DNA from: Streptomyces sp. BHT-5-2
GTDB lineage: Bacteria > Actinomycetota > Actinomycetes > Streptomycetales > Streptomycetaceae
NCBI RefSeq assembly: GCF_019774615.1
Contig: NZ_CP081496.1
Coordinates: 1,984,001 to 2,048,000, forward strand
DNA: 64,000 nucleotides
Direction: 5' to 3'
Both the position numbers and the translations under genes were made by a program. This document shows, in pieces, positions 1 to 64,000 of this stretch. The stretch's first letter is position 1, and every line of letters starts with the position of its first letter. The notes beneath the pieces were generated by a model, which worked only from the letters and a program-made list of their open reading frames with translations, ran no database searches and was not told where the DNA came from.

Positions 1-93
1 CCCACCGGGGTGGTGTTCCCCGAGATGACGCCGGTGCCGCAGGACGTCGTCTCCGCGCTGGAGAAGGCAGGGGTCGAGGTCACGGTGTCATGA
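1..93 (+). CDS. 3' end of an unidentified gene
   Basis: The first 93 bases are open in frame 1 and end at a TGA at 91-93, giving 30 residues that finish GVEVTVS. The reading frame enters from outside the window. The next gene starts at the ATG at 90 inside an ATGA overlap, so the two are translationally coupled and probably one operon. The fragment is too short to assign a family. If it is a cluster enzyme it could supply a function missing downstream, such as a dehydratase, but nothing in the 30 residues shows that. Confidence 0.6.
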   Translation, partial: PTGVVFPEMTPVPQDVVSALEKAGVEVTVS

Positions 94-734
94 GCGAGGA
101 GAAAGGCGGCGGCAAGCCGCAGCTGACGCGGCAGGGGAACCTGCGGCGGACGAGTCTGCTCGATGCCGCCGAGTCCGTACTGGTCGCCAAGGGCAACGCG
201 GATGCGTCGCTGCGGGCCATCGCCGGTGAGGCGGGGGTGCGGGTCGGGCATCTGCAGCACTACTTCCCGACCCGGGCGGATCTGATCAAGGCCGTGCTGG
301 AGCGGGCGTTGGACCGGTCGCTGGAGCGGCTGGCGGAGACCACCGGGCTGCGGATGAGCCGGGAGGACCCGACGGTCATCGAGGTGCCGGAGGGCGGTCG
401 GGCGGAGCCCGCCGAGGTGGTCGCGGTGGTCCTGGCCGAGCAGGAGGACCCCCAGCTCGTCCGGCTGTATGTCGAGGTGTGGGCGCTGGCGGCGCGGGAC
501 GACGAGATCGCCGCGGTGGTCCGGGAGTTCTACCTGAAGTACGTGGCGCACGTCGAGGCGTATGTGCAGCAGGGGCGGCCGGAGTGGTCCGCCGACTTCT
601 GCCGGGCGCGGGCCGAGACGTTCGTGGCGCTGGTCGAGGGGGCGGCCCTGATGCGGTCGGGGATCGCCGGAAGCCGGTCGGGCGCGATGGACGAGCAACT
701 CGCCCGGCAGGCCGTTCAGTTGCTCCGGGACTAG
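90..734 (+). CDS. TetR/AcrR-family transcriptional regulator
   Basis: A 214-aa TetR-type repressor. The N-terminal helix-turn-helix spans about residues 20-65 and includes ASLRAIAGEAGVRVGHLQHYF, the usual DNA-reading helices ending in the H(Y)F motif, followed by an all-helical C-terminal ligand and dimerisation domain. It overlaps the upstream gene by 4 bp and lies 175 bp ahead of the P450. Its position at the head of the cluster suggests local control of the P450/polyketide genes, but no clear palindromic operator is visible in 735-909. The ligand is unknown. Confidence 0.88.
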   Translation: MSEEKGGGKPQLTRQGNLRRTSLLDAAESVLVAKGNADASLRAIAGEAGVRVGHLQHYFPTRADLIKAVLERALDRSLERLAETTGLRMSREDPTVIEVPEGGRAEPAEVVAVVLAEQEDPQLVRLYVEVWALAARDDEIAAVVREFYLKYVAHVEAYVQQGRPEWSADFCRARAETFVALVEGAALMRSGIAGSRSGAMDEQLARQAVQLLRD

Positions 735-909
735 GGCGTAGGACCCGGGCGTTTTCAGCCGCCGGGCGTCGGTGTCCGGTGTGTTTCAGCCGTCGGACCG
801 CGGTGTCCGGTGCGGTTTTCTCGGGGTCGGTCGGCCCGGGGCTGTGGCGGGTGCGTCGCGTCCTGGGCCGGGGGCCCGTCATCCATGGCACATCCAGGGG
901 GAGTTCGTC

Positions 910-2097
910 ATGTCCGAGGCAATCGATCTGGCCGAGCTGGCGGCCACGGCGGGTCTGGAGCAGGAGCTCGCGCGGCTCGCCGCCGACCACGACATCGTCC
1001 GTACGCGGCAGTTGAACCAGCAGGAGACCTGGACGGTGCTGAGCGCGCCGCTGACCCGGGAGCTGCTGAGCGATCCGCGGCTGTCCAACGACGTCCACAC
1101 GCATGCGCCGCACGGGGCGCTGGTCCCGGGGCTGCAGGTGATGCTGCTCGAACAGGACGACCCGGGGCACGCCCGTTACCGGCGGCTGGTGACCGCGGCG
1201 TTCGCGTCGAAGGCGGTGCGGCGGCTGGAGCCGCGGATCGTGGAGATCACCCGGCAGCTGCTGGAGAAGCTGGGCGACAGCGGGACGGTGGATTTCATCG
1301 ACGCGTTCACCTACCCGATGCCGCTGGAGGTGATCTGCGATCTGCTGGGGGTGCCGAACGAGGACCGGGACCCGTTCCGGAAGTGGGCGATGGACATCTC
1401 GGCGGCGCCGTCGCTGGAGGCGATGCAGACGTCGGCGGGCGAGCTGTTCGGGTACTGCGTCGGGCTGATCGGGGCCAAGCGGGCGCAGCCGACGGAGGAC
1501 CTGCTCGGTGAGCTGATCGCGGCGCGGTTCGAGGACGGTACCGGGCTGACGGACGAGGAGCTGTCGTCGTTCGCCGCGGTGCTGCTGATCGCGGGGCACG
1601 ACACGGTGACGAACCTGCTGGCCAACGCGTTGTACGAGCTGCTCACCCACCCGGAGCAGCTGGCCGCGCTGCGCGCGGACCGGTCGTTGGTGGGGGCGGC
1701 GGTGGAGGAGGCGCTGCGGTTCCGGGGGTCGGCGATGACCACGGTGAACCGGGTGGCACTTGAGGACATCGAGGCCGGTGGGGTCACCATCCGCAAGGGC
1801 GAGCTGGTGCGGTTCCTGTTGAACGCGGCCAATCGGGACGCGGAGGTGCGGGCGGACGGCCACACCTTCGACCTCGGGCGGGCCACCGCGCAGCATGTCG
1901 CGTTCGGGATGGGGCCGCACTTCTGCCTGGGGCAGCGGCTGGCCCGGCAGGAGGCGACGATCGCGCTGACCGAGATCCTGGACCGGTTCCCGACGCTGGA
2001 GCTCGGGGTGCCGGCGGACGAGGTGCGATGGCTGGCCTCGGATGCGATCCGGGGGCTGGAGGAGCTGCCGCTGCGCTACGCGCGGGCGGCGGAGTAG
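910..2097 (+). CDS. cytochrome P450 (CYP)
   Basis: A soluble bacterial P450 of 395 aa, the family's usual length. Visible signatures are the I-helix oxygen-activation motif AGHDT at residues 228-232, the K-helix ExxR at E267/R270, and the heme-binding loop FGMGPHFCLGQRLAR with the axial cysteine at C339. The start is the ATG at 910, 7-8 bases after an AGGGGGAG-like ribosome site; an earlier in-frame start at 772 lacks one. Ferredoxin and reductase genes follow in the same direction, giving a self-contained three-component monooxygenase. It probably oxidises the product of the adjacent polyketide/amine pathway; the substrate is unknown. Confidence 0.95.
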   Translation: MSEAIDLAELAATAGLEQELARLAADHDIVRTRQLNQQETWTVLSAPLTRELLSDPRLSNDVHTHAPHGALVPGLQVMLLEQDDPGHARYRRLVTAAFASKAVRRLEPRIVEITRQLLEKLGDSGTVDFIDAFTYPMPLEVICDLLGVPNEDRDPFRKWAMDISAAPSLEAMQTSAGELFGYCVGLIGAKRAQPTEDLLGELIAARFEDGTGLTDEELSSFAAVLLIAGHDTVTNLLANALYELLTHPEQLAALRADRSLVGAAVEEALRFRGSAMTTVNRVALEDIEAGGVTIRKGELVRFLLNAANRDAEVRADGHTFDLGRATAQHVAFGMGPHFCLGQRLARQEATIALTEILDRFPTLELGVPADEVRWLASDAIRGLEELPLRYARAAE

Positions 2098-2222
2098 GGG
2101 CGTCCCGGTGGTCGGCGGGGCGGTCCGGTGCGGGGCGTGCCGCCGACCGCGGACGGGTGCGGGTGCGGCGGGGATGTTCCCCGGTCGCGTAACTGGCATG
2201 GGATTAAGGGGAGTTGGCGGAC

Positions 2223-2420
2223 ATGACGGTGCGGATCTCGGTCGATTACGGGCTGTGCGACGGGCTGGGGCAGTGTGCGCTGGTGGCGCCGGAGGTCTTC
2301 GCGCTGGACGACGACGAGCAGTTGGTCGTCACGCCGGACCCGGCGCCGGAGTTGGCGGGGAAGGTGGCGGCCGCGGCGCGGGCGTGCCCGGTGCGGGCGA
2401 TCTCGGTCGAGGGGGCCTGA
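2223..2420 (+). CDS. ferredoxin, [3Fe-4S] type
   Basis: A 65-aa acidic ferredoxin that passes single electrons from the reductase to the P450. It has three cluster cysteines, in CDGLGQC and ACPVRA; the place of the usual second cysteine is Gly, which is the pattern of P450-associated three-iron ferredoxins. A TTG at 2214 is in frame, but it directly abuts the AAGGGGAG ribosome site, whereas the ATG at 2223 lies about 9 bases after it, so I start there. It is separated by 3 bp from the reductase gene. Confidence 0.93.
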   Translation: MTVRISVDYGLCDGLGQCALVAPEVFALDDDEQLVVTPDPAPELAGKVAAAARACPVRAISVEGA

Positions 2421-2423
2421 GCC

Positions 2424-3746
2424 TTGCGCGAGGTCGTGGTGGTGGGCGCGGGCCTGGCCGGTGTCCGGGCCGCCGGGGAGCTGCGGGCCCGGGGGTTCTC
2501 CGGGGCGCTGACGGTGGTGTCGGACGAGGTGGAACTCCCCTACGACCGGCCGCCGTTGACCAAGCAGGTGGTGTCCGGGACGCTCACCGCGGACGACATC
2601 CGGCTGGCGGGCGCCGAGGACTTCGGCGCCCGCTGGGTCCGGGGGACCGCGGCCGTCGGGCTGGACCGGGAGCGGCGCCGGGTGCGGCTGGCCGACGGCG
2701 TGGAGCTGCCGTACGACGGGCTGGTGCTGGCGACCGGGGCGCGGGCGCGGGCCTGGCCCGGGGAGGTGCCGGCCGGGGTGCTGACGGTGCGGGGGCTGGA
2801 CGACGTCCGGGCGCTGCGTGCGGCGGTCGACGGCGGGGCCCGTGAGGTGGTGGTCGTCGGGGCGGGTTTCGTCGGGGTGGAGTTGGCGTCGTCGCTGGTC
2901 GGGCTGGGGCTCGGGGTGCGGGTGACGTTGCTGGAGCCGTTCGGGCGACCGTTGCGGGCGCTGGGCGGGACGGTGCCGGACGTGGTGGCCGCGGCGGCGC
3001 GGCGGGCCGGGGTGGAGCTGCGAATGGGCATCGGGGTGAGGGGTTTTCGTGCGGAGGGGGCGCGGGTCGCCGGGGTCGAGTCGGCCGACGGGAGTGTGCT
3101 GCCGGCCGAGGTGGCGGTGGTGGCGATCGGGATGGTGCCGGCCACGGGATGGCTGGTGGGGTCCGGGCTGGCGCTGCCGGGCGGGCGGGTGCACTGCGAC
3201 GAGCGGCTGTTCGCGCGGACGGCGGAGGTGCCGGGTGTGGCGGGTGCGCTGGGTGAGGTGGGTGTGACGGGGGCGGCCGGGGGGATCGATCCGCGGATCG
3301 TGGTGGCCGGGGACGTGGCGCGGTGCGATGCGGTGCGGTCGGCGGACGGGCCGGTGGCGCTGGAGCACTGGAGCAACGCGGCGGCGCAGGGGGAGTCGGC
3401 GGCGCGGAACCTGTTGGCGGGGCCGGCGGCGGCCGGGTCGTATGCGCATGTGCCGTCGTTCTGGACGTCGGCGTTCGGGCTGCGGATCAAGTCGGTGGGG
3501 CTGCCGGGGACCGGGGACCGGGTGGTCGTCGAGGAGGGCGAGCCGGGGTCGGAGAAGTTGGTGGAGGCGCACTACCGGGCGGGCCGGCTGGTCGGTGCGG
3601 TGAGTGTGAATCTGGGGAAGCGGCTGGCGGGGTATGCACGGCGGCTCCAGGAGGAGCGGGGGGCGGCGGAGGCGGCCGGGGTGTCCGGCGGGGCGCCGGG
3701 CCGGGGCTCCGACGAGGTGCCGGCCTGGGGCGGGGCCGCGGGCTGA
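2424..3746 (+). CDS. FAD-dependent NAD(P)H:ferredoxin reductase
   Basis: A 440-aa flavoprotein of the putidaredoxin-reductase type. It shows an N-terminal FAD-binding GAGLAG glycine motif within the first 15 residues, a central NAD(P)-binding GAGFVGVE motif around residue 145, and a late FAD-contacting VVAGDVAR segment. It takes electrons from NAD(P)H and reduces the ferredoxin encoded 3 bp upstream. The start is TTG (2424). The C-terminal 30 residues are low-complexity Gly/Ala/Arg. The gene completes the P450 redox chain and ends the first plus-strand block of the cluster. Confidence 0.93.
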   Translation: MREVVVVGAGLAGVRAAGELRARGFSGALTVVSDEVELPYDRPPLTKQVVSGTLTADDIRLAGAEDFGARWVRGTAAVGLDRERRRVRLADGVELPYDGLVLATGARARAWPGEVPAGVLTVRGLDDVRALRAAVDGGAREVVVVGAGFVGVELASSLVGLGLGVRVTLLEPFGRPLRALGGTVPDVVAAAARRAGVELRMGIGVRGFRAEGARVAGVESADGSVLPAEVAVVAIGMVPATGWLVGSGLALPGGRVHCDERLFARTAEVPGVAGALGEVGVTGAAGGIDPRIVVAGDVARCDAVRSADGPVALEHWSNAAAQGESAARNLLAGPAAAGSYAHVPSFWTSAFGLRIKSVGLPGTGDRVVVEEGEPGSEKLVEAHYRAGRLVGAVSVNLGKRLAGYARRLQEERGAAEAAGVSGGAPGRGSDEVPAWGGAAG

Positions 3747-4510
3747 GCGGCGGCATCCGGCCGGTGGCCGGAATTCTGTGCCGTGACCGAAGACGTTCCG
3801 TCGCCCGAGAAGTTCCGCGACAATGGAAAAGTTAACGCGCCATTCATATTGATAGGGGTTCACTGTTCGAGCCGGCGGCATCCTGGGTTACCCCCCGTAA
3901 ACCCCCCTAATTTTCATCACTTTCCCGAGCGCTTTGGGTCAAGTGACCTATCGCACAAACGAGTGACGGTCCCGGATGGCTCTGGTAGCGTTTTTGTCAC
4001 GCCTCCAGGAGAGGCGGAGCGGGCTTTGTGAGTGCGTCACGACGAGGTGGCCGCCGACAATGTGCGGCCCGTTCTTGCGCAAGCAGGTGTCGGGGGATCA
4101 TTTGCTATCGGGGGATGGTCATGTGTAGCGCTTTCACCAGCGCGTGAATCGCGGCTTCCGAATCTCCGGAAGCGTTTCCTTTCTCGTGTGCCCGTAGGTG
4201 CGCCCATCGTTCTGACGGCGCCGAATCTTGTCTCGGGCGCGTAATCCATCATCAATCGTTCGCCATGCGCGAGTCTGCGGTGACGGTCGTCGGCTGAAAT
4301 TCCGGACGACTTCGCAAGGCTTGCGCAGCGGGCTTCCTCTATCGCGCCCACAGTGTCCTGTGTATTTCCGGGGCGGCTGGTGCGAGCTTTCGATTAAACG
4401 CTGTCGGATATTTTCCGCTGCCGTTTCCAGAGAATTTCCATGGCTGGTCGACGATTCCCCATGGCCGGTCGACGGTGGTCTTCAGAGTGCTCAGAAACGA
4501 GGAGAGAACC
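3747..4510 (+). other. 764-bp intergenic regulatory region ahead of the polyketide genes
   Basis: No convincing gene: the short open frames here lack GC3 bias and recognisable motifs, and base composition is visibly richer in A/T than in the flanking genes, as in Streptomyces promoter regions. Three structures stand out. TCGGGGGAT is repeated directly at 4090-4098 and 4108-4116 (period 18). GCTTCCG/CGGAAGC forms an inverted repeat at 4154-4173. Tandem 16-mers lie at 4438-4474 (separate entry). The gap probably carries the main promoter of the ACP-to-thioesterase operon. Confidence 0.6.
4438..4474 (+). repeat. tandem 16-bp direct repeats before the ACP gene
   Basis: CCATGGCTGGTCGACG at 4438-4453 recurs as CCATGGCCGGTCGACG at 4459-4474, differing at one base. 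The period is 21 bp, two helical turns, so both copies face the same side of the DNA. The second copy ends 36 bp before the ACP start. This geometry suits a cooperative activator or repressor site. The regulator is unknown. Confidence 0.55.
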
Positions 4511-5089
4511 ATGCAGAACCCCTACGAGGCCGAGCAGATCCAGGAGATCGTACGGGAGGGGCTCGCCCAGGTCCTGGGCACCGGGACCGACGAGATCACC
4601 CCGGACGCCACCCTCGTCGGCGACCTCGGCGCGGAATCCCTCGACCTGGTCGAATTCCGCTTCGAAATGGAGACCAAGCTCGGCGTGGCGCTGCCGAAGT
4701 CCAATGTCCTGGACCAGCTCGCCGGGGTGCTCGGCGGCTCCGAGCAGCTCTACGACGAGCGCGGCGGCATCACCGAGCTGGCCGCCGAGGTGCTGCGCCG
4801 CAGCGCGTTCGGCTACTCCGCCGAGCAGGTGCACGCCGGCCAGCGGCCCTACGAGGTCGCCGCCGCGGCCACCAGTGCCCACTGGGCCGCCTTCACCCAC
4901 GCGATCTTCGACCACCTGCCCGAGAACTGCACCGAGTGCGGCGCCGACAAGGCCGAGCCGGCCGCGTCCGGCAAGGCGGTCTGCGCCGGCTGCGGTGCCG
5001 CGCTGGAGGCCGCCACGGGCGACGAGGTGATGGCCGAGGGCGTCCGGAGCGCGCTGGCCGCCCTCGGGCACGCCCAGCCCGTCGGCTGA
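4511..5089 (+). CDS. acyl carrier protein with C-terminal zinc-ribbon-like extension
   Basis: A 192-aa protein. Residues 1-85 are an acyl carrier domain with the phosphopantetheine site LGAESLDLVEF (Ser43). Usual ACPs stop near residue 85, but this one continues about 105 residues. The extension contains CTEC (C140/C143) and CAGC (C158/C161), a CX2C-X14-CX2C arrangement typical of a zinc ribbon. The ATG at 4511 follows a GAGGAGAG ribosome site. It heads the run of ketosynthase genes and is the only carrier protein in the cluster, so it presumably holds the growing chain. The extension may dock a partner enzyme; that part is inference. Confidence 0.88.
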   Translation: MQNPYEAEQIQEIVREGLAQVLGTGTDEITPDATLVGDLGAESLDLVEFRFEMETKLGVALPKSNVLDQLAGVLGGSEQLYDERGGITELAAEVLRRSAFGYSAEQVHAGQRPYEVAAAATSAHWAAFTHAIFDHLPENCTECGADKAEPAASGKAVCAGCGAALEAATGDEVMAEGVRSALAALGHAQPVG

Positions 5090-5150
5090 CCGCCCGGCGG
5101 CCGGTGCGGAAGGCGTCGCTCGTCGTGCGAGTCGTGCGAAAGGAATGCAA

Positions 5151-6500
5151 GTGACACCCCACATATCCCACGGGGCCCAACACGAGGTCGTGGTGACCGG
5201 GATCGGCCTGGTCGCCGGGCAACTGACCGACCCGGAGGCGCTGTTCGACCACATCGCGGAAGGACGCACGCTCATCGCCGAGCACCCCCTCCACAAGGAG
5301 TGGGGCGTCCCCTGCGCCGTCTCTGCCCACATCGACCCCCATGTCCGGCAGGCGCTCGCGGACGCGGCGCCCGAGGAGGCCGGGCCGCTGGGACCGGCCG
5401 GCGTCCTCGCCTGGCACGCCGCCGCCCAGGCATGGGAGCGCAGCGGACTGCCGCGCCGGCTGGACAGCGAGCGCGGCGGCCTCTTCCTCGCCTGCAACCG
5501 GATGGTCATGGAGCCGGCCGAACTCACCACGCTGGCCGCCCATGTGGACCACGAGGCCGCGGCCCTGGACCTGGACGGCTACCTGGAGGCGCTCGACGGC
5601 GCCGCGGCGGCCGGCGGAGCCGACGCGGCCGGCGCCGGCGGGCTCGACCCGGACCGGCACGCGCGGATCCAGCCGGACACCGCCACCGCCGCGCTCGCCG
5701 ACTACTTCGGCGCGTCCGGTGTCCTGGAGACCCACGCGGACGCCTGCGCCGCCGGCGGCATGGCGATCGGCAGCGCCTACCGCTACATCCGCAGCGGTGC
5801 GCTGGACGTGGCGCTGGCCGGCGGCGCCGAGAGCCTGACCACGCTGACCTCGATCACCGCCTTCTACGGGGTGGGCGCGCTCGCCCCGGTGGACGGGAAG
5901 GACCCGGAGCGGATCAGCCGCCCCTTCGACAAGGACCGCTCGGGCTTCGTCATCGGGGACGGCGCGGCCTTCCTCGTCCTGGAGTCCCGGGCGCACGCCG
6001 AGGCGCGCGGCGCCCGCATCCTGGCCCGGGTCGCCGGGTACGCCGGGGTGACCGAGGCGGTGAAGATGACGTCCAGTTCGCGGGACGGCTCGGACTACGC
6101 GGAGTGCATGCGGGCCGCGCTGGCCGACGCCGGGCTCGGGCCGGACGACATCGACCACGTCAACGCGCACGGCACCTCCACCGAGGCCAACGACACCTGC
6201 GAGGCGGCGGCCCTGCACACCGTCTTCGGGGCGCGGGCCGCCACGCTCCCGGTCACCGGCAACAAGTCCGCCATGGGGCACTCGCTGGCCAACAGCGGGG
6301 CGGCCGAGGCGGTGCTGTCGGTGCTCAGCCTCCGGCGGCAGACGCTGCTGCCGACCCTGAACTTCACCGAGCCGGACGAGGTGACCGCCGGGCTGGACGT
6401 CGTCACCGAGCGGCGCCCGGCGCGGGTGACCGCGGTGCTGTCCAACTCCTTCGGCTTCGGGGGCCAGAACTGCTCCCTGGTCCTGGCCGAGGCGGGGTGA
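5151..6500 (+). CDS. beta-ketoacyl-ACP synthase, catalytic KS (pair 1)
   Basis: A 449-aa thiolase-fold ketosynthase of the FabF/KS-alpha type that condenses malonyl-ACP with the growing acyl chain. The catalytic set is complete: Cys199 in DACAAGG, His340 in NAHGTST, Lys372 and His377 in NKSAMGHS, plus the C-terminal SFGFGGQN loop. The sequence around Cys (HADACAAGG) departs from the common STACATS, suggesting unusual chain specificity. I use the GTG at 5151, 6 bases after AAAGGA; the ATG at 5145 abuts that site. It overlaps the next gene by 4 bp (GTGA), consistent with a stoichiometric KS/partner heterodimer. Confidence 0.92.
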   Translation: MTPHISHGAQHEVVVTGIGLVAGQLTDPEALFDHIAEGRTLIAEHPLHKEWGVPCAVSAHIDPHVRQALADAAPEEAGPLGPAGVLAWHAAAQAWERSGLPRRLDSERGGLFLACNRMVMEPAELTTLAAHVDHEAAALDLDGYLEALDGAAAAGGADAAGAGGLDPDRHARIQPDTATAALADYFGASGVLETHADACAAGGMAIGSAYRYIRSGALDVALAGGAESLTTLTSITAFYGVGALAPVDGKDPERISRPFDKDRSGFVIGDGAAFLVLESRAHAEARGARILARVAGYAGVTEAVKMTSSSRDGSDYAECMRAALADAGLGPDDIDHVNAHGTSTEANDTCEAAALHTVFGARAATLPVTGNKSAMGHSLANSGAAEAVLSVLSLRRQTLLPTLNFTEPDEVTAGLDVVTERRPARVTAVLSNSFGFGGQNCSLVLAEAG

Positions 6501-7720
6501 GCGCGGCGATGACGGCGACGATGAGGCATCACGTACGGCTGACCGCGCCCGGGCTCCACACCGCGGCCGGGACCGGTCCGGGCGACCTGTGGGAGGCCCT
6601 GGTCGCCGGCAAGGACACCCGCAGTCCGGCCGAGGCGCTGGCGGGCCCGTGGCCGGAGTTCGACACCGCCTTCCTGGTGGCGGACCCGGACGCGGCCGCC
6701 CTCGGGGTGCACCGCAGGGTCCTGCGCACCTCGGAGAAGCAGGCCCGGATGGCGCTCTACGGGGCGCGGCTGGCGCTCGCCGGTCCGGCGGAGCGCGGTC
6801 CGGTCGGCGGCCCCGGTTGGGGTCTCTACCTCGGACTGCCCACCGTGGACGAGGAGTTGCTGCGGTTCTCCGCGCTGGACCGGCTGCACCGGGCCGCCGG
6901 ATCGCCGGCCGAGGTCGCCGCCCTCTACGGCCGGGAGGTCCCGCCGTTCAGCGGGCTGTCCCACCTCAACAGCACCGCGGCCGCGCACATCTCGGCGGCC
7001 TTCGGGCTGACCGGGGCGATGGCCGCGTACTCGCCGTTCTCCGACGCCGGGCTGCAGGCCCTGATCGACGGGGCGCTGTCGGTCGCGGAGGGGGAGAACG
7101 AGGCGGCGCTGGTCGGGGCGGTGAGCCCCAAGGTGCATCCACTGCTCTTCGCGCAGTACGAAGAGCTGGGGTGGAACGGGGCGGTGCCGGGGGAGGGCGC
7201 GGCCTTCCTGCTCGCCGAGCGGGGCGGCGGCGCGGACGGCGGCGCGGGCGGGCCGGACGGCTCGTCCGCCGGGTCCGGGGCGCCGGGGGCGCGGCTGGCC
7301 GGTTACGGGCGGGCGTTCGGCGCCGGGCCCGAGGACCGGGCCGAGGCGATCGCCGAGGCCGTCCACGCGGCCCTGGAGACGGCCGGCACGGACGCCGGCG
7401 GGATCGGCTGGGTGCTGCCCGACGCCGCCTGGACGGCGGACACCGCACGGGCCCAGGACGCCGCCCTGGAGCGGGTCTTCGCGGGCACCGCGGACCGGCC
7501 CGCCGCGTTCACCGCCGAGCGCGCCACCGGGGTGCTGGGCCCCGCCCACCCGCTGGCGCACACGCTGCTGGCGCTGCACGGCCTGGCCACCGGGCGGCGG
7601 CTGGCCGCCGACGGCGAGGCGGTGCGCGAGGAGGCGCTGCCCGCCCCGCGGGCCCTGGTGCTGGCCTGCGGCGCACGCGGCCAGGTGTGCGCCGTCGTAC
7701 TGGAAGGAGCCGGGAAATGA
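6497..7720 (+). CDS. ketosynthase-fold protein lacking catalytic residues (chain-length-factor-like, pair 1)
   Basis: A 407-aa KS homologue in which the nucleophile region reads AYSPFSDAG, with Ser182 where Cys is expected. The NAHGTST and NKxxxGH histidine motifs are also absent (the C-terminal region has only GPAHPLAHT), so it cannot condense by the usual mechanism. Family knowledge: inactive KS-beta/chain-length-factor subunits pair with an active KS in type II systems and shape the product tunnel. GTGA overlap with the active KS upstream and ATGA overlap with the next KS support coupled expression. ATG starts at 6509 and 6521 are alternatives. Confidence 0.8.
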   Translation: MSAAMTATMRHHVRLTAPGLHTAAGTGPGDLWEALVAGKDTRSPAEALAGPWPEFDTAFLVADPDAAALGVHRRVLRTSEKQARMALYGARLALAGPAERGPVGGPGWGLYLGLPTVDEELLRFSALDRLHRAAGSPAEVAALYGREVPPFSGLSHLNSTAAAHISAAFGLTGAMAAYSPFSDAGLQALIDGALSVAEGENEAALVGAVSPKVHPLLFAQYEELGWNGAVPGEGAAFLLAERGGGADGGAGGPDGSSAGSGAPGARLAGYGRAFGAGPEDRAEAIAEAVHAALETAGTDAGGIGWVLPDAAWTADTARAQDAALERVFAGTADRPAAFTAERATGVLGPAHPLAHTLLALHGLATGRRLAADGEAVREEALPAPRALVLACGARGQVCAVVLEGAGK

Positions 7721-8994
7721 GCCGCCGCGTCGTGGTGACCGGACTGGGCGCCGTCTGCGGACTGGGGCTCGACTGGCAGACCATGTGGGAGGGGCTGACC
7801 GCGGGCCGGTCGGCGATCCGCGCCTGGCGGCCGCCCGGCGTCGACGACTTCCCGGTGCGCTACGCCGCGCCCGTCGACGACGCGGAGTTCGCCGCGCGGT
7901 ACGGCGCCGAGGCGGACCCGGCGCGGCCGCTGGAGCGGCGCGCCCGCTTCGGGCTGGCGGCCGCCGCACAGGCGCTGGCCGACGCCGGCATCGACGCCCC
8001 GGGCACGGTGGGCCGGATCGGCACCGCCGTCGGCTCGGGCGTACCGGAGCGCGACCCCTACGAGCTGCTGCACGCGATCGGCGAGGACGGCGCGCCCAGT
8101 TGGCAGACGCTGTTCGCCCGGCGCGACCGGCTGGACCGGGCCAGCGGCCTGTTCTGCACCAACGACGCGCTGGCCGCCGGGATCGCGGCCCGGCACCGGC
8201 TGCGCGGCCCGGCGCTGAACTTCTCCACCGCCTGCGCCGGCGCCACCCACGCCATCGGCCACGGAATGCGGATGATCCGGCGCGGGGAGGTGGACGCGAT
8301 GGTGGTGGGCGGCGCCGACTCGGTGCTGAACCTGCCGACCATGACCGGGCTGCACCTGCTGGGCGCGCCGTCCACCTCCGAGCTGTTCGGGGACCGGCTG
8401 TGCCGGGCCTTCGACCGGGACCGCAGCGGGCTGGTGGCCGCCGAGGGCGCGGCCATGCTGGTGCTGGAGAGCGAGGAGAGCGCCCGCCGGCGGGGTGCGG
8501 CGATCCACGCCGAACTGGCCGGTTTCGGCAGCTCGTTGGACGCCCACCAGGTCACCGCCCCGCACCCGGAGGGGCACGGCGCGGCGCTGGCGATGAGCCG
8601 GGCGCTGGCGGACGGCGGGGTGGTGCCCGAGGCGGTGGACTCCGTCAACGCGCACGGCACCTCCACGCCGCTGAACGACCCGATCGAGACCCGGGCGATC
8701 AAGGACGTGTTCGCGGCCGGCGAGCACTACCGGAAGCTGGCGGTGACCGCCAACAAGACCATGCTCGGGCACCTGATCGCCGCCGCCGGCGCGCCCGAGC
8801 TGATCGCCACCGTGCTGTCCGTCCGGGACGGCATCGTGCCCCCGACGCTGAATCTGGAGAACCCGGATCCGGCCTGCGACCTGGACTACGTGCCGGAGAA
8901 GGCGCGGTACCAGGAGGTGTCGGCGGCTGTGAGCAATTCCTTCGGCTTCGGCGGACTCAACGCCAGTCTGGTGGTGCGTGGTTATGAGCACTGA
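7717..8994 (+). CDS. beta-ketoacyl-ACP synthase, catalytic KS (pair 2)
   Basis: A 425-aa canonical FabF/KAS II-like enzyme: nucleophile Cys173 in FSTACAGATHAIG, His313 in NAHGTST, His352 in NKTMLGH, and SFGFGGLN near the end. It is closer to ordinary KS sequences than the first KS. The ATG (7717) overlaps the upstream stop by 4 bp. It is followed by another cysteine-less homologue overlapping by 11 bp, so the locus holds two KS/partner pairs in series. The two pairs could act on different chain-length windows, or one could make a starter unit; the sequence does not decide. Confidence 0.93.
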   Translation: MSRRVVVTGLGAVCGLGLDWQTMWEGLTAGRSAIRAWRPPGVDDFPVRYAAPVDDAEFAARYGAEADPARPLERRARFGLAAAAQALADAGIDAPGTVGRIGTAVGSGVPERDPYELLHAIGEDGAPSWQTLFARRDRLDRASGLFCTNDALAAGIAARHRLRGPALNFSTACAGATHAIGHGMRMIRRGEVDAMVVGGADSVLNLPTMTGLHLLGAPSTSELFGDRLCRAFDRDRSGLVAAEGAAMLVLESEESARRRGAAIHAELAGFGSSLDAHQVTAPHPEGHGAALAMSRALADGGVVPEAVDSVNAHGTSTPLNDPIETRAIKDVFAAGEHYRKLAVTANKTMLGHLIAAAGAPELIATVLSVRDGIVPPTLNLENPDPACDLDYVPEKARYQEVSAAVSNSFGFGGLNASLVVRGYEH

Positions 8995-10363
8995 CATCGT
9001 TTCGAGCACCGGAACTCCTCCCGGCGCCGACAGCGCCGAGAGCTTCGGCAGCGCCGGGCCCGGCGCGTTCGCCCCCGACGCGATCGTCGTCACCGGCATC
9101 GGCGCCGTGCTGCCCACCGGGCGCGGGCCCGAGGCACTGTGGACGGCGTGGCGGGAGGCGCGGACCGCGCTCTCGCCGTACCAGGACCCCTACGTACGGA
9201 CGCGGAGGATCACCCACTTCGGGCACGTCCCCGCCGAGCTCCAGCAGCTCAGCCGGGACAGCGTCCCCCACAAACTGCGGAAGTTCGGCACCGCGTTCAC
9301 CTTCAACGCGGTGCTGGCCGCCGAGGACGCCATGCGGCAGGCCGGCGAGAGCTGGCAGGCCGTCCCCGAGGAGCGGCGCGGCCTCTACGTCGCCCAGGAC
9401 GACTCCACCGAACTGAGCGTGGCCGCCTTCCACAAGGCGCTCGACCAGGCCCGTACCGACACCTCGCGGCAGGTCGGCGCGGACCTGACGCGGGTGGTGG
9501 CGGAGGCGTTCGGCAACGCCGCGACCTTCAACCCGTTCACCGTCATCCGGGCGCTGAACAACAACACCCTGGCGCTGGTCAGCATCGCCCGGCGGTTCCG
9601 CGGCGACTGCGCGGCCTTCGTCCAGGACGCCGGGGCGGCGCTCGGCGCCCTCCAGCGGGCCGCGTTCAGCCTCCGCCAGGGCGACTGCGACACCGCGCTG
9701 GTCGTCGGCGCCGGCAGCTACAACGAGCCGCTGAAGCTGGCCGCGCAGTACCGTGCCGGCAACCTCACCGCCGGCGCCGACGGCGCCGCCCCGCTGCGCA
9801 GCTTCGACGCCGGGCGGGACGGCACGGTGCTGGCCGAGGGCGCGGTGGCGCTGGTCCTGGAGCGGGCCGGGGACGCCGCGGCGCGCGGGGCCCGCCCGCT
9901 GGTCACGGTGCTCGGCGCGGCGCTGCGGCCGGCCGTGGACAGCGGTGTCGGCCCGGCCGCGCTGGCCGAGAGCGCCCGCGGACTGATGGCCGCGCACGGG
10001 GTGACGCCGGACACCCTCGGCGCCGTCCTGGCCGACGGCAAGGGCACCGTCCACCACGACGCCGCCGAGGCCGAGCTGCTGCGGGCGCTGCTGAAGGACA
10101 GCGGCGTCCCGGTCAGCTCGGTGCGGCCGGTCACCGGCACCCTGGGGGCCGCCGGACCGCTGGCCGAACTGGCGCTGGCGCCCAGCCTGTTCGCCGCCGG
10201 TGAGCTGCCGCCGATCGCGCACCTGGCGACCCCGCCGGACGACGGCACCGACTTCGTCACCGGAACGGCCCGGAAGCGGCGGATCGACACCGTCCTCAGC
10301 CTGCACAGCAGTTTCAACGGGTTCGCGGGCGCCCTGCTCGCCGAGCGGCCGCACCTCGTCTAG
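8984..10363 (+). CDS. ketosynthase-fold protein lacking catalytic cysteine (chain-length-factor-like, pair 2)
   Basis: A 459-aa KS-fold protein. At the nucleophile position it reads AAFVQDAGAALGAL: Gln214/Asp215 replace the Cys context, resembling the glutamine-containing elbow of type II chain-length factors. The NAHGT histidine region is degraded to LADGKGTVHHD and the NKxxxGH motif is replaced by TGTLGAAGPL. The C-terminal LHSSFNGFAG is a relic of the KS SFGFGG loop. The ATG at 8984 lies 11 bp inside the preceding KS gene. It is most likely the inactive partner of that KS. A Ser/Gly-rich 30-residue N-terminal tail precedes the fold. Confidence 0.82.
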   Translation: MSTDIVSSTGTPPGADSAESFGSAGPGAFAPDAIVVTGIGAVLPTGRGPEALWTAWREARTALSPYQDPYVRTRRITHFGHVPAELQQLSRDSVPHKLRKFGTAFTFNAVLAAEDAMRQAGESWQAVPEERRGLYVAQDDSTELSVAAFHKALDQARTDTSRQVGADLTRVVAEAFGNAATFNPFTVIRALNNNTLALVSIARRFRGDCAAFVQDAGAALGALQRAAFSLRQGDCDTALVVGAGSYNEPLKLAAQYRAGNLTAGADGAAPLRSFDAGRDGTVLAEGAVALVLERAGDAAARGARPLVTVLGAALRPAVDSGVGPAALAESARGLMAAHGVTPDTLGAVLADGKGTVHHDAAEAELLRALLKDSGVPVSSVRPVTGTLGAAGPLAELALAPSLFAAGELPPIAHLATPPDDGTDFVTGTARKRRIDTVLSLHSSFNGFAGALLAERPHLV

Positions 10364-10376
10364 GAGACCACCAGTC

Positions 10377-13280
10377 ATGTCCACCACCTCAGCGTTCACC
10401 GAGTTCGTACAGCCGCAGATGGGGCGAGTGTTCACCGCCCTGGGGCTGGACGTCGAGTACGAGCGGGCCGAGGGCAACACCCTCTACCACCGCGACGACC
10501 AGGGCGATCTGGTGCCGGTCCTGGACCTGATGGGCGGCTACGGCTCGCTGATCCTCGGCCACAACCACCCGGAGATCGTCGCCCACGCCAAGGGGCTGCT
10601 GGACCGGAACCGGGCCGTGCACGCCCAGTTCTCACTGCGCGGCGAGGCCGGCCGGCTCGGCGCCGCGCTCAGCGACGTCGTCCGCCGGGAGACCGGCATC
10701 AAGGAGCCGTACCTGGCCACCTTCGGCAACAGCGGCGCCGAGGCCGTCGAGGCGGCCGTCAAGCACGCCGAGCTGGTCCGGGTGACCAAGGCGGCGGCGC
10801 TGGCCGAGGAGACCGCGGCCCACCTGGAGGCGGCCCGGGACGCGGTCCGCCGCGGCGCGGCCACCGTCGACCCGGACGCCTACCAACTGCCGGCCCTCCA
10901 GGGGCAGGTCGCCCCGGCCGCCGGCATCGAGGGGCTGCTGGCCGCGATCGGCGCCCACAACGGGGCGGCGCTGGCCACCAAGCCGCTGTTCCTGGCCCTG
11001 GAGCGGTCCTTCCACGGCAAGCTCGTCGGCAGCGTCCAGCTCACCTACAACACCGGCTTCCGCGCCCCGTTCCAGAACCTCGGCACCCGGGTCCGCTTCG
11101 TCCCCATGGACCGGCCGGAGCTGCTGGACCGGATCGCCGAGGACGAGCGGGTGGTGCTGCTCGACACCGAGGTCGAGGACGGCCGGGTGCGGGTCGTGGA
11201 GCGGGACTTCCCCGCCATCACCGCCTTCATGGTCGAGCCGGTGCAGGGCGAGGGCGGCATCCACGCACTCACCGCCGAACAGGGCCGCGCCATCCGGCTG
11301 TTCTGCAACAAGGTCGGCACCGCACTGATCGTCGACGAGGTGCAGAGCGGCATGGGCCGCTGCGGCGCCTTCCTGGCCAGCTCGCTGATCGGGCTGCGCG
11401 GCGACTACTACACGCTGTCGAAGTCGCTGGGCGGCGGCGTGGCGAAGATCTCGGCGATGCTGGTCCGCCGGTCCCTGTACCAGGGCGAGTTCGACCTGAT
11501 CCACAGCTCGACGTTCGCCATGGACGACTTCTCCTCGTCCGTCGCCCGCAAGGTCGTCGAGATGCTGGAGGCCGACGACGGGAAGGTGTACCGGCGGGTC
11601 GCCGAGCGCGGCGAGCGGCTGGTGGAGATGCTGGCCGACCTCAAGTCCGCCTATCCGGACGTCATCGAGGACATCCGCGGCAAGGGCCTGTTCGTCGGCG
11701 TCCAGCTGCGCGAGCAGGGCGAGGCCCGCTCCATGGTGCTGCGCGGCAGCGCCTACACCGGGGCGCTGGGCTATCTGCTCTCCGGCTATCTGCTGCGCCA
11801 GGAGCGGATCCGGATCGCGCCGACCGGCAGCGCCGGCAACGTGCTGCGCATCCAGCCGTCCGCGTTCCTCACCGACGAGGAGATCGAGCGGCTGCGCGGC
11901 GCGCTGGACCGGCTCTGCCGCATCCTGCGCTACGAGGACACCCTGCACCTGGTGCACCCCGCCAGCGACCGGACGATCCCCAAGCCGCGGGCCGAGATCC
12001 GCGACTTCCGCGGTGCGGTCGAGGGCTACGAGCAGGGCGCGCCGCGCCCGGTGACCGGCCCGGTCCGCAAGGTGGCGTTCGTCAACCACCTGATCACCCC
12101 GGCCCATCTGCGGCAGGTGGACCCGGCGCTGGCCGACCTGAGCGACGCCGCGCTGCGCTCGTTCGTGCTCGGCATGGACCCGGTGAAGAAGGCGGCGCCC
12201 TACCCGGGCGTGCGGATCGACTCGCCGCTGGGCAGCGCCGTGGAGTTCGCGCTGTACCCGCTGATGGTGGGCTCGGAGCAGATGGGCGGCTATCTGGCGT
12301 CCGGGGACGTCGCCGGGATCCGGGCGGACGTCGAGGAGCGGGTGCAGGCGGCCCGCGAGGACGGCTGCGAGGTCGCCGGGCTCGGCATGTACACCTCGAT
12401 CGTCACCAACAACTGCACCTCGCTGAACGTCCCCGGCATCGCGCTGACCTCCGGCAACGCGCTGACCGTCGCGATGGGCGTACAGGCCATGGAGCGCGGC
12501 GCGCGGGACCGCGGCTTCGCGGTCGGCGACGCCACGCTCGCGGTGGTCGGCGCCGCCGGCAACATCGCCTCCGTCTACAGCCAGTTGTTCGCCGAGAAGC
12601 TCAGCCGGATCGTGCTGGTCGGCAGCCGCCGGGACGGCTCCGCGCGGCGGCTGCGGCACACCGTGCACGGCATCTACCAGGAGGCGTGGGCGCGGATCAC
12701 GGAGGGCGGCGAACTGGCCGGCATCCCGGCCCGCCTGACCGAGGAACCGCTGATCGCCAAGTGGCTGGCCGACGGGGCGTCCGCCGAGGACCCGGACGAC
12801 GCCGACCGCGGCCAGGAGATCGCCGCCTACCTGGAGGAGCGGTACGGCCAGGACCCGTTCCTGACCGTCACCCAGGACACCGACGCGCTGCACAAGGCGC
12901 AGCTGGTGCTGTGCGCCTCCAACAGCCCCGAACCGTTCCTGACCGGGGAGCACTTCGCGTCGGACGCGGTGGTCTGCGACATCGCGGTCCCCAACAACGC
13001 GGTGCCGGACCTGGCCGCGCAGCGGCCCGACCTGGCGTACATGCTCGGCGGCATCGTCGCCACGCCCAACGGCGAGAGCCTGCACCCCTCGGCGCGCGCC
13101 TTCCTGGAGGCCGGCCAGCTCTTCGCCTGCATGGCGGAGACCGCGCTGATGGGCCTGGCCGGCCTGGACCGGCACTACTCCTACGGGAACATCAGCCGCC
13201 GGCAGGTCATCGACATTGCCGCACTGGCCGACGCCCACGGGCTGCGGCTGGCCGACTACAAGAGCGCGCACTCCGTGTGA
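10377..13280 (+). CDS. class III aminotransferase fused to acyl-ACP-reductase-like domain
   Basis: A 967-aa two-domain enzyme. Residues about 1-560 are a PLP class III aminotransferase: GNSGAEAVEAA phosphate loop, VDEVQSG with Asp320, and PLP lysine Lys349 in LSKSLGGG. Residues about 620-967 resemble cyanobacterial acyl-ACP reductase: LGMYTSIVTNN, a Rossmann VVGAAGNIAS motif near 725, and FACMAETAL with Cys918 at the place of that family's acylated cysteine. I infer that acyl-ACP is reduced to an aldehyde and transaminated to a primary amine within one polypeptide. The tambjamine enzyme TamH combines the same two activities. The ATG follows TAGGAGA. It lies 13 bp after the KS-partner gene. 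Confidence 0.87.
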   Translation: MSTTSAFTEFVQPQMGRVFTALGLDVEYERAEGNTLYHRDDQGDLVPVLDLMGGYGSLILGHNHPEIVAHAKGLLDRNRAVHAQFSLRGEAGRLGAALSDVVRRETGIKEPYLATFGNSGAEAVEAAVKHAELVRVTKAAALAEETAAHLEAARDAVRRGAATVDPDAYQLPALQGQVAPAAGIEGLLAAIGAHNGAALATKPLFLALERSFHGKLVGSVQLTYNTGFRAPFQNLGTRVRFVPMDRPELLDRIAEDERVVLLDTEVEDGRVRVVERDFPAITAFMVEPVQGEGGIHALTAEQGRAIRLFCNKVGTALIVDEVQSGMGRCGAFLASSLIGLRGDYYTLSKSLGGGVAKISAMLVRRSLYQGEFDLIHSSTFAMDDFSSSVARKVVEMLEADDGKVYRRVAERGERLVEMLADLKSAYPDVIEDIRGKGLFVGVQLREQGEARSMVLRGSAYTGALGYLLSGYLLRQERIRIAPTGSAGNVLRIQPSAFLTDEEIERLRGALDRLCRILRYEDTLHLVHPASDRTIPKPRAEIRDFRGAVEGYEQGAPRPVTGPVRKVAFVNHLITPAHLRQVDPALADLSDAALRSFVLGMDPVKKAAPYPGVRIDSPLGSAVEFALYPLMVGSEQMGGYLASGDVAGIRADVEERVQAAREDGCEVAGLGMYTSIVTNNCTSLNVPGIALTSGNALTVAMGVQAMERGARDRGFAVGDATLAVVGAAGNIASVYSQLFAEKLSRIVLVGSRRDGSARRLRHTVHGIYQEAWARITEGGELAGIPARLTEEPLIAKWLADGASAEDPDDADRGQEIAAYLEERYGQDPFLTVTQDTDALHKAQLVLCASNSPEPFLTGEHFASDAVVCDIAVPNNAVPDLAAQRPDLAYMLGGIVATPNGESLHPSARAFLEAGQLFACMAETALMGLAGLDRHYSYGNISRRQVIDIAALADAHGLRLADYKSAHSV

Positions 13281-13411
13281 GCCTCCCCCGGCCGACGCCG
13301 GGGGTATCCCCCCGGGGCGCCGCACGCGACCCGTCGCAGGCAACCACCGCGTGCGGCGCCCGGCCTCCCCCCACGCCGTACCCCCCAAGGACCCGAAAGG
13401 ACCTCAGCGTC

Positions 13412-14158
13412 ATGGAATTCGCAGGCCAGGTGGCACTGGTGACCGGCGGCAGCCGGGGCATCGGCCGCGCCATCGCGGTCAGGCTGGCGGAGGAGGGCTG
13501 CGCCGTCGCCCTCAACTACCGCAGCGCGACGGCGGAGGCGGAACAGGTCGCCGAGCAGATCGCCAAGCTGGGCCGGAAGGTCGAGCTGTACCAGGGGGAC
13601 ATCTCCGACCCCGAGGTGCCGCGGCGGATCGTCTCCGACGTCCGCGCCGCCTTCGGACGGATCGACGTCCTGGTCAACAACGCCGGGATCACCCGCGACG
13701 AACTGCTGGTCAACCAGCGGCTCTCGGACATCGAGGACGTGCTGCGCACCAACCTCGTCGCCCCCATGCTCACCGTCCAGGCGGTGGCGCCCGCGATGCT
13801 GCGGCAGCGCTACGGTCGGATCGTCAACATCTCCTCCTCGTCCGCCGCCAAGCCCGGCCGCGGGCAGTCCAACTACGCGGCGGCCAAGGGCGGTCTGGAG
13901 TCCTTCACCAAGGCGATGGCGGTGGAGCTGGCCTCCCGGAACATCCTCGTCAACGCGGTCGCCCCCGGCGTCATCAACACCGAGATGACCGACACCATCC
14001 GCGCCCACGGCGAGGACGAGATCATGAGCCGGCTGCTGCTGAAGAAGTACGCCGAACCCGAGACGATCGCCGACGCCGTGGCGTACCTCGCGAGCCCGCG
14101 CAACACCTACACCACGGGCGAGGTACTGCACGTCGACGGCGGCCTGAAGATGGCGTGA
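13412..14158 (+). CDS. 3-oxoacyl-ACP reductase, FabG-like SDR
   Basis: A 248-aa classical short-chain dehydrogenase. The NADP-binding glycine motif TGGSRGIG is at residues 11-18, followed by NNAG, the catalytic serine region NISSSSA, YxxxK as YAAAKGG, and a C-terminal DGGLKMA. Length and sequence match FabG and polyketide ketoreductases, so it probably reduces the beta-keto group left by the KS pairs. The ATG at 13412 follows GAAAGGA. A 131-bp gap separates it from the fusion gene; the next SDR begins 10 bp after its stop. Confidence 0.92.
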   Translation: MEFAGQVALVTGGSRGIGRAIAVRLAEEGCAVALNYRSATAEAEQVAEQIAKLGRKVELYQGDISDPEVPRRIVSDVRAAFGRIDVLVNNAGITRDELLVNQRLSDIEDVLRTNLVAPMLTVQAVAPAMLRQRYGRIVNISSSSAAKPGRGQSNYAAAKGGLESFTKAMAVELASRNILVNAVAPGVINTEMTDTIRAHGEDEIMSRLLLKKYAEPETIADAVAYLASPRNTYTTGEVLHVDGGLKMA

Positions 14159-14168
14159 GGTGCCGGCC

Positions 14169-14987
14169 ATGAGTGACATGAGTGAACTGACCACCCCCGT
14201 CGCGGCCCCGGTACCGGGTGAGCTGGCCGGCCGGACCGCGGTGGTCACCGGCGCCGCCCAGGGCATCGGCCGCGAAGTGGCCCTGCTGCTGGCCGAGTCC
14301 GGCGCCGCCCGGCTGGTCCTGCTCGACCGGGACGCCGCACAGCTGGACACCGTCGCCAAGGAGGTGCGCGACCTCGGCGCGCGGGCCACCGCGCTCGTCG
14401 CGGACCTGCGCGAACGGGAGGCGGTCCGCGGCGCCCTGCGCGCCGCGCTGCGCGCCGCCGGGCCGCTGCACATCCTCGTCAACAACGCCGGCGTCGCCGA
14501 CGAGAACGGCCCGGACGACGAGGAGACCTGGCTGCGGGTGCTGGAGATCAACCTGCACGGCACCTTCGCGGTCACCGCCACCTGCCTGGAACACCTCGTC
14601 GACAAGGGCCGGATCGTCAACGTCTCGTCGATCCTCGGCAAGGCCGGCAAGATGCGGAACACCGCCTACTGCGCCTCCAAGCACGGCCTGATCGGGTACA
14701 CCAAGGGCCTCGCCCTCGACCTCGCCGCCCGCGGCATCACCGTCAACGCCGTGCTGCCGGGCTGGATCGACACCCCGATGCTGCGCCGCGAGATCGCCGC
14801 CTCCGCCGAGGAGATCGGCGCCGACCCGGCACGGATGCTGCGCCAGGCGCGCAAGTCCATCCCGCTGCGGCGGCTGGTGGAGGCCCGGGAGGCCGCCGAG
14901 CTGATCGGCTTCCTGGCCTCCGACCGGGCGGCCGCGATCACGGCGCAGTCCCTGACCGTCGACGGGGGCTACACCCGTGGGATGTGA
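14169..14987 (+). CDS. second SDR-family oxidoreductase
   Basis: A 272-aa SDR with TGAAQGIG cofactor loop, acidic LLDRD at the end of beta-strand 2 (favouring NAD(H)), NNAG, VNVSSILG serine region and the YCASKHG active-site Tyr/Lys. It is only moderately similar to the FabG-like neighbour and has an insertion around EEIGADPARMLRQARK that may form a substrate lid. It could reduce a second keto group, an enone or a cyclic imine intermediate. The ATG at 14169 is placed 8 bases after GAGG. The following thioesterase overlaps its end by 11 bp. Confidence 0.88.
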   Translation: MSDMSELTTPVAAPVPGELAGRTAVVTGAAQGIGREVALLLAESGAARLVLLDRDAAQLDTVAKEVRDLGARATALVADLREREAVRGALRAALRAAGPLHILVNNAGVADENGPDDEETWLRVLEINLHGTFAVTATCLEHLVDKGRIVNVSSILGKAGKMRNTAYCASKHGLIGYTKGLALDLAARGITVNAVLPGWIDTPMLRREIAASAEEIGADPARMLRQARKSIPLRRLVEAREAAELIGFLASDRAAAITAQSLTVDGGYTRGM

Positions 14988-15813
14988 CGGCACGGCGCTC
15001 ACCCTGCCGCGGCCCCGGCCGGCCCCGGCCGCCGACCCCTGGCTGCGCCGGCTGCGCCCGGGGCCGGCGCAGCCCGCGGCCGGCGCCGCCCGGGTCGTCT
15101 GCTTCCCGCACGCGGGCGGCGGTGCCGGCGCCTACCGGCCGCTGGCCACCGCGGTGGCCGCGCGCGCCGCCGGCGGCCGCCCGTACGAGGTGCTGGCCGT
15201 CCAGTACCCGGGCCGGAACGACCGGATCCGGGAGTCCCGCGTCGAGGACCTGCGGGCGCTGGCGGCCGGTGTGCACCGGGCGGTGGCGCCGCTGGCCGGC
15301 CGCCCGCTGATCCTGCTGGGGCACAGCATGGGCGCCCTCGTGGCCTACGAGGTGGCCCGCCTCCTGGAGCGTGCTGGGACCGGCCCGGCGCATCTGCTCG
15401 TCTCCAGTGCCTGGGCGCCGTCCCGGGTGCGCGGCGGCACCGTCCACCTACGGGACGACGAGGGCCTGATAGAGGAGATCCGGCGGACCCGGGGCACCGA
15501 CCCGCGGTTGCTGGACAACCCGGACGTGCTGGCCATGGCGCTGCCGGTGGTCCGCAGCGACTACCGGGCGGTGGAGACCTACCGGGACCGGGCCGGACCG
15601 CCGCTGGCCGCCCCCGTCACCGCGCTGACCGGCGACGACGACCCGCTGGTCGACGTCGAGGACGTGGCCGCCTGGCGGCAGCACACCGCCGGCGGCTTCC
15701 GGCTGCGGGTCTTCCCCGGCGGCGACCACTTCTATCTCTCCGGCCACTGGGCGGAGTTGGCCGACCACCTGGTCACGGCACCGCCGCGACCGGTGGCGGC
15801 GGTGGCCGGCTAG
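14977..15813 (+). CDS. type II thioesterase
   Basis: A 278-aa alpha/beta hydrolase of the external thioesterase family that edits polyketide and peptide assembly lines by removing stalled acyl groups. It shows the oxyanion segment CFPHAGGGAGAY, the nucleophile elbow GHSMG with Ser117, the acid region GDDDPLVD and the catalytic His in GGDHFYL. The GTG at 14977 lies inside the end of the SDR gene. A free-standing TEII suits an ACP-bound pathway whose normal release is reductive, as the aminotransferase-reductase implies. It is the last cluster gene; the convergent cmdA stop is only 17 bp away. Confidence 0.92.
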   Translation: MGCDGTALTLPRPRPAPAADPWLRRLRPGPAQPAAGAARVVCFPHAGGGAGAYRPLATAVAARAAGGRPYEVLAVQYPGRNDRIRESRVEDLRALAAGVHRAVAPLAGRPLILLGHSMGALVAYEVARLLERAGTGPAHLLVSSAWAPSRVRGGTVHLRDDEGLIEEIRRTRGTDPRLLDNPDVLAMALPVVRSDYRAVETYRDRAGPPLAAPVTALTGDDDPLVDVEDVAAWRQHTAGGFRLRVFPGGDHFYLSGHWAELADHLVTAPPRPVAAVAG

Positions 15814-15829
15814 GGCGTGTCCGGTGTCG

Positions 15830-17518
15830 TCAGGCCGGTGCGAAGTCCTGCGGCCAGCGGGCCCGGGCCTGCTCGCGGGAGCGCATCGTGGCCAGCGTCA
15901 GCAGCCCGCGCGCCCGGCCGCTCTCCAGCAGGCCCGGCAGCGCGGGCAGCGGGGCCAGCGCCGCGATGTCGTCCAGGACGAGGGTGAGTGGTGGGTCGAG
16001 CCGACCGTCGGATGACCGTTCGGCCATGCGGCGGCCGTGCTCGACCACGTGCGAGAGGAGTGCGGTGAGCAGCGGCATCGCACCCGGGTCGGTGCGCGGG
16101 TTCTCAAGGGACTCGCCCACCACGTACAGCGTTCCCCCCTCGGCGATGAATGATTCGAGAACGAGCGCATCCGATCGAAGCGGATTGCTGGCGTCGCGGA
16201 TATGGACCGAGGAGAGTGCGGTCAGCGCCCGTCCGACCAACTCCTTTGCCAGCTCACGGCGTTCGGTGTGCGCGGTGAGCACCGACTCCAGTTCCCCGGC
16301 CTGCCCGGCGGCCGCCTTGGTGTGGGTGCGCAGGATGCGGACCGGCTCCTGGGCGCCGCCCGCGGCGTGCGCCCAGCGGTGCAGCTGACGGAACGGGCGG
16401 CCGTCCAGCGCGGCGGCGTGCAGCCAGCAGCGCAGCAGGGTCTGTGCGGCGTCCGCGACGGCCGAGTCCAGGGCGCCGGCCGGCCGGACCGGCGCCAGCA
16501 GCGCCACGGCCCGGGCGGCGGCGGTGCCGATCTCCTCGCAGCCCGCGGCGGGCGACCAGCGCAGCCGGGCCGGGGTGTCCAGGCGGTGCGTGGGGTCGTA
16601 GACCGGCACCGGGCCCAGTTTGGCGCGGGCGTCCTTGGTCTCGGCCCAGAGCGCCGGGTCGGTGGTGGCGACGACCAGCGGGCCGGGGGCGGCGGTGGCG
16701 ACGGCCAGCGCCGCGGCCCGGGCGGCGGCCCGGTCGGGGCCGAACTCGACGCGGGGGAGCGCGGGTTCCGGGACGGAGGTCGTCGGCGCGGCCGCGGGCG
16801 CGGGCGCCGCGGCCCCGAACGGCCCCTGCGGGACGGCCGGCACTGCGGGTTCGGCGGCCACGATGGGTTCGGCGGGCGTCTGCGGAACGGCGGGCACCGG
16901 CGGGGCGGTCGGCTGCGGCGCGGCCGGCGGAGCGCCCGGCACGGCCGTCGTCCCCCCGACGGCCGTTTCGGCCACGACCGACCCCGGCTGCGGCTCCGCA
17001 CCGGCGGGGATGCCCGGCGCGCCGGCCCGCCCCCGCCCGGTCCGCCTGCGCTGTCCGCCCTGCGCCCGTCGGGCCGCCCGGACGGCCCGGTACCGAGCGA
17101 CCGTCCCCAGCACGAAGATCCCCAGCACCAGCAGCACCAGCAACTCGCCGACGAACAGCCCCCAGAACAGCCCGTAGCCCGACAGCTCCGCCTTCGGGGT
17201 GTTCGGCCAGGCCGCCGCCATGTCATGCGGCGCGGCGACCAGATGCCGCAGCGCCATCGGCGTACCGCCGTACGTCACCCCCGACGGCCAGCCGCCGTGT
17301 GCGAACAGGCCGGCCAGCCCGGTCGCCGTCCACACCACCAGCGTCAGCCCCAGCAGAAAGCCGATCAGCCCCACCAGCAGGGCGTCGGGCACGCCCCGGC
17401 CCCTGGGCCGGCCCGCGCCCCGGCCGTCCCCGGGGCCGTACCCGCGACCGCCCCCGGGGCCGTACCCGTACGCGTCCTCGTCGTCGTACCCGCGCTGCAC
17501 GCCGTATCCGCGACTCAC
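15830..17518 (-). CDS. cmdA: VirD4/TraG-like membrane ATPase-fold protein, cmd cluster
   Basis: A 562-aa protein. A Gly/Tyr/Arg-rich cytoplasmic head is followed by two membrane helices (LLVGLIGFLLGLTLVVW and LFWGLFVGELLVLLVLGIFV), a Pro/Ala-rich linker, and a C-terminal domain resembling the coupling-protein fold. That domain has a Walker-B-like LTLVLDDIAAL and TLYVVGESL but no evident Walker A, so ATP hydrolysis is doubtful. The GTG start overlaps the upstream ATPase gene by 4 bp. By position it corresponds to cmdA (SCO4126) of the S. coelicolor cmdABCDEF cluster, reported to affect differentiation and antibiotic production; the symbol rests on remembered synteny. Confidence 0.75.
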   Translation of the reverse strand: MSRGYGVQRGYDDEDAYGYGPGGGRGYGPGDGRGAGRPRGRGVPDALLVGLIGFLLGLTLVVWTATGLAGLFAHGGWPSGVTYGGTPMALRHLVAAPHDMAAAWPNTPKAELSGYGLFWGLFVGELLVLLVLGIFVLGTVARYRAVRAARRAQGGQRRRTGRGRAGAPGIPAGAEPQPGSVVAETAVGGTTAVPGAPPAAPQPTAPPVPAVPQTPAEPIVAAEPAVPAVPQGPFGAAAPAPAAAPTTSVPEPALPRVEFGPDRAAARAAALAVATAAPGPLVVATTDPALWAETKDARAKLGPVPVYDPTHRLDTPARLRWSPAAGCEEIGTAAARAVALLAPVRPAGALDSAVADAAQTLLRCWLHAAALDGRPFRQLHRWAHAAGGAQEPVRILRTHTKAAAGQAGELESVLTAHTERRELAKELVGRALTALSSVHIRDASNPLRSDALVLESFIAEGGTLYVVGESLENPRTDPGAMPLLTALLSHVVEHGRRMAERSSDGRLDPPLTLVLDDIAALAPLPALPGLLESGRARGLLTLATMRSREQARARWPQDFAPA

Positions 17519-18996
17519 GCCACCGTCTCGCTCGACTCGTCCCGCAACTGCCGTGCCAGCGCGATGGCCTCGGCGCGCGCCTCGGCCTCGGCGTCCGCCG
17601 CCAGGGAGAGGGCCCGTGCCTCGTCCGTCGGCAGGGCCGACGACTCGGTCATCGCCCGGTCGGTGTAGACCAGTGGCCGCTCCGCCTCGGTGATGAGGTG
17701 CTTGACCACCTGGACGTTGCCGTTGACGTCCCAGACGGCGATGCCCGGGGTCAGGGTCGGAATGATCTCCACCGCCCAGCGCGGCAGCCCCAGCACCAGC
17801 CCCGTGGCGCGCGCCTCGTCGGCCTTCTGCGCGTAGATCGTCCGGGTGGACGCCATCTTCAGGATCGCCGCGGCCTCCCGCGCGGCCGCGCCGTCGACCA
17901 CGTCGCTGAGGTGGTGGACGACGGCCACGAACGACAGGCCCAGTCGGCGGCCGAACTTCAGCAGCCGCTGGAAGAGCTGCGCCACGAAAGGCGAGTTGAT
18001 GATGTGCCAGGCTTCCTCGACCAGGAAGATCCGCTTCTTGCGGTCCGGGCGGATCCAGGTGTGCTCCAGCCAGACGCCGACGATCGCCATCAGGATCGGC
18101 ATCGCGATGGAGTTCCGGTCGATGTGCGAGAGGTCGAAGACGATCAGCGGCGAGTCCAGGTCGATGCCGGCCGAGGTCGGCCCGTCGAACATGCCGCGCA
18201 GGTCGCCGTCGACCAGCCGGTCCAGCACCAGCGCCACGTCCAGGCCCCAGGCGCGGACGTCGTCTATGTCGACGTTCATCGCCTCGGCGGACGCCGGTTC
18301 GGGATGCCGCAGCTGCTCGACGATGTCGGAGAGCACCGGCTGCCGGCCGCGGGACGCGCTCTTCGCCGCGCCCTCCCCGTCCGCTCCGCCCTCCCCGTCC
18401 TCGTAGGTGCTGAGCACCGCCGCGTGCGCCACCTTCAGGGCGAACCCGGAACGTTCGTCCAGACCGTGGCCCATGGCGACCTCGATGATCGTCCGGAGCA
18501 GGGCCAGTTGGCCGGTGGTGGTGATCGAGGGGTCGAGCGGGTTGAGGCGGATGCCGCCGTTGAGGGCGGCGGCCGGGTCCAGGCGGATGGGCGTTATCCC
18601 CAGCTGCTGGGCGATGAGGTTCCACTCGCCGACGCCGTCCTCGCCCTGTGCGTCCAGCACCACGACCTGCCGGTCGCGGAACCGCAACTGCCGCAGCACA
18701 TAGGTCTTCTCCAGCGCCGACTTGCCGTTGCCGGACTCGCCGAGGACCAGCCAGTGCGGCGCCGGCAGCTGCTGCCCGTACAGCTGGAACGGGTCGTAGA
18801 TGTACCCCTTGCCGGAGTACACCTCCCGCCCGATGATGACGCCCGAGTCGCCCAGGCCCGGCGCCGCCGTCGGCAGATAGACGGCCTGCGCCTGGCCGGT
18901 GGAGGTGCGTACGGGCAGCCGTGTCGTCTCCACCTTCCCGAACAGGAAACTGGTGAAGGCTTCGGTGAGGGCACCGAGCGGATCGAACATGGCCAT
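17515..18996 (-). CDS. cmdB: VirB4/TraC-like secretion ATPase, cmd cluster
   Basis: A 493-aa P-loop ATPase: Walker A GESGNGKS at residues 86-93 and Walker B RIFLVEEAWH near residue 320, followed by a hydrophobic FVAVVHHLSDV segment typical of VirB4/HerA-type motors. VirB4 proteins power assembly of type IV secretion channels and energise substrate transfer at the inner membrane. It overlaps cmdA by 4 bp and follows the cmdC-like gene after 50 bp. By synteny it matches cmdB (SCO4127). Confidence 0.85.
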   Translation of the reverse strand: MAMFDPLGALTEAFTSFLFGKVETTRLPVRTSTGQAQAVYLPTAAPGLGDSGVIIGREVYSGKGYIYDPFQLYGQQLPAPHWLVLGESGNGKSALEKTYVLRQLRFRDRQVVVLDAQGEDGVGEWNLIAQQLGITPIRLDPAAALNGGIRLNPLDPSITTTGQLALLRTIIEVAMGHGLDERSGFALKVAHAAVLSTYEDGEGGADGEGAAKSASRGRQPVLSDIVEQLRHPEPASAEAMNVDIDDVRAWGLDVALVLDRLVDGDLRGMFDGPTSAGIDLDSPLIVFDLSHIDRNSIAMPILMAIVGVWLEHTWIRPDRKKRIFLVEEAWHIINSPFVAQLFQRLLKFGRRLGLSFVAVVHHLSDVVDGAAAREAAAILKMASTRTIYAQKADEARATGLVLGLPRWAVEIIPTLTPGIAVWDVNGNVQVVKHLITEAERPLVYTDRAMTESSALPTDEARALSLAADAEAEARAEAIALARQLRDESSETVA

Positions 18997-19046
18997 GACG
19001 TACGCGCCTCCCTGGGCTTGCAGCGGCGTTGGCGGCGGCTACCGGA

Positions 19047-20612
19047 CTAGCGGCGGATACCGGTCGCGAACGGAAGGGTGTTCACAAACGCCCGGTGGTG
19101 TTCCCGATCGCACCACTCCAGCTTGAGGTAGGACTTGCCCGCCGAGGCCCGGATGGTCCGCTTGTCGCGGGCCAGCGCCTCGGGCGAACGGGACGAGACG
19201 GTGAGGTAGCCGACGAGGTTGACCCCGGCCGCGCCGGACGCCAGGTCCTCGCCGCGCTGGTCCACCCGCCCGTGGTGCGCGACGTCCCGCGGGTCGACGA
19301 CCCGGTTCATCTTCGCCGCCCGGCTGGCCTCCGCGTCGTCATTCGTCTTCTCCGTCAGCATCCGCTCGATGGCCACCTCGGTGGGCTCCAGGTCCATGCA
19401 GACCGCGACCGTCCGGATCACGTCCGGGGTGTGGACGAGCAGCGGCGCGAGGAAGTTGACGCCCACCGGGGTCAGCGGCCACTCCTTGACCCAGGCGGTG
19501 GCGTGGCACCAGGGCGCCCGGGTCGACGACTCCCGGGTCTTGGCCTGGAGGTACGTCGGCTCGGTCGCGTCCAGTTCGGCCGGCCAGGCGTTGCGCCGGC
19601 TCATCGCCTGGATGTGGTCGATCGGGTGGTCCGGGTCGTACATGGAGTGCACCAGCGACGCCAGCCGCGCCTGTCCGAGGGGCTGCCGCACCCGGATGTC
19701 CGCCTCCGTCAACCGGGCGCAGATGTCGGTCAGCTCGCGCGCCATCACCACCGCCAGCCCGGCGTCCCGGTCCAGCTTCCGGCGCAGCAGCCCGGTGCGC
19801 TGGGCGGCCGCGGCCCGGGCCATGGTGACCGCCTCCGTGGCCAACTCCCGGGTGTAGTGCATGCACGCGACCAGATAGGCCCGGTGCTGCTCGGAGGACG
19901 TGGACACCATCGACTGCAGCTGGTCGTACGACTCCTGCAGCCACCGCGGGGAGTCGACGGCGCCCCGCTGGGCGACGTCCTTGGCGTGCGCGTCCGGGTC
20001 GGCGGGCAGCGTCCGCGCCAGCATCTGCAGCCGCGTCACGAAGCCGTCCCCGTTGGCGACGTGCTTCAGCAGCGTGCCGAACCGGTCGACCAGAGCCTCC
20101 TGGTCCTCGCTGTCCCGCAGCCCGACGCCCGGCCCCTCGATCTCGATCGCCGCGGTCACCGTCCGCCGGTCGGCGTGCAGCAGCACCGCGATCTCGTCCG
20201 GCCCGAACGGCGCCGACAGCCAACTGATCCGCCCGATACCGGGCGGCGGCCCGATCTCCACTTCCCTCCCGTCCAGCCGTACGCCGGCTTCCATCGCCCC
20301 GGAGCGGTACACCGCCCCTCCCTTGCGGACCGTCCGGCGGAAACTCCGCCGGACCTCGAACCACTTGTAGTACGTGCGCCCCTTGTACGGCACGTAGACC
20401 ACGGCCAGCCCCAGCACCGGGAAGCCGGTCAGCGAGGCGATCCGCAGCGGGAGCGAGGGCACCAGCAGCCCGCACATCATCCCGAGGAACGCACCGGCGA
20501 TGATCAGCGCGACCTCGCCGGTCTCCCGGTTCTTGCCGATGACGGCATTGGGCCGGGCGCGGCCGATCAGATACGTGCGCCGCGGCGCGATCGGATGGGA
20601 CGGCGTGCTCAA
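19047..20612 (-). CDS. cmdC: SCO6880-type conjugal/T4SS membrane protein
   Basis: A 521-aa protein. Two closely spaced N-terminal membrane helices (about residues 33-72: VALIIAGAFLGMMCGLLV and LTGFPVLGLAVVYV) resemble the PrgI module, followed by a large soluble domain. Related proteins with this architecture sit beside the VirB4 ATPase in actinobacterial type IV secretion-like clusters. Function beyond that is unknown. It overlaps the upstream gene by 4 bp (ATGA). The equivalent in the cmd cluster would be cmdC. Confidence 0.75.
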   Translation of the reverse strand: MSTPSHPIAPRRTYLIGRARPNAVIGKNRETGEVALIIAGAFLGMMCGLLVPSLPLRIASLTGFPVLGLAVVYVPYKGRTYYKWFEVRRSFRRTVRKGGAVYRSGAMEAGVRLDGREVEIGPPPGIGRISWLSAPFGPDEIAVLLHADRRTVTAAIEIEGPGVGLRDSEDQEALVDRFGTLLKHVANGDGFVTRLQMLARTLPADPDAHAKDVAQRGAVDSPRWLQESYDQLQSMVSTSSEQHRAYLVACMHYTRELATEAVTMARAAAAQRTGLLRRKLDRDAGLAVVMARELTDICARLTEADIRVRQPLGQARLASLVHSMYDPDHPIDHIQAMSRRNAWPAELDATEPTYLQAKTRESSTRAPWCHATAWVKEWPLTPVGVNFLAPLLVHTPDVIRTVAVCMDLEPTEVAIERMLTEKTNDDAEASRAAKMNRVVDPRDVAHHGRVDQRGEDLASGAAGVNLVGYLTVSSRSPEALARDKRTIRASAGKSYLKLEWCDREHHRAFVNTLPFATGIRR

Positions 20613-21886
20613 CGCCCCTCACCTCCAGGTGCCTTGCCGGGGCGGGCGCCGCCGGGGCCGGGGTTCGCCCGGGGCGACGGGGCCGCCGGGGCCGACGAGC
20701 TCGAACGGGAACCGTGGGCGGCGACGCCGCCGGAGACCGCGTCGGCCGGCCGGGACTGCCCGCCCTGCGCGCCGCCGTCCCCGCCCGACCGGCGGGAACT
20801 GTGCGTCTTGATGCCCTGCGACACCAGCGCCGCCGGCGAGGAGATCATGGCGGCCGCCTGACTCCCGTCCGTCGCCCGGCCCTTGCTGCTGCGCGCCGAC
20901 ACCATCTCGTCACCGAAGCCCGGCACGAAGCGATAGATCACCGCACTGGCGAAGATCGCCAGGACGATGATGGCCAGCCCGGACACCACGGCCGAGAAGG
21001 CGTTCGGCCCCTTGTCCCCGGACAGCGCGCCGGCGATCCCCAGCACGATCACGATGACCGGCTTCACCATGATCACCGCGATCATGATGCCGGCCCAACG
21101 CCGCACATGGCCCCACATGTTCTTGTCGACCAGCCCGGCGTACACCACCGTCCCCAGCAGCGCCCCGACGTACAGCAGCGCGGCCCGGATCACCAGTTCC
21201 AGCCACAGCACACCCGCGGCCAGCACGGACACCAGCGAGACCACGATCAGCATGATCGGCCCGCCGCCGATGTCGGTCCCCTTCGTCAACGCCTGTGAGA
21301 ACGCCCCGAAGAACGTGTCGGTCTGCGCCCCCGTCCCCTTCGCGATGATCTCGGTGACCCCGTCGGTCGCCGACACCACCGTGTACAGGATCAGCGGCGT
21401 GAACGCGGACGCCAGCACCGTCAGCCACAGGAACCCGACCGCCTCGCTGATCGCCTCCGTCAGCCGCACCCCCCGCACGGCCCGCTTGGCGACGGCCAGC
21501 AGCCACAGCACGAGCGTCAGTACGGTCGACGCGGCGAAGACCACCGCGTACTGCCGCAGAAACGCCGAATTGGTGAAGTCCACCTGCGAAGTGGCCTTCA
21601 CCGCCCCCGACAATTTATCGACAATCCACGCAGCAGCCTTCGCACAACCCTGCGCCAGCGAACCGAGGGGGTCGAGGGGGTTGTTGTCGAGGGGGTTGCT
21701 CGGCAGCGAGCCGCCCCCGGTTTGATTCTGCTGCTGGCAGTCCCGCAGCGCGGGGCCGCTGAAGCCGTCGCAGGGGTTGGGTGGCGCAGCCACAGCACGC
21801 GTCGCGAGCATGAGGACCAAGGACTGCGCGCCGGTCAGCCCGGCGGCGACCGAGAACACACGGCGGTGCTTGGGCTTACCGGGCAT
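20609..21886 (-). CDS. cmdD: VirB6/TrbL-like polytopic membrane protein
   Basis: A 425-aa protein with a signal-like N terminus, a short extracytoplasmic segment containing three cysteines (NPCDGF, LRDCQ, QGCAKA) and Asn/Pro/Leu repeats (NPLDNNPLDPLG), about six membrane helices between residues 110 and 330, and a basic, Ser/Gly/Pro-rich cytoplasmic tail. This is the layout of VirB6/TrbL channel components. It overlaps both neighbours (4 bp and 11 bp), so the set is tightly co-translated. Synteny suggests cmdD. Confidence 0.78.
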   Translation of the reverse strand: MPGKPKHRRVFSVAAGLTGAQSLVLMLATRAVAAPPNPCDGFSGPALRDCQQQNQTGGGSLPSNPLDNNPLDPLGSLAQGCAKAAAWIVDKLSGAVKATSQVDFTNSAFLRQYAVVFAASTVLTLVLWLLAVAKRAVRGVRLTEAISEAVGFLWLTVLASAFTPLILYTVVSATDGVTEIIAKGTGAQTDTFFGAFSQALTKGTDIGGGPIMLIVVSLVSVLAAGVLWLELVIRAALLYVGALLGTVVYAGLVDKNMWGHVRRWAGIMIAVIMVKPVIVIVLGIAGALSGDKGPNAFSAVVSGLAIIVLAIFASAVIYRFVPGFGDEMVSARSSKGRATDGSQAAAMISSPAALVSQGIKTHSSRRSGGDGGAQGGQSRPADAVSGGVAAHGSRSSSSAPAAPSPRANPGPGGARPGKAPGGEGR

Positions 21887-22730
21887 AGGTGAAACCTCCG
21901 TAGCCTTGCACGGCCTTGGTCATGTCATCGGCCGACGCGACGGCCTGGTCGCGCCCGATCGGGGCGGGGCCGTTCTGCTGCGTGAAGTCGACGACCTTCC
22001 AGTCCCCGTTGGCCCACTGGAGGTCGTAGGTGGCGGTGTACCAACTCTCCGTGACCGGCTTCTGGGACTTTGCGCCCGCGAGGCCGAAGAGGGCCGAGTA
22101 CCAGACCGAGACCTTGGCCGTGTCGCCCTTGAACGATTCCGTCTTCGCGCCGACCGGGTTGGCGCGCGAGATGAACGTCATGCCCTCTGGAGCCGTGCCG
22201 TCCGGGTTGAGGCCGAACTGCTTGAGATGGGTGGGGTTCGCGTATGTCTTGTCGAGTTCGCCCTCGCGTGCCGCTGCCTCCGACGGTGCGTAGACGGACC
22301 GGACAATCTCCTGCCGCCGAACGGCGTTGTACATACCGTCGCTGCCCAGCGCCACCACATAGTTCGCCGCCGCCGACTGTGCCCCCTGTTCCGTCTTCGG
22401 GAAGCCCGTGGCGATGCCGGCGGACTTGCCGGTGACCGGCTTGGTGCCGGTGGGGGCGGTGGGTTGGGCCGCGGCCCGGTCCTTGGGGGAGCCGCCGGAG
22501 CCGGTGTCGGTCCCGTCGTTGCCGCTGTCGCCGCGGTTGGCGAAGGCGATGGCCGCGATCAGCAGGACGACCACGCCGACGACCGTGACGAGGTTGCGGC
22601 TGGAGAGGCCGGACCGGCCGCGGCGGGGCGTGCCGTAGGTGTCGCTCTCGCCGTCCGGGAGTCTGGTTCTGGTCTGGCCCGTGCCGGAGCCGCGGTCGTC
22701 GCCGTAGCCTCCGTCGTCGCCGATGCTCAT
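21876..22730 (-). CDS. cmdE: VirB8/TcpC-like single-pass membrane protein
   Basis: A 284-aa protein: a hydrophilic 45-residue cytoplasmic head, one membrane helix (LVTVVGVVVLLIAAIAFA) and an extracytoplasmic domain ending in WYTATYDLQWANGDWKVVDF, a segment like the NTF2-like fold of VirB8/TcpC conjugation proteins. Such proteins act as assembly scaffolds between the cytoplasmic ATPases and the channel. It overlaps cmdD by 11 bp. Synteny suggests cmdE. Confidence 0.75.
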   Translation of the reverse strand: MSIGDDGGYGDDRGSGTGQTRTRLPDGESDTYGTPRRGRSGLSSRNLVTVVGVVVLLIAAIAFANRGDSGNDGTDTGSGGSPKDRAAAQPTAPTGTKPVTGKSAGIATGFPKTEQGAQSAAANYVVALGSDGMYNAVRRQEIVRSVYAPSEAAAREGELDKTYANPTHLKQFGLNPDGTAPEGMTFISRANPVGAKTESFKGDTAKVSVWYSALFGLAGAKSQKPVTESWYTATYDLQWANGDWKVVDFTQQNGPAPIGRDQAVASADDMTKAVQGYGGFTYAR

Positions 22731-23344
22731 CGCGCCTGTGCCCCCTCTGCCGCCCTCGCGGCTGCCGCCCTCGCCGTCCGTGCCGTTGGTGTGCCGCCTT
22801 CATACGACCGTAGCCGCGCGGGCGGCGGCTCGGGTGAAGTGGTACGAGTACATCTCACCGTGACGGTTCCTCAGTTGCTCGGCGACGGGGGTGAATGGGC
22901 GGCTCCGGGCGGTTTGTTCCCGTGGTCCGTCGCGTGCCCGCCGCGGGCTGCCGGTCTCCGGAAGCACCTGTCCCCGCGCCGCGGGCGGCCCAATCGGCCC
23001 GCTGGTGGCGGGCGTGGTCACGGCGCGGCTCAGGGACCCGCGGGCCGGGGTGAGGGGGCGTCAGCATGGTGCCTCGGGCAGGGGGGTGGGACGTTCCGGG
23101 GGTACGGAAGGGCACGGGACGGCGGAGGGAGGAAAGGCGGGGGCGCATGCGGTGCGGCGCCGGGACGGGCACGTGCCGACGTGCGCGGTGTGGTGACCGG
23201 TGGCGGCGGGCAGGGCTGAGGGACGCGGCCCTGCCGTGCGCCCGGACGGCGCGGGGTCCGGGGCGGGGTCGGTCGGCGGGCGGGGAGTCCGCCGCGCCGG
23301 AACCGCGCCGCACCGACCGCGCCGAACGACCGCGCGCCGGCCGG
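22731..23344 (-). other. 614-bp gap between cmdE and cmdF with no supported gene
   Basis: Very G/C-rich, including long G-rich runs on the plus strand around 23060-23160. The open frames here on both strands give low-complexity Arg/Pro/Gly translations without motifs or ribosome sites, so none is called. The gap may contain a promoter for cmdE-A, because the pilin-like cmdF upstream is otherwise far from them. No strong hairpin was found. Confidence 0.5.
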
Positions 23345-23665
23345 CTAGACGGCCATGCCGTAGACGATGGTGAACAGCGTGCCCAGTGAGCCGATGATGA
23401 AGACGCCGGTGAGGCCGGCCACGATCAGGCCCTTGCCCTGCTCGGCGCTGAAGGTGTCGCGGAGCGCCGTGGCGCCGATGCGCTGCTTGGCGGCGCCCCA
23501 GATGGCGATGCCGAGGCAGAGCAGGATCGCCACCGCCATGATGACTTCGACCATCACCCGGGCCTCGTTGCCCAGGCTGCCGAACGGGCCCCAGTCCGGG
23601 GCGATTCCGCCGATGATGGTGGTGATGTCGCCCTTTTGGGCCGCAATGAACATGTGTGAACTCAC
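23345..23665 (-). CDS. cmdF: small two-helix membrane protein (VirB2/pilin-like)
   Basis: A 106-aa protein with two hydrophobic helices (VEVIMAVAILLCLGIAIWGA and GLIVAGLTGVFIIGSLGTLF) separated by a short basic loop (KQRIGATALRDTF). This size and layout match pilin-like or VirB2/VirB3-like T4SS subunits of Gram-positive systems. The GTG at 23665 has AAGGGG just ahead; an ATG at 23653 is an alternative. By position it would be cmdF, first gene of the transcription unit, read away from the divergent wall hydrolase. Confidence 0.72.
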   Translation of the reverse strand: MSSHMFIAAQKGDITTIIGGIAPDWGPFGSLGNEARVMVEVIMAVAILLCLGIAIWGAAKQRIGATALRDTFSAEQGKGLIVAGLTGVFIIGSLGTLFTIVYGMAV

Positions 23666-24048
23666 CGCCCCTTGATGGGTAGTTGCCGAACCGTGTTGTC
23701 CGGCACGGGATCAGTCTCTATCTTCGCCGACAAAGACGCCATCAGATGTCGACTTGGCGGCATTCTTCGACGGATCCGGTGGGGGTGTGGCGTCCACGGG
23801 CTCCCGCGCCGCCCGCCCCTCCCCCTTTCTCACTGTGTGTATCACGGGTGATAACTCTGAGCAATAACTGCCGGGTGGGCGACAGCGGCGGAGCGGCGGT
23901 CCGATCGCACCGGAAAGCGGATGTGACGGGAATCGCACACCGTTCGAAGCGCCCCGTGCGCCGCCCCGTGCGCCGCGGTGCGGCCGCCGGGTGCGCGACG
24001 GCCGGCGAAAGGGCTGTGAACCGGGCCTGAATGGGGGAGGGTTGGGGG
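23666..24048 (+). promoter_or_regulatory. divergent promoter region between cmdF and the wall hydrolase
   Basis: A 383-bp non-coding region between two divergent starts. It contains a perfect 14-bp inverted repeat TATCAC-GG-GTGATA at 23840-23853 in an A/T-richer patch that continues with a second TAAC-containing segment (AATAACTGCC). This is the best candidate for an operator shared by the cmd genes and the hydrolase. No known Streptomyces consensus was recognised. Confidence 0.45.
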
Positions 24049-25053
24049 GTGCGGAAATTCTGGGTGGGCAGCGGGATCGGGGTGGGGCTGATGCTCTGCC
24101 TGATCGGGCTGCTCGTGGTCGGTACGTACGGGGCGGCGGCCGGACTGGCGGGGGCCGCCGGCCGGGCGGTGGGGCTGGCCAAGGGTGCGGTGCCGGCCGC
24201 GTACCAGTCGCTGGTGGCGAAGTGGGGGACGCTCTGCCCGGCCATCAACCCGGCGCTGCTGGCGGCCCAGCTCTATCAGGAGAGCGGGTGGAACGCGCAC
24301 GCCCGGAGCCCCGCGGACGCCCGCGGGATAGCGCAGTTCATCCCCGGGACGTGGGCCACCCACGGCATCGACGGCAACGGCGACGGCAAGAAGGACATCT
24401 GGGACCCGGCGGACGCCATCCCGTCGGCCGCGTCGTACGACTGCGAGCTGGCGAGCTATGTGAAGGGCGCGGCGGGCAACGCCACCGAGAACATGCTCGC
24501 GGCCTACAACGCCGGTGCCTACCGCGTCATCCAGTACAACGGCGTGCCGCCGTACCGCGAGACGCAGGACTACGTGAAGACCATCACGACGCTGGCCAGG
24601 AGCTTCGAGGCGCCGACCGCCCCGGTGGCGCCCTCCCGACAGGCCGCGGCGGCCATCTACTACGCGCAGGGCAAGCTCGGCACGCCGTATCTGTGGGGCG
24701 GCAACGGCACCGCGGACCAGGGCGGTCGGTTCGACTGCTCCGGGCTGACCAAGGCCGCGTACGAATCGGTGGGCATCGAACTGCCGCGGGTGGCCAACGA
24801 CCAGTGGAACGCCGGCCCGCACCCCAAGCGGAACGAGCTGCTCCCGGGCGACCTGGTGTTCTTCGCCTACGACCTGAACGACCCGCGCTCCATCCACCAC
24901 GTGGGCATCTACGTCGGCGGCGGATACATGATCAACGCGCCCTACACCGGCGCGGTCATCCGGTTCGACAAGATCGACACACCGGACTACATCGGCGCCA
25001 CCCGCGTCACGTCCGATGGCGCGAAAGCGCTCCCGACCCGGAACGGCGGGTGA
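24049..25053 (+). CDS. bifunctional cell-wall hydrolase: lytic transglycosylase (SLT) plus NlpC/P60
   Basis: A 334-aa protein. An N-terminal membrane helix is followed by an SLT-type transglycosylase domain (LYQESGW with the catalytic Glu, then GIAQFIPGTW and AAYNAG) and a C-terminal NlpC/P60 endopeptidase domain (catalytic Cys in FDCSGLT, His in HHVGIYVGG). It can cut both glycan and peptide of peptidoglycan, as the VirB1-like hydrolases of Gram-positive type IV systems do. The GTG at 24049 follows GGGGGAGGG by 7-8 bases; an ATG at 24031 lacks a site. It is divergent from the cmd cluster, so probably makes room for that machine. Confidence 0.9.
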   Translation: MRKFWVGSGIGVGLMLCLIGLLVVGTYGAAAGLAGAAGRAVGLAKGAVPAAYQSLVAKWGTLCPAINPALLAAQLYQESGWNAHARSPADARGIAQFIPGTWATHGIDGNGDGKKDIWDPADAIPSAASYDCELASYVKGAAGNATENMLAAYNAGAYRVIQYNGVPPYRETQDYVKTITTLARSFEAPTAPVAPSRQAAAAIYYAQGKLGTPYLWGGNGTADQGGRFDCSGLTKAAYESVGIELPRVANDQWNAGPHPKRNELLPGDLVFFAYDLNDPRSIHHVGIYVGGGYMINAPYTGAVIRFDKIDTPDYIGATRVTSDGAKALPTRNGG

Positions 25054-25273
25054 ACATAAGTCCTGAACTGCGGTGACGTGTCAAGCTTCGATAACGTCCT
25101 GGTGATCATCCCGTGGAGAGTGGAACGCCGCGGGTGCGCGAGGCGTTTCCCTGGCGTGGGGACACAGCAGCGCGCACGGCGGCACGGGCTCGACGGCCAC
25201 ACAGATCGACAACGGGGGTTGGCAGCACTAGGCGGCGCTCGCGTGGCGCGCGGAAGATAAGGGGCCACGGTAG

Positions 25274-26014
25274 ATGGCTGGACTCGCATTCGAGGGGCCG
25301 AACCCCGACGTCGACGTGCTCGACGGCATCAACGGCCTCGCGAAGGACGCCCCGCACTGGGTGAACGGCGCGATGGAGTTCATCGGTGAGTACGGCATCA
25401 TCGCCGCCCTCGGAGTGCTGTGTCTGCTCGCCTGGTGGAGCGCCCGCCGCCGGCCGGACGGCGCGGCCGCGATCGCCGGGCTGGTCTGGGCGCCGCTGGC
25501 CGCCGGGCTGGCGCTGCTGGCCAACATCCCGATCCGCGGATTCGTCGAGCGGCCACGGCCGTTCAAGGACCACGCCGGGCTCACGGTGCTGATCCCCGGC
25601 AAGAGCGACTTCTCGTTCGTCAGCGACCACGCCACGCTCACCATGGCCGTCGGCGTCGGGCTGTTCGTCGCGCACCGCCGCTTCGGACTGGTCGGGATCG
25701 GGCTGGCGCTGCTCGAAGGCTTCTGCCGGGTCTACCTGGGCGTGCACTACCCGACGGACGTGATCGGCGGGTTCGCGCTCGGCACGGCCGTCGCGCTGCT
25801 GCTGGCGCCGCTCGCGCAGGCGGCGCTGGTGCCGCTGACGGCGGCGGTGGAACGGTCGCCGCTGAGCTGGCTGGTGCGGGCCGGGGGCCGGGCGGCGGAG
25901 CCGGCGGCGGACGGCGACGAGGACGAGGACGAGGGCGAGGGCGGAGCCGGCCCGGTGGTCGCCGCCGAGCCGACGCCGCGCCACCGCGAGCGGGACGAGG
26001 ACCTGGCCGCCTGA
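25274..26014 (+). CDS. PAP2-family membrane phosphatase
   Basis: A 246-aa polytopic membrane protein of the PAP2/phosphatidic-acid phosphatase family. The three motifs are visible: RGFVERPRP, FVSDHATLTMAVG (serine and catalytic His) and RVYLGVHYPTDVIGG (His nucleophile with its Asp). It likely dephosphorylates undecaprenyl pyrophosphate or a lipid phosphate at the outer face of the membrane; substrate is not readable. A C-terminal Asp/Glu-rich tail follows the last helix. The 220 bp upstream show no obvious operator. Confidence 0.9.
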   Translation: MAGLAFEGPNPDVDVLDGINGLAKDAPHWVNGAMEFIGEYGIIAALGVLCLLAWWSARRRPDGAAAIAGLVWAPLAAGLALLANIPIRGFVERPRPFKDHAGLTVLIPGKSDFSFVSDHATLTMAVGVGLFVAHRRFGLVGIGLALLEGFCRVYLGVHYPTDVIGGFALGTAVALLLAPLAQAALVPLTAAVERSPLSWLVRAGGRAAEPAADGDEDEDEGEGGAGPVVAAEPTPRHRERDEDLAA

Positions 26015-26027
26015 CGGCGCACAGGAC

Positions 26028-26065
26028 GATGGCCCGGCCCCTGGGGAAAAGGGGGCCGGGCCATC
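26028..26065 (+). terminator. bidirectional hairpin terminator
   Basis: Perfect 14-bp arms GATGGCCCGGCCCC (26028-26041) and its complement (26052-26065), with a 10-base loop containing AAAA. It lies between the convergent PAP2 gene and the oxidase gene, so it can serve both. Confidence 0.85.
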
Positions 26066-26090
26066 GGCCTGTCGGGGGCGTGCGGGTGGT

Positions 26091-27671
26091 TCAGAGGGCC
26101 TGGGCGAAGGTGCTGAACAGCCGCTGCGGGTCGTAGCTCTGCTTGACCTTGTCGAGGCGGGCGCCGGCCGCCCCGTAGTAGGCGGACTTCCAGTCGGACA
26201 GGCCGGGGTCGGTGTAGTTCTGGTACGCCGCGCCCGAGGAGTGGCGCTGCATCGCGGTGTGGAAGCCGTTCAGCCAGGCGGTGCGGGTCGCGCCGGAGCC
26301 CCCGGCCGGCCAGGACGCCAGGTACTGCGCGAGGAAGCGGGAACGGCGGTGGACGAAGGCGGTGTCGCCGGTGCCCACGCGGTTGACGGCGCCGCCCAGC
26401 GCGGTCAGTGCGACGTTGCCGGTGACGCCCTTGCGGCCGCCGGTCTCGATCTGCGCCAGCAGGGTCTGGATGCCGGCCGCGGACAGCGAGCGGTCGAAGA
26501 AGTGCGAGCGGGCGGCGTAGGTCTCCCGGCCCAGCGTGCCGGCACCGGTGTGGCCGGGCAGCGTGCCCGGCATGTGGCACTGCGCGGTGGACTTGGACGA
26601 GCAGCCGGCGTACGACTCCATCGCGTCCAGGTAGCCGATCGGTTTGAGGCTGACGTGGGTGGCCGGGCCGGGGCCGCCGGGCTGGTCGGCGAGCCGGTCC
26701 AGTGCGTTCTTGAGGTCGTCGTGCGAGCCGAGCGAGAACGCGGCGACGGAGACCCCCGGGGTGCCGCCGGGGCGGGCGTCGAAGTGGGCCGCGGACCATA
26801 TCTCGTCGGCCTGGTCCGGGCCCCACTTCTGCCAGGAGCCCAGCACCGCCGCGGCCTTCGACCACGGCCAGGTCAGGTACGCCATCACCGCGCGGGGCGC
26901 CGGGTGGGTGCGGAAGCGGAGTTCGGTGACCACGCCGAAGTTGCCGTTGCCGGCGCCGCGCAACGCCCAGAAGAGGTCGGGGTGGTGGTCCTTGTCGCAG
27001 TCGACGGTCTTGCCGTCGGCCGTGACGACGGTGGCGCCGACCAGGCTGTCGCAGGTCAGCCCGTACGCCCGGGAGACCACGCCGTGGCCGCCGCCCAGGG
27101 TCAGGCCGGATATGCCGACGGTGGGGCAGGAGCCGCCCGGCACCGTGACGCCGTGCGGGCCCAGGCCCTCGTAGACGTCGATGAGCTTGGCGCCGGCGCC
27201 GATCCGGGTGATGCCGCCGGAGGGCGCGCCGACCTTGTTCAGCGCCGAGACGTCGATGACGAGCTTGCCGTCGCCGCTGGAGTAGCCCGCGTAGGAGTGG
27301 CCGCCGCTGCGGATGGCGACCGGGGCGTTGTAGCGGCGGGCGAAGGCCAGGCACTCGGCTATGTCGCCGGGGTGCTTGACGTAGGCCAGGGCGGACGGCT
27401 TGAGGGTGTCGAAACGGGTGTTGTAGAGGCGCCGGGCGGAGGCGTAGGAGGCGTCGGTCGCGCGTATCAGATCGCCGTCCAGGCTCTTGCCGAGCGCGTT
27501 CCAGGCGGCCTGTGTGGTGGGGCTCTTGGCGGCGGCCGCGCTGGTCATGGCGTTCCCGGCGGTGCCGGCGGCCGCGGCGCGCCCGCCGCCCGGGCCGTCG
27601 CAGCCGGTCGCCCAGGCGAGGGAGGTGGCCGCGAGTCCGCCGCCGGCCGTCAGGAGTGTGCGCCGCTTCAC
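26091..27671 (-). CDS. secreted FAD-linked oxidase, berberine-bridge (BBE) type
   Basis: A 526-aa oxidase. It begins with VKRRTLLTAGG, a twin-arginine-like signal, and the cleavage region ends AWATGC, so it may be a lipoprotein. The FAD_binding_4 domain carries IRSGGHSYAGYS, with the His that attaches FAD in this family, and GLTLGGGHG; no second (Cys) attachment is evident. The C-terminal BBE segment ends YDPQRLFSTF. Such enzymes oxidise alcohols, sugars or alkaloid-like substrates with O2. The GTG at 27671 follows AAGGGGG. It is a single gene bounded by the terminator at 26028-26065. Confidence 0.9.
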   Translation of the reverse strand: MKRRTLLTAGGGLAATSLAWATGCDGPGGGRAAAAGTAGNAMTSAAAAKSPTTQAAWNALGKSLDGDLIRATDASYASARRLYNTRFDTLKPSALAYVKHPGDIAECLAFARRYNAPVAIRSGGHSYAGYSSGDGKLVIDVSALNKVGAPSGGITRIGAGAKLIDVYEGLGPHGVTVPGGSCPTVGISGLTLGGGHGVVSRAYGLTCDSLVGATVVTADGKTVDCDKDHHPDLFWALRGAGNGNFGVVTELRFRTHPAPRAVMAYLTWPWSKAAAVLGSWQKWGPDQADEIWSAAHFDARPGGTPGVSVAAFSLGSHDDLKNALDRLADQPGGPGPATHVSLKPIGYLDAMESYAGCSSKSTAQCHMPGTLPGHTGAGTLGRETYAARSHFFDRSLSAAGIQTLLAQIETGGRKGVTGNVALTALGGAVNRVGTGDTAFVHRRSRFLAQYLASWPAGGSGATRTAWLNGFHTAMQRHSSGAAYQNYTDPGLSDWKSAYYGAAGARLDKVKQSYDPQRLFSTFAQAL

Positions 27672-27924
27672 TGGGATGAATCCCCCTTGGTTGTCGTACG
27701 GTCCGGCCCCGGCCCGCCCGTCGTCCGGCCGTCGGTCGCGGGGCGCGTGCGGGACACCGCACCGGGCGCGACTCCGCTCCCGGCGGGACCGGCCGGGCAC
27801 GTCCCCGTTGTGCCGTTACGCCCGGTACCGCGAGTGAAGTCCGTTGTTGCACGGTGCTGTTGTGACCCTCACTACCCCCATGAGATGCGCCACGGGGGGT
27901 GCGGGGTTCCCGGAACGGATCCGG

Positions 27925-28110
27925 TCATTCCGCCGGATGTTCGAAGCCGGCGTCCGAGTCGCCCCGCACGGCGGCCAGATGCCGCTCGGCATCGGCCCGC
28001 GCCTGGGAGCGGGCCCGCCGGGCCATCCCCGTCCACCCGCAGTCGCAACGGGCCAGACAGAAGGAACCGCGCTCGGTGGTGAAGGTGCGGTGCGGCACTG
28101 TTTCGGGCAC
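27925..28110 (-). CDS. conserved small Cys-containing protein (Streptomyces)
   Basis: A 61-aa protein with CLARCDCGWTG followed by RRARSQARADAERHL. The CxxCxCGW cluster looks like half of a zinc-binding site, and this arrangement recurs in small uncharacterised Streptomyces proteins I recall. The start is GTG with a weak GGCGGGG ahead. It reads away from the large inverted repeat at 28122-28204, which lies directly upstream. No function can be stated. Confidence 0.6.
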   Translation of the reverse strand: MPETVPHRTFTTERGSFCLARCDCGWTGMARRARSQARADAERHLAAVRGDSDAGFEHPAE

Positions 28111-28121
28111 CCCGCCACGCT

Positions 28122-28204
28122 AGCCCCTGTCGTCGAACTCCCGTCTGCCGGGTCGTCGCCCGGCCCGCCCTCCGGGCGACGACGGGAGTTCGGCGACAGG
28201 GGCT
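28122..28204 (+). repeat. 83-bp imperfect inverted repeat
   Basis: The outer arms match over 24 positions with one mismatch (beginning AGCCCCTGTCG; 28122-28145 against 28181-28204). After a 9-base bulge (TGCCGGGTC) on the left, the inner arms GTCGTCGCCCGG / CCGGGCGACGAC continue, closing on a short CCCGCCCT loop. It lies between divergent genes, 11 bp upstream of the small-protein start and 156 bp upstream of the lipoprotein start. It could be a transcribed structure, an operator or a remnant of a small mobile element; no target-site duplication was seen. Confidence 0.7.
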
Positions 28205-28360
28205 GCGCTCCCTCCCCCCGAGCGTGACGAGGCCCCCCAACGGTCGTTGAACGGAGCGGTCGACGCACCGTCAGACGAGTCGGGGCGGGACGTCCGACCG
28301 TCCCGAGGGACCGGCCGGCCCAGGCGGTCCCGGACGCAGCGGCCGAGGGGGCTCGTACGC

Positions 28361-29221
28361 ATGGTGGTGCAGGACAGGCGAGGGGGCGCGGTCGCCGCGG
28401 CCGTGGTGTGCGGGACGGGACTGATGGCGGGGCTGCTGGCGACGACGGGCTGCTCCCCGGACGGGGCGGCGGCGGACGACCAGATGGTGCCCGGGCCGGC
28501 GGCGGCCGCGGTGCAGCTGCGACGGAGCGTGGAGGCGCTGGTCCGGGCCGGCACCGCCAAGGTGCGCACGGTGATGGAGACGGTCAGCGGCGGGACGCGG
28601 GTGGCGATCCGGGGCGCCGGGGGCTATGACTTCGGGGCCGCCAGCGGTCAGCTGCGGGTGGTGCTGCCGGATCTGAAGGGCAAGCCCAGCGGCGGCCACC
28701 AGCCGATCACCGAGATCCTGGCGCCCGGCGCGCTGTTCATGAAGAACCGCGGGGCGGGCGTGCCGGACGACAAGTGGGTGCGGGTGGACACCGCGACGCT
28801 CTCCGACGGGAATCTGGTCACCGGCGGGGCCACCGATCCGCTGGCCGCCGCCGAACTCCTGCGCGGCGCACGGGAGGTGACGTACCAGGGGGAGGAGCGG
28901 CTGGGCGGTTCGGTGGTGCGGCACTACCGGGGGACGACCGATCTGACCGCGGCCGCCGGGGCGGCGTCGGGGCGGAGCAGGCCCGCGCTGGTGGCCGCGG
29001 AAAAAGGGTTCACCACCGACGTGGTGCCGTTCGACGCGTATCTCGACGACGCCGGGCGGCTGCGCAAGGTCCGTCAGCGGTTCCACTTCGCCAACGGGGC
29101 GCCGGCGGGGGCGGCGGTGACGTCCACGACCGAGCTGTACGGGTTTGGATCCAGGGTCGTGGTGCGGCTGCCGGACCGGCGGGACATCTACACCGGGAAG
29201 ATCGCCTCGGCGTCCTCGTAG
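28361..29221 (+). CDS. putative lipoprotein, LppX/LprG-like
   Basis: A 286-aa exported protein. The signal sequence (VAAAVVCGTGLMAGLLATTGC) ends at a Cys lipidation site. The mature part has alternating beta-strand segments (VRTVMETVSGGTRVAIRGAG, FTTDVVPFDAYLDDAGRLRKV) like the LolA/LppX fold that carries hydrophobic ligands or lipids across the cell envelope. The ATG at 28361 follows GAGGGGG by 9 bases. A long in-frame extension to 28247 has no ribosome site. The precise ligand is unknown. Confidence 0.82.
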   Translation: MVVQDRRGGAVAAAVVCGTGLMAGLLATTGCSPDGAAADDQMVPGPAAAAVQLRRSVEALVRAGTAKVRTVMETVSGGTRVAIRGAGGYDFGAASGQLRVVLPDLKGKPSGGHQPITEILAPGALFMKNRGAGVPDDKWVRVDTATLSDGNLVTGGATDPLAAAELLRGAREVTYQGEERLGGSVVRHYRGTTDLTAAAGAASGRSRPALVAAEKGFTTDVVPFDAYLDDAGRLRKVRQRFHFANGAPAGAAVTSTTELYGFGSRVVVRLPDRRDIYTGKIASASS

Positions 29222-29387
29222 GACGGGAGGCGGGGGCCCGCGCGAGCGAAGCGGGTGTGGGGTGACCGTCGGGGCCGCCGGGCGCGGAAATGGTCCTTCC
29301 GTGCCATGTGCGCGGCGGGCGGCCCTCCCTACGCTGGCGTTAACCACCGCGGCGTGGGAAGGCGCTCGAAGGGAGGAGGTGTCGGAC

Positions 29388-29582
29388 GTGCCCGCCCATC
29401 GCCATCCGACGGTTCAGGAGCAGGTGGCCCTCGCCGAGATCGATCTCACCGGTGAGTTGATGATCGCGGCGGCGGCCGCGAGCGAGGACCGGCTCAGTAC
29501 CGACCGGATCGACGAACTTCTGCACGTGGCCGGGCCCCCACGGGACGGCGGGGCCGAGCGGGAGGCCCCGGACCCGCCGTGA
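29388..29582 (+). CDS. conserved small helical protein, unknown function
   Basis: A 64-aa protein: VPAHRHPTVQEQVALAEI leads into a helical middle and a hydrophilic tail. The GTG at 29388 is 8 bases after GGGAGGAGG, whereas the GTG at 29379 overlaps that site, so I start at 29388. It converges on csoR with only 19 bp between stops. I recall similar short proteins in other Streptomyces but no assigned role. Confidence 0.65.
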   Translation: MPAHRHPTVQEQVALAEIDLTGELMIAAAAASEDRLSTDRIDELLHVAGPPRDGGAEREAPDPP

Positions 29583-29601
29583 TGTGCCGGCACCGCGGCC
29601 G

Positions 29602-30018
29602 TCAGCTCCGCAGCATCCGCTCGATGGCCTTGGTCGCCTCCTGGACCTTGGCGTCGATGGCGTCCGGCCCCTGGGCGGCCGCGTCGGCGACGCAGTGCCG
29701 CAGATGCTCCTCCAGCAGCTGGAGACCGAAGGACTGAAGGCCCTTCGTGCTCGCCGAGACCTGGGTGAGTATGTCGATGCAGTAGACGTCTTCTTCGAGC
29801 ATGCGCTGCAGTCCGCGGATCTGGCCCTCGATGCGGCGCAGTCGCTTGATGTGCGCGTCCTTTTGCTTGGCGTAGCCGTGGCCGCCCGGGGCCGGAGTCT
29901 GCACAGCGGTATCGGTCACAGATTCCGGCCCGGTGAGGGGGGTGGATTCCGGCTGGGGGCCGTGGCAGGCCGGTGCGGCTGCGGTGCCGCCGCCGGTGCC
30001 CGCTTCCGTGGTCGTCAT
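29602..30018 (-). CDS. csoR: copper-sensing repressor CsoR
   Basis: A 138-aa DUF156-family repressor, all helical. Its Cu(I) ligands are Cys80 (VYCIDIL), His105 and Cys109 (EEHLRHC); the spacing 25/4 is that of Streptomyces CsoR. An N-terminal extension of about 50 residues rich in Thr/Pro/Gly precedes the conserved HIKRLRRIEGQIRGL helix. CsoR represses copper-efflux genes until Cu(I) binds. I start at the ATG at 30018, six bases after GGGAG; the ATG at 30024 abuts that site. A CsoR operator lies 30 bp upstream, implying autoregulation. Confidence 0.93.
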   Translation of the reverse strand: MTTTEAGTGGGTAAAPACHGPQPESTPLTGPESVTDTAVQTPAPGGHGYAKQKDAHIKRLRRIEGQIRGLQRMLEEDVYCIDILTQVSASTKGLQSFGLQLLEEHLRHCVADAAAQGPDAIDAKVQEATKAIERMLRS

Positions 30019-30047
30019 GGCCATCTCCCGTGGTATTGAGGCGATCC

Positions 30048-30068
30048 GTATACCCCCGGCGGGTATAT
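30048..30068 (-). promoter_or_regulatory. CsoR operator
   Basis: GTATACCCCC-G-GCGGGTATAT is a near-perfect dyad with a G tract flanked by TATA, matching the TATACCCC...GGGGTATA pattern of CsoR sites. It sits 30 bp ahead of csoR and 145 bp ahead of the divergent DUF47 gene, so it most simply serves csoR autorepression. Confidence 0.88.
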
Positions 30069-30212
30069 CGTACCGAAATTTGCGGGCACCCGCGGTACCC
30101 CGTGCAGAGCATGCTGCCCGATGGGCGACACTGAAGGAATGCCGGTTAGCTGTGGCTGGATGATGCGCCTAGCATCAACTCGACCGAATCCGCTGTACCC
30201 CGAGGATTTCAC

Positions 30213-30833
30213 GTGCGCTTTCGTCTGACCCCCAGGGAGACGAGCTTCTATGACATGTTCGCGGCGTCCGCGGACAACATCGTCACAGGCTCCAAGCTCC
30301 TGATGGAACTGCTCGGGGCGGACGCCTCCGCACGGGCCGAGATCGCCGAACGGATGCGGGCGGCGGAGCACGCGGGGGACGACGCGACACACGCGATCTT
30401 CCACCAGCTCAACTCCTCGTTCATCACGCCGTTCGACCGCGAGGACATCTACGCCCTCGCCTCGTCGCTCGACGACATCATGGACTTCATGGAGGAGGCC
30501 GTCGATCTGGTCGTCCTCTACAAGATCGAGGAGCTCCCCAAGGGCATCGAGCAGCAGATCGAGGTGCTGGCGCGGGCGGCCGAACTGACCGCCGAGGCGA
30601 TGCCGAACCTCCGCACGATGTCGAACCTCACCGAGTACTGGATCGAGGTCAACCGGCTGGAGAACCAGGCCGACCAGATCCACCGCAAGCTGCTGGCGCA
30701 CCTCTTCAACGGCAAGTACGACGCCATCGAGGTGCTCAAGCTCAAGCAGATCGTGGACATCCTGGAGGAGGCGGCGGACGCCTTCGAGCACGTCGCCAAC
30801 ACCGTCGAGACCATCGCGGTCAAGGAGTCCTGA
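30213..30833 (+). CDS. DUF47/PhoU-like Pit accessory protein
   Basis: A 206-aa all-helical protein of the DUF47 family (PhoU-like fold), with the acidic helix segments FDREDIYAL and DDIMDFMEEAVD that bind metals in PhoU relatives. Family members are encoded next to Pit transporters and modulate phosphate uptake; here the pit gene starts 10 bp downstream. The GTG at 30213 follows GAGG. It is adjacent to, but transcribed oppositely from, the pst operon further right. Confidence 0.9.
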   Translation: MRFRLTPRETSFYDMFAASADNIVTGSKLLMELLGADASARAEIAERMRAAEHAGDDATHAIFHQLNSSFITPFDREDIYALASSLDDIMDFMEEAVDLVVLYKIEELPKGIEQQIEVLARAAELTAEAMPNLRTMSNLTEYWIEVNRLENQADQIHRKLLAHLFNGKYDAIEVLKLKQIVDILEEAADAFEHVANTVETIAVKES

Positions 30834-30843
30834 GCCCTAAGCC

Positions 30844-31842
30844 ATGGACACCTTCGCGCTCATCGTGACCATCGGGGTCGCGCTCGGATTCACCTACACC
30901 AACGGCTTCCACGACTCGGCCAACGCCATCGCGACCTCGGTCTCGACGCGGGCGCTGACGCCGCGGGCGGCGCTGGCCATGGCGGCCGTGATGAACCTCG
31001 CCGGTGCCTTCCTGGGCAGCGGCGTCGCCAAGACGGTCAGCGAGGGGCTGATCGCCACCCCGCACGGCGACAAGGGGATGGGCATCCTCTTCGCCGCGCT
31101 GCTCGGTGCGGTGGTCTGGAACCTCGTCACCTGGTACTTCGGCCTGCCGTCGTCCTCCTCGCACGCGCTGTTCGGCGGCATGGTCGGCGCGGCGCTGGCC
31201 GGCGGGACGGAGGTGATCTGGTCGGGGGTGATCTCGAAGGTCGTCCTCCCGATGTTCATCTCGCCGGTGATCGGGCTGGTGCTCGGCTACCTCGTGATGG
31301 TCGTGATCCTCTGGCTGTTCCGGAAGGCCAACCCGCACAAGGCCAAGCGCGGCTTCCGCATAGCGCAGACGGTCTCGGCGGCGGGCATGGCGCTCGGGCA
31401 CGGCCTCCAGGACGCCCAGAAGACCATGGGCATCGTGGTGATGGCGCTGGTCATCGCCGATGTCGAGAAGGCCGACGACGCCATTCCGCTGTGGGTCAAG
31501 CTGGCCTGTGCGATCACCATGTCGCTGGGCACCTACGCGGGCGGCTGGCGCATCATGCGGACGCTGGGCCGGCGGATCATCGAGCTGGACCCGCCGCAGG
31601 GCTTCGCCGCGGAGACCACCTCCGCCTCGGTGATGTACATCGCGTCCTTCATGTTCCACGCGCCGATCTCCACCACGCACGTGATCACCGCCTCGATCAT
31701 GGGCGTCGGCTCGACCAAGCGGCCGCGGGCGGTGCGCTGGGGCGTGGCCAAGAACATCGTGATGGGCTGGTTCATCACCATGCCGGCCGCGGCGCTGGTC
31801 GCGGCCCTGGCGTTCTGGCTGATCAAGCTGGCCTTCGGCTGA
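30844..31842 (+). CDS. pit: low-affinity inorganic phosphate transporter, Pit family
   Basis: A 332-aa polytopic membrane carrier. It has the duplicated PHO4 signatures: N-terminal TNGFHDSANAIATSV and C-terminal HAPISTTHVITASI, the two inverted repeats that form the phosphate path. It moves metal-phosphate with protons at higher phosphate levels. Co-transcribed with the DUF47 gene. The position beside pst matches the pitH1 locus of S. coelicolor as remembered. A strong terminator follows at 31892-31926. Confidence 0.93.
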   Translation: MDTFALIVTIGVALGFTYTNGFHDSANAIATSVSTRALTPRAALAMAAVMNLAGAFLGSGVAKTVSEGLIATPHGDKGMGILFAALLGAVVWNLVTWYFGLPSSSSHALFGGMVGAALAGGTEVIWSGVISKVVLPMFISPVIGLVLGYLVMVVILWLFRKANPHKAKRGFRIAQTVSAAGMALGHGLQDAQKTMGIVVMALVIADVEKADDAIPLWVKLACAITMSLGTYAGGWRIMRTLGRRIIELDPPQGFAAETTSASVMYIASFMFHAPISTTHVITASIMGVGSTKRPRAVRWGVAKNIVMGWFITMPAAALVAALAFWLIKLAFG

Positions 31843-31891
31843 CGGCCTTCGGCTGACGGCCGGTGTCGTCCGGCCACTCGTAGCGCGGCGA

Positions 31892-31926
31892 AAGGGCCCG
31901 CCCCCACTGGGAGGGGGCGGGCCCTT
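31892..31926 (+). terminator. bidirectional hairpin terminator between pit and pstB
   Basis: Perfect 14-bp arms AAGGGCCCGCCCCC (31892-31905) and GGGGGCGGGCCCTT (31913-31926) with a 7-base loop, between convergent operons. Confidence 0.88.
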
Positions 31927-32005
31927 CGTCCTGCGGTGGCACCGCCATGCAGCACCGCAGGACACCGGTGGGCGGCCGACGGGGGCCGACGGGAGGTCCG
32001 GCGGC

Positions 32006-32782
32006 CTAGCCGAAGCGGCCGGAGATGTAGTCCTCGGTGGCCTGGACCGACGGGTTGGAGAAGATCCGCTCGGTCTCGTCGATCTCGATGAGCTTGCCGG
32101 GCTTGCCGACCGCCGCCAGGTTGAAGAACGCGGTGCGGTCCGAGACGCGGGCGGCCTGCTGCATGTTGTGCGTCACGATGACGATCGTGAAGCGCTCCTT
32201 CAGCTCCCCGATGAGGTCCTCGATGGCGAGGGTGGAGATCGGGTCGAGCGCCGAGCAGGGCTCGTCCATCAGCAGCACCTGCGGTTCGACCGCGATGGCG
32301 CGGGCGATGCACAGCCGCTGCTGCTGGCCGCCGGAGAGGCCGGAGCCGGGCTTGTTCAGGCGGTCCTTGACCTCGTTCCAGAGGTTGGCGCCCTTCAGGG
32401 ACCGCTCGACGACGTCCTTCAGCTCGCTCTTGCGGTACTTGCCGTTCAGGCGCAGCCCGGCCGCGACGTTGTCGAAGATCGACATCGTGGGGAACGGGTT
32501 GGGGCGCTGGAAGACCATGCCCACGGTGCGGCGGACGGCGACCGGGTCGACGCCCGAGCCGTAGAGGTTCTCGTCGTCCAGCATCACCTTGCCCTCGACG
32601 CGGCCGCCGGGGGTGACCTCGTGCATCCGGTTCAGGGTGCGCAGGAAGGTGGACTTGCCGCAGCCGGAGGGGCCGATGAAGGCGGTCACCGAGCGGGGCT
32701 CGACGGTCATGGAGATGTCGTCGATGGCCTTGTGGGCACCGTAGTAGGCGTTCAGGCCGCTGACGTCGATTCGCTTGGCCAT
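32006..32782 (-). CDS. pstB: phosphate ABC transporter ATPase PstB
   Basis: A 258-aa ABC ATPase that energises high-affinity phosphate uptake. Walker [11 protein letters not shown]-loop VFQRPNPFP (typical of PstB), signature LSGGQQQRL, Walker [14 protein letters not shown] and the switch His in THNMQQ are all present. I start at the ATG encoding MAKRIDVSG, the conserved N terminus of Streptomyces PstB, three codons inside the longest frame. It is last in pstSCAB, 33 bp after pstA. Confidence 0.96.
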
Positions 32783-32815
32783 GGAAATCACTGCTTCTTT
32801 CTGTTCGCGGCTCGG

Positions 32816-33895
32816 TCAGCGGCCGGCTTTGGGGGCCTTCCAGCGGGCGATGCCGCGGGCCACCAGGTTCAGGACCATGACGAAGGCGATCAGCACGAGT
32901 GCCGCGGCCCAGGCCCGGTCGTAGGAGGCGTCGGAGCCCTGCTGCCACTGCTGGAAGACGTAGAGCGGCAGGGACTGCTGGGCGCCGTCGAAGGGGTTGT
33001 TGTTGATCGTCTTGGCGCCCCACACCAGCAGCAGTACCGGGGCGGTCTCACCGGTGATGCGGGCGATGGCCAGCATCACGCCGGTGGTGATGCCGCCGAT
33101 CGACGTGGGCAGGACGACCTTCAGGATCGTGCGCCACTTGGGGACGCCGAGGGCCAGGGACGCCTCGCGCAGCTCGTTCGGGACGAGTTTGAGCATCTCC
33201 TCGGTGGAGCGGACCACGACCGGCATCATCAGGATCGCCAGCGCCATCGAGCCGGCGAAGCCGGACGGGCCGAAGCCCAGGATCAGGATCCACACGGACA
33301 GGACGAACAGGCCGGCGACGATCGACGGGATGCCGGTCATCACGTCGACGAAGAAGGTGACGACCTTCGCGAGCGTGCCGCGGCCGTACTCGACGAGGTA
33401 GATCGCGGTCAGCAGCCCGAGCGGGGCGGCGATCAGGGTCGCCAGGCCGACCTGCTCCAGGGTGCCGACGATCGCGTGGTAGACGCCGCCGCCGGGCATC
33501 GCGTCGGGCAGCGTGCCCATCGAGTGGGACAGGAAGTAGCCGTCGAGGACCTTGGTGCCGCGGGCGACGGTCTCCCACAGCAGCGAGGCGAGCGGGACGA
33601 CGGCGAGCAGGAAGGCGGTCCACACGGCGCTGGTGGCCAGCCGGTCCTTGGCCTGGCGGGTGCCCTCGACGGCCGCGGTCAGCAGATACGTCACGACGAC
33701 GAAGAGCAGCGCGGCGATCAGGCCCCACTGGAGCGTCGAGTCCAGGCCGGCGGCCAGGCCGGTGCCGCAACCGGCGCCGACGGCGGCCAGCGCGAGGACC
33801 GGCAGGGTCCAGCGGGGGAGCCGGGACTGCTTCAGGCCGAGCGAGGCGCGCGGCTCGGCGACCTTGCGGTGGCGGTGGCTGGTGGCGACGGTCAT
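32816..33895 (-). CDS. pstA: phosphate ABC transporter permease PstA
   Basis: A 359-aa permease. Three N-terminal helices precede the usual ABC permease core, whose EAA-type loop reads ELREASLALGVPKWRTILKVVLP, contacting PstB. The N-terminal addition makes it longer than the roughly 290-aa enterobacterial PstA, as usual in actinobacteria. ATG/TGA overlap with pstC of 4 bp. It forms the membrane channel with PstC. Confidence 0.95.
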   Translation of the reverse strand: MTVATSHRHRKVAEPRASLGLKQSRLPRWTLPVLALAAVGAGCGTGLAAGLDSTLQWGLIAALLFVVVTYLLTAAVEGTRQAKDRLATSAVWTAFLLAVVPLASLLWETVARGTKVLDGYFLSHSMGTLPDAMPGGGVYHAIVGTLEQVGLATLIAAPLGLLTAIYLVEYGRGTLAKVVTFFVDVMTGIPSIVAGLFVLSVWILILGFGPSGFAGSMALAILMMPVVVRSTEEMLKLVPNELREASLALGVPKWRTILKVVLPTSIGGITTGVMLAIARITGETAPVLLLVWGAKTINNNPFDGAQQSLPLYVFQQWQQGSDASYDRAWAAALVLIAFVMVLNLVARGIARWKAPKAGR

Positions 33896-34884
33896 GAGGA
33901 GGCCCCCGAGTACTCCTTGCGGCGGGCGATGATCAGCCGGGCGGCGCCGTTGACGAGCAGGGTGATCACGAAGAGGACGAGGCCGGAGGCGATCAGGGCG
34001 TCCTGGCCGAAGGTGTCGGCCTCGCTGAACTTGCTGGCGATGTTCTGGGCGAAGGTGCCGCCGCCCGGGTCCAGCAGGCTGGCGCTGATCAGGAAGCTCG
34101 GCGAGAGGACCGTGGCCACCGCCATCGTCTCGCCCAGCGCGCGGCCCAGGCCGAGCATGGAGGCGCTGATGACGCCGGAGCGGCCGAAGGGCAGCACCGA
34201 CATCCGGATGACCTCCCAGCGGGTGGCGCCGAGGGCCAGCGCGGCCTCCTCGTGCATCCGCGGGACCTGGAGGAAGACCTCCCGGCTGACGCTGGTGACG
34301 ATCGGCAGGATCATGATCGCGAGCAGGATGCCGACGGTGAACAGCGAGCGGGCGGCCCCGTTGCTGTAGCTGAAGATCCCGGTCCAGCCGAGGTAGTCGT
34401 TCAGCCAGCCGTAGAGACCGCCGAGGTTCGGGACGAGGAAGAGCGCGCCCCACAGGCCGTAGACGATGCTGGGGACGGCGGCGAGCAGGTCGATGACGTA
34501 GCCCAGCGGCGAGGCGAGTTTGCGGGGCGCGTAGTGCGAGATGAACAGCGCGATGCCGACCGCGACCGGCACCGCGAGGAGCATCGCGATGAGCGAGCTG
34601 ACGACCGTGCCGAAGGCCAGCACCGCGATGCCGAACTTGGGCTCGGTGCCGATGGCGTTCCAGTCGAGGGTGGTGAAGAAGTTGCTCTTGTCGCCGGATA
34701 TGGCGAGGACCGAGCGGTAGGTGAGGAAGGCCGCGATGGCGGCCATGATCACCAGGAGGGCGATGCCGGAGCCCCGGGAGAGCCCCAGGAAGATCCGGTC
34801 ACCGGGGCGGACCGCCTTGCCGGAGACCGGGCTCGCGGCCGGTGGCGGTGGTGTGTCGGGTAGCGGCGATGTCGAGTAGTCCAT
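33892..34884 (-). CDS. pstC: phosphate ABC transporter permease PstC
   Basis: A 330-aa permease with a Pro-rich cytoplasmic start, six membrane helices and the EAA loop MHEEAALALGATRWEVIRMS that contacts PstB. Pairs with PstA as the heterodimeric phosphate channel. The gene starts 93 bp downstream of pstS, separated by a stable hairpin that probably reduces read-through so that PstS is made in excess. Confidence 0.95.
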   Translation of the reverse strand: MDYSTSPLPDTPPPPAASPVSGKAVRPGDRIFLGLSRGSGIALLVIMAAIAAFLTYRSVLAISGDKSNFFTTLDWNAIGTEPKFGIAVLAFGTVVSSLIAMLLAVPVAVGIALFISHYAPRKLASPLGYVIDLLAAVPSIVYGLWGALFLVPNLGGLYGWLNDYLGWTGIFSYSNGAARSLFTVGILLAIMILPIVTSVSREVFLQVPRMHEEAALALGATRWEVIRMSVLPFGRSGVISASMLGLGRALGETMAVATVLSPSFLISASLLDPGGGTFAQNIASKFSEADTFGQDALIASGLVLFVITLLVNGAARLIIARRKEYSGASS

Positions 34885-34940
34885 GGGTTTCTCCGGTCTG
34901 CGGAGCCCGAGCGGGCTCCGGTGCGGCGGTGCACCGGAAG

Positions 34941-34971
34941 GGCGGCGGCCCGGGGGAACCGGGCCGCCGCC
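34941..34971 (-). terminator. intra-operon hairpin between pstS and pstC
   Basis: Arms GGCGGCGGCCCGG (34941-34953) and CCGGGCCGCCGCC (34959-34971), 5-base loop, ending 7 bp after the pstS stop. No U-tract, so probably a partial terminator or mRNA 3'-end stabiliser that raises PstS over the membrane subunits. Confidence 0.75.
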
Positions 34972-34977
34972 GGCGGG

Positions 34978-36105
34978 TCAGGAGAGCGTCGCGACGGTCT
35001 TGCGGACCTTGTCGGCGATCTCGGTCGGGAGCGGGGCGTAGCCGAGGGCCTTGAGGGCGTCCTGGCCGTCCTTGCCGGCGATGTAGGTGAGGAAGGACTT
35101 GGTGGCGGGCAGGGTGTCGGCCTTGTTGCCCTTGTCGCAGACGATCTCGTTGGTCACCAGGGTGATCGGGTAGGCGCCCTCGGCCTTGGTGGCGTAGTCG
35201 AGCTTGAGCGCGAGGTCGTTGCCCTGGCCGGCCGGCTTGGCCGCGGCGATCGCCGCGGAGGCGTTGTCGACGGTGGCCTCGACCGGGGCCTTGGCGCCGG
35301 TGGCGACCTTGACCGTCGGGATCTTGCCCGAGGTGGCGTAGGACAGCTCGAAGTAGGAGATCGCGCCGCTGGTCTGCTTGACCTGCGAGGAGACGCCGGC
35401 CGAGCCGGACGCCGCCTGGCCGCCGGTGCCCTCCCACTTCTTGCCCGGCTCGTGCTTCCAGGCGCCGCCGGAGGCCGCCTTGAGGTACTTGGTGAAGTTG
35501 TCGGTGGTGCCCGAGTCGTCGGAGCGGTGGAACGCCTGGATCTTCAGGTCAGGGAGCTTGGCGCCCGGGTTGAGCTTCTTGATCGCGGGGTCGTTCCAGT
35601 TGCTGATCTGCGAGTCGAAGATCTTCGCCAGGGTCGGCGCGTCCAGGACGAGGTTGTCCACGCCGGGGACGTTGTAGCCGACCGCGATCGGGCCGCCGAC
35701 CATCGGCAGGTCGATCGCCTGGCCGCCCTTGCAGACGGCCTTCGACTTGGTGATCTCCTCGGGCTTGAGCGGGGAGTCGGAGCCGGCGAAGGCGGTCTGG
35801 CCCTGCAGGAAGGTGGTGATACCGGCGCCGGAGCCGGTGGGCTGGTAGTTGATCTCGGTGCCCTGGCAGGCGCCCGCGTAGTTCTGCACCCAGACGTCCA
35901 TCGCGTTCTTCTGCGCCGAGGAGCCGGAGGCGAGCAGCTTCCCCTTGCCGTCGCACTTGATGTTGGCGGCCTTGGCGGAGCTGCCGCCGCCACCGCTGCC
36001 CCCGGTGGTGTTGTCGGAGCCGCACGCGGTCAGGGCCAGGGCACCGGAGACGGCGAGAGCGCCAACGGCGAGGGCGCGAACCCGGTTCTTGCGCTGAAGC
36101 TTCAC
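34978..36105 (-). CDS. pstS: phosphate-binding lipoprotein PstS
   Basis: A 375-aa lipoprotein: basic start, hydrophobic segment and lipobox ALTAC, then a Gly/Ser linker. The periplasmic-binding fold includes GSSAQ, ITTFLQGQTAFAGSDSPL and RSDDSGTTDNF, the segments that line the phosphate pocket. It captures phosphate outside the membrane for PstCAB. The GTG at 36105 follows AAGGAA by 8 bases. A PHO box lies about 120 bp upstream, so it should be induced by PhoP under phosphate limitation. Confidence 0.96.
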   Translation of the reverse strand: MKLQRKNRVRALAVGALAVSGALALTACGSDNTTGGSGGGGSSAKAANIKCDGKGKLLASGSSAQKNAMDVWVQNYAGACQGTEINYQPTGSGAGITTFLQGQTAFAGSDSPLKPEEITKSKAVCKGGQAIDLPMVGGPIAVGYNVPGVDNLVLDAPTLAKIFDSQISNWNDPAIKKLNPGAKLPDLKIQAFHRSDDSGTTDNFTKYLKAASGGAWKHEPGKKWEGTGGQAASGSAGVSSQVKQTSGAISYFELSYATSGKIPTVKVATGAKAPVEATVDNASAAIAAAKPAGQGNDLALKLDYATKAEGAYPITLVTNEIVCDKGNKADTLPATKSFLTYIAGKDGQDALKALGYAPLPTEIADKVRKTVATLS

Positions 36106-36226
36106 TGTCGAGAGTTCCTTCCTGGTGCGCGCCGTTTCCGCGGCGAGCGGGGTGTGACGGGACGAGGTGGTGTCGCGTCGCCTCTTCCGGCGGAACGGGC
36201 ACCGAGCACGGCCGAAATTAGGCAGA

Positions 36227-36270
36227 TCAGGTGAAGCGGCCGATGGAGCGGAGTGAACACGCGGTGAACC
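36227..36270 (-). promoter_or_regulatory. PHO box (PhoP binding site) of pstS
   Basis: Read on the minus strand, four 11-bp direct-repeat units follow each other: GGTTCACCGCG, TGTTCACTCCG, CTCCATCGGCC and GCTTCACCTGA. Units 1, 2 and 4 match the Streptomyces GTTCACC PHO consensus; unit 3 is degenerate. The site ends 122 bp before the pstS start. Confidence 0.9.
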
Positions 36271-36534
36271 TCGGCCGTCGGCTGAGTGCGGTGCCGAGTC
36301 GGCGCGGGCGGCGGTTTCCGGGGCGTGCGCGGGGCCGGGGGCGCGGTCGTGAAGGGTCGCCGGAGAGCGCCCGGATCCGGTCGGCGGCGCCGCCCGGAGT
36401 GCCTGGTTCCGGGTGGACCTCCCGCTTTCCCCTCCACGAACCGGCCCGTCGCTCTGTTGGATTACCGGTCGGTATGGCAGCATCCGCGCCGAAGGAGAGC
36501 ACACGAATCGGTGCGGAACGACCGGAGGTGACTG

Positions 36535-37656
36535 GTGGGGAGCCAGGGGGCACAACAGGGCGTTCGGGACGCGAGTGCGGGATGGGGCCTACGGGGCGGC
36601 CGGCTGGCGGTCTGCACCGCGGTCGTCCTCTGTGCCACGGGGCTGCTCGGTGGGACGGCCACGGCGGCGCAGCGGTCCCCGGACCCCGCGCCGTCCCCCG
36701 GCGGCGAGGCCCGCCACCTCGACGAGGTGCGCAAGGAGATCGAGGGCCTCTACCGCACCGCGGAGCGGGCGACCGACGACTACAACGCCGCCGAGGAGCA
36801 GGTCCAGCTCCAGCAGAAGAAGATCGTCCAGCTGGCCCGCACCATCGACTCCGGCCAGCAGCGGCTGGCCGCCCTCAAGCGTCGGGCCGGTGCGCTGGCC
36901 AGCGCCCAGTACCGCACCGGCGGCATTCCCCCCGAGGCGCAGCTGCTGCTCAGCCCCGACCCGGAGTCCTTCCTGGCCAACGCCGATCTGACCCGCAAGG
37001 GACAGCAGGCCGTCAAGGGCGTGATCAGCCAACTCACGCACCTCCAGAGTGACTTGCAGGGCTACGCCCAGGACGCCAGTCACCGCTGGGAGCAACTGGA
37101 CGCCGACCGTCGGAAGAAGGACGCCGCCCGCAAGGAGATCAACGACAGGATCGACGCGGCGAAAAAGCTGGAATCCCGACTGGCCGCCAAGGAAAAGGAA
37201 CGGCTGCGGAAACTGGAGGACGACCAGGCGCTGCTCGCCCAGCAGAAATGGCTCGACTCCGGCGTACTCCGGGACATCACCAACAAAGCATCCGAGCAGG
37301 GCAAGAAGGCGATTTCGTACGCCACTTCGCAGATCGGCAAGGATTACGTCTGGGGTGCGGTGGGCCCGGACACCTTCGACTGCTCGGGGCTGACCCTGCG
37401 GTCCTGGCAGGCCGCCGGGCGGACGATTCCGCGCACCTCGCAGGAGCAGTGGCGGCAGCTGCCCCGGGTGGCGCTCAAGGATATGCGACCGGGCGACCTC
37501 GTCATTTATTTCTCCGACGCCAGCCATGTCGGGATGTACGTCGGGGACGGCGCGATCGTGCACGCCCCGCGGCCCGGCCGGCAGGTGACGCTCACGGGCG
37601 CCGGCTCGATGCCGATCCTGGGCGTCGTCCGCCCGGACGGGGACCCGGCCCGCTGA
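36535..37656 (+). CDS. secreted NlpC/P60 peptidoglycan endopeptidase with coiled coil
   Basis: A 373-aa exported hydrolase. An N-terminal signal (VCTAVVLCATGLLGGTATAA) leads to a long helical coiled-coil region, about residues 60-250, rich in Glu/Gln/Lys/Arg, then a C-terminal NlpC/P60 domain with catalytic Cys in FDCSGLTLRSW and His in SHVGMYVGDG. This RipA-like layout cuts stem-peptide bonds, with the coiled coil probably controlling access or partner binding. The GTG at 36535 follows CGGAGG. It is divergent from pstS across 430 bp that also carry the PHO box. Confidence 0.92.
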   Translation: MGSQGAQQGVRDASAGWGLRGGRLAVCTAVVLCATGLLGGTATAAQRSPDPAPSPGGEARHLDEVRKEIEGLYRTAERATDDYNAAEEQVQLQQKKIVQLARTIDSGQQRLAALKRRAGALASAQYRTGGIPPEAQLLLSPDPESFLANADLTRKGQQAVKGVISQLTHLQSDLQGYAQDASHRWEQLDADRRKKDAARKEINDRIDAAKKLESRLAAKEKERLRKLEDDQALLAQQKWLDSGVLRDITNKASEQGKKAISYATSQIGKDYVWGAVGPDTFDCSGLTLRSWQAAGRTIPRTSQEQWRQLPRVALKDMRPGDLVIYFSDASHVGMYVGDGAIVHAPRPGRQVTLTGAGSMPILGVVRPDGDPAR

Positions 37657-38170
37657 GCGGACCCTCGCCCGCGCCGCCGGTGACGGCGGCAGGGGGCGAT
37701 TCCGGACATTCTCCGGCCGCGCCTTCCGTGCCCTCCGCCCCTTCCGTTCCGCCCACCGTTTCCGTGCATTTCCGTTCCGTGCGAGCGGAATGCACGGAAT
37801 GCGCGGCGGTGCCGAGCGCTGCCGCACCGCCGGATTGTTGAATTCCGAAGGGTGGGCTCGCGGAAGCGGCCGGAGGATGTCTTTCCGTAGTGGCGCGGTA
37901 GCTGTCCGGCAACGGAATGCGTCCGGCCGGGGTGATGTTCGTCATTCCCCCTCCCGGCCGCCGCAGGTGAAATGCACTCCCGGCTTTGGCATATGACGAA
38001 GGCCGCGTGCCAAAGGGCATTCCGTGCCGCACGGTCCGGACGCTATGGTCGCCCTTCGACGCCCGATGGCGCCCCGCCGAACAGACCGACGAGCGGGGTC
38101 GAACCGGGCACGGCGGTGTGCCGATCGGTATGCCGCCGCACCCCTCGGGGGGAGGGAAGGAAGCAGACCC
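37657..38170 (+). other. 514-bp intergenic region with TTCCG-rich hairpin
   Basis: No supported gene. TTCCGT-like words recur about six times in 37726-37780. TTCCGTGCATTTCCG (37760-37774) pairs with CGGAATGCACGGAA (37786-37799) with a single bulged base, forming a stem that could terminate the NlpC gene or be a protein site. Beyond 37800 the sequence is A/T-richer and probably holds the promoter of the phosphatase gene. Confidence 0.5.
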
Positions 38171-39733
38171 ATGCCCGTACCCGTACCGCGCCCGCGGACG
38201 GACGTGCTGCCGCACGAGGCAGGACCGGTGGACCCCGGCTGCGCGGAAACCGCCCGCGCCGCCGCCGTCGGCATGCCGGCGCACGGGGCCTGCTCCGGGG
38301 CTTCCCACCCGCCGCAGACCGCGCCGGAGGCACCCCCGACGCCCCTCGCCGCCGCCCGCCCCGCCCCGTTGCCCCGGGACCTGCCGGCGGCCGAGCTGCC
38401 GCGCCCGGCCGCGGACCACCGGCTCCCGGCCGGACGGACCGCTGCCCGCCCCGCGGCCGGTCATGCGCCCGACCCGGCGAACGGCACCGTGTTCTCCGCC
38501 ACAGTCGAGGCCCCGGCCGCCGCCGAGCCGCTGCCGGACCCCCCGCCCGAGCCGCCCGCCCAGGGGCTGACCCTGCTCCTCATAGGCGAGGACCCCAACA
38601 GCCACGTCCCCGAGATGTGGGACTGGGCCGGCCGCAAGGTCCGGCTGCGCACCGCCCGCAACCTCACCGAGGCCGAGCGGCTGCTCACCGACGACGTGCA
38701 CTGCATCCTGCTCGACCTCACCCCGGCCGAGGGCGAGGCACGGACCACCGGCGGCTCCCGGGGCGACGAGCTGGGTGTGCTCCGCGACGTCCTGCGCATG
38801 GCCCCCGCGCAGGCCGTCCTCGTCCTCACCTGCGAGACGGACGCCGAGCGGGCCGCCGACGCGGTGCGGGTGGGCGCCCAGGACTACCTCTTCCGCGACG
38901 AGCTGGACGGCAAGGTGCTCAGCCGCGCGGTGCGCTACGCCGTGGAACGCAAGCGCGCCGACCTCGCCCAGCGCCAGCTCACCGAGTCCCGGCTGCGCGC
39001 CCAGGAGAACGCCCGCCTGGAGCGCGGCCTGCTGCCCACCCCGCTGCTCGACGGCTCCGAGCTGCGCTTCGCGGCCTGCTACCGGCCCGGGCGCAGCCGC
39101 GCCCTGCTCGGCGGCGACTTCTACGACACCGTCCGCACCCCGGACGGCACCGTCCATGCCATGATCGGCGACGTCTGCGGCCACGGCCCCGACGAGGCCG
39201 CGCTCGGCGTCGAACTCCGCATCGCCTGGCGGGCGTTGACCTTCGCCGGGCTGTACGGTGACGAGCTGCTGGCCACCCTCCAGAAGGTGCTGGAGAACGA
39301 GCGCTCCGACGACGAGATCTTCGCGACGCTGTGCACCGTCGACATCTCCGAGGACGGCCACCGGGCCGGGGTGTGCCTGGCCGGCCACCCCGCGCCGCTG
39401 CTGGCCCGCGCCGGTCGGCGGCCGGAACTGCTGCCGTACGAGTTCGGCGGCCCGGCGCTCGGGCTGCTGCCGGAGGCCCGCTGGCCGCGCCGCCAGGTCG
39501 AGCTGGGCGCCGCCTGGAGCCTGCTGATGTACACCGACGGCCTCATCGAGGGCCGCATCGGCGAGGGAAACCGGCGCCTGGGCCAGGAGGGCATGACCGA
39601 GCTCGTCGCCCGCCAGATGGCGAACGGCCTGCAGGGCGAGGAGCTGCTGGAGGAGTCGGTGCGCGAGGTCCGTGCCCTCAACGGCGGCGAGCTCACGGAC
39701 GATGTGGCGGTCCTGCTGCTGGACCGGCGCTAG
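38171..39733 (+). CDS. receiver-PP2C (SpoIIE/RsbU-type) serine/threonine phosphatase
   Basis: A 520-aa protein. A Pro/Ala-rich disordered N terminus (about 130 residues) is followed by a response-regulator receiver domain with candidate phospho-acceptor Asp in CILLDLTP, then a short coiled linker (RQLTESRLRAQENARLERGLLP) and a PP2C-SpoIIE phosphatase domain with metal-binding LGGDFYD, GDVCGHGP and LTDDVAVLLLDRR. It resembles phosphatases that release sigma factors by dephosphorylating anti-anti-sigma proteins; its partner is not encoded nearby. The ATG at 38171 follows AAGGAAG; upstream in-frame starts have no ribosome site. Confidence 0.9.
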   Translation: MPVPVPRPRTDVLPHEAGPVDPGCAETARAAAVGMPAHGACSGASHPPQTAPEAPPTPLAAARPAPLPRDLPAAELPRPAADHRLPAGRTAARPAAGHAPDPANGTVFSATVEAPAAAEPLPDPPPEPPAQGLTLLLIGEDPNSHVPEMWDWAGRKVRLRTARNLTEAERLLTDDVHCILLDLTPAEGEARTTGGSRGDELGVLRDVLRMAPAQAVLVLTCETDAERAADAVRVGAQDYLFRDELDGKVLSRAVRYAVERKRADLAQRQLTESRLRAQENARLERGLLPTPLLDGSELRFAACYRPGRSRALLGGDFYDTVRTPDGTVHAMIGDVCGHGPDEAALGVELRIAWRALTFAGLYGDELLATLQKVLENERSDDEIFATLCTVDISEDGHRAGVCLAGHPAPLLARAGRRPELLPYEFGGPALGLLPEARWPRRQVELGAAWSLLMYTDGLIEGRIGEGNRRLGQEGMTELVARQMANGLQGEELLEESVREVRALNGGELTDDVAVLLLDRR

Positions 39734-39768
39734 ACCCCGTCCGACGAACCAGGGCCGGCCCCGCCGGG

Positions 39769-39801
39769 CGGCCGGGCCCGGAGCGGAGACGGGCCCGGCC
39801 G
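39769..39801 (+). terminator. bidirectional hairpin terminator
   Basis: Twelve-base-pair arms CGGCCGGGCCCG (39769-39780) and CGGGCCCGGCCG (39790-39801), 9-base loop, between the convergent phosphatase and DUF2516 genes. Confidence 0.78.
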
Positions 39802-39823
39802 CACCGGGGGGCGAGGCCGAGAC

Positions 39824-40177
39824 CTAGCGGCCGCCGTTGTACGGCCCGTAGGGGCCGTCCGAGCTGGAGCCGCGGCGGCGCGGGCCACGGCCGCCACCGG
39901 CCACCGCGCGCAGCGCCGGCCGGACGTCGACGGTGTAGACGATCACCGCGATCACGCCGATGATCGGCAGGAACGACAGCATCGGCAGCAGGAACAGCAG
40001 CGCGGTGGCCAGGCCCAGGAAGATCAGCCACATGCCCTTGTTCTGCTTGTCGGCCGCGCGGTAGGCGTCCTCGCGGCGGGTGGCCGCGTCGATCAGCATC
40101 ACGGCCGCATAGACGCCGAGGGCGAGCTGAACCCAGCTCAGAATGCTCTGGAATCCGTAAATCAGCACGCCGTCCAC
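39824..40177 (-). CDS. DUF2516-family small membrane protein
   Basis: A 117-aa protein with helices FQSILSWVQLALGVYAAVML, GMWLIFLGLATALLFLLP and FLPIIGVIAVIVYTVDVRP, and a basic Gly/Arg-rich cytoplasmic tail ending YGPYNGGR. The DVRPALR junction after the last helix is typical of DUF2516. Function unknown. It starts at GTG with a weak GGCAG site and follows the HbhA-like gene on the same strand with a terminator between them. Confidence 0.82.
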   Translation of the reverse strand: MDGVLIYGFQSILSWVQLALGVYAAVMLIDAATRREDAYRAADKQNKGMWLIFLGLATALLFLLPMLSFLPIIGVIAVIVYTVDVRPALRAVAGGGRGPRRRGSSSDGPYGPYNGGR

Positions 40178-40257
40178 CTGCCGTTAGCCGTTCGCCCTGG
40201 GAGTCGGGCTGTCATCGTGGGTCGTGTGGGTCCTGGGGCCCCACCGTACCGGGACAA

Positions 40258-40288
40258 CGGGCCGGGCACGTGGGAAGTGCCCGGCCCG
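40258..40288 (-). terminator. terminator downstream of the HbhA-like gene
   Basis: Perfect 12-bp arms CGGGCCGGGCAC (40258-40269) and GTGCCCGGCCCG (40277-40288), 7-base loop, 27 bp past the stop of the 40315-40953 gene on the minus strand. Confidence 0.85.
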
Positions 40289-40314
40289 CCCGATGACCGG
40301 CGCTCACCGGCGGC

Positions 40315-40953
40315 TCACTTCGCCGACGACGGCGGGGTGCTCTTCTTCGCCGGGCCCGCGGCGGGCTTGCGCTGGGCGGCCGGCTTCTTCGCCCCGGCGG
40401 CCTTCGTCTCGGTGGAGGCGGTGGCCTTCGCCTCGGGGCGGGTGCCGTTGGCCGGCACGGTCTTGGCGCGGCCGCCGGTCTCCGCGCCGTTCTTCGCCTC
40501 GGCCTTGTGCTCCGGCTCGATCGCCACCGCCAGCTCCTCGACCTGCTCGGCGGCGCCACCGCGCCAGTTCTGCACCGCGCCGCGGCCGCGCTCGGCCAGC
40601 TCGTCGTAGGTCTCGCGGGCCTGCACGGCGACCTCGGCGGCCCGGCCGACGCCGCGCAGCGCCAGCTCCTGCGCCTGGTCGCGGAACTTCTTCAGGTCGC
40701 CGTCGAGCGAGCCCAGCAGCTCGCCCAGCTTCTCCTGGGCCTCCTTGGCCTGCTTGGTGACCAGGGCCTGGATGTCCTTGGGGTCGGTGCTGCGGACCGA
40801 CTCGAAGCGCTTGGGCGCCTCGGCCTTCAGCTTCTCGACCAGCTGCGGCACCTCGCCCAGCTTCTCGGCGGCCAGGTCGGCGGTACCGGCCAGGGCGTAC
40901 AGCGGGGTCGCGTCGGTCAGGGCCTTGCGGAGGTCATCGGTGGTGATGGCCAT
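40315..40953 (-). CDS. HbhA-like surface/lipid-associated helical protein
   Basis: A 212-aa protein resembling mycobacterial heparin-binding hemagglutinin. A long amphipathic helical, coiled-coil-forming region (about residues 1-145: YALAGTADLAAEKLGEVP, KFRDQAQELALRGVGRAAE) is followed by a Lys/Ala/Pro-rich tail (KKPAAQRKPAAGPAKKS) like the heparin-binding end of HbhA. In soil actinomycetes the role is more likely membrane or lipid-body association than adhesion. It lies 32 bp after an XRE regulator on the same strand, probably its controller. Confidence 0.82.
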   Translation of the reverse strand: MAITTDDLRKALTDATPLYALAGTADLAAEKLGEVPQLVEKLKAEAPKRFESVRSTDPKDIQALVTKQAKEAQEKLGELLGSLDGDLKKFRDQAQELALRGVGRAAEVAVQARETYDELAERGRGAVQNWRGGAAEQVEELAVAIEPEHKAEAKNGAETGGRAKTVPANGTRPEAKATASTETKAAGAKKPAAQRKPAAGPAKKSTPPSSAK

Positions 40954-40985
40954 GACGTGGTTCCTCCTGGAAACGATGGGGTTGC

Positions 40986-41441
40986 TCAGGTGGCGTGCGG
41001 GCCGCCGTCGGCCTCTGTCTCATGGGGGTGGTCGTCGTCCTCGGGCCCGTCGCCGGACCGGGGCGCGGTGCCGCCGGCCGGTTCGCCGCCGCCGAGCCCG
41101 TTCTCCTTGCGGAAGGACTCGTAGATCTGCAGCAGGACCTGCTTCTGCCGCTCGTTCAGCGACGGGTCGGTGAGTATCGCGGTCTGCACCCCGGTGCCGT
41201 CCGGGGCGCGCCGTTCGTCCAGGATGCCGGCCTGGACGTACAGCGTCTCGGCGGATATCCGCAGTGCCTTGGCGAGCTGCTGGAGGATCTCCGCGCTCGG
41301 TTTGCGCAGACCACGCTCGATCTGGCTGAGGTACGGGTTGGACACCCCCGCGGCATCCGCCAGCTGCCGCAGGCTCAGCTGCGCGGTGCGCCGCTGCTCC
41401 CGCAGGAACTCGCCGAGATTGCCGACGTTGAGTGATGCCAT
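40986..41441 (-). CDS. XRE-family helix-turn-helix regulator
   Basis: A 151-aa regulator. The N-terminal HTH_3 domain (residues about 8-65) reads FLREQRRTAQLSLRQLADAAGVSNPYLSQIERG, a textbook lambda-repressor-type fold, and an acidic His/Asp-rich tail follows. The ATG at 41441 is preferred over the frame's earlier start because it gives the conserved MASLNVGNLGEF beginning. Co-directional with the HbhA-like gene 32 bp downstream, so probably controls that unit and itself. A loose TGCTA...TAGCA dyad lies 21-48 bp upstream. Confidence 0.9.
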   Translation of the reverse strand: MASLNVGNLGEFLREQRRTAQLSLRQLADAAGVSNPYLSQIERGLRKPSAEILQQLAKALRISAETLYVQAGILDERRAPDGTGVQTAILTDPSLNERQKQVLLQIYESFRKENGLGGGEPAGGTAPRSGDGPEDDDHPHETEADGGPHAT

Positions 41442-41892
41442 GCATCGATACTGCACGGTAGTGCTAACTATTGCAAGCAAGCGCTAGCAGGAGTGGTGTG
41501 CGACATACCGGGCGGCGGGCGCGGGGCCGGTGTCGCCCGCTCGTCGCGTCGACGGAGCGAGGCCGTCCGGCCCGGAAGCGGCGCGGGAATCCCCTGCGGG
41601 GTCGGTGTAATGGTGGTGACGACGGGCGAGGAGGGAATCCTTCCGATGCCCGTGGGGTTTAGGGGATTCTGGTTGCTTCATGAACCTGGAATTCGTCGTG
41701 CGTCGCGCCGCCGGCTCCGCTGAATTCGTCGGCTACGGTGGGTACTTCGCGCCGGGCGCGTGGATGTGCTGGTCGTGTTCGCGGCCCCCGAAGCCAGTTG
41801 GCCGGTGGCGATGTTCTATCGTTGGGGAATGCGGCTGCGGTACCCGGTAGTTCCTCGAATGCGCTGGATATTTCGTTGCCGGTGAGAGTGGG
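41442..41892 (+). other. 451-bp divergent intergenic region
   Basis: No supported gene. Near the XRE start, TGCTA (41462-41466) and TAGCA (41485-41489) flank TTGCAAGCAAGC and may be its operator. The region from 41590 to 41880 is A/T-richer than the genes, with promoter-like stretches but no clear consensus. Confidence 0.45.
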
Positions 41893-41925
41893 GTTTCACC
41901 CGAGGATAGGATCCTCGGGTGAAAC
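41893..41925 (+). promoter_or_regulatory. perfect 15-bp inverted repeat enclosing ribosome site and start codon
   Basis: GTTTCACCCGAGGAT (41893-41907), spacer AGG, ATCCTCGGGTGAAAC (41911-41925). The GTG start (41919-41921) of the next gene is in the right arm and its AGGA ribosome site (41908-41911) falls in the loop and arm. It may be an RNA hairpin limiting translation or a protein operator over the start. Confidence 0.72.
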
Positions 41926-43646
41926 GCATTCCTATACGAATTTCCGGCGTCCTGCTCGCCGTCTTGGCGCTTGCTGCGGCGCCGGCCCCGGCGGTCGCGG
42001 CTCCGCTCGGCGCCGCTGCCCCATCCGAAATTTCGGCCCCTTCCGTCGCGCCCCAGCGCAGCACTCCCGAGGTGCGGGCAATTTCCTGGAATATCTGCGG
42101 CGAGGCGGGCGGTGACCGGGGCGAGGCCGGGTATTGCCCTTACCGGAACGCCCCGGAACAGAAGGTCGACCAGGTCAAGCAGCTGGTCGACGAGCACCAG
42201 GCGAACGTGGTGATGCTGCAGGAGGTGTGCGGCAACGCCCCGGGAAGTCACGTGGATCTGCTGCACACGAAACTCGGCCCGGAGTGGTCCGTCCGGCACG
42301 CCGTGGGGGCACGCGAGAGCGACGGCGCCGCCCATTGCCGTAACGGTCTGAAAGGCGAACTCGGGGTGGCGCTCGCGGTAAAGGGCGCCATCGAGGAAAC
42401 GACCACCGAGAACACCCTGCCCGCGGACCCGTCCGGTAAGGACGAGCAGACCCTGCCGATCCTGTGCGCCACGGTGCGAGGGTGGACCACCCGCGTCTGC
42501 ACCACCCACATCAAGTCCGGCGAGGACCCGCGCGTCGGCCAGCAGATTCTCAACGTCGAGCGTCACCTCGGCGCGGATGCGAACACCGACGTTCTGCTCG
42601 GCGGTGATTTCAACCGCAACGCGGATGCCGCGCAGATGAAACCGCTGACCGACAGCCTCGACCGGGCCATCGACGGCTACACCTACCGCAATACCAATAA
42701 GCTCGACCACTTCTTCTTCACCAGAGCCGTGGGATCGAGTCGCGTTGCGCACTGGGACATCGACAAGTCGCGCATGGACACGTCTCCCAACGAGCCCGAC
42801 AGCGGGGAGCCCAACGGCTATTCCGACCACGCGCCGATCATCGTGTATTTGCGCGGAGCACCCGTACCCGGCGACATGACCGGAGACGGCCGTCCCGACA
42901 TGGTCGCCGTCGACGACGCCGGCAGGCTCCGCCTCTACAGCGGGCGCGGCGACGGCACGTTCACCGGCGGCCACCGGGTCATCGGGACCGGCGGCTGGTC
43001 GGGGGCCGCCGTCACGCACCGCGGCGACTACACGGGCGACGGTCGCGAGGACCTGATCGCCCGCATAGGCGGCGAGTTGTGGCTCTACCCCAACAACGGC
43101 GACGGCACCCTGGGCGCACGCGTCCGTATCGGCTCCGGTCTGCCGGCGGACAGCCAGATCGTCAGCGTCGGAGATCTGACCGGCGACGGCCACCCGGACC
43201 TGGTCGCCGGCTACGACGACAAGCTGTGGCTCTACCCGGGCGACCCCGCCGACAAGCCGCACCTCAAGCCCCGCATCCAGATCGGTGCCCGCGGCTGGGC
43301 GCCCATGACGCTGACCGCGCCCGGCGACGCGACCGGCGACGGCCGCCCCGACCTGCTCGTACGCGAGAGCACGAGCGGAATTCTCTGGCTCTACCGCGGC
43401 CGGCCCGACGGCACCTTCGACGACCGCACCCCATACGGCCGCCGTGGCTGGAACCCGCTCAACCGCCCGCTGATCGCCGGAGGGGCGGACGCCGACCGGA
43501 ACGGGATCGCCGATCTGTGGGCCACCACCCGCGAGGGCACCCTGCTCCACTACGCAGGCGGGCGGAACGCCGACGGCGACCCGGTCGACGGCGAGGCCAC
43601 CGTGGTCGGCAGGAGCGGCTGGCAGAACATCGAATCCCTCGCCTGA
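41919..43646 (+). CDS. secreted endonuclease/exonuclease/phosphatase-family protein with VCBS/FG-GAP repeats
   Basis: A 575-aa exported protein. The signal peptide (VLLAVLALAAAPAPAVAAP) is followed by a DNase-I-like EEP domain, about residues 50-310: ISWNICG, LQEVCG, GGDFNRN and YSDHAP supply the metal and phosphate ligands. Residues about 315-575 carry four or five repeats of the type GDMTGDGRPDMVAV and GDLTGDGHPDLVAG, calcium-binding FG-GAP/VCBS units likely to form a beta-propeller. It could degrade extracellular nucleic acids, phosphodiesters or phosphoinositides. The GTG start lies in a perfect hairpin (41893-41925). Confidence 0.9.
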   Translation: MKRIPIRISGVLLAVLALAAAPAPAVAAPLGAAAPSEISAPSVAPQRSTPEVRAISWNICGEAGGDRGEAGYCPYRNAPEQKVDQVKQLVDEHQANVVMLQEVCGNAPGSHVDLLHTKLGPEWSVRHAVGARESDGAAHCRNGLKGELGVALAVKGAIEETTTENTLPADPSGKDEQTLPILCATVRGWTTRVCTTHIKSGEDPRVGQQILNVERHLGADANTDVLLGGDFNRNADAAQMKPLTDSLDRAIDGYTYRNTNKLDHFFFTRAVGSSRVAHWDIDKSRMDTSPNEPDSGEPNGYSDHAPIIVYLRGAPVPGDMTGDGRPDMVAVDDAGRLRLYSGRGDGTFTGGHRVIGTGGWSGAAVTHRGDYTGDGREDLIARIGGELWLYPNNGDGTLGARVRIGSGLPADSQIVSVGDLTGDGHPDLVAGYDDKLWLYPGDPADKPHLKPRIQIGARGWAPMTLTAPGDATGDGRPDLLVRESTSGILWLYRGRPDGTFDDRTPYGRRGWNPLNRPLIAGGADADRNGIADLWATTREGTLLHYAGGRNADGDPVDGEATVVGRSGWQNIESLA

Positions 43647-43836
43647 CCGGGCTCCCGAGCGCCCGGCGAGCGGATCGGGGGGCGATGCTCGTCGGGCGGG
43701 CGCGGGGGAGAGCCGGGTAGGGGAGTGATGCGGTCGCGTGCGGCGGGGTACCCGCCCGCCGTATCGGTCCGTGGAGTGGGAAGCCTAGGGTGGGCGGGCG
43801 ACGGAGGTTGTCGCGTACGGACAGACGGGGGTCAGC

Positions 43837-44175
43837 ATGGTGCGCAAGGTGGAATCCGGACAGATACGGCGGCGGCTGCGTTCCGGCACCGTCGTCCTCG
43901 GGGGCATGGGCGCGCTGGCCGCGGCCCTCACCTCCTGTGGATCGGAGCCGGACAAGCGCTGCGTGGACCCCAGGAGCTACGACGGCGCCCTGGGATACCG
44001 CGTGCTCAGCCCGGCGCAGTGCTCCTCGTCGGGTGGTGCGGCCGGTACCACGTCCGGCCGCTGGTACTACGGCTCCGGCGGCTCCGGCCGCTACGCCAAG
44101 GGCGGCACGTTCGACAAGAGCGCCGCCGTCACCCGCGGGGGCTTCGGCTCCCGGCACGGCTCCTCGGGCGGCTGA
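43837..44175 (+). CDS. small Gly/Ser-rich putative lipoprotein
   Basis: A 112-aa protein. A basic start and hydrophobic stretch (VVLGGMGALAAALTSC) end at a lipobox-like LTSC, followed by a Gly/Ser/Tyr-rich mature part (GRWYYGSGGSGRYAKGG). Six bp separate it from the ATP-grasp-type ligase gene, so the two form an operon. Similar lipoprotein-ligase pairs occur in bacteria with glutathionylspermidine-synthase-like proteins acting at the envelope; the role is not established. Confidence 0.75.
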   Translation: MVRKVESGQIRRRLRSGTVVLGGMGALAAALTSCGSEPDKRCVDPRSYDGALGYRVLSPAQCSSSGGAAGTTSGRWYYGSGGSGRYAKGGTFDKSAAVTRGGFGSRHGSSGG

Positions 44176-44181
44176 CGCCGG

Positions 44182-45378
44182 ATGCGCCGCCACCGCACCG
44201 AGCCCCGCCCCGACTGGCAGGGCATCGTCGAGGCCCAGGGCCTGATCTACCCGCTCACCCGGTACCCCGACGACTCGCTGCGCCCCTACTGGGACGAGAG
44301 CGCCTACTACTCCTTCTCGGTCGACGAGATCGAGGAACTGGAGGGGGTCGTCGAGGAACTGCACGGCATGTGCCTGGCCGCCGCCGAGCACATCGTCGTC
44401 CACGACCGGTTCGCCGACCTCGGCCTCACCGATCCGCGCCTGGCCGCCCGGGTCGCCGAGGCGTGGCGCCGCCGCGCCGAACTCCCCTCCGTCTATGGCC
44501 GGTTCGACCTCCGCTACGACGGCACCGGCCCGGCCAAGATGCTGGAGTACAACGCCGACACCCCCACCTCCCTGGTGGAGGCCGCCAGCCCGCAGTGGTT
44601 CTGGATGGAGGACCGCTTCCCGGCCGCCGACCAGTGGAACTCGCTGCACGAGCGGTTGGTGGCCGCCTGGAAGCGGCAGGCGGCGCTGCTGCCGCCCGGC
44701 GCCCCGCTGCACTTCGCGCACTCGGCCGACGACGAGCTGGGCGAGGACCTGATGACCGTCGCCTACCTGCGCGAGACGGCCGAACAGGCGGGCCTGGCCA
44801 CCGAGGCGATCGCCATGGAGGAGATCGGCTGGGACCGGCTCTCCGGGCGCTTCGTCGACCAGCAGCTGCGTTTCGTCCGCGCCTGCTTCAAGCTCTACCC
44901 CTGGGAGTGGCTGGCCGCCGACGCCTTCGGCCCGCACGTCCTGGACACCCTCGACAACGGCGGCGCCACCGGCTCCACCCTGTGGATCGAGCCCGCCTGG
45001 AAGATGCTGCTCTCCAACAAGGCACTGCTGGCGGTCCTCTGGGAGCTCTTCCCCGGCCACCCCAACCTCCTGCCCGCCTATCTGGACGGCCCCCGCGACC
45101 TGCCCGCCGGCCCCGGATACGTCGCCAAACCGCTGCTGGGAAGGGAAGGTGAAGGGGTCACCGTCCACCCCTCGGGATCCGCAGCCGTCCTGCGCGACGA
45201 ACCCTGCTGCTACCAGGAGTTGGCCCCGCTGCCGGACTTCGACGGAAACCGGGTGGTGCTGGGCGCCTGGGTCGTCGACGACGAGGCGGCCGGCCTCGGC
45301 ATCCGCGAGTCGGCCGGACTGGTCACCGACGGGTACGCGCGGTTCGTGCCGCACCTCATCGGAGGGGACAGCGGATGA
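44182..45378 (+). CDS. glutathionylspermidine synthase-family ATP-grasp ligase
   Basis: A 398-aa protein of the GSP-synthase C-terminal family. Recognisable segments are YGRFDLRYDG..KMLEYNADTPTSLVEA, IEPAWKMLLSNKALL, YVAKPLLGREGEGV (ATP-binding) and the closing VTDGYARFVPH. It lacks the amidase half of E. coli GspSA. Streptomyces use mycothiol rather than glutathione, so the true reaction is probably amide ligation of another carboxylate and amine. It pairs with the small lipoprotein gene upstream. Confidence 0.85.
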   Translation: MRRHRTEPRPDWQGIVEAQGLIYPLTRYPDDSLRPYWDESAYYSFSVDEIEELEGVVEELHGMCLAAAEHIVVHDRFADLGLTDPRLAARVAEAWRRRAELPSVYGRFDLRYDGTGPAKMLEYNADTPTSLVEAASPQWFWMEDRFPAADQWNSLHERLVAAWKRQAALLPPGAPLHFAHSADDELGEDLMTVAYLRETAEQAGLATEAIAMEEIGWDRLSGRFVDQQLRFVRACFKLYPWEWLAADAFGPHVLDTLDNGGATGSTLWIEPAWKMLLSNKALLAVLWELFPGHPNLLPAYLDGPRDLPAGPGYVAKPLLGREGEGVTVHPSGSAAVLRDEPCCYQELAPLPDFDGNRVVLGAWVVDDEAAGLGIRESAGLVTDGYARFVPHLIGGDSG

Positions 45379-45469
45379 GAACGGGGATGAGAACGGGGAC
45401 GGGGGGCGGATGGGGAGGCGGATGAAAAACCCGGTGCGGATGCCGGGGTGCGCTGCTACGGTCTGCGGC

Positions 45470-45526
45470 ATGCAGCGCGCAGTTCTGTCCTTCACGACGA
45501 CGCCGGAGACAGTCCCGGCGCGCTGA
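45470..45526 (+). CDS. threonine-rich leader peptide
   Basis: An 18-codon frame encoding MQRAVLSFTTTPETVPAR then TGA. Four of 18 residues are Thr (ACG ACG ACG ... ACA). A TACGGT -10-like box at 45457-45462 would place transcription start at or next to the ATG, so the peptide may be translated leaderless. It lies 21 bp before a strong terminator hairpin and 88 bp before a threonyl-tRNA synthetase-like gene, the arrangement of a ribosome-mediated attenuator sensing charged tRNA-Thr. Confidence 0.65.
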   Translation: MQRAVLSFTTTPETVPAR

Positions 45527-45546
45527 CCACTGACTTCCGAGTCGTC

Positions 45547-45574
45547 GAGCCCCGGGGCGAGTGCCCCGGGGCTT
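45547..45574 (+). terminator. attenuator hairpin before the ThrRS-like gene
   Basis: AGCCCCGGGGC (45548-45558), loop GAGT, GCCCCGGGGCT (45563-45573), perfect 11 bp plus a G-U closing pair, then TTCG. It lies between the Thr-rich leader and the synthetase start. Upstream alternatives GCCGG/CCGGC (around the leader stop) and GACT/AGTC (45531-45543 area) could compete. Confidence 0.72.
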
Positions 45575-45614
45575 CGCCGTGTGGTCACTCGCCCGTACCC
45601 GCGAGGAGACCGCC

Positions 45615-46850
45615 ATGAACACCGCACCCGCCCACGACCACCGCCGGCTCGGCCGCGAGCTGGACCTCTTCGACACCGATCCGCTGATGGGCGCCGGACT
45701 GCCCTACTGGCTGCCGGACGGCGCGGCGGTGCGGCACGCACTGGAGGAGTACATCCGCGAGACCGAGCGCCGCGCCGGCTACCGGCACGTCTACTCGCCG
45801 GTCCTCGGCAAGCGCGAGCTGTACGAGATCTCCGGCCACTGGGACCACTATCGCGACGACATGTTCCCGCCCATGGACCTCGGCGGCGAACAGGTCGTAC
45901 TGCGCCCCAGCCTCTGCCCCCACCACGCCCTCATCTACCGCGCACGCCCCCGCAGTCACCGTGAACTCCCCTTGCGGATCGCGGAGTTGGGTGGGATGTA
46001 CCGCTCGGAGCGCTCCGGGGTGCTCGGCGGGCTCACCCGCGTCCGTGCCATCCAGCTCAACGACGCGCACATCTTCTGCACCCTCGACCAGGTCGCCGAC
46101 GAGGCCCGCGCGGCCCTGGACCTGATCCGCCGCGCCTACGCCGACCTCGGCATCCGCGCCGCCCGTTACCGCCTCTCGCTCCCCGGGGAGGGCGGCAAGT
46201 ACGTCGCCGATCCCGCGATGTGGCGGCGGGCGTCGGCCCTGCTGACCGAGGTCCTGGACGGCTCCGGGGTGGCCTACGAGGCCGCCGGGGGCGAGGCCGC
46301 CTTCTACGGCCCCAAGATCGATGTGCAGATCGCCGACCGCGCAGGCCGCGAGGCCACCCTCTCCACCGTCCAGGTGGACCTCCACCAGCCGCGCCGCTTC
46401 GACCTGTCCTACGCGGGCCCCGACGGCGCCCGGCACCGGCCCGTGATGGTCCACCGCGCCGTCATCGGCAGCGTCGAACGCGCCGTCGCCCACCTCATCG
46501 AGGAGCACGGCGGCGCCTTCCCGGCCTGGCTCGCCCCCGTCCAGCTCGCGGTGCTCCCGGTCTCCGAGGACGAACTGCCGCACGCCGACGGGCTGGTGCG
46601 GCGCTGTCGGGAACGCGGCCTGCGGGCCGAACTCGTCGGCCCCGCCCAGGGCACCCTCGGCGCCCGGATCCGCGCCGCCCGGCGCGCTCCCTACCAGGCC
46701 GTCATCGGCCCCCGTGAGGCCCCCGCCGACCTCGTCGCCCTCCGCCTGCGCGACGGCCGCCGCCCGGCACCGCTCCCCGCCGCCGAGGCACTGGCCCGCA
46801 TCGCGGCGGTGGTGGCGGGGCGGCGGGGAGAGCTGTGGCCGGAGGGATGA
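45615..46850 (+). CDS. short threonyl-tRNA synthetase paralogue lacking TGS and editing domains
   Basis: A 411-aa class II aminoacyl-tRNA synthetase. It covers only the catalytic and anticodon-binding domains of ThrRS; the usual N-terminal TGS and editing regions (about 240 residues) are missing. Zn-binding residues that recognise threonine are kept: Cys101 (in LCPHH instead of NCPGH), His152 (AHIFC) and His280 (VHRAVIGSVERAV, motif 3). Motif 2 reads MYRSERSG, and FYGPKID is present. The ATG at 45615 follows GAGGAGA. It may be a stress or antibiotic-tolerant ThrRS, or an enzyme making Thr-adenylate for another purpose. Confidence 0.87.
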   Translation: MNTAPAHDHRRLGRELDLFDTDPLMGAGLPYWLPDGAAVRHALEEYIRETERRAGYRHVYSPVLGKRELYEISGHWDHYRDDMFPPMDLGGEQVVLRPSLCPHHALIYRARPRSHRELPLRIAELGGMYRSERSGVLGGLTRVRAIQLNDAHIFCTLDQVADEARAALDLIRRAYADLGIRAARYRLSLPGEGGKYVADPAMWRRASALLTEVLDGSGVAYEAAGGEAAFYGPKIDVQIADRAGREATLSTVQVDLHQPRRFDLSYAGPDGARHRPVMVHRAVIGSVERAVAHLIEEHGGAFPAWLAPVQLAVLPVSEDELPHADGLVRRCRERGLRAELVGPAQGTLGARIRAARRAPYQAVIGPREAPADLVALRLRDGRRPAPLPAAEALARIAAVVAGRRGELWPEG

Positions 46851-46992
46851 GGGCTCGCACGGACCGCCTGCCGTACGGGCCCGTTGCTGCCCGGCCGTTG
46901 TCGCCCGGGCCGTTTCGTCGACGGCTGGCCGCTCTTCGACGCCGTGGTGCCGGGCGGGCCGCCGCCTCCGCCGCCGGCCGTCCCGCGTCGCC

Positions 46993-47871
46993 TCACTCCC
47001 TGAGCCAGCAGCCGACGGCCTCCAGCCAGGCGTCGAGCAACGGGGCCTCGCCGAGGATCTCCACCGGGCCGGTGCCTGCGGCGACCGGGGCAGGGACGGG
47101 GCCGCGTGCGGGGAGCCGGCCGTAGACGAGCAGCAGCAGGTCGTTGAGCGCGCCGCGGACGGTGGTGGTGGCCGGTGGGGTGGAGGGGGCGAGGGGCGGC
47201 GGGCGGTGCCAGCTGAGCGCGTCGGCGTCGAGGTCGACCAGCCAGTCCGCGGCGGCCTCGGGGGTGCCGTCGGTGGCCTGGAGGCGGAGGGTGCGGCCGG
47301 TGCCCAGGAAGGCGGATATGCGAGGGCCGCGCTCCAGTACGGCCGGCAGGGAGCCGAAGGACATCCACTCGTCGAGGGCGTCCACGGCGACGTCCTCCAC
47401 GACCGCGAACGGGCGGTCGGCCACGGCCGGACCACCCGGAGCCTGTGCGGTGGCGAAGATGGCGTCCGCGCGGTGCACCACCGTCTCGTGCGCCATCCGC
47501 CGCGCCCAGAACGCCGACGTCGCGCCCGGGCCCGGCGTCCACACCGCCGCCTCGGGGCCGGCCGCGCGCAGCGTGTCGGCCAGCCGGTCGGCGCCCTCGG
47601 TCAGCCGGGCGGCGAGCGCGGACCCGTCCCCGTCGGCGGGACCGGGGACGTCACCGGCCGGGCCGTCGGGCACCGGACCGGTCGCTCTCGTCCGGACGAG
47701 CGTCTCCACCCGGCGGTGCGCCCCGCCCAGATGGCGCAGCAGCCGGGCGAGGGTCCAACCGGGGCAGGTGGGCACCGGCGCGGAGAGGTCCGCACCCTCG
47801 ACCCGGGTCCTCAACAGGGCGGTCTGGGCGACGATTTCGGCACAGTGACGGTCGTAGCTCATCGAAGCCAT
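46993..47871 (-). CDS. maleylpyruvate isomerase/mycothiol-dependent family protein (DinB-like)
   Basis: A 292-aa protein of the MDMPI/TIGR03083 type. The N-terminal four-helix DinB-like domain has TCPGWTLARLLRHLGGAHRR and MAHETVVHRADA, whose histidines and glutamate form the metal site of mycothiol-dependent enzymes. The C-terminal part (about residues 180-280) is an SCP2-like or MDMPI C-terminal domain. The likely role is mycothiol-dependent isomerisation or detoxification; substrate unknown. An ATG at 47862 is an alternative start. The methyltransferase gene lies upstream on the same strand, 32 bp away. Confidence 0.83.
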   Translation of the reverse strand: MASMSYDRHCAEIVAQTALLRTRVEGADLSAPVPTCPGWTLARLLRHLGGAHRRVETLVRTRATGPVPDGPAGDVPGPADGDGSALAARLTEGADRLADTLRAAGPEAAVWTPGPGATSAFWARRMAHETVVHRADAIFATAQAPGGPAVADRPFAVVEDVAVDALDEWMSFGSLPAVLERGPRISAFLGTGRTLRLQATDGTPEAAADWLVDLDADALSWHRPPPLAPSTPPATTTVRGALNDLLLLVYGRLPARGPVPAPVAAGTGPVEILGEAPLLDAWLEAVGCWLRE

Positions 47872-47903
47872 ACGACCACCGTACGGCGCACCACCGACAA
47901 TGC

Positions 47904-48821
47904 TCAGGGGGTTGGCGCTCCGGCCGCTCCGGCCGCTCCGGCCGCGGTGGGCGGCTCTACGGCGACGGCGGGCGGTCGGGTGCCGATCACGACGGTGGCG
48001 CAGAGCTCGTCGGAGGCGGCCACGCGGGGGAGCAGCCCGCTGCGTCGGAAGGCCGCGACGGCCCGGTCCGCCTGCCGCTCACCGGTCTCGACGAGCAGGT
48101 GGCCGCCCGGCGCCAGCCACCGGGGCGCCTCCGCCGCCACCCGCCGCAGCACGTGCAGCCCGTCCGCGCCGCCGTCGAGCGCCACCAGCGGCTCGTACTC
48201 GCGGGCCTCCGACGGCAACAGGCCGACCTCCTCGGTGGGGACGTAGGGGACGTTCGCCGTCAGGACGTCGATCCGTCCCCGGAGGCCGACGGGCAGCGGG
48301 TCGAACAGGTCGCCCTCGTGGACCCGTCCGCCAGCCGCGGCCACATTGCGGCGGGCACAGCGCACCGCGGCCGGTTCGATGTCGCAGGCGTGCAGTTCGA
48401 CCGCGCCCAGCGCCGCGGCCAGCGCGGCCCCGACGGCGCCGGAGCCGCAGCACAGATCGACCGCGACGGGGCGCCGCCCGCTCCGCGCAACGGCCCGCCC
48501 GAGGGCGACGGCCTGCCCGAGCAGGAACTCGGTGCGCCGGCGCGGCACGAAGACACCGGGGTCAACGCGGACCCGCAGACCACCGAACTCGGCCCAACCC
48601 AGGACGTGTTCCAGGGGATGGCCGGCCACTCGCCGCTCCACCATGGCGGCCAGGCCCTCGGGGGTGCGGGCCGCGGCGACGAGCAACGCGGCCTCGTCCT
48701 CGGCGAAGACGCAACCGGCGACGCGGAGCCTGTCGACGACGGAGGACGGGAGTGCGGAACGGGACGACGGCTGGGGCGACGGCTGGGACAACGACTGAGA
48801 CAGCGACTGGGACGACGACAT
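47904..48821 (-). CDS. PrmC/HemK-related N5-glutamine methyltransferase-like protein
   Basis: A 305-aa SAM-dependent methyltransferase. It has the HemK N-terminal helical region, FVPRRRTEFL, SAM motif VDLCCGSGAVGAALA and the catalytic-loop variant NVPYVP in place of NPPY. That substitution marks the PrmC-related group of unknown substrate rather than the release-factor enzyme. A Ser/Gln repeat (SQSLSQSLSQPSPQ) forms an unusual N-terminal tail from repeated 12-base units near 48770-48815, so translation may begin later. Confidence 0.85.
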   Translation of the reverse strand: MSSSQSLSQSLSQPSPQPSSRSALPSSVVDRLRVAGCVFAEDEAALLVAAARTPEGLAAMVERRVAGHPLEHVLGWAEFGGLRVRVDPGVFVPRRRTEFLLGQAVALGRAVARSGRRPVAVDLCCGSGAVGAALAAALGAVELHACDIEPAAVRCARRNVAAAGGRVHEGDLFDPLPVGLRGRIDVLTANVPYVPTEEVGLLPSEAREYEPLVALDGGADGLHVLRRVAAEAPRWLAPGGHLLVETGERQADRAVAAFRRSGLLPRVAASDELCATVVIGTRPPAVAVEPPTAAGAAGAAGAPTP

Positions 48822-49095
48822 GGCGGTGAGCCTTTCGGGATGCCGAGGGCGCTTCCCGGGTCACGGATGTCGGGCGGTCACCTCAGGGGGACGGACGCAC
48901 GGACGTGAGCCGGGAGCACCTGCCGGGACTGGCGGGGAATCGGTCTCACCTCCTCGGGGTCGCTGCGTACACGGGCGAACGCGGAATCCGCCGACAACCA
49001 AACGGGCCGCCGACGGCCGGGGCCACAGTACCCGACCTGGTGATCAACGGTCAGGAGGGAGCAGTCCGCCCGTCGCAGCGTCAGTTCCGGCTTCC

Positions 49096-49130
49096 TGGAA
49101 AGTACTTGTCATTTTGGAAAGTTCTTGTCA
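49096..49130 (+). promoter_or_regulatory. tandem TGGAAAGTNCTTGTCA operators
   Basis: TGGAAAGTACTTGTCA at 49096-49111 and TGGAAAGTTCTTGTCA at 49115-49130 (15 of 16 identical, period 19). Each holds a short dyad (AAGTACTT / AAGTTCTT). They lie 65-100 bp before a membrane-protein gene and its winged-helix regulator, whose own operator they likely are. The rest of 48822-49195 shows no gene. Confidence 0.75.
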
Positions 49131-49195
49131 GCATGGTGAGTGTCGAAAGTGTGAGCGACGGCAGTGCAGGTGCAGGACTGATGAGGGGGATGGTC

Positions 49196-49615
49196 ATGGG
49201 GGAGTACGCATCCGGCGAAGCGGCGGCCGCGCTGGCCCGCGCGGCGGAGCTGGGTTCGACGGTCCGCAGGAGCACGGCGTGGGCCGCGCGGTATCAGGTC
49301 GTCTTCGGCTGCGCGGCCGGTCTGATGGTGCTCGCCGTCGGGCTGGTGAAGGCGCCGTACGGGGTGGGGGTGGGTGTCGGGTTCTGGGTCGCGGTGATCG
49401 CCGGGCTGTCGGTCTACGCGGCCCGGCAGCGCGTCGCCCGGCGAGGGTTCGGCAGGCGCCACGGCATCCTGATCGGCACCTGGGGGCTGCTCTACGGCGC
49501 GGTGCTGGTGCCCGGAGTGATGTCCTTCCCGGGCGACGCGACATGGTGGGTGCCGGGCGCCGTCGCCGTCTCCCTCCCCGGCCTCATAGGCGGATATCTG
49601 GAGGCCCGGCGGTGA
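49196..49615 (+). CDS. small membrane protein, unknown function
   Basis: A 139-aa protein with four hydrophobic helices (VVFGCAAGLMVLAVGLV, VGVGVGFWVAVIAGLSVYA, ILIGTWGLLYGAVLVPGV, VPGAVAVSLPGLIGGYLEA) after a 40-residue Ala-rich cytoplasmic start. The ATG at 49196 is 6 bases after AGGGGG; in-frame ATGs at 49181 and 49190 are possible. It overlaps the winged-helix gene by 4 bp (GTGA). This membrane protein/regulator pairing is common in Streptomyces; its function is not known to me. Confidence 0.8.
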   Translation: MGEYASGEAAAALARAAELGSTVRRSTAWAARYQVVFGCAAGLMVLAVGLVKAPYGVGVGVGFWVAVIAGLSVYAARQRVARRGFGRRHGILIGTWGLLYGAVLVPGVMSFPGDATWWVPGAVAVSLPGLIGGYLEARR

Positions 49616-49986
49616 CGGAGGCGCACGAGACGGACGCGGTGTCCACGGGCTCCGGCCCGGCGGGTGGAGCGGTGGCCCCGCGGGCCGGAAGCCATCCACG
49701 CCACGGCCTGGACGAGGTCATCCACGCCCCGGTCCGCTTCTCCATCGTGGCGACCCTGGCGGCTGCCGAGAAGGCCGAGTTCGCGTTCGTCCGCGATACG
49801 GTCGAGGTGAGCGACTCGGTCCTGTCGCGGCAGGTCGCCACCCTGGAGAAGGCCGGCTATGTCGCCGTCACCAAGGGCTATGTCGGCAAGCGCCCGCGCA
49901 CCTGGCTCGCCCTCACGGCGGACGGCCGGGCCGCCTTCGCCGCGCACTGCCGGGCGCTGCGCGCCATAGCGGGCGCCGACGACTGA
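49612..49986 (+). CDS. winged-helix transcriptional regulator (MarR/ArsR-like)
   Basis: A 124-aa regulator. After a 30-residue flexible start, the winged helix begins HGLDEVIHAPVRFSIVATLA and continues FVRDTVEVSDSVLSRQVATLEKAGYVAV, with the wing KGYVGKRPRTWLALTADGRAAF. Proteins of this type are single-domain repressors encoded with a membrane protein. It overlaps that gene by 4 bp. The duplicated TGGAAAGT...TTGTCA sites upstream fit autoregulation. Confidence 0.88.
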   Translation: MTEAHETDAVSTGSGPAGGAVAPRAGSHPRHGLDEVIHAPVRFSIVATLAAAEKAEFAFVRDTVEVSDSVLSRQVATLEKAGYVAVTKGYVGKRPRTWLALTADGRAAFAAHCRALRAIAGADD

Positions 49987-50077
49987 CCGGGCCAGCCGCG
50001 CGACCGGCCGACCGGTAGCCCCGACGGCCCGACGGGCGCCGCACGGTGCCGCTCCGAGCGCGTCCCGTCAAGATCGG

Positions 50078-50108
50078 TTGACTTCGAGCGCACTCCAACT
50101 CCTACCGT
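50078..50108 (+). promoter_or_regulatory. MerR-type promoter with 19-bp spacer
   Basis: TTGACT (-35, 50078-50083) and TACCGT (-10, 50103-50108) are 19 bp apart. The spacer holds the dyad TTCGAGCGCACTCCAA (50083-50098). An over-long spacer with a centred dyad is the hallmark of promoters activated by MerR-family proteins through DNA twisting. It lies 82 bp before the aldo/keto reductase. Confidence 0.8.
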
Positions 50109-50189
50109 CATGAACGGATCGGGGGGCGACGGCAGTTCGTTCTCTCCCCCGGCTCTCTCTGTTCGTCGTACGTGCCAGGAGGCAGCAGC

Positions 50190-51176
<987 letters not shown>

Positions 51177-51183
51177 GCCGGGA

Positions 51184-51226
51184 GGGCGGGCAAGGCCGGT
51201 GAGTCCGTCGGCCCGCCTGCCCGCCC
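51184..51226 (+). terminator. bidirectional terminator
   Basis: Arms GGGCGGGCA (51184-51192) and TGCCCGCCC (51218-51226), with a nested GGCCG/CGGCC inside, between convergent AKR and VOC genes. Confidence 0.65.
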
Positions 51227-51234
51227 GGTCGGGC

Positions 51235-51609
51235 TCACGCCGGTGACATCACCTCGTAGAGATGGCCGTCGGTGTCGCGGAAGAACAGGCCGCGGGGGCA
51301 CAGCGGGTGGTCGGTCCGGCCGTTGTCCGGGTGGCCCGGCTCGTTGCCGAAGGGGATGCCCGCCGACCGGAGGCGGTCGAGGATCCCCTCGAAGGTCTCG
51401 GGATCGACGTCGAAGGCCAGGTGGTGGGCCTGGGCGTCGGGGACGGTCATGAAGTCCAGGGTGAGCGTCTCGTTCACCCGGACCGGGGCGAAGTGGCCGT
51501 CGCGGCCGGCCGGCGGAAGTTCCGGCAAGGCCATGACCGAGGCGAAGAAGCGGGCCGCCGCGCGGTGGTCGGCGGCCGGCACGATGGTGTGGTTGAGGGT
51601 GACGGGCAT
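51235..51609 (-). CDS. glyoxalase/bleomycin-resistance (VOC) family protein
   Basis: A 124-aa single VOC-fold protein: LNHTIVPAADHRAAARFF opens the first beta-alpha-beta unit, HHLAFDVDPETFEGIL the second, ending RDTDGHLYEVMSP with the family's metal-ligand Glu. It may bind or modify a small electrophile or drug; substrate unknown. It shares one base with the TetR stop (TGATG), so the two are co-translated and TetR probably controls it. Confidence 0.87.
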   Translation of the reverse strand: MPVTLNHTIVPAADHRAAARFFASVMALPELPPAGRDGHFAPVRVNETLTLDFMTVPDAQAHHLAFDVDPETFEGILDRLRSAGIPFGNEPGHPDNGRTDHPLCPRGLFFRDTDGHLYEVMSPA

Positions 51610-52271
51610 CAGGTGCTCCTGGGGTCGGTGAGGGTGCCGTGGAGCAGCACGGAGACGAGTTCCTCGGTGGCGAGCGGTCCGTGGGCCGGGCCGGCGGGTG
51701 ACGGCAGCCGGCTGAAGAGCAGGCCCAGGAAGGCGGCGGCGACCCGCTCGGGGCTCAGCCGCAGCGCCTCCCGGTCCGGTTCGATCAGCTCGACCAGGGC
51801 GTCCTGCATGGCGAGGAAGGACCGGGTCCGGGCGTCCTCCGGGGGCGCCTCGCCCGCGCGGGGCTCCGGCGGATGCGGGCGCTCGCGGCGGTGCCCGGTG
51901 GCGTAGAGGCTCCGGACGACGGTGCCCATGCGCTCCATATGGGCGCAGAGCGCCTCGGCGGCCTCGGTGAGGCGGGTGGTCAGGGACTGGTCCAGGGGGA
52001 CGGAGGCCAGTTCGCGCAGGACGTGGTCGACGCCCACCGCCTCGGCCACGCAGGCGTCCAGCAACTCGTCCTTGTCCTTGAACGCGCGGAAGACCGTGGC
52101 CTCGCCGATCCCGGCGGCGCGGGCGATCTGACTGGTGGTGACGGCCGTGCCGTGCTCCGCGATCAACGGGAGGGCGGCGGCGACGATCATGGCTCGGCGC
52201 TGCTCGACGCTCATGCCTGGGGCGCGGCGTCGGGGCGGCCGACTGTCTGCGGAAGGGTTCGCTGACGACAT
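51609..52271 (-). CDS. TetR-family repressor
   Basis: A 220-aa TetR regulator. The HTH (residues about 25-70) includes GTAVTTSQIARAAGIGEATVFRAF, and a helical ligand domain follows. It is transcribed with the VOC gene downstream. A perfect 22-bp palindrome begins 12 bp upstream of the start codon (52283-52304), almost certainly its operator, so the pair is autorepressed and induced by an unidentified ligand. Confidence 0.92.
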   Translation of the reverse strand: MSSANPSADSRPPRRRAPGMSVEQRRAMIVAAALPLIAEHGTAVTTSQIARAAGIGEATVFRAFKDKDELLDACVAEAVGVDHVLRELASVPLDQSLTTRLTEAAEALCAHMERMGTVVRSLYATGHRRERPHPPEPRAGEAPPEDARTRSFLAMQDALVELIEPDREALRLSPERVAAAFLGLLFSRLPSPAGPAHGPLATEELVSVLLHGTLTDPRST

Positions 52272-52282
52272 GACGACAGCGT

Positions 52283-52304
52283 ACGGAGTGAGTACTCACT
52301 CCGT
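52283..52304 (-). promoter_or_regulatory. perfect 22-bp palindromic TetR operator
   Basis: Arms ACGGAGTGAGT (52283-52293) and ACTCACTCCGT (52294-52304) with no spacer, just upstream of the TetR gene. Size and symmetry suit a TetR dimer pair. Confidence 0.88.
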
Positions 52305-52527
52305 CAATGGGTCGACGCCGATGTTCCGGTCCCGTTGGTCGATGGTCGATGGTCGATGGCCGATGTGTCGATGTACGGGAGGCGCGGCCGCGCGGTCCTC
52401 CCTAGACTTCTGAAAAGGCGAGTGGAGACCTTTGCAGGAGCTCTTCAGGAGCTCCTCAGGAGTCCTTTCGGGAGACCTTTCAAGGGCAGGCGACCGAACA
52501 CACACCGGCCGAGGCGGGCGACACGCC

Positions 52528-52953
52528 ATGGAATGGAAGCTCGAACTGGTGCCGATTCCGGTGAGCGACGTGGAACGCGCGAAGCGCTTCTACAGCGAGC
52601 AGGTGGGCTTCGCCGTCGATCTCGACATCCGGCTCGACGACGGCGCACGGATCGTCCAGCTCACCCCGCCCGGTTCCGGTTGCTCGATCGTCCTGGGCGC
52701 GGGCGACGGTGTGACGCCGGCGCAGCCCGGCTCGGTGCAGGGCGTGCAGCTGGTGGTGCCCGATGTGGCCGCGGCGCGCGGGGAGTTGCTGGCCCGCGGG
52801 GTGCCGGTCGGCCCCGTTCGGCATGTGGAGAACGGGGCGCTCGCCGACGGCCCCGGCGGCGCGTGGAACTCGTTCGTCTACTTCAGCGACCCGGACGGCA
52901 ACGGCTGGGCGGTACAGGAGGGACCTGCGGAGCCGACCGGAGCGGAGCGGTAG
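52528..52953 (+). CDS. VOC-family (glyoxalase-like) protein
   Basis: A 141-aa VOC protein: WKLELVPIPVSDVERAKRFYSEQVGF opens the fold and FVYFSDPDGNGWAVQEGP closes it. Full-length for a single-module family member. The ATG at 52528 follows GAGGCGGG. The 256 bp between the TetR palindrome and this start include short direct repeats of CAGGAG and GGAGACCTTT (52423-52492) whose role is unclear. It converges on the HxlR gene with 18 bp between stops. Confidence 0.88.
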   Translation: MEWKLELVPIPVSDVERAKRFYSEQVGFAVDLDIRLDDGARIVQLTPPGSGCSIVLGAGDGVTPAQPGSVQGVQLVVPDVAAARGELLARGVPVGPVRHVENGALADGPGGAWNSFVYFSDPDGNGWAVQEGPAEPTGAER

Positions 52954-52971
52954 CCGTGCCCTGCCCCGCGC

Positions 52972-53331
52972 TCAGGCCCCCTCCGGGTGCCGCCGCGGAT
53001 GGGTGGCCTCCAGGTGGGCCATGTGCCGCCGACCCCAGGAGCCCAGCGGCACCAGCGCCTCGTTGAGCGAGGTGCCCAGCTCGGTCAGCGTGTACTCGAC
53101 CTTCGGCGGGACCTGGTCGAATGCCTCGCGGTGGACGATGCCGTCCGCCTCCAACTCGCGGAGCTGCTGGGCGAGTACCTTCTCGCTGACCCCCGGCAGC
53201 TCCCGACGCAACTGCCCGAACCGCCGGGGCTCCTGGGCCAGTGCCCACAGCAGCAGCACCTTCCACTTGCCGCCGATGACGTCCACGGCGGCGTCCAGGC
53301 CGCACTCGTAGGGCCCCTTCCGCCCGCCCAC
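52972..53331 (-). CDS. HxlR-family transcriptional regulator
   Basis: A 119-aa HxlR winged-helix protein: CGLDAAVDVIGGKWKVLLLWAL is the family hallmark with an N-terminal Cys, followed by RFGQLRRELPGVSEKVLAQQLRELE and VEYTLTELG. HxlR proteins often sense quinones or aldehydes through that Cys. The GTG at 53331 follows AAGGGG. It lies 161 bp downstream of the FMN reductase on the same strand, with a terminator between them, so is separately transcribed. Confidence 0.9.
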   Translation of the reverse strand: MGGRKGPYECGLDAAVDVIGGKWKVLLLWALAQEPRRFGQLRRELPGVSEKVLAQQLRELEADGIVHREAFDQVPPKVEYTLTELGTSLNEALVPLGSWGRRHMAHLEATHPRRHPEGA

Positions 53332-53447
53332 GCCGATCCCCTTCGCGTTCCGTCGCGTTCTGTCGCGTTCCTGCGCGGACCGTACCGCGCCGCAGGGTGC
53401 GCCGGTTGCGCGCGACCCCGCGTCCAGTATCGGTGATCGGTGACGGG

Positions 53448-53490
53448 CGGCGTCGCGCCGGACGCCCGTGCGGCGCCCGGCGCGACGCCG
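53448..53490 (-). terminator. terminator after the FMN reductase gene
   Basis: Fourteen-base-pair arms CGGCGTCGCGCCGG (53448-53461) and CCGGCGCGACGCCG (53477-53490), 15-base loop, immediately past the stop of the minus-strand gene at 53493. Confidence 0.8.
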
Positions 53491-53492
53491 GC

Positions 53493-54062
53493 TCAGTTGC
53501 CGTACGGGCGGGCCAGGCGCGCCTCCCGCAGGGCCACCGCCCACCAGGTCAGCTGGTTCAGCAGGGCGTCGGCGGCCCGGGCCACCGGAGCCGGGTCGCG
53601 CAGCCGGCCCGCGTCGTCGAAGGGGCCGCCGGTGAGCGCGAAGCTGACCGTCTCCCGGATCGTGGTGGCGTGCAACTCGGCGAAGACCAGCCGCAGTTGC
53701 TCGACCGCGCGCAGGCCGCCGGAGATCCCGCCGTACGAGACGAAGCCGACCGGCTTGGCCTGCCACTCGGCCTTTAGCAGGTCGACCGCGTGCTTGAGCG
53801 GGGCCGGGAAGGAGTGGTTGTACTCCGGTGTGACGACCACGAACGCGTCCGCCTGCTCGACGCGCTTGGCGTAGGCGAGGAACTCCTCGCTGCCGTGCCG
53901 GAGTTCGTAGGGACGGACCTCGACCAGATCGATGACGTCGACGGTCAGCTGCGGGTGGGAGGCGCTGATGTGCCGGGTGAACCACTCGGTGACGACCGGG
54001 GCGAACCGGCCCTCGCGGGTGCTGGCGACGATCACGGCGAGGGTGTAGCGCGGTGCGGACAT
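53493..54062 (-). CDS. NADPH-dependent FMN reductase, SoxR-regulon type
   Basis: A 189-aa flavodoxin-like oxidoreductase: IVASTREGRFAP binds the FMN phosphate and VVVTPEYNHSFPAPLKHAVDLL forms the conserved flavin/dimer region. It reduces FMN or quinones with NADPH. A perfect SoxR box lies 47 bp upstream, so it is probably induced by redox-active compounds. An NADPH-dependent FMN reductase (SCO2478) is a known SoxR target in S. coelicolor; this gene may be its counterpart. Confidence 0.92.
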   Translation of the reverse strand: MSAPRYTLAVIVASTREGRFAPVVTEWFTRHISASHPQLTVDVIDLVEVRPYELRHGSEEFLAYAKRVEQADAFVVVTPEYNHSFPAPLKHAVDLLKAEWQAKPVGFVSYGGISGGLRAVEQLRLVFAELHATTIRETVSFALTGGPFDDAGRLRDPAPVARAADALLNQLTWWAVALREARLARPYGN

Positions 54063-54108
54063 CTGGAGCCCTTCGTGGCAGGTGGGTGCGACGCCGATGA
54101 CGCTAAAA

Positions 54109-54126
54109 CCTCAATCGAAATTGAGG
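54109..54126 (-). promoter_or_regulatory. SoxR box
   Basis: CCTCAA-TCGAAA-TTGAGG, the 18-bp SoxR site with both 6-bp half-sites perfect; the dyad extends one more pair on each side (A/T). It lies 47 bp ahead of the FMN reductase. No soxR gene is present in the window. Confidence 0.9.
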
Positions 54127-54256
54127 TCAAGTGCCCGAGGAACGAAGGGGGAGGAAGGGGCGAGGAGGGAAGAGGGGGACGGCGGGGAAGGGGCGAGGAG
54201 GGGTGACTCGCCCCGGTACCGGCCGGCCGCCGAGGCGCGCCGCGGCGGCGCCGCCC

Positions 54257-54688
54257 TCACTCCGCGCCGAACAGCTCCAGCAGCTCCGTCTTCTGGAACA
54301 TCCGGGCCGTGTCGATCGCCGACGGCGTCCCGGCCGACGGATCGGCACCGTGCGCCAGAAGGACCTTCACGACCTCGTCCTCGCCCTTGAACACCGCACC
54401 GGCGAGGGGGGTCTGGCCCCGGTCGTTGGCGCGGTCCGCGTCGCCGCCCCGCTGCAGGAGGGCCTCCACGGTGGCCGGGTGGCCGTGGTAGGCGGCGAGC
54501 ATCACCAGGGAGTCGCCCCTGTCGTTCGTCAGGTTGGCGGGCACGCCCGCGTCCACATAGGCGGCGACGGTGTCGGTGTCCCCGTGCCGCGCCAGGTCGA
54601 ACACCTTGGCCGCGAGCTGCAGCACCTCGGGGTCGTGCGCGTGCTCGATCGACTCGGGCCCCCGCGGCTCGGAATTCGTCTCGCTCAT
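54257..54688 (-). CDS. ankyrin-repeat protein
   Basis: A 143-aa protein made almost entirely of ankyrin repeats: DTVAAYVDAGVPANLTNDRGDSLVMLAAYHGH, then PATVEALLQRGGDADRANDRGQTPLAGAVFKG and EDEVVKVLLAHGADPSAGTPSAIDTA, i.e. three to four units forming a small protein-binding scaffold. The partner is unknown; in some Streptomyces such genes adjoin catalase, but none is here. A purine-rich tract with a repeated GGAAGGGGCGAGGAGGG lies downstream (54153-54203). Confidence 0.9.
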   Translation of the reverse strand: MSETNSEPRGPESIEHAHDPEVLQLAAKVFDLARHGDTDTVAAYVDAGVPANLTNDRGDSLVMLAAYHGHPATVEALLQRGGDADRANDRGQTPLAGAVFKGEDEVVKVLLAHGADPSAGTPSAIDTARMFQKTELLELFGAE

Positions 54689-54933
54689 TGGTCGCCGGCC
54701 TCCTGCTGTGGTCGTGGGTATCGGTATGCGTTACGGATGCACGGCCACTGTAAGTTTTCCCGGCCCCCCGCGGGGCGGATGCGGGGGCGCGGATTCCGCC
54801 GGGTCGGGGCCGGCGACCGGCGTCCGACCAGGGGCGCGGCGGGGCGCGGACCCCGCCGGAGCCCACCTGATCACCCGAACCGCGCGCCCCGGCACGAACC
54901 GGCCGCACGACACCCGCACGACACCCGCGCGGG

Positions 54934-55956
54934 TCAGAACGCCGCCCGTATCTCCCCGACCCGGCTGCCGCCCCCGTGCAGCGGCGCGTCCTCGATGCGC
55001 GCGAGCACCGGGTCGTCGATGCCCAGACCGCGCAGGACCCGGGCGAGGATCGGCCCCAGGGTGCGGCCCGCGCCGTCGTCGATCTTGAAGGCCACGGCCC
55101 GGCCGTCCGGCAGGGCCAGCGCCTGCACCGCCTCGGCGCCCATCTTGGAGAGGGTGCCGGGCAGGGCCCGCATCAGCCAGGTGTCGGGCCGGCGGGTGCC
55201 CGCGACGTACTCGGGGTGGGCCCGCATCGCGTCGGCCACACGCCGCTCCGGCGTGCCCGGCTCGGCGAGGACGAAGTGGCGGTAGGACCGCGCCAGGCCG
55301 GTCAGCGACAGCGACATCAGCGGCGCCCCGCAGCCGTCGACGCCGATGTGGGCCACCTCCTCGGCGGCCGCGGTGCGCACCACGTCCAGGACCAGCTGCT
55401 GGAGCGGGTGGTCCGGCTCCAGGTACGTCTCCAGCGGCCATCCGTTGAGCGCGCAGGCCGCGAGCATCGCGGTGTGCTTGCCGGAGCAGTTCATGGCCAG
55501 CGGTTCGCGGACCTTGCCGGCGGCGAGGTAGTGCTCCGCCTCCTCCGGGTCCAGCGGCAGGTCCGGCGGCGTCCGGAGGTGCTCGGTGGTGAGCCCGTGC
55601 TCGGCGAGCATGGTCCGCACCAGGTCGAGGTGGAACGATTCGCCGGAGTGGCTCGCCGCGGCCAGCGCCAGCCGCTCCCCGGAGAGCTCCAGGCCCGCCC
55701 GAAGGATCGCCGCCGCCTGCATCGGCTTGTTCGCCGACCGCGGGAAGACCGGCGCGGCCACGTCGCCGAGCGCCTGCTCGACGCTCCCGTCGGCCGCCAG
55801 CACCACCAGCGACCCCCGGTGCCGCCCCTCGACGAAGCCGGAGCGGACGACCTCGGCGAGCACCGGCGACGGGACCGCGGGACCCGACGGGACGGCGGCC
55901 GCCGAGGACGGCGCCTGCTCGGGTATCGGGGTGGACGAGGAGGAGGACGAGGTCAC
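54934..55956 (-). CDS. L-asparaginase II-family (thermolabile type) amidohydrolase
   Basis: A 340-aa enzyme of the Rhizobium etli asparaginase II family, unrelated in sequence to the E. coli AnsB fold. Recognisable are RSANKPMQAAAIL, ASHSGESFHLD, AMNCSGKHTAMLAACA and HIGVDGCGAPLMSLSLTGLA, with Ser/Lys/Cys residues that build the active and zinc sites. It should hydrolyse L-asparagine to aspartate and ammonia. It starts at GTG with a low-complexity Ser/Ala/Pro N terminus. Transcribed in the same direction as rsiG, which lies 53 bp upstream. Confidence 0.9.
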   Translation of the reverse strand: MTSSSSSSTPIPEQAPSSAAAVPSGPAVPSPVLAEVVRSGFVEGRHRGSLVVLAADGSVEQALGDVAAPVFPRSANKPMQAAAILRAGLELSGERLALAAASHSGESFHLDLVRTMLAEHGLTTEHLRTPPDLPLDPEEAEHYLAAGKVREPLAMNCSGKHTAMLAACALNGWPLETYLEPDHPLQQLVLDVVRTAAAEEVAHIGVDGCGAPLMSLSLTGLARSYRHFVLAEPGTPERRVADAMRAHPEYVAGTRRPDTWLMRALPGTLSKMGAEAVQALALPDGRAVAFKIDDGAGRTLGPILARVLRGLGIDDPVLARIEDAPLHGGGSRVGEIRAAF

Positions 55957-56009
55957 GGCCGGCCTTCCGGGGGACGGGGACCCGCTCCCCGGAGGCGGCT
56001 CGTGGCCGG

Positions 56010-56768
56010 TCAGGACAGCAGGTCGTCTACTTGTGCTTCGCCTTCACGGTACCTTCGCGCGATTTCCGCGCTGCAATCGTCGGTCGTGCGCTGCAGGGAG
56101 TGCCGGCGCTGCGAGATCTGCCGCTCGTAGCGGATCAGCCGCCCCATCCCGTCCTGCAACTCCTCGTCCGTACGGGCCGTGAGGTCCGACAGCTCGACCT
56201 CCCCGAGCATCTCGTCGGCGAGCCGGCGGTACTCCTCGCTGTGCGGGGTGCCCAGCGTCACATGGCGCGCGGACGAGCGCTGGCGCGACGGGAGGTCGGT
56301 GAGGATCTCCGGCAGCCGGTCCAGCAGCGGTGAGTGCGAGCCGGTGCGGCGGGCGGTCTCGGCGCGCAGGATGTCGATCCGGCCCTGTAGCAGCCGCCGC
56401 AGATAGCTGAGGTCGGCCTCCTCCTGCTGGCAGTCACGGCGCACCACGCGCAGTTCGGGCAGGCTCAGCCCGGACAGCTCGGGTGGGCCGGCCGGACGGA
56501 AGCGGTCGCGCTGCTGCGGGGGGCGGGCGGTCTGCGCCTGGCCGGCCTGGAGCATGGGGTCGTCCTCGGTACGGGCGGGCGCGGCGGGAGCCGGCGCCGG
56601 GGCGGTGGTGGTCGGGGCGTGCGGGGCCTCCGGGGCGGCCGGGGTCTCCGGGGCGGCCGGTCTCGTACGGCCGGACGGCGGGGTGGGGCGGGCCGGCGGG
56701 CTGCCTGCCGGTGCCGTACGGGCGGTTGGCACGGGGCCGGGTGTCCGGCCGGCGCCGAGTGTGGTCAT
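56010..56768 (-). CDS. rsiG: RsiG, c-di-GMP-binding anti-sigma factor for WhiG
   Basis: A 252-aa protein. It contains two copies of the RsiG c-di-GMP signature E-x3-S-x2-R-x3-Q-x3-D: E117/S121/R124/Q128/D132 and E215/S219/R222/Q226/D230, one on each helix of the antiparallel hairpin. Residues 1-95 are Pro/Ala-rich and disordered. Known role: with c-di-GMP bound it sequesters the sporulation sigma factor WhiG. The start is placed at the ATG at 56768; a later start is possible because the N terminus is unconserved. Confidence 0.92.
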
Positions 56769-56942
56769 GGATCGTTCCGTCCCCTCGTCCGGTGCCGCAT
56801 CCAGGGCATGGTGTCCGTGAAACGCACCGCGTGCACGCATCGTGCCACTGTGTACGGGCCGTGTGCAGGGCCATGGCACTCGAACGGCCCTTGTGGGGGT
56901 ACCCGCGCCGCGCCGTCCGGGCGGCCCGGCATGATGGCGGGT

Positions 56943-57368
56943 ATGCGAGCTGTGGTGCAGAGGGTGAACGGCGCACGCGTCGAGGTGGCGGGCGAGACGG
57001 TCGGGGAGATCGTCGGGGAGGGGCTGTGCGCCTTGGTGGGCGTCACGCACGACGACACCCCGGAGAAGGCCGCGCAGCTCGCCCGGAAGCTGTGGACGCT
57101 GCGGATCCTCCAGGGCGAGAAGTCCTGCTCGGACAACGGGGCGCCGCTGCTGGTGATCAGCCAGTTCACTCTCTACGGTGACGCGCGCAAGGGCCGTCGT
57201 CCCACCTGGCACGCCGCCGCCCCCGGTCCGGTCGCCGAACCGCTGGTCGACGAGGTGGTCGCGCAGCTGCGGGCGCTGGGCGCGCAGGTGGCGACCGGGC
57301 GGTTCGGCGCCGACATGAAGGTCTCGCTGACGAACGACGGGCCGTTCACGGTACTCGTCGACGTCTGA
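56943..57368 (+). CDS. dtd: D-aminoacyl-tRNA deacylase
   Basis: A 141-aa Dtd enzyme that frees tRNA mischarged with D-amino acids or glycine. [13 protein letters not shown], the SQFTLYGD motif with the activating Gln/Thr, the GADMKV segment and [10 protein letters not shown] (family NxGPxT) are all in place. Full-length. The ATG at 56943 starts at the conserved MRAVVQRV. Divergent from rsiG. Confidence 0.95.
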
Positions 57369-57432
57369 GGGGCGGTCGGGGCCGGGGGCGGCGGGGGCCG
57401 GGGCGGCTCGTAGCGGGAGGGGAACGGATCCC

Positions 57433-58413
57433 CTACGGTTCGACCACGACCTCCTGGGATGCCGCGGTGGTGCCCGCGAGCAGCGGGGCGTCGGTCGGGA
57501 CGTTCCGCTTGACCAGGGCCAGGGCGATCGGGCCGAGTTCGTGGTGGCGGGCCGAGGTGGTGACGAAGCCGAGCTGGCGGCCCTCCTCGCCGTCCGCGGC
57601 CAGCCGGATCGGCGTCCCGTGCGGCGGGAGGTGGACCTCGCTGCCGTCGAGGTGGAGGAAGACCAGGCGGCGCGGCGGCTTGCCGAGGTTCTGGACCCGG
57701 GCGACGGTCTCCTGGCCGCGGTAGCAGCCCTTCTGGAGGTGGACCGCGCTGCCGATCCAGCCGACCTCGTGCGGGATGGTGCGGTGGTCGGTCTCCAGGC
57801 CCAGCCGCGGGCGGTGCCCCTCCACGCGCAGCGCCTCCAGCGCCAGCACGCCGATCGCGGGCCCGTGCGCCGCGGCGAACGGCTCCAGTTCGGCGCGCGG
57901 CAGGAAGAGGTCGCGGCCGTACGAGGTCTCCCGGACGACGGTGCCCTCGGGGGCCTCCACGATGGAGCCGGCCGGGAGGTGGACGACGGCGAACTCCCCG
58001 GTGCGGTCGGCGACCTCGACCCGGTAGAAGAACTTCATGCTCTCCAGGTAGGCGAGCACCGCCTCCTGTTTGCCGGGCTCGGTGTGCATCCAGGTCGTCC
58101 CGCCGTCGTCGACCAGGTAGAGCGCGTGCTCGACATGGCCGTTCGCGGAGAGGATCAGCGCCTCGGTGGCCTGGCCGGGCGGGAGTTCGGTGACGTGCTG
58201 GGTGAGCAGCAGATGGAGCCAGCTCAGCCGCTCGGGACCGCTGACGGTGAGCACGCCGCGGTGCGAGAGGTCCACGAAGCCGGACCCGTCGGCGAGGGCG
58301 CGCTGCTCCCGGAACAGGTCGCCGTAGTGCGCGGCGACGCCTTCGTCGGGGGCCTCGGCGGGGACGGCGCCGGGCAGCGACAGCAGGGGGCTGGCGGATG
58401 AATGTCGCAGCAT
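57433..58413 (-). CDS. ygfZ: YgfZ/GcvT-family folate-binding protein
   Basis: A 326-aa protein with the GcvT-like fold and the YgfZ signature KGCYRGQETVARV, whose Cys is essential in homologues. YgfZ supports assembly or repair of iron-sulfur clusters in certain enzymes, binding folate. N- and C-terminal domains are complete. The adjacent upstream gene is nur (30 bp), the same arrangement as at the S. coelicolor nur locus. Confidence 0.92.
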   Translation of the reverse strand: MLRHSSASPLLSLPGAVPAEAPDEGVAAHYGDLFREQRALADGSGFVDLSHRGVLTVSGPERLSWLHLLLTQHVTELPPGQATEALILSANGHVEHALYLVDDGGTTWMHTEPGKQEAVLAYLESMKFFYRVEVADRTGEFAVVHLPAGSIVEAPEGTVVRETSYGRDLFLPRAELEPFAAAHGPAIGVLALEALRVEGHRPRLGLETDHRTIPHEVGWIGSAVHLQKGCYRGQETVARVQNLGKPPRRLVFLHLDGSEVHLPPHGTPIRLAADGEEGRQLGFVTTSARHHELGPIALALVKRNVPTDAPLLAGTTAASQEVVVEP

Positions 58414-58443
58414 GCGCCCAGCCTACGACCAGCGGCGCCGGTC

Positions 58444-58899
58444 CTATGCGTTCCCCTTGGTGCGCTCGCCGCCCTGCGCGGCCCGGTCCGTGCAGGCCGT
58501 GCACCGGCCGAAGATCGCGAAGTGCTTCATGTCGGTGTCGAAGCCGAACTGCTCGCGGAGGGTGGCGACGAACGGCTCGGCGACCGACAGGTCCGCCTCG
58601 ATGACGTCCGTGCAGTCCCGGCACACCAGGTGGATGTGGTGGTGGCGGTCGGCGAGGTGGTAGGTGGGCGCCCCGTGCCCGAGGTGGGCGTGGCTGACCA
58701 GATCCAGCTCCTCCAGCAGCTCCAGCGTGCGGTAGACGGTGGAGATGTTGATGCCGCCGGCGGTCTTGCGCACCTCGGTGAGGATGTCGTCAGGGGTGGC
58801 GTGCTCCAGCCTGTCGACCGCCTCCAGGACGAGTTGCCGCTGCGGGGTCAGGCGGTATCCGCGCCTGCGGAGGTCGCTCTGCCAGTCGGTGGTCACCAC
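58444..58899 (-). CDS. nur: nickel-responsive Fur-family regulator Nur
   Basis: A 151-aa Fur-family protein. The winged helix (SDLRRRGYRLTPQRQLVLEAV and NISTVYRTLELLEEL) is followed by the metal-binding dimerisation domain with RHHHIHLVCRDC and GRCTAC. It closely matches S. coelicolor Nur as I remember it, including HAHLGHGAPTYHLADRHHHIH. Nur with nickel represses nickel uptake and sodF, indirectly favouring the Ni superoxide dismutase. The GTG at 58899 aligns with the MVSTDW start of that protein; a second GTG follows at once. Confidence 0.9.
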   Translation of the reverse strand: MVTTDWQSDLRRRGYRLTPQRQLVLEAVDRLEHATPDDILTEVRKTAGGINISTVYRTLELLEELDLVSHAHLGHGAPTYHLADRHHHIHLVCRDCTDVIEADLSVAEPFVATLREQFGFDTDMKHFAIFGRCTACTDRAAQGGERTKGNA

Positions 58900-58966
58900 A
58901 CGGCCAGTGTAGGAGGGCGGCCGGGCCGTGTGCATGCCCCGGAGTCGGCCATCCGCGCCGCCCGGG

Positions 58967-60007
58967 TCAGCCGGTGTGCACGCCCCGCAGGTAGCGGGCC
59001 AGGTCGCCGATGGCGGTGGGGTTGCGGGGGCTCTCGACGAGTTCGGCGTAGTCCATGACGTAGATGCGGTGGTTCCGGACCGCGGAGACGCCGGCGAGCG
59101 GGGCGTAGGACTCCAGGAACGCCTTCTTCTGTGCGGCGGTGGTGTCGCCGTAGTTGTTGATGACGATGACGTCGGGGTCGCGGGCGACGACGGTCTCCCA
59201 GCCGACGGTGGTCCAGGAGTCCTTGAGGTCCTTCATGACGTTGTCGCCGCCGGCCTTGGTGATGATGTCGTGCGGGCCGGCGTACCGGCCGGCGGTCAGC
59301 GGCTTGTCGCGGCCGTCGTCGTAGAGGAAGACGGTGGGGCGGTGGGCCGGGGTGTGTGCGGCGGCCTCGGCGACCTGCTTCTTGTACGTGCGGATCAGGG
59401 CCTGGGCGCGGTCCTCGACGTCGAAGATCTTCCCGAGGGCGGCGAGGTCGGCGTAGAGCGCCTCCAGGGGCGGCAGCACCCCGCGGGCGCCGCCGTCGGT
59501 GCCGTTGTGGCAGGACTCGGTCAGCACGTAGGAGCCGATGCCGAGCTTCTTCAGGGCGGCGGGGGTCAGGCCGTTGCCCTCGCCGAAACCGTAGTTCCAG
59601 CCGGCGAAGACCAGGTCGGCCCCGGCGTCCAGGGCCATCTCCTTGGTGAGGGCCTTCTTGGACAGCCAGGGGACCTTGCCGTAGGCGGCCTTCCAGGGGA
59701 CCTTGGACAGGTCGCCCTTGTCGTCGGGCATGGCGTAGCCGGCCATCCGGTCCGTAAGGCCGAGCGCGAACATGATCTCGGTGATGCCGACGTCGTTGGT
59801 GACCACGCGGCGCGGGGCGCGCGCGTAGGTGGCCGGGGTGCCGCAGTTGGTGACGGTGACGGGGTAGTGCCCGGAGGCGCGGTCGCCGTCGCCGCCGCCG
59901 GCGTCCTCGGCGACGTGGGCGCCGCAGCCGGTGAGGGCGAGGGCCAGGGCGGCGAGCAGGGCGGCGGGACGGAGGCCGCGGCGGGCGGCGCGGGGAGTGT
60001 TCGGCAC
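58967..60007 (-). CDS. btuF: cobalamin ABC transporter substrate-binding lipoprotein
   Basis: A 346-aa binding protein: signal ALLAALALALTGC with lipobox, then the class III (BtuF/FepB) fold with PRRVVTNDVGITEIMFALGL, ALDAGADLVFAGW and DPDVIVINNYG. On its own it could be a siderophore or metal-chelate receptor. The cobalamin riboswitch in front of the operon argues for corrinoid uptake. It is last of three genes, 18 bp after the ATPase. Confidence 0.85.
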   Translation of the reverse strand: MPNTPRAARRGLRPAALLAALALALTGCGAHVAEDAGGGDGDRASGHYPVTVTNCGTPATYARAPRRVVTNDVGITEIMFALGLTDRMAGYAMPDDKGDLSKVPWKAAYGKVPWLSKKALTKEMALDAGADLVFAGWNYGFGEGNGLTPAALKKLGIGSYVLTESCHNGTDGGARGVLPPLEALYADLAALGKIFDVEDRAQALIRTYKKQVAEAAAHTPAHRPTVFLYDDGRDKPLTAGRYAGPHDIITKAGGDNVMKDLKDSWTTVGWETVVARDPDVIVINNYGDTTAAQKKAFLESYAPLAGVSAVRNHRIYVMDYAELVESPRNPTAIGDLARYLRGVHTG

Positions 60008-60025
60008 GGGGTGGTCCTCGGGTCC

Positions 60026-60799
60026 TCAGGAGGCGGGCAGGCGGTCGAACAGCAGCTGGACGGCGCCGGTTTCGGGGTGGTGCACACGGTGGGCGCGGAC
60101 GCCGAAGACTGAAGCGAGCAGCTCGGCGGTGAGCACGTCGTGCGGCGCGCCGGAGGCGACGATCCGGCCGTCGGCGAGGACGTACAGCTCGTCGCAGTGC
60201 ACGGCGGCGAGGTTGAGGTCGTGCAGCGCGGCGAGCACCGTCGGCCCGCTGTCCCGGACCAGCGCCAAGACCTCCAACTGCTGGGCGATGTCGAGGTGGT
60301 TGGTGGGTTCGTCGAGGACCAGCACCCGCGGCTCCTGGGCCAGCGCGCGGGCGATCAGCACCCGCTGCTTCTCGCCGCCGGAGAGCCGCAGGAAGCCGCG
60401 TTCGGCGAGGTGGGCGGCGCCGACCCGGGCCAGCGCCCGGTCGCAGATCTCGCGGTCCGCGGCACTGGCCCGGCCGGAGCCGCGCTGGTGCGGCAGCCGC
60501 CCCATCGCGACGACCTCGGCGGCGGTGAAGTCGAAGTCGGTGCCGCCCTCCTGGGGCAGCGCGGCCAGCAGCCGGGCGGCCTCGCGGGCGGTGAGCCCGT
60601 GCAGGTCGGTGCCGTCGAGCCGGACGGTGCCGGCGGCCGGGCGCAGCGCCCGGTAGACACAGCGCAACAGGGTCGACTTTCCACTGCCGTTGGGGCCGAC
60701 GAGCCCGATGAGCCGGCCGCTGTCGGCGGTCAGGCCGACGTCGTGGACGAGCCGCCGCCCGGCCACCGCCACCGACAGCCCGGTGATGTCCAGCCGCAT
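60026..60799 (-). CDS. btuD: cobalamin ABC transporter ATPase
   Basis: A 257-aa FepC/BtuD-type ATPase: Walker A GPNGSGKST, Q-loop LPQEGG, signature RLSGGEKQRV, Walker B VLVLDEPTNHLD and switch His in ALHDLN. The ATG at 60799 shares one base with the permease stop (TGATG), so the two are co-translated. It drives import with the permease upstream. Confidence 0.9.
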   Translation of the reverse strand: MRLDITGLSVAVAGRRLVHDVGLTADSGRLIGLVGPNGSGKSTLLRCVYRALRPAAGTVRLDGTDLHGLTAREAARLLAALPQEGGTDFDFTAAEVVAMGRLPHQRGSGRASAADREICDRALARVGAAHLAERGFLRLSGGEKQRVLIARALAQEPRVLVLDEPTNHLDIAQQLEVLALVRDSGPTVLAALHDLNLAAVHCDELYVLADGRIVASGAPHDVLTAELLASVFGVRAHRVHHPETGAVQLLFDRLPAS

Positions 60800-61842
60800 C
60801 AGGCACCGCCTCCGAAGGTGTAGCCGCGCCGCCGCATCAGCAGCACGAAGCAGGGGACGCCGAGCACGGCGGTGATCACCCCGACGGGCAGCTCGACGGG
60901 GGCCAGCAGCACCCGGGAGAGCAGGTCGACCCAGACCAGCAGCACCGCGCCGAGCAGCGGCGCCACGGCCAGCACCCGGCGGTGGTCGGCGCCGACCAAC
61001 ATCCGGGTGGCGTGCGGCACCATCAGCCCGACGAAGCCGATCGCGCCGCTGACCGCGACCACCGTGCCGGTGGCCGCGGCGGCCACCACGAACAGTTCGC
61101 GGCGCAGCCGCTCGGGGTCCACGCCCAGCGCCGCGGCGGTCTCGTCCCCCATGGCCAGGGCGTTCAACCGGCCCGCGGAGAGCAGCAGATGGGCCAGGGC
61201 CGCGACGACCGCCGCGGCGGCGATCGGCACCGAGCCCCAGCCGGCCCCGCTGAGGCTGCCCAGCAGCCACATCATCGCCGAGCGGGCCGCCTCGCCGCGG
61301 TCGGCGGTGAACACCATCAGGGTGGTGACCGCGGAGAAGCCGTAGTACATCGCGGTGCCGGTCAGCACCAGTCGCATCGGGGTCAGCCCGTGGGCGGTGC
61401 GGGCGGCCGCGTAGACCAGTGCCATGGCCAGCAGCGCGGAGACGAAGGCCGAGACGGACAGCGCCCAGACGCCGAGCGCGCCCAGCGCCCCGAAGAGCAG
61501 CACGGTGTTGGCGCCGACCGCGGCGCCGGAGGAGATGCCGAGCACGAAGGGGTCGGCGAGGGCGTTGCGGACCAGGGCCTGGACGGCGACGCCGATGGCC
61601 GAGAGACCGGCGCCGACGACGGCGGCGAGCACCGCGCGGGGGAACCGCAGCTCCCAGACGATGGTGTAGGCGGGGACCTCGTCGGGCCGTATGGTGCCGC
61701 CGGTCAGGCCGGCGGCCAGATGGTGCAGCACCTGCGGCCAGCCGATGCCGGCGGCGCCGAGGGCGGTCCCGCACAGCAGCGAGACGAGCAGGGCGGCGGC
61801 GAGGGCCGCGGCCAGCGGGAGGGTGCGGGCGGGACGTGCCAA
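60799..61842 (-). CDS. btuC: cobalamin ABC transporter permease
   Basis: A 347-aa FecCD-family permease with about ten membrane helices and the family segment GVAVQALVRNALADPFVLGISSGA near residue 90. It forms the homodimeric channel for the vitamin. The start is TTG at 61842 with no strong ribosome site; this weak start, downstream of the riboswitch and its hairpin, may be part of the control. Confidence 0.9.
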   Translation of the reverse strand: MARPARTLPLAAALAAALLVSLLCGTALGAAGIGWPQVLHHLAAGLTGGTIRPDEVPAYTIVWELRFPRAVLAAVVGAGLSAIGVAVQALVRNALADPFVLGISSGAAVGANTVLLFGALGALGVWALSVSAFVSALLAMALVYAAARTAHGLTPMRLVLTGTAMYYGFSAVTTLMVFTADRGEAARSAMMWLLGSLSGAGWGSVPIAAAAVVAALAHLLLSAGRLNALAMGDETAAALGVDPERLRRELFVVAAAATGTVVAVSGAIGFVGLMVPHATRMLVGADHRRVLAVAPLLGAVLLVWVDLLSRVLLAPVELPVGVITAVLGVPCFVLLMRRRGYTFGGGA

Positions 61843-61862
61843 GGGTGGTCGGACCTTCGGCT

Positions 61863-61896
61863 CGGGCCGCGTGTGTACGTAAGGAGCAGCGGCCCG
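61863..61896 (-). terminator. riboswitch expression-platform hairpin
   Basis: CGGGCCGC (61863-61870) pairs with GCGGCCCG (61889-61896) around an 18-base loop, 21 bp ahead of the btuC start and just 3' of the cobalamin aptamer on the minus strand. It is probably the regulated terminator. Confidence 0.6.
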
Positions 61897-61939
61897 TGCC
61901 CAGGCGTCGGCGGCGTCCCCTCGCAGTCCACGGCGAGTC

Positions 61940-62075
61940 GGTGCGGATGCGGCGCCGCCGCGGGCGATCGGGCTTGTGGAACGCGCCCTTCGCGGGGCGT
62001 TCCGCTTACCGTTGCGGGTCAGCGCCGGACTCTCACCGGACTTCCCCCGCGGGGCGCGTCATGAAGTTGTGGTGC
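61940..62075 (-). promoter_or_regulatory. cobalamin riboswitch
   Basis: On the minus strand the hallmark GGGGAAGTCCGGTGAGAGTC continues CCGGCGCTGACCCGCAAC (62047-62010), followed by the B12-box-like AAGCCCGATCGCCCGCGG (61975-61958) after a GGAACGCCCC/GGGCGCGTTCC variable stem. These match the adenosylcobalamin aptamer core. It precedes btuCDF; cobalamin should switch the operon off. The aptamer lies directly after the nitrobindin stop. Confidence 0.9.
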
Positions 62076-62095
62076 GGGCCGGGCGGCCCCGGGGC

Positions 62096-62707
62096 TCAGC
62101 CCTCGTACGGCGTGCCGTCCGGGCGGAAGAACGCGACGCCGTCCGGCATGTCGTCGGGCAGGCTCTCGGCCCACTCCTTGAGGTCGGTGACCTTCTTCAG
62201 CTGCGCGGACATGTACGGGCGCAGCGGCACCTCGGGGGTGGACTTCTCGCCGACCCACATCAGGTCGCCCTTGACGTAGCCGTAGAGCCGCTTGCCGCCG
62301 GTGTACGGGCCGGCCGCGGCGGTCCGCGCGATGGCGTCGGTGGCCAGGTCGATCTGCGGCTTCTGGTCGGCCAGCTCGCCGTACCAGATCTCGACGACGC
62401 CCTGGTCGCGGGTCATCACGACCTCGACCTGGCGGTCCGCGTCCACGCGCCAGAAGCCGGTCTCGGTCTCCAGCGCGGTGACCTTCCTGCCCTCCTCGTC
62501 GAGCACCCACGTGTGCGAGGTGTACTCGAGGAAGTCACGGCCGTCGTGGGAGAAGACGACCTCCTGGCCGAAGTTGCACTTCTCGACGCCGGGGGCCTGC
62601 GTGTCGTCGTCTCCGACGCGGGCGAAGACGCCCGCGCCCTCCCAGCGGCCGAGGAGGAAGGCCAGCGGGACCAGCGACGGGTTCAGGTCGGACGGGATCT
62701 CGATCAT
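62096..62707 (-). CDS. nitrobindin-like heme-binding beta-barrel (FABP family)
   Basis: A 203-aa protein of the DUF1794/nitrobindin family: GRWEGAG is the opening GxWxGxG motif, followed by alternating strands (VVFSHDGRDFLEYTSHTWV, RQVEVVMTRDQGVVEIWYG) that make the ten-stranded barrel. Homologues bind ferric heme through a C-terminal His and handle NO or peroxynitrite; no clear C-terminal His ligand is obvious here, so heme binding is uncertain. Upstream of the btu operon on the same strand. Confidence 0.88.
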   Translation of the reverse strand: MIEIPSDLNPSLVPLAFLLGRWEGAGVFARVGDDDTQAPGVEKCNFGQEVVFSHDGRDFLEYTSHTWVLDEEGRKVTALETETGFWRVDADRQVEVVMTRDQGVVEIWYGELADQKPQIDLATDAIARTAAAGPYTGGKRLYGYVKGDLMWVGEKSTPEVPLRPYMSAQLKKVTDLKEWAESLPDDMPDGVAFFRPDGTPYEG

Positions 62708-62750
62708 GAGCTCAGGCGATCTGTCGTGGGGGCGGGAGAGGGGTGGGCGC

Positions 62751-62852
62751 TCAGCGCTGGCCCTGGTACAGCTTCTTCCAGGTCAGCCCGGCGAACGCGA
62801 TCACGCCGACGGCGACCAGAACCAGCAGGGTGGTGAAGAATGCCTCAAGCAC
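62751..62852 (-). CDS. 33-aa single-pass membrane peptide
   Basis: VLEAFFTTLLVLVAVGVIAF begins this small protein, continuing AGLTWKKLYQGQR: one membrane helix with a basic cytoplasmic end. The GTG at 62852 is 7 bases after a perfect AAGGAG, strong support for translation of so short a frame. It precedes the nitrobindin gene by 44 bp on the same strand. Function unknown. Confidence 0.72.
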   Translation of the reverse strand: MLEAFFTTLLVLVAVGVIAFAGLTWKKLYQGQR

Positions 62853-62966
62853 GAGCGCGCTCCTTGGGCGGAGTGAGGTGTTACGGACCGCCTGAGAGTC
62901 TAGTCGGCGCCCTCGGCGGCGGCGCTGTGAGGTCCGCGTCGGGTCCGCCACGCCTACGCTGGGCCC

Positions 62967-63332
62967 ATGGCGAAGAAGCTCGTGATCAAGGTGACGGCGG
63001 GTGCGGACGCGCCCGAGCGGTGCTCGCAGGCGTTCACGGTGGCGGCGGTGGCGGTGGCCAGCGGCGTCGAGGTGTCGCTGTGGCTGACCGGGGAGTCGGT
63101 GTGGTTCGCGCTGCCGGGGCGGGCGGCGGAGTTCGAGCTGCCGCACGCGGCGCCGCTGCCGGAGCTGATCGAGGGGATCCGCGCGGGCGGCGGGGCGATC
63201 ACGGTCTGCACGCAGTGCGCGGCGCGGCGCGACATCGAGGAGTCGGACCTGATCGAGGGGGCGGGCATCGCCGGTTCCCAGCTGTTCGTCAGCGAGATCA
63301 TGCCGGACGGCGTGCAGGCGCTCGTCTACTGA
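62967..63332 (+). CDS. DsrE-family protein
   Basis: A 121-aa protein of the DsrE/F fold: KLVIKVTAGADAPERCSQAF, VSLWLTGESVWFALPG and ITVCTQCAARRDIEESDLI. Two cysteines in VCTQCA lie at the position of the sulfur-carrying residue of DsrE/TusD, so sulfur relay is possible but unproven. Divergent from the 33-aa membrane peptide; DUF3099 gene converges 17 bp away. Confidence 0.88.
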   Translation: MAKKLVIKVTAGADAPERCSQAFTVAAVAVASGVEVSLWLTGESVWFALPGRAAEFELPHAAPLPELIEGIRAGGGAITVCTQCAARRDIEESDLIEGAGIAGSQLFVSEIMPDGVQALVY

Positions 63333-63349
63333 CGCCCGGGGCGCGGGCC

Positions 63350-63649
63350 CTAGCTCCGGCGGCGGTCCTCGTCGTCGCGGTCGTCCAGCTCGCGCCACCA
63401 GCGGTCGGACTCCGGGTCGCCGGACTCGTCCCACCAGCGCTCGCCCGGCTCGCGGCGGTTGCCGACGACGGCCGCGCAGGGCGGGATGACCATGGCGACG
63501 ACGCACATCGCGACCGCGGCCGGCACGGACCACAGCCGCACCACGCTCCACGCCAGCACGAACAGCATCAGGCACACGCCCATCAGGACGAAGTACCGGC
63601 GGTGGCGGCGCTGCGGCGGGGTGAGCCGGTGATGCGCATGCGCGGACAT
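63350..63649 (-). CDS. DUF3099-family membrane protein
   Basis: A 99-aa protein: basic N terminus, two helices (YFVLMGVCLMLFVLAWSVV and VPAAVAMCVVAMVIPPCAAV) and an acidic Trp/Asp/Arg-rich tail (RWWDESGDPESDRWWREL). The LWSVPAAVAMCVVAMVIPP segment is the DUF3099 hallmark in actinobacteria. Function unknown. Confidence 0.87.
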   Translation of the reverse strand: MSAHAHHRLTPPQRRHRRYFVLMGVCLMLFVLAWSVVRLWSVPAAVAMCVVAMVIPPCAAVVGNRREPGERWWDESGDPESDRWWRELDDRDDEDRRRS

Positions 63650-63730
63650 ACATCCACGGTAAGTCCGCCGGGTCCCGGAAAGAAGCCCGTGGGAGGGCCG
63701 TTACGGGCGGCCCGCCGCACAGGGGCAGCA

Positions 63731-63785
63731 CGGAGGGCCGCACCCCACAGCCAAGGCGTCCAAACCCCTGGGGTGCGGCCCTCCG
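63731..63785 (-). terminator. strong terminator of the DUF1416 gene
   Basis: Perfect 17-bp arms CGGAGGGCCGCACCCCA (63731-63747) and its complement (63769-63785), 21-base loop, 43 bp past the stop of the minus-strand gene at 63828. Confidence 0.85.
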
Positions 63786-63827
63786 GCCCTACGGACCCGG
63801 ATCGCGGATCCGTACGCGCGCGTGCCG

Positions 63828-64000
63828 TCAGACGGCGATGGCGACCTCCGACAGCCCGCCCTTCTGCGCGACGACCGTGCGGTCCGCGCTGCCGCCCGGC
63901 ACGAGGGCGCGCACCGTCCAGGTGCCCTCGGCCGCGTAGAAGCGGAACTGTCCGGTCGCGGAGGTGGGGACCTCGGCGGTGAACTCGCCGGTGCTGTCCA
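63828..64000 (-). CDS. DUF1416-family protein, 3' part
   Basis: The last 57 codons of a gene that begins outside the window, ending DRTVVAQKGGLSEVAIAV. The visible part, with DSTGEFTAEVPTSATGQFRF and YAAEGTWTVRALVPGG, is a beta-sandwich like Cna_B/DUF1416 proteins. In Streptomyces these are encoded beside thiosulfate sulfurtransferase, which would lie just to the right. Confidence 0.82.
   Translation of the reverse strand, partial: DSTGEFTAEVPTSATGQFRFYAAEGTWTVRALVPGGSADRTVVAQKGGLSEVAIAV

Follow-up and report, generated by a model that had tools for sequence, protein, structure and literature searches.

The stm cluster of Streptomyces nigrescens HEK616 is described as nine genes (HEK616_65060-64980) with two sets of ketosynthase (KS) and CLF genes plus an aminotransferase gene; it makes streptoaminals and, in co-culture, 5-alkyl-1,2,3,4-tetrahydroquinolines (5aTHQs) (PMC12187902, PMC11272600). 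According to a review, the nine genes placed in S. lividans yield streptoaminals, plus 5aTHQs in co-culture (PMC12187902 / PMC11272600). In the koreenceine cluster of Pseudomonas koreensis (kecA-K), the membrane and transport genes kecI-K lie downstream; kecA-H encode an acyl carrier protein (ACP), KS, CLF, KS, CLF, a fusion protein and two reductases, and have been tied to a tetrahydropyridine product; Lozano et al. placed Streptomyces clusters in clade C of the koreenceine-like clusters and reported that kecIJK are missing in Streptomyces (PMC6498172). A 2024 paper counts 230 comparable clusters, 23 of which are in Streptomyces, and describes the PP_2782 fusion as an active transaminase (PMC10829540), and PtTamA together with PtTamH is reported to turn fatty acids into amines (PMC9594044). 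Polyene-forming reducing type II systems are described as carrying a dehydratase, and a small type II PKS-like system as having one KS/CLF pair that performs a single C2 extension (PMC10698177).

Here, we analyzed a stretch of 64,000 nucleotides from Streptomyces sp. BHT-5-2 (the window), which contains the following features.

90-734, + strand: TetR-family regulator (Pfam TetR_N)
910-2097, + strand: cytochrome P450 (Pfam p450; likely start ATG at 910, the ORF opening with GTG at 772)
2223-2420, + strand: small single-cluster ferredoxin (Fer4_13 / Fer4_15)
2424-3746, + strand: ferredoxin reductase (Pyr_redox_2, Reductase_C)
3937-3957, + strand: 21-bp element upstream of the ACP gene, a candidate operator or promoter site (from conservation)
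4511-5089, + strand: ACP with a C-terminal four-Cys ribbon (PP-binding; Zn_Ribbon_TF below cut-off)
5145-6500, + strand: KS1, active-type ketosynthase (ketoacyl-synt; Cys-His-His)
6509 (ATG) or 6497 (GTG) to 7720, + strand: CLF1, KS-like partner without catalytic residues (ketoacyl-synt, 37 bits)
7717-8994, + strand: KS2, active-type ketosynthase (family match; catalytic residues aligned)
8984-10363, + strand: CLF2, KS-like partner without catalytic residues (family match; catalytic residues aligned)
10377-13280, + strand: fusion of a class III aminotransferase and an acyl-ACP-reductase-type domain, 967 aa (Aminotran_3)
13412-14158, + strand: SDR1, FabG-like ketoreductase (best NCBIfam match TIGR01830)
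14169-14987, + strand: SDR2, FabG-like reductase (family searches)
14977-15813, + strand: alpha/beta-hydrolase thioesterase, type II-like (PF00975)

The nine genes from ACP to thioesterase (4511-15813) all lie on the + strand in the order ACP, KS, CLF, KS, CLF, fusion, two SDRs and thioesterase, spaced from overlaps up to gaps of 131 bp, and their Pfam families are PP-binding, ketoacyl-synt, Aminotran_3, those of the two SDRs, and Thioesterase. The gene list, order and tight spacing are as given in an initial annotation made from the sequence, which had also seen no dehydratase or enoyl reductase; in agreement with it, family searches found neither a dehydratase nor a dedicated enoyl reductase among the nine genes. 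Both SDRs match adh_short_C2, whose Pfam description, 'Enoyl reductase', covers SDRs broadly, and this match was rejected as a sign of enoyl reduction. Two upstream gene calls, U-438 and U-915, were dropped as shadows of a protein on the + strand. The order ACP-KS-CLF-KS-CLF-fusion was seen again in seven named genomes, including two of Pseudomonas and one of Chitinolyticbacter, so a chance arrangement is excluded. Co-occurrence of fusion and KS genes, suggested as a check by the initial annotation, was examined at the nine named loci where the fusion is matched over its full length at 44% or more; seven of them carry the KS/CLF quartet.

We compared the operon with a locus of S. nigrescens HEK616 at which orthologs of 9/9 genes are collinear and on the same strand. 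Identity per protein was 73.5-91.0%, and 3047 of the 3629 aligned residues were identical overall (84.0%). Because the fusion is matched over its full length nowhere else in the genome of HEK616, we take this locus to be very likely the stm cluster of that strain, for which Ozaki et al. 2019 is reportedly the original paper; its nine genes fit the nine tags HEK616_65060-64980 when counted by tens, the tags being deduced rather than read from the sequence. Both strains have the same TetR, P450, ferredoxin and ferredoxin reductase genes upstream; the main texts of PMC12187902 and PMC11272600 name nine genes for stm and do not contain the term 'P450'. The difference between the two loci is one of sequence divergence only, greatest in the thioesterase (73.5%) and CLF1 (75.7%). 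Since these two proteins are the least conserved, chain length may differ from that of the HEK616 products. By gene content, the operon corresponds to the nine-gene stm operon with its two KS/CLF sets and aminotransferase, and we put the probability at roughly 0.92 that the locus is the counterpart of HEK616 stm, likely with the same products (streptoaminals and 5aTHQs, which are antimicrobial amines). The initial annotation had not recognized the combination of two KS/CLF pairs with an amine-releasing fusion and had allowed that an exact match to a characterized pathway would overturn this view; the stm cluster provides that match and kecA-H follow the same plan, so that the combination is already known, being characterized biosynthetic logic in Streptomyces, Pseudomonas and other bacteria rather than a new one. 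The cyclic imine or alkaloid product that it had proposed is likely, by the match to the stm cluster.

Catalytic columns of the KS and CLF proteins were read from one MAFFT alignment. Cys-His-His and Lys are retained in both KS1 and KS2, whereas the same columns hold Ser/Asp/Val/Glu in CLF1 and Ala/Asp/Thr/Arg in CLF2. The pattern recurs in HEK616 and in Pseudomonas mandelii (L007), where all four residues are present in the two KSs, and the Cys and the two His are missing from each CLF. Each pair thus appears to consist of an active KS encoded beside an inactive partner, as in type II PKS heterodimers, which bears out the earlier view that the genes encode two KS/CLF pairs of a reducing, type II PKS-like system. 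The small type II PKS-like system differs in having one pair instead of two, and the available description of it does not mention a fused release enzyme such as the one found here. Its AmcF model matched KS1, KS2, CLF2 and, weakly, CLF1, all under the cut-off of the model.

The best PDB match of the fusion is CrmG, and its C-terminal domain matches PigE and AAR. Conserved in it are the PLP lysine (K349), the GAAGNIAS nucleotide motif and an AAR-type Cys, C918; we tentatively take the last to be equivalent to SeAAR C294 on the basis of the alignment and a residue count at the SeAAR C-terminus. With a class III transaminase bearing the PLP Lys and an AAR-like domain bearing the motif and the Cys, the protein has the features of the TamH type and is predicted to be a reductive, aminating chain release enzyme, consistent with the initial assignment to a TamH-related release fusion. 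As described, PtTamH (tambjamine YP1) and PP_2782/KecF likewise have a transaminase followed by an acyl-ACP-reductase domain, with the Cys and the nucleotide motif, but the acyl chain used by TamH is one that TamA has loaded, whereas the substrate here would be the KS/CLF product. Among the other proteins, four Cys are present in 10 of 11 aligned ACPs, including both Pseudomonas ones, whereas in the eleventh (L005) the ORF is short or broken; SDR1 scored 265.8 bits against TIGR01830, under the cut-off of 297.75.

These comparisons suggest a pathway whose observed basis is gene content, order, identity and catalytic residues, the chemical steps themselves being deduced. The ribbon-bearing ACP would carry a fatty-acyl starter and malonyl units, the two KS/CLF heterodimers would extend the chain, and the two SDRs would reduce selected beta-ketones. 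No gene for dehydration or enoyl reduction is seen in the operon, and the fatty acid synthesis enzymes of the host would supply these steps. In the fusion, the reductase half would then release the chain as an aldehyde via C918, and the aminotransferase half would convert the aldehyde to a primary amine. With carbon numbering reasoned from the known skeletons, the amine may close on a C5 ketone to give a cyclic imine. Trapping of the imine by a C9 hydroxyl would yield the spirohemiaminal, streptoaminal; alternatively, a C9 ketone would lead through aldol reaction and aromatization to the tetrahydroquinoline. The thioesterase probably serves to edit stalled chains. The P450-ferredoxin-reductase set, behaving as part of the inherited unit, would oxidize the product or an intermediate, an oxidation that is unnecessary for the two known products, as the nine genes are reported to be sufficient in S. 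lividans.

What the locus adds to the known cluster is a modest extension: the P450 gene tracks the stm-type cluster in the sampled genomes. Of the 392 Streptomyces genomes sampled, 6 have an ortholog of it (E <= 1e-110), and exactly these six also have an stm-type fusion, in line with the link between P450 and cluster drawn by the initial annotation. The best solved relatives of the P450 include PikC, TamI and EryF, and the ferredoxin is likely its electron carrier. Participation of the P450 in the pathway is inferred from inheritance only. We tentatively propose, at somewhat less than even odds, that the streptoaminal unit extends beyond nine genes and includes the P450-ferredoxin-reductase set, probably under TetR control. 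The end products of these strains would then be oxidized streptoaminals or tetrahydroquinolines that have yet to be isolated; alternatively, the P450 would fix the oxidation level at C9 and thereby the choice between the two known skeletons in the native host. If so, undiscovered oxidized congeners are to be expected in known producers, and deletion of one gene could test why streptoaminals and 5aTHQs differ in oxidation.

It is rather unlikely, but to be taken seriously, that the set is a mere chromosomal neighbor with no pathway role. Both products have reportedly been obtained with just the nine genes, and no P450 match adjoins the Pseudomonas or Chitinolyticbacter clusters. Furthermore, the cluster has the same downstream neighbors in 7 of the 8 stm-bearing genomes examined, so the linkage in those seven largely reflects shared ancestry. 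Apart from the distribution over the six genomes, two loci speak against a mere neighbor. In genome G036, the set and the stm cluster are linked at a place apart from their usual downstream neighbors, those being on another contig; in genome G348, everything from the P450 through the thioesterase is absent as one block, whereas the TetR gene and both flanks are in place. Loss rather than gain is favored for G348, though not proven, because its TetR reading frame is broken near codon 35 and about 45 bp resemble the 3' end of the HEK616 thioesterase gene; the other four thioesterase ends aligned with G348 weakly or mostly beyond the stop. In an unrooted tree of flank genes, G348 falls between two stm-bearing groups.

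As for the product, a koreenceine-type cluster would, like that of Pseudomonas koreensis, make a simple 2-alkyl-tetrahydropyridine instead of streptoaminal. The kecA-H gene order, compared via P. mandelii L007 and Pseudomonas sp. L006 rather than P. koreensis itself, is matched here, the eight-gene plan being the same in L006 and L007, and the clade C placement by Lozano et al. points the same way. However, identity to the L006/L007 proteins is about 30-53%, against 73.5-91.0% to the HEK616 locus, and the thioesterase common to the Streptomyces clusters has no match in L005-L007. The Pseudomonas clusters instead have membrane-type genes downstream; we took the three downstream genes of L006 and L007, one of which is MMPL-type, as kecI-K counterparts, and found no match to them (E 1e-3) in the HEK616 stretches, in the window or in the 15 kb preceding it. 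A koreenceine-type product is accordingly quite improbable. We give hardly any credence to a wholly new kind of pathway to an alkyl or polyene amine, which the initial annotation had supposed: the gene list of that annotation was correct, but a characterized cluster has collinear, 84% identical genes, and the nine genes seem to lack the dedicated dehydratase of polyene-forming highly reducing type II PKSs (PMC10698177).

With regard to regulation, TetR orthologs of at least 83% identity are present in the six stm-type genomes and in G348, which is without the cluster, and 12 further matches among the 392 genomes reach only 46-57%. The promoter scan returned no sigma-70-like promoter, and terminator-like sites numbered 2 against 1.1 expected. 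The 12-bp palindromic core of the 21-bp element was not enriched in the window (3 found versus 6.58 expected at up to 2 mismatches). The entire element is recognizable, with a few differences, in 7/7 aligned clusters, and when up to 3 mismatches are allowed it occurs just once in the 9.1-Mb genome.

The genome that holds the window (9.1 Mb, two contigs) carries a nine-gene run, and family searches bore out the gene list of the initial annotation, namely an ACP, two pairs of active ketosynthase (KS) and KS-like partner (CLF), an aminotransferase-reductase fusion, two SDRs, and a thioesterase (TE). The features discussed here are as follows (L099, own-genome stretch including DNA before the window; G000, own genome).

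L099:13241-13909 (G000:C1:1982241-1982909), some 1.1 kb before the window begins: phosphopantetheinyl transferase
L099:~14017 to window start: possible NAD(P)-binding protein (sub-cut-off matches in two orthologs)
735-3746, preceded by TetR, all four genes upstream of the ACP gene (family searches): P450, ferredoxin, ferredoxin reductase (P450 set)
4511-15813, + strand (family searches): ACP, KS1, CLF1, KS2, CLF2, 967-aa aminotransferase-reductase fusion, SDR1, SDR2, thioesterase

Spacing within the nine-gene run ranges from short overlaps up to 131 bp. An alignment of catalytic columns showed that KS1 and KS2 keep Cys-His-His and Lys, and that CLF1 and CLF2 have lost all four residues.

We found that all nine genes are collinear with those of Streptomyces nigrescens HEK616 (L002), with 3047 of 3629 aligned residues identical overall, which leaves the earlier view that this gene combination was an unrecognised one unsupported. 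The HEK616 genome contained one full-length fusion match.

Table. Identity of the window cluster to HEK616 (%).
ACP 88.0
KS1 84.6
CLF1 75.7
KS2 91.0
CLF2 82.3
Fusion 85.4
SDR1 85.5
SDR2 87.5
TE 73.5

A 2025 review describes the nine-gene stm cluster of HEK616 as encoding two sets of KS/CLF together with an aminotransferase, and states that it yields streptoaminals when expressed in S. lividans and 5-alkyl-1,2,3,4-tetrahydroquinolines (5aTHQs) in co-culture (PMC12187902); its locus tags are given as HEK616_65060-64980 (PMC11272600). The collinear HEK616 locus, very likely this stm cluster, has the same gene set and order as the window cluster. The koreenceine cluster of Pseudomonas koreensis is reported to have the same first eight genes as the stm-type cluster, and its authors placed the Streptomyces clusters in clade C, without kecIJK (PMC6498172). 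Thus, judging from the collinear stm cluster and the koreenceine counterparts, the window cluster is a further copy of an already known system. It shares eight leading genes with the koreenceine cluster. For the genes that follow the cluster in the Pseudomonas loci, no counterpart was found in either the window or the HEK616 stretches. At E 0.01, neither the Pseudomonas nor the Chitinolyticbacter loci held anything matching the P450 set. A four-Cys C-terminal extension on the window ACP was found in 10 of 11 aligned ACPs (Streptomyces, Pseudomonas), the exception being that of Chitinolyticbacter albus (L005), whose reading frame is short or broken. This copy has a short ACP frame (L005:4726-4998) and an SDR1 reduced to a small piece (L005:12888-13533), and may be decaying or mis-sequenced.

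The N-terminal half of the fusion is a class III aminotransferase (nearest PDB match, CrmG), and its C-terminal part is similar to PigE and to the acyl-ACP reductases of cyanobacteria. PtTamH, reported to yield fatty amines with TamA (PMC9594044), has the same domain order. PP_2782 of Pseudomonas putida, of the same plan, is described as a functional transaminase, the activity of its reductase half not having been demonstrated, in a report listing 230 comparable gene clusters, 23 of them from Streptomyces (PMC10829540). Among the matches listed in fusion searches, the closest came from Streptomyces. We aligned the window protein with 16 homologs picked from 120 listed of 466 with E ≤ 0.001: the PLP lysine was present in 17/17 and the reductase Cys in 14/17, being missing in P0066, P0067, and P0079, all actinomycete.

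Scanning genomes with the fusion alignment gave 565 confirmed matches, of which the best 80 included at least nine loci with a full-length match of ≥44% (L001-L008 and L030); ACP-KS1-CLF1-KS2-CLF2 lay immediately upstream of the fusion in seven of the nine (L001-L007), which supports the proposed co-occurrence of fusion and KS genes in other genomes. The Embleya loci L008 and L030 showed KS-like matches only (29-32%), spaced as in modular synthases. Among 392 Streptomyces genomes, own genome included, 12 contained the reductase domain (E ≤ 1e-30); identity was 88-100% in six of these and 35-43% in the others. In four of the weaker loci (L118-L121, from G333, G347, G351, and G161), KS-like matches of 29-31% surround the fusion, in which Gly takes the place of the catalytic Cys; the other two (L122, L123) retain Cys beside KS-like neighbours of 30-37%. 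Because these six fusions have KS-like neighbours of 29-37%, the stm pairing with four small KS genes is one among several fusion contexts. Gly or Ala replaces the reductase Cys in an actinomycete branch (L118-L121, L008, L030, P0066, P0067, P0079), whose six loci are flanked by KS-like matches of 29-32%; its reductase half may be dead and retained for another purpose. The own genome also holds a second, aminotransferase-only relative (G000:C1:3994322-3995908; 49%, one TGA within the match); about 4 kb from it, a 2273-aa open reading frame contains a KS.

Considering the gene families and the work on TamH, PP_2782, and koreenceine, the pathway would proceed from loading through extension by the two KS/CLF pairs, reduction, and reductive release as an aldehyde to transamination. 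Since the operon has neither a dehydratase nor an enoyl reductase, both would be supplied by the host. Ring closure, reasoned from the product skeletons, could involve a C5 ketone and a C9 hydroxyl or ketone, fitting the common precursor of streptoaminals and 5aTHQs stated in the review (PMC12187902). A P450 step is putative.

With four candidates scored per genome, the P450 was found at E ≤ 1e-110 in 6/392 genomes, the same six that gave the 88-100% reductase-domain matches. TetR occurred at E ≤ 1e-40 in 19/392, at ≥83% in these six and G348 and at 46-57% in the other 12. The P450 was present in all eight stm-bearing genomes seen (six sampled, HEK616, and L004, with L001 taken as G266 and L003 as G195), on one contig with the cluster in seven; in G195 it lies on a separate 4.7-kb contig ending just past the reductase gene. 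Because a single downstream neighbourhood is common to seven of these eight genomes, the counts do not represent independent events. In G036, a draft of about 40 contigs, the P450 set is linked to the cluster, but the ATPase genes that usually lie downstream sit on a different contig, where the adjacent 8 kb contain no cluster gene. Linkage of the P450 to the stm-type cluster appears to be a modest new lead.

G348 DNA aligns to the window up to the TetR end (732) and again from 15829, with about 235 bp between. The P450 set and stm genes are jointly missing, both flanks and TetR being kept, and its 4.6-kb stretch (G348:C1:4631001-4635600) gave no match at E 1e-3 to any of the twelve proteins encoded between the P450 and the thioesterase, these two included. 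Two features favour loss of the cluster: a TetR reading frame disrupted near codon 35, and about 45 bp similar to the end of the thioesterase gene of HEK616.

The phosphopantetheinyl transferase, which may activate the ACP, also adjoins the unit in G176, G192, and G266, and had no match in the HEK616, G036, or G348 stretches. The NAD(P)-binding-type protein matched no family at E 0.001, its ortholog in L102 having a sub-cut-off match to Sacchrp_dh_NADP; the gene adjoins TetR in the seven stm genomes with that stretch seen and in G348. A 21-bp element (window 3937-3957), single-copy in the genome, is recognisable upstream of 7/7 aligned clusters and is a candidate regulatory site.
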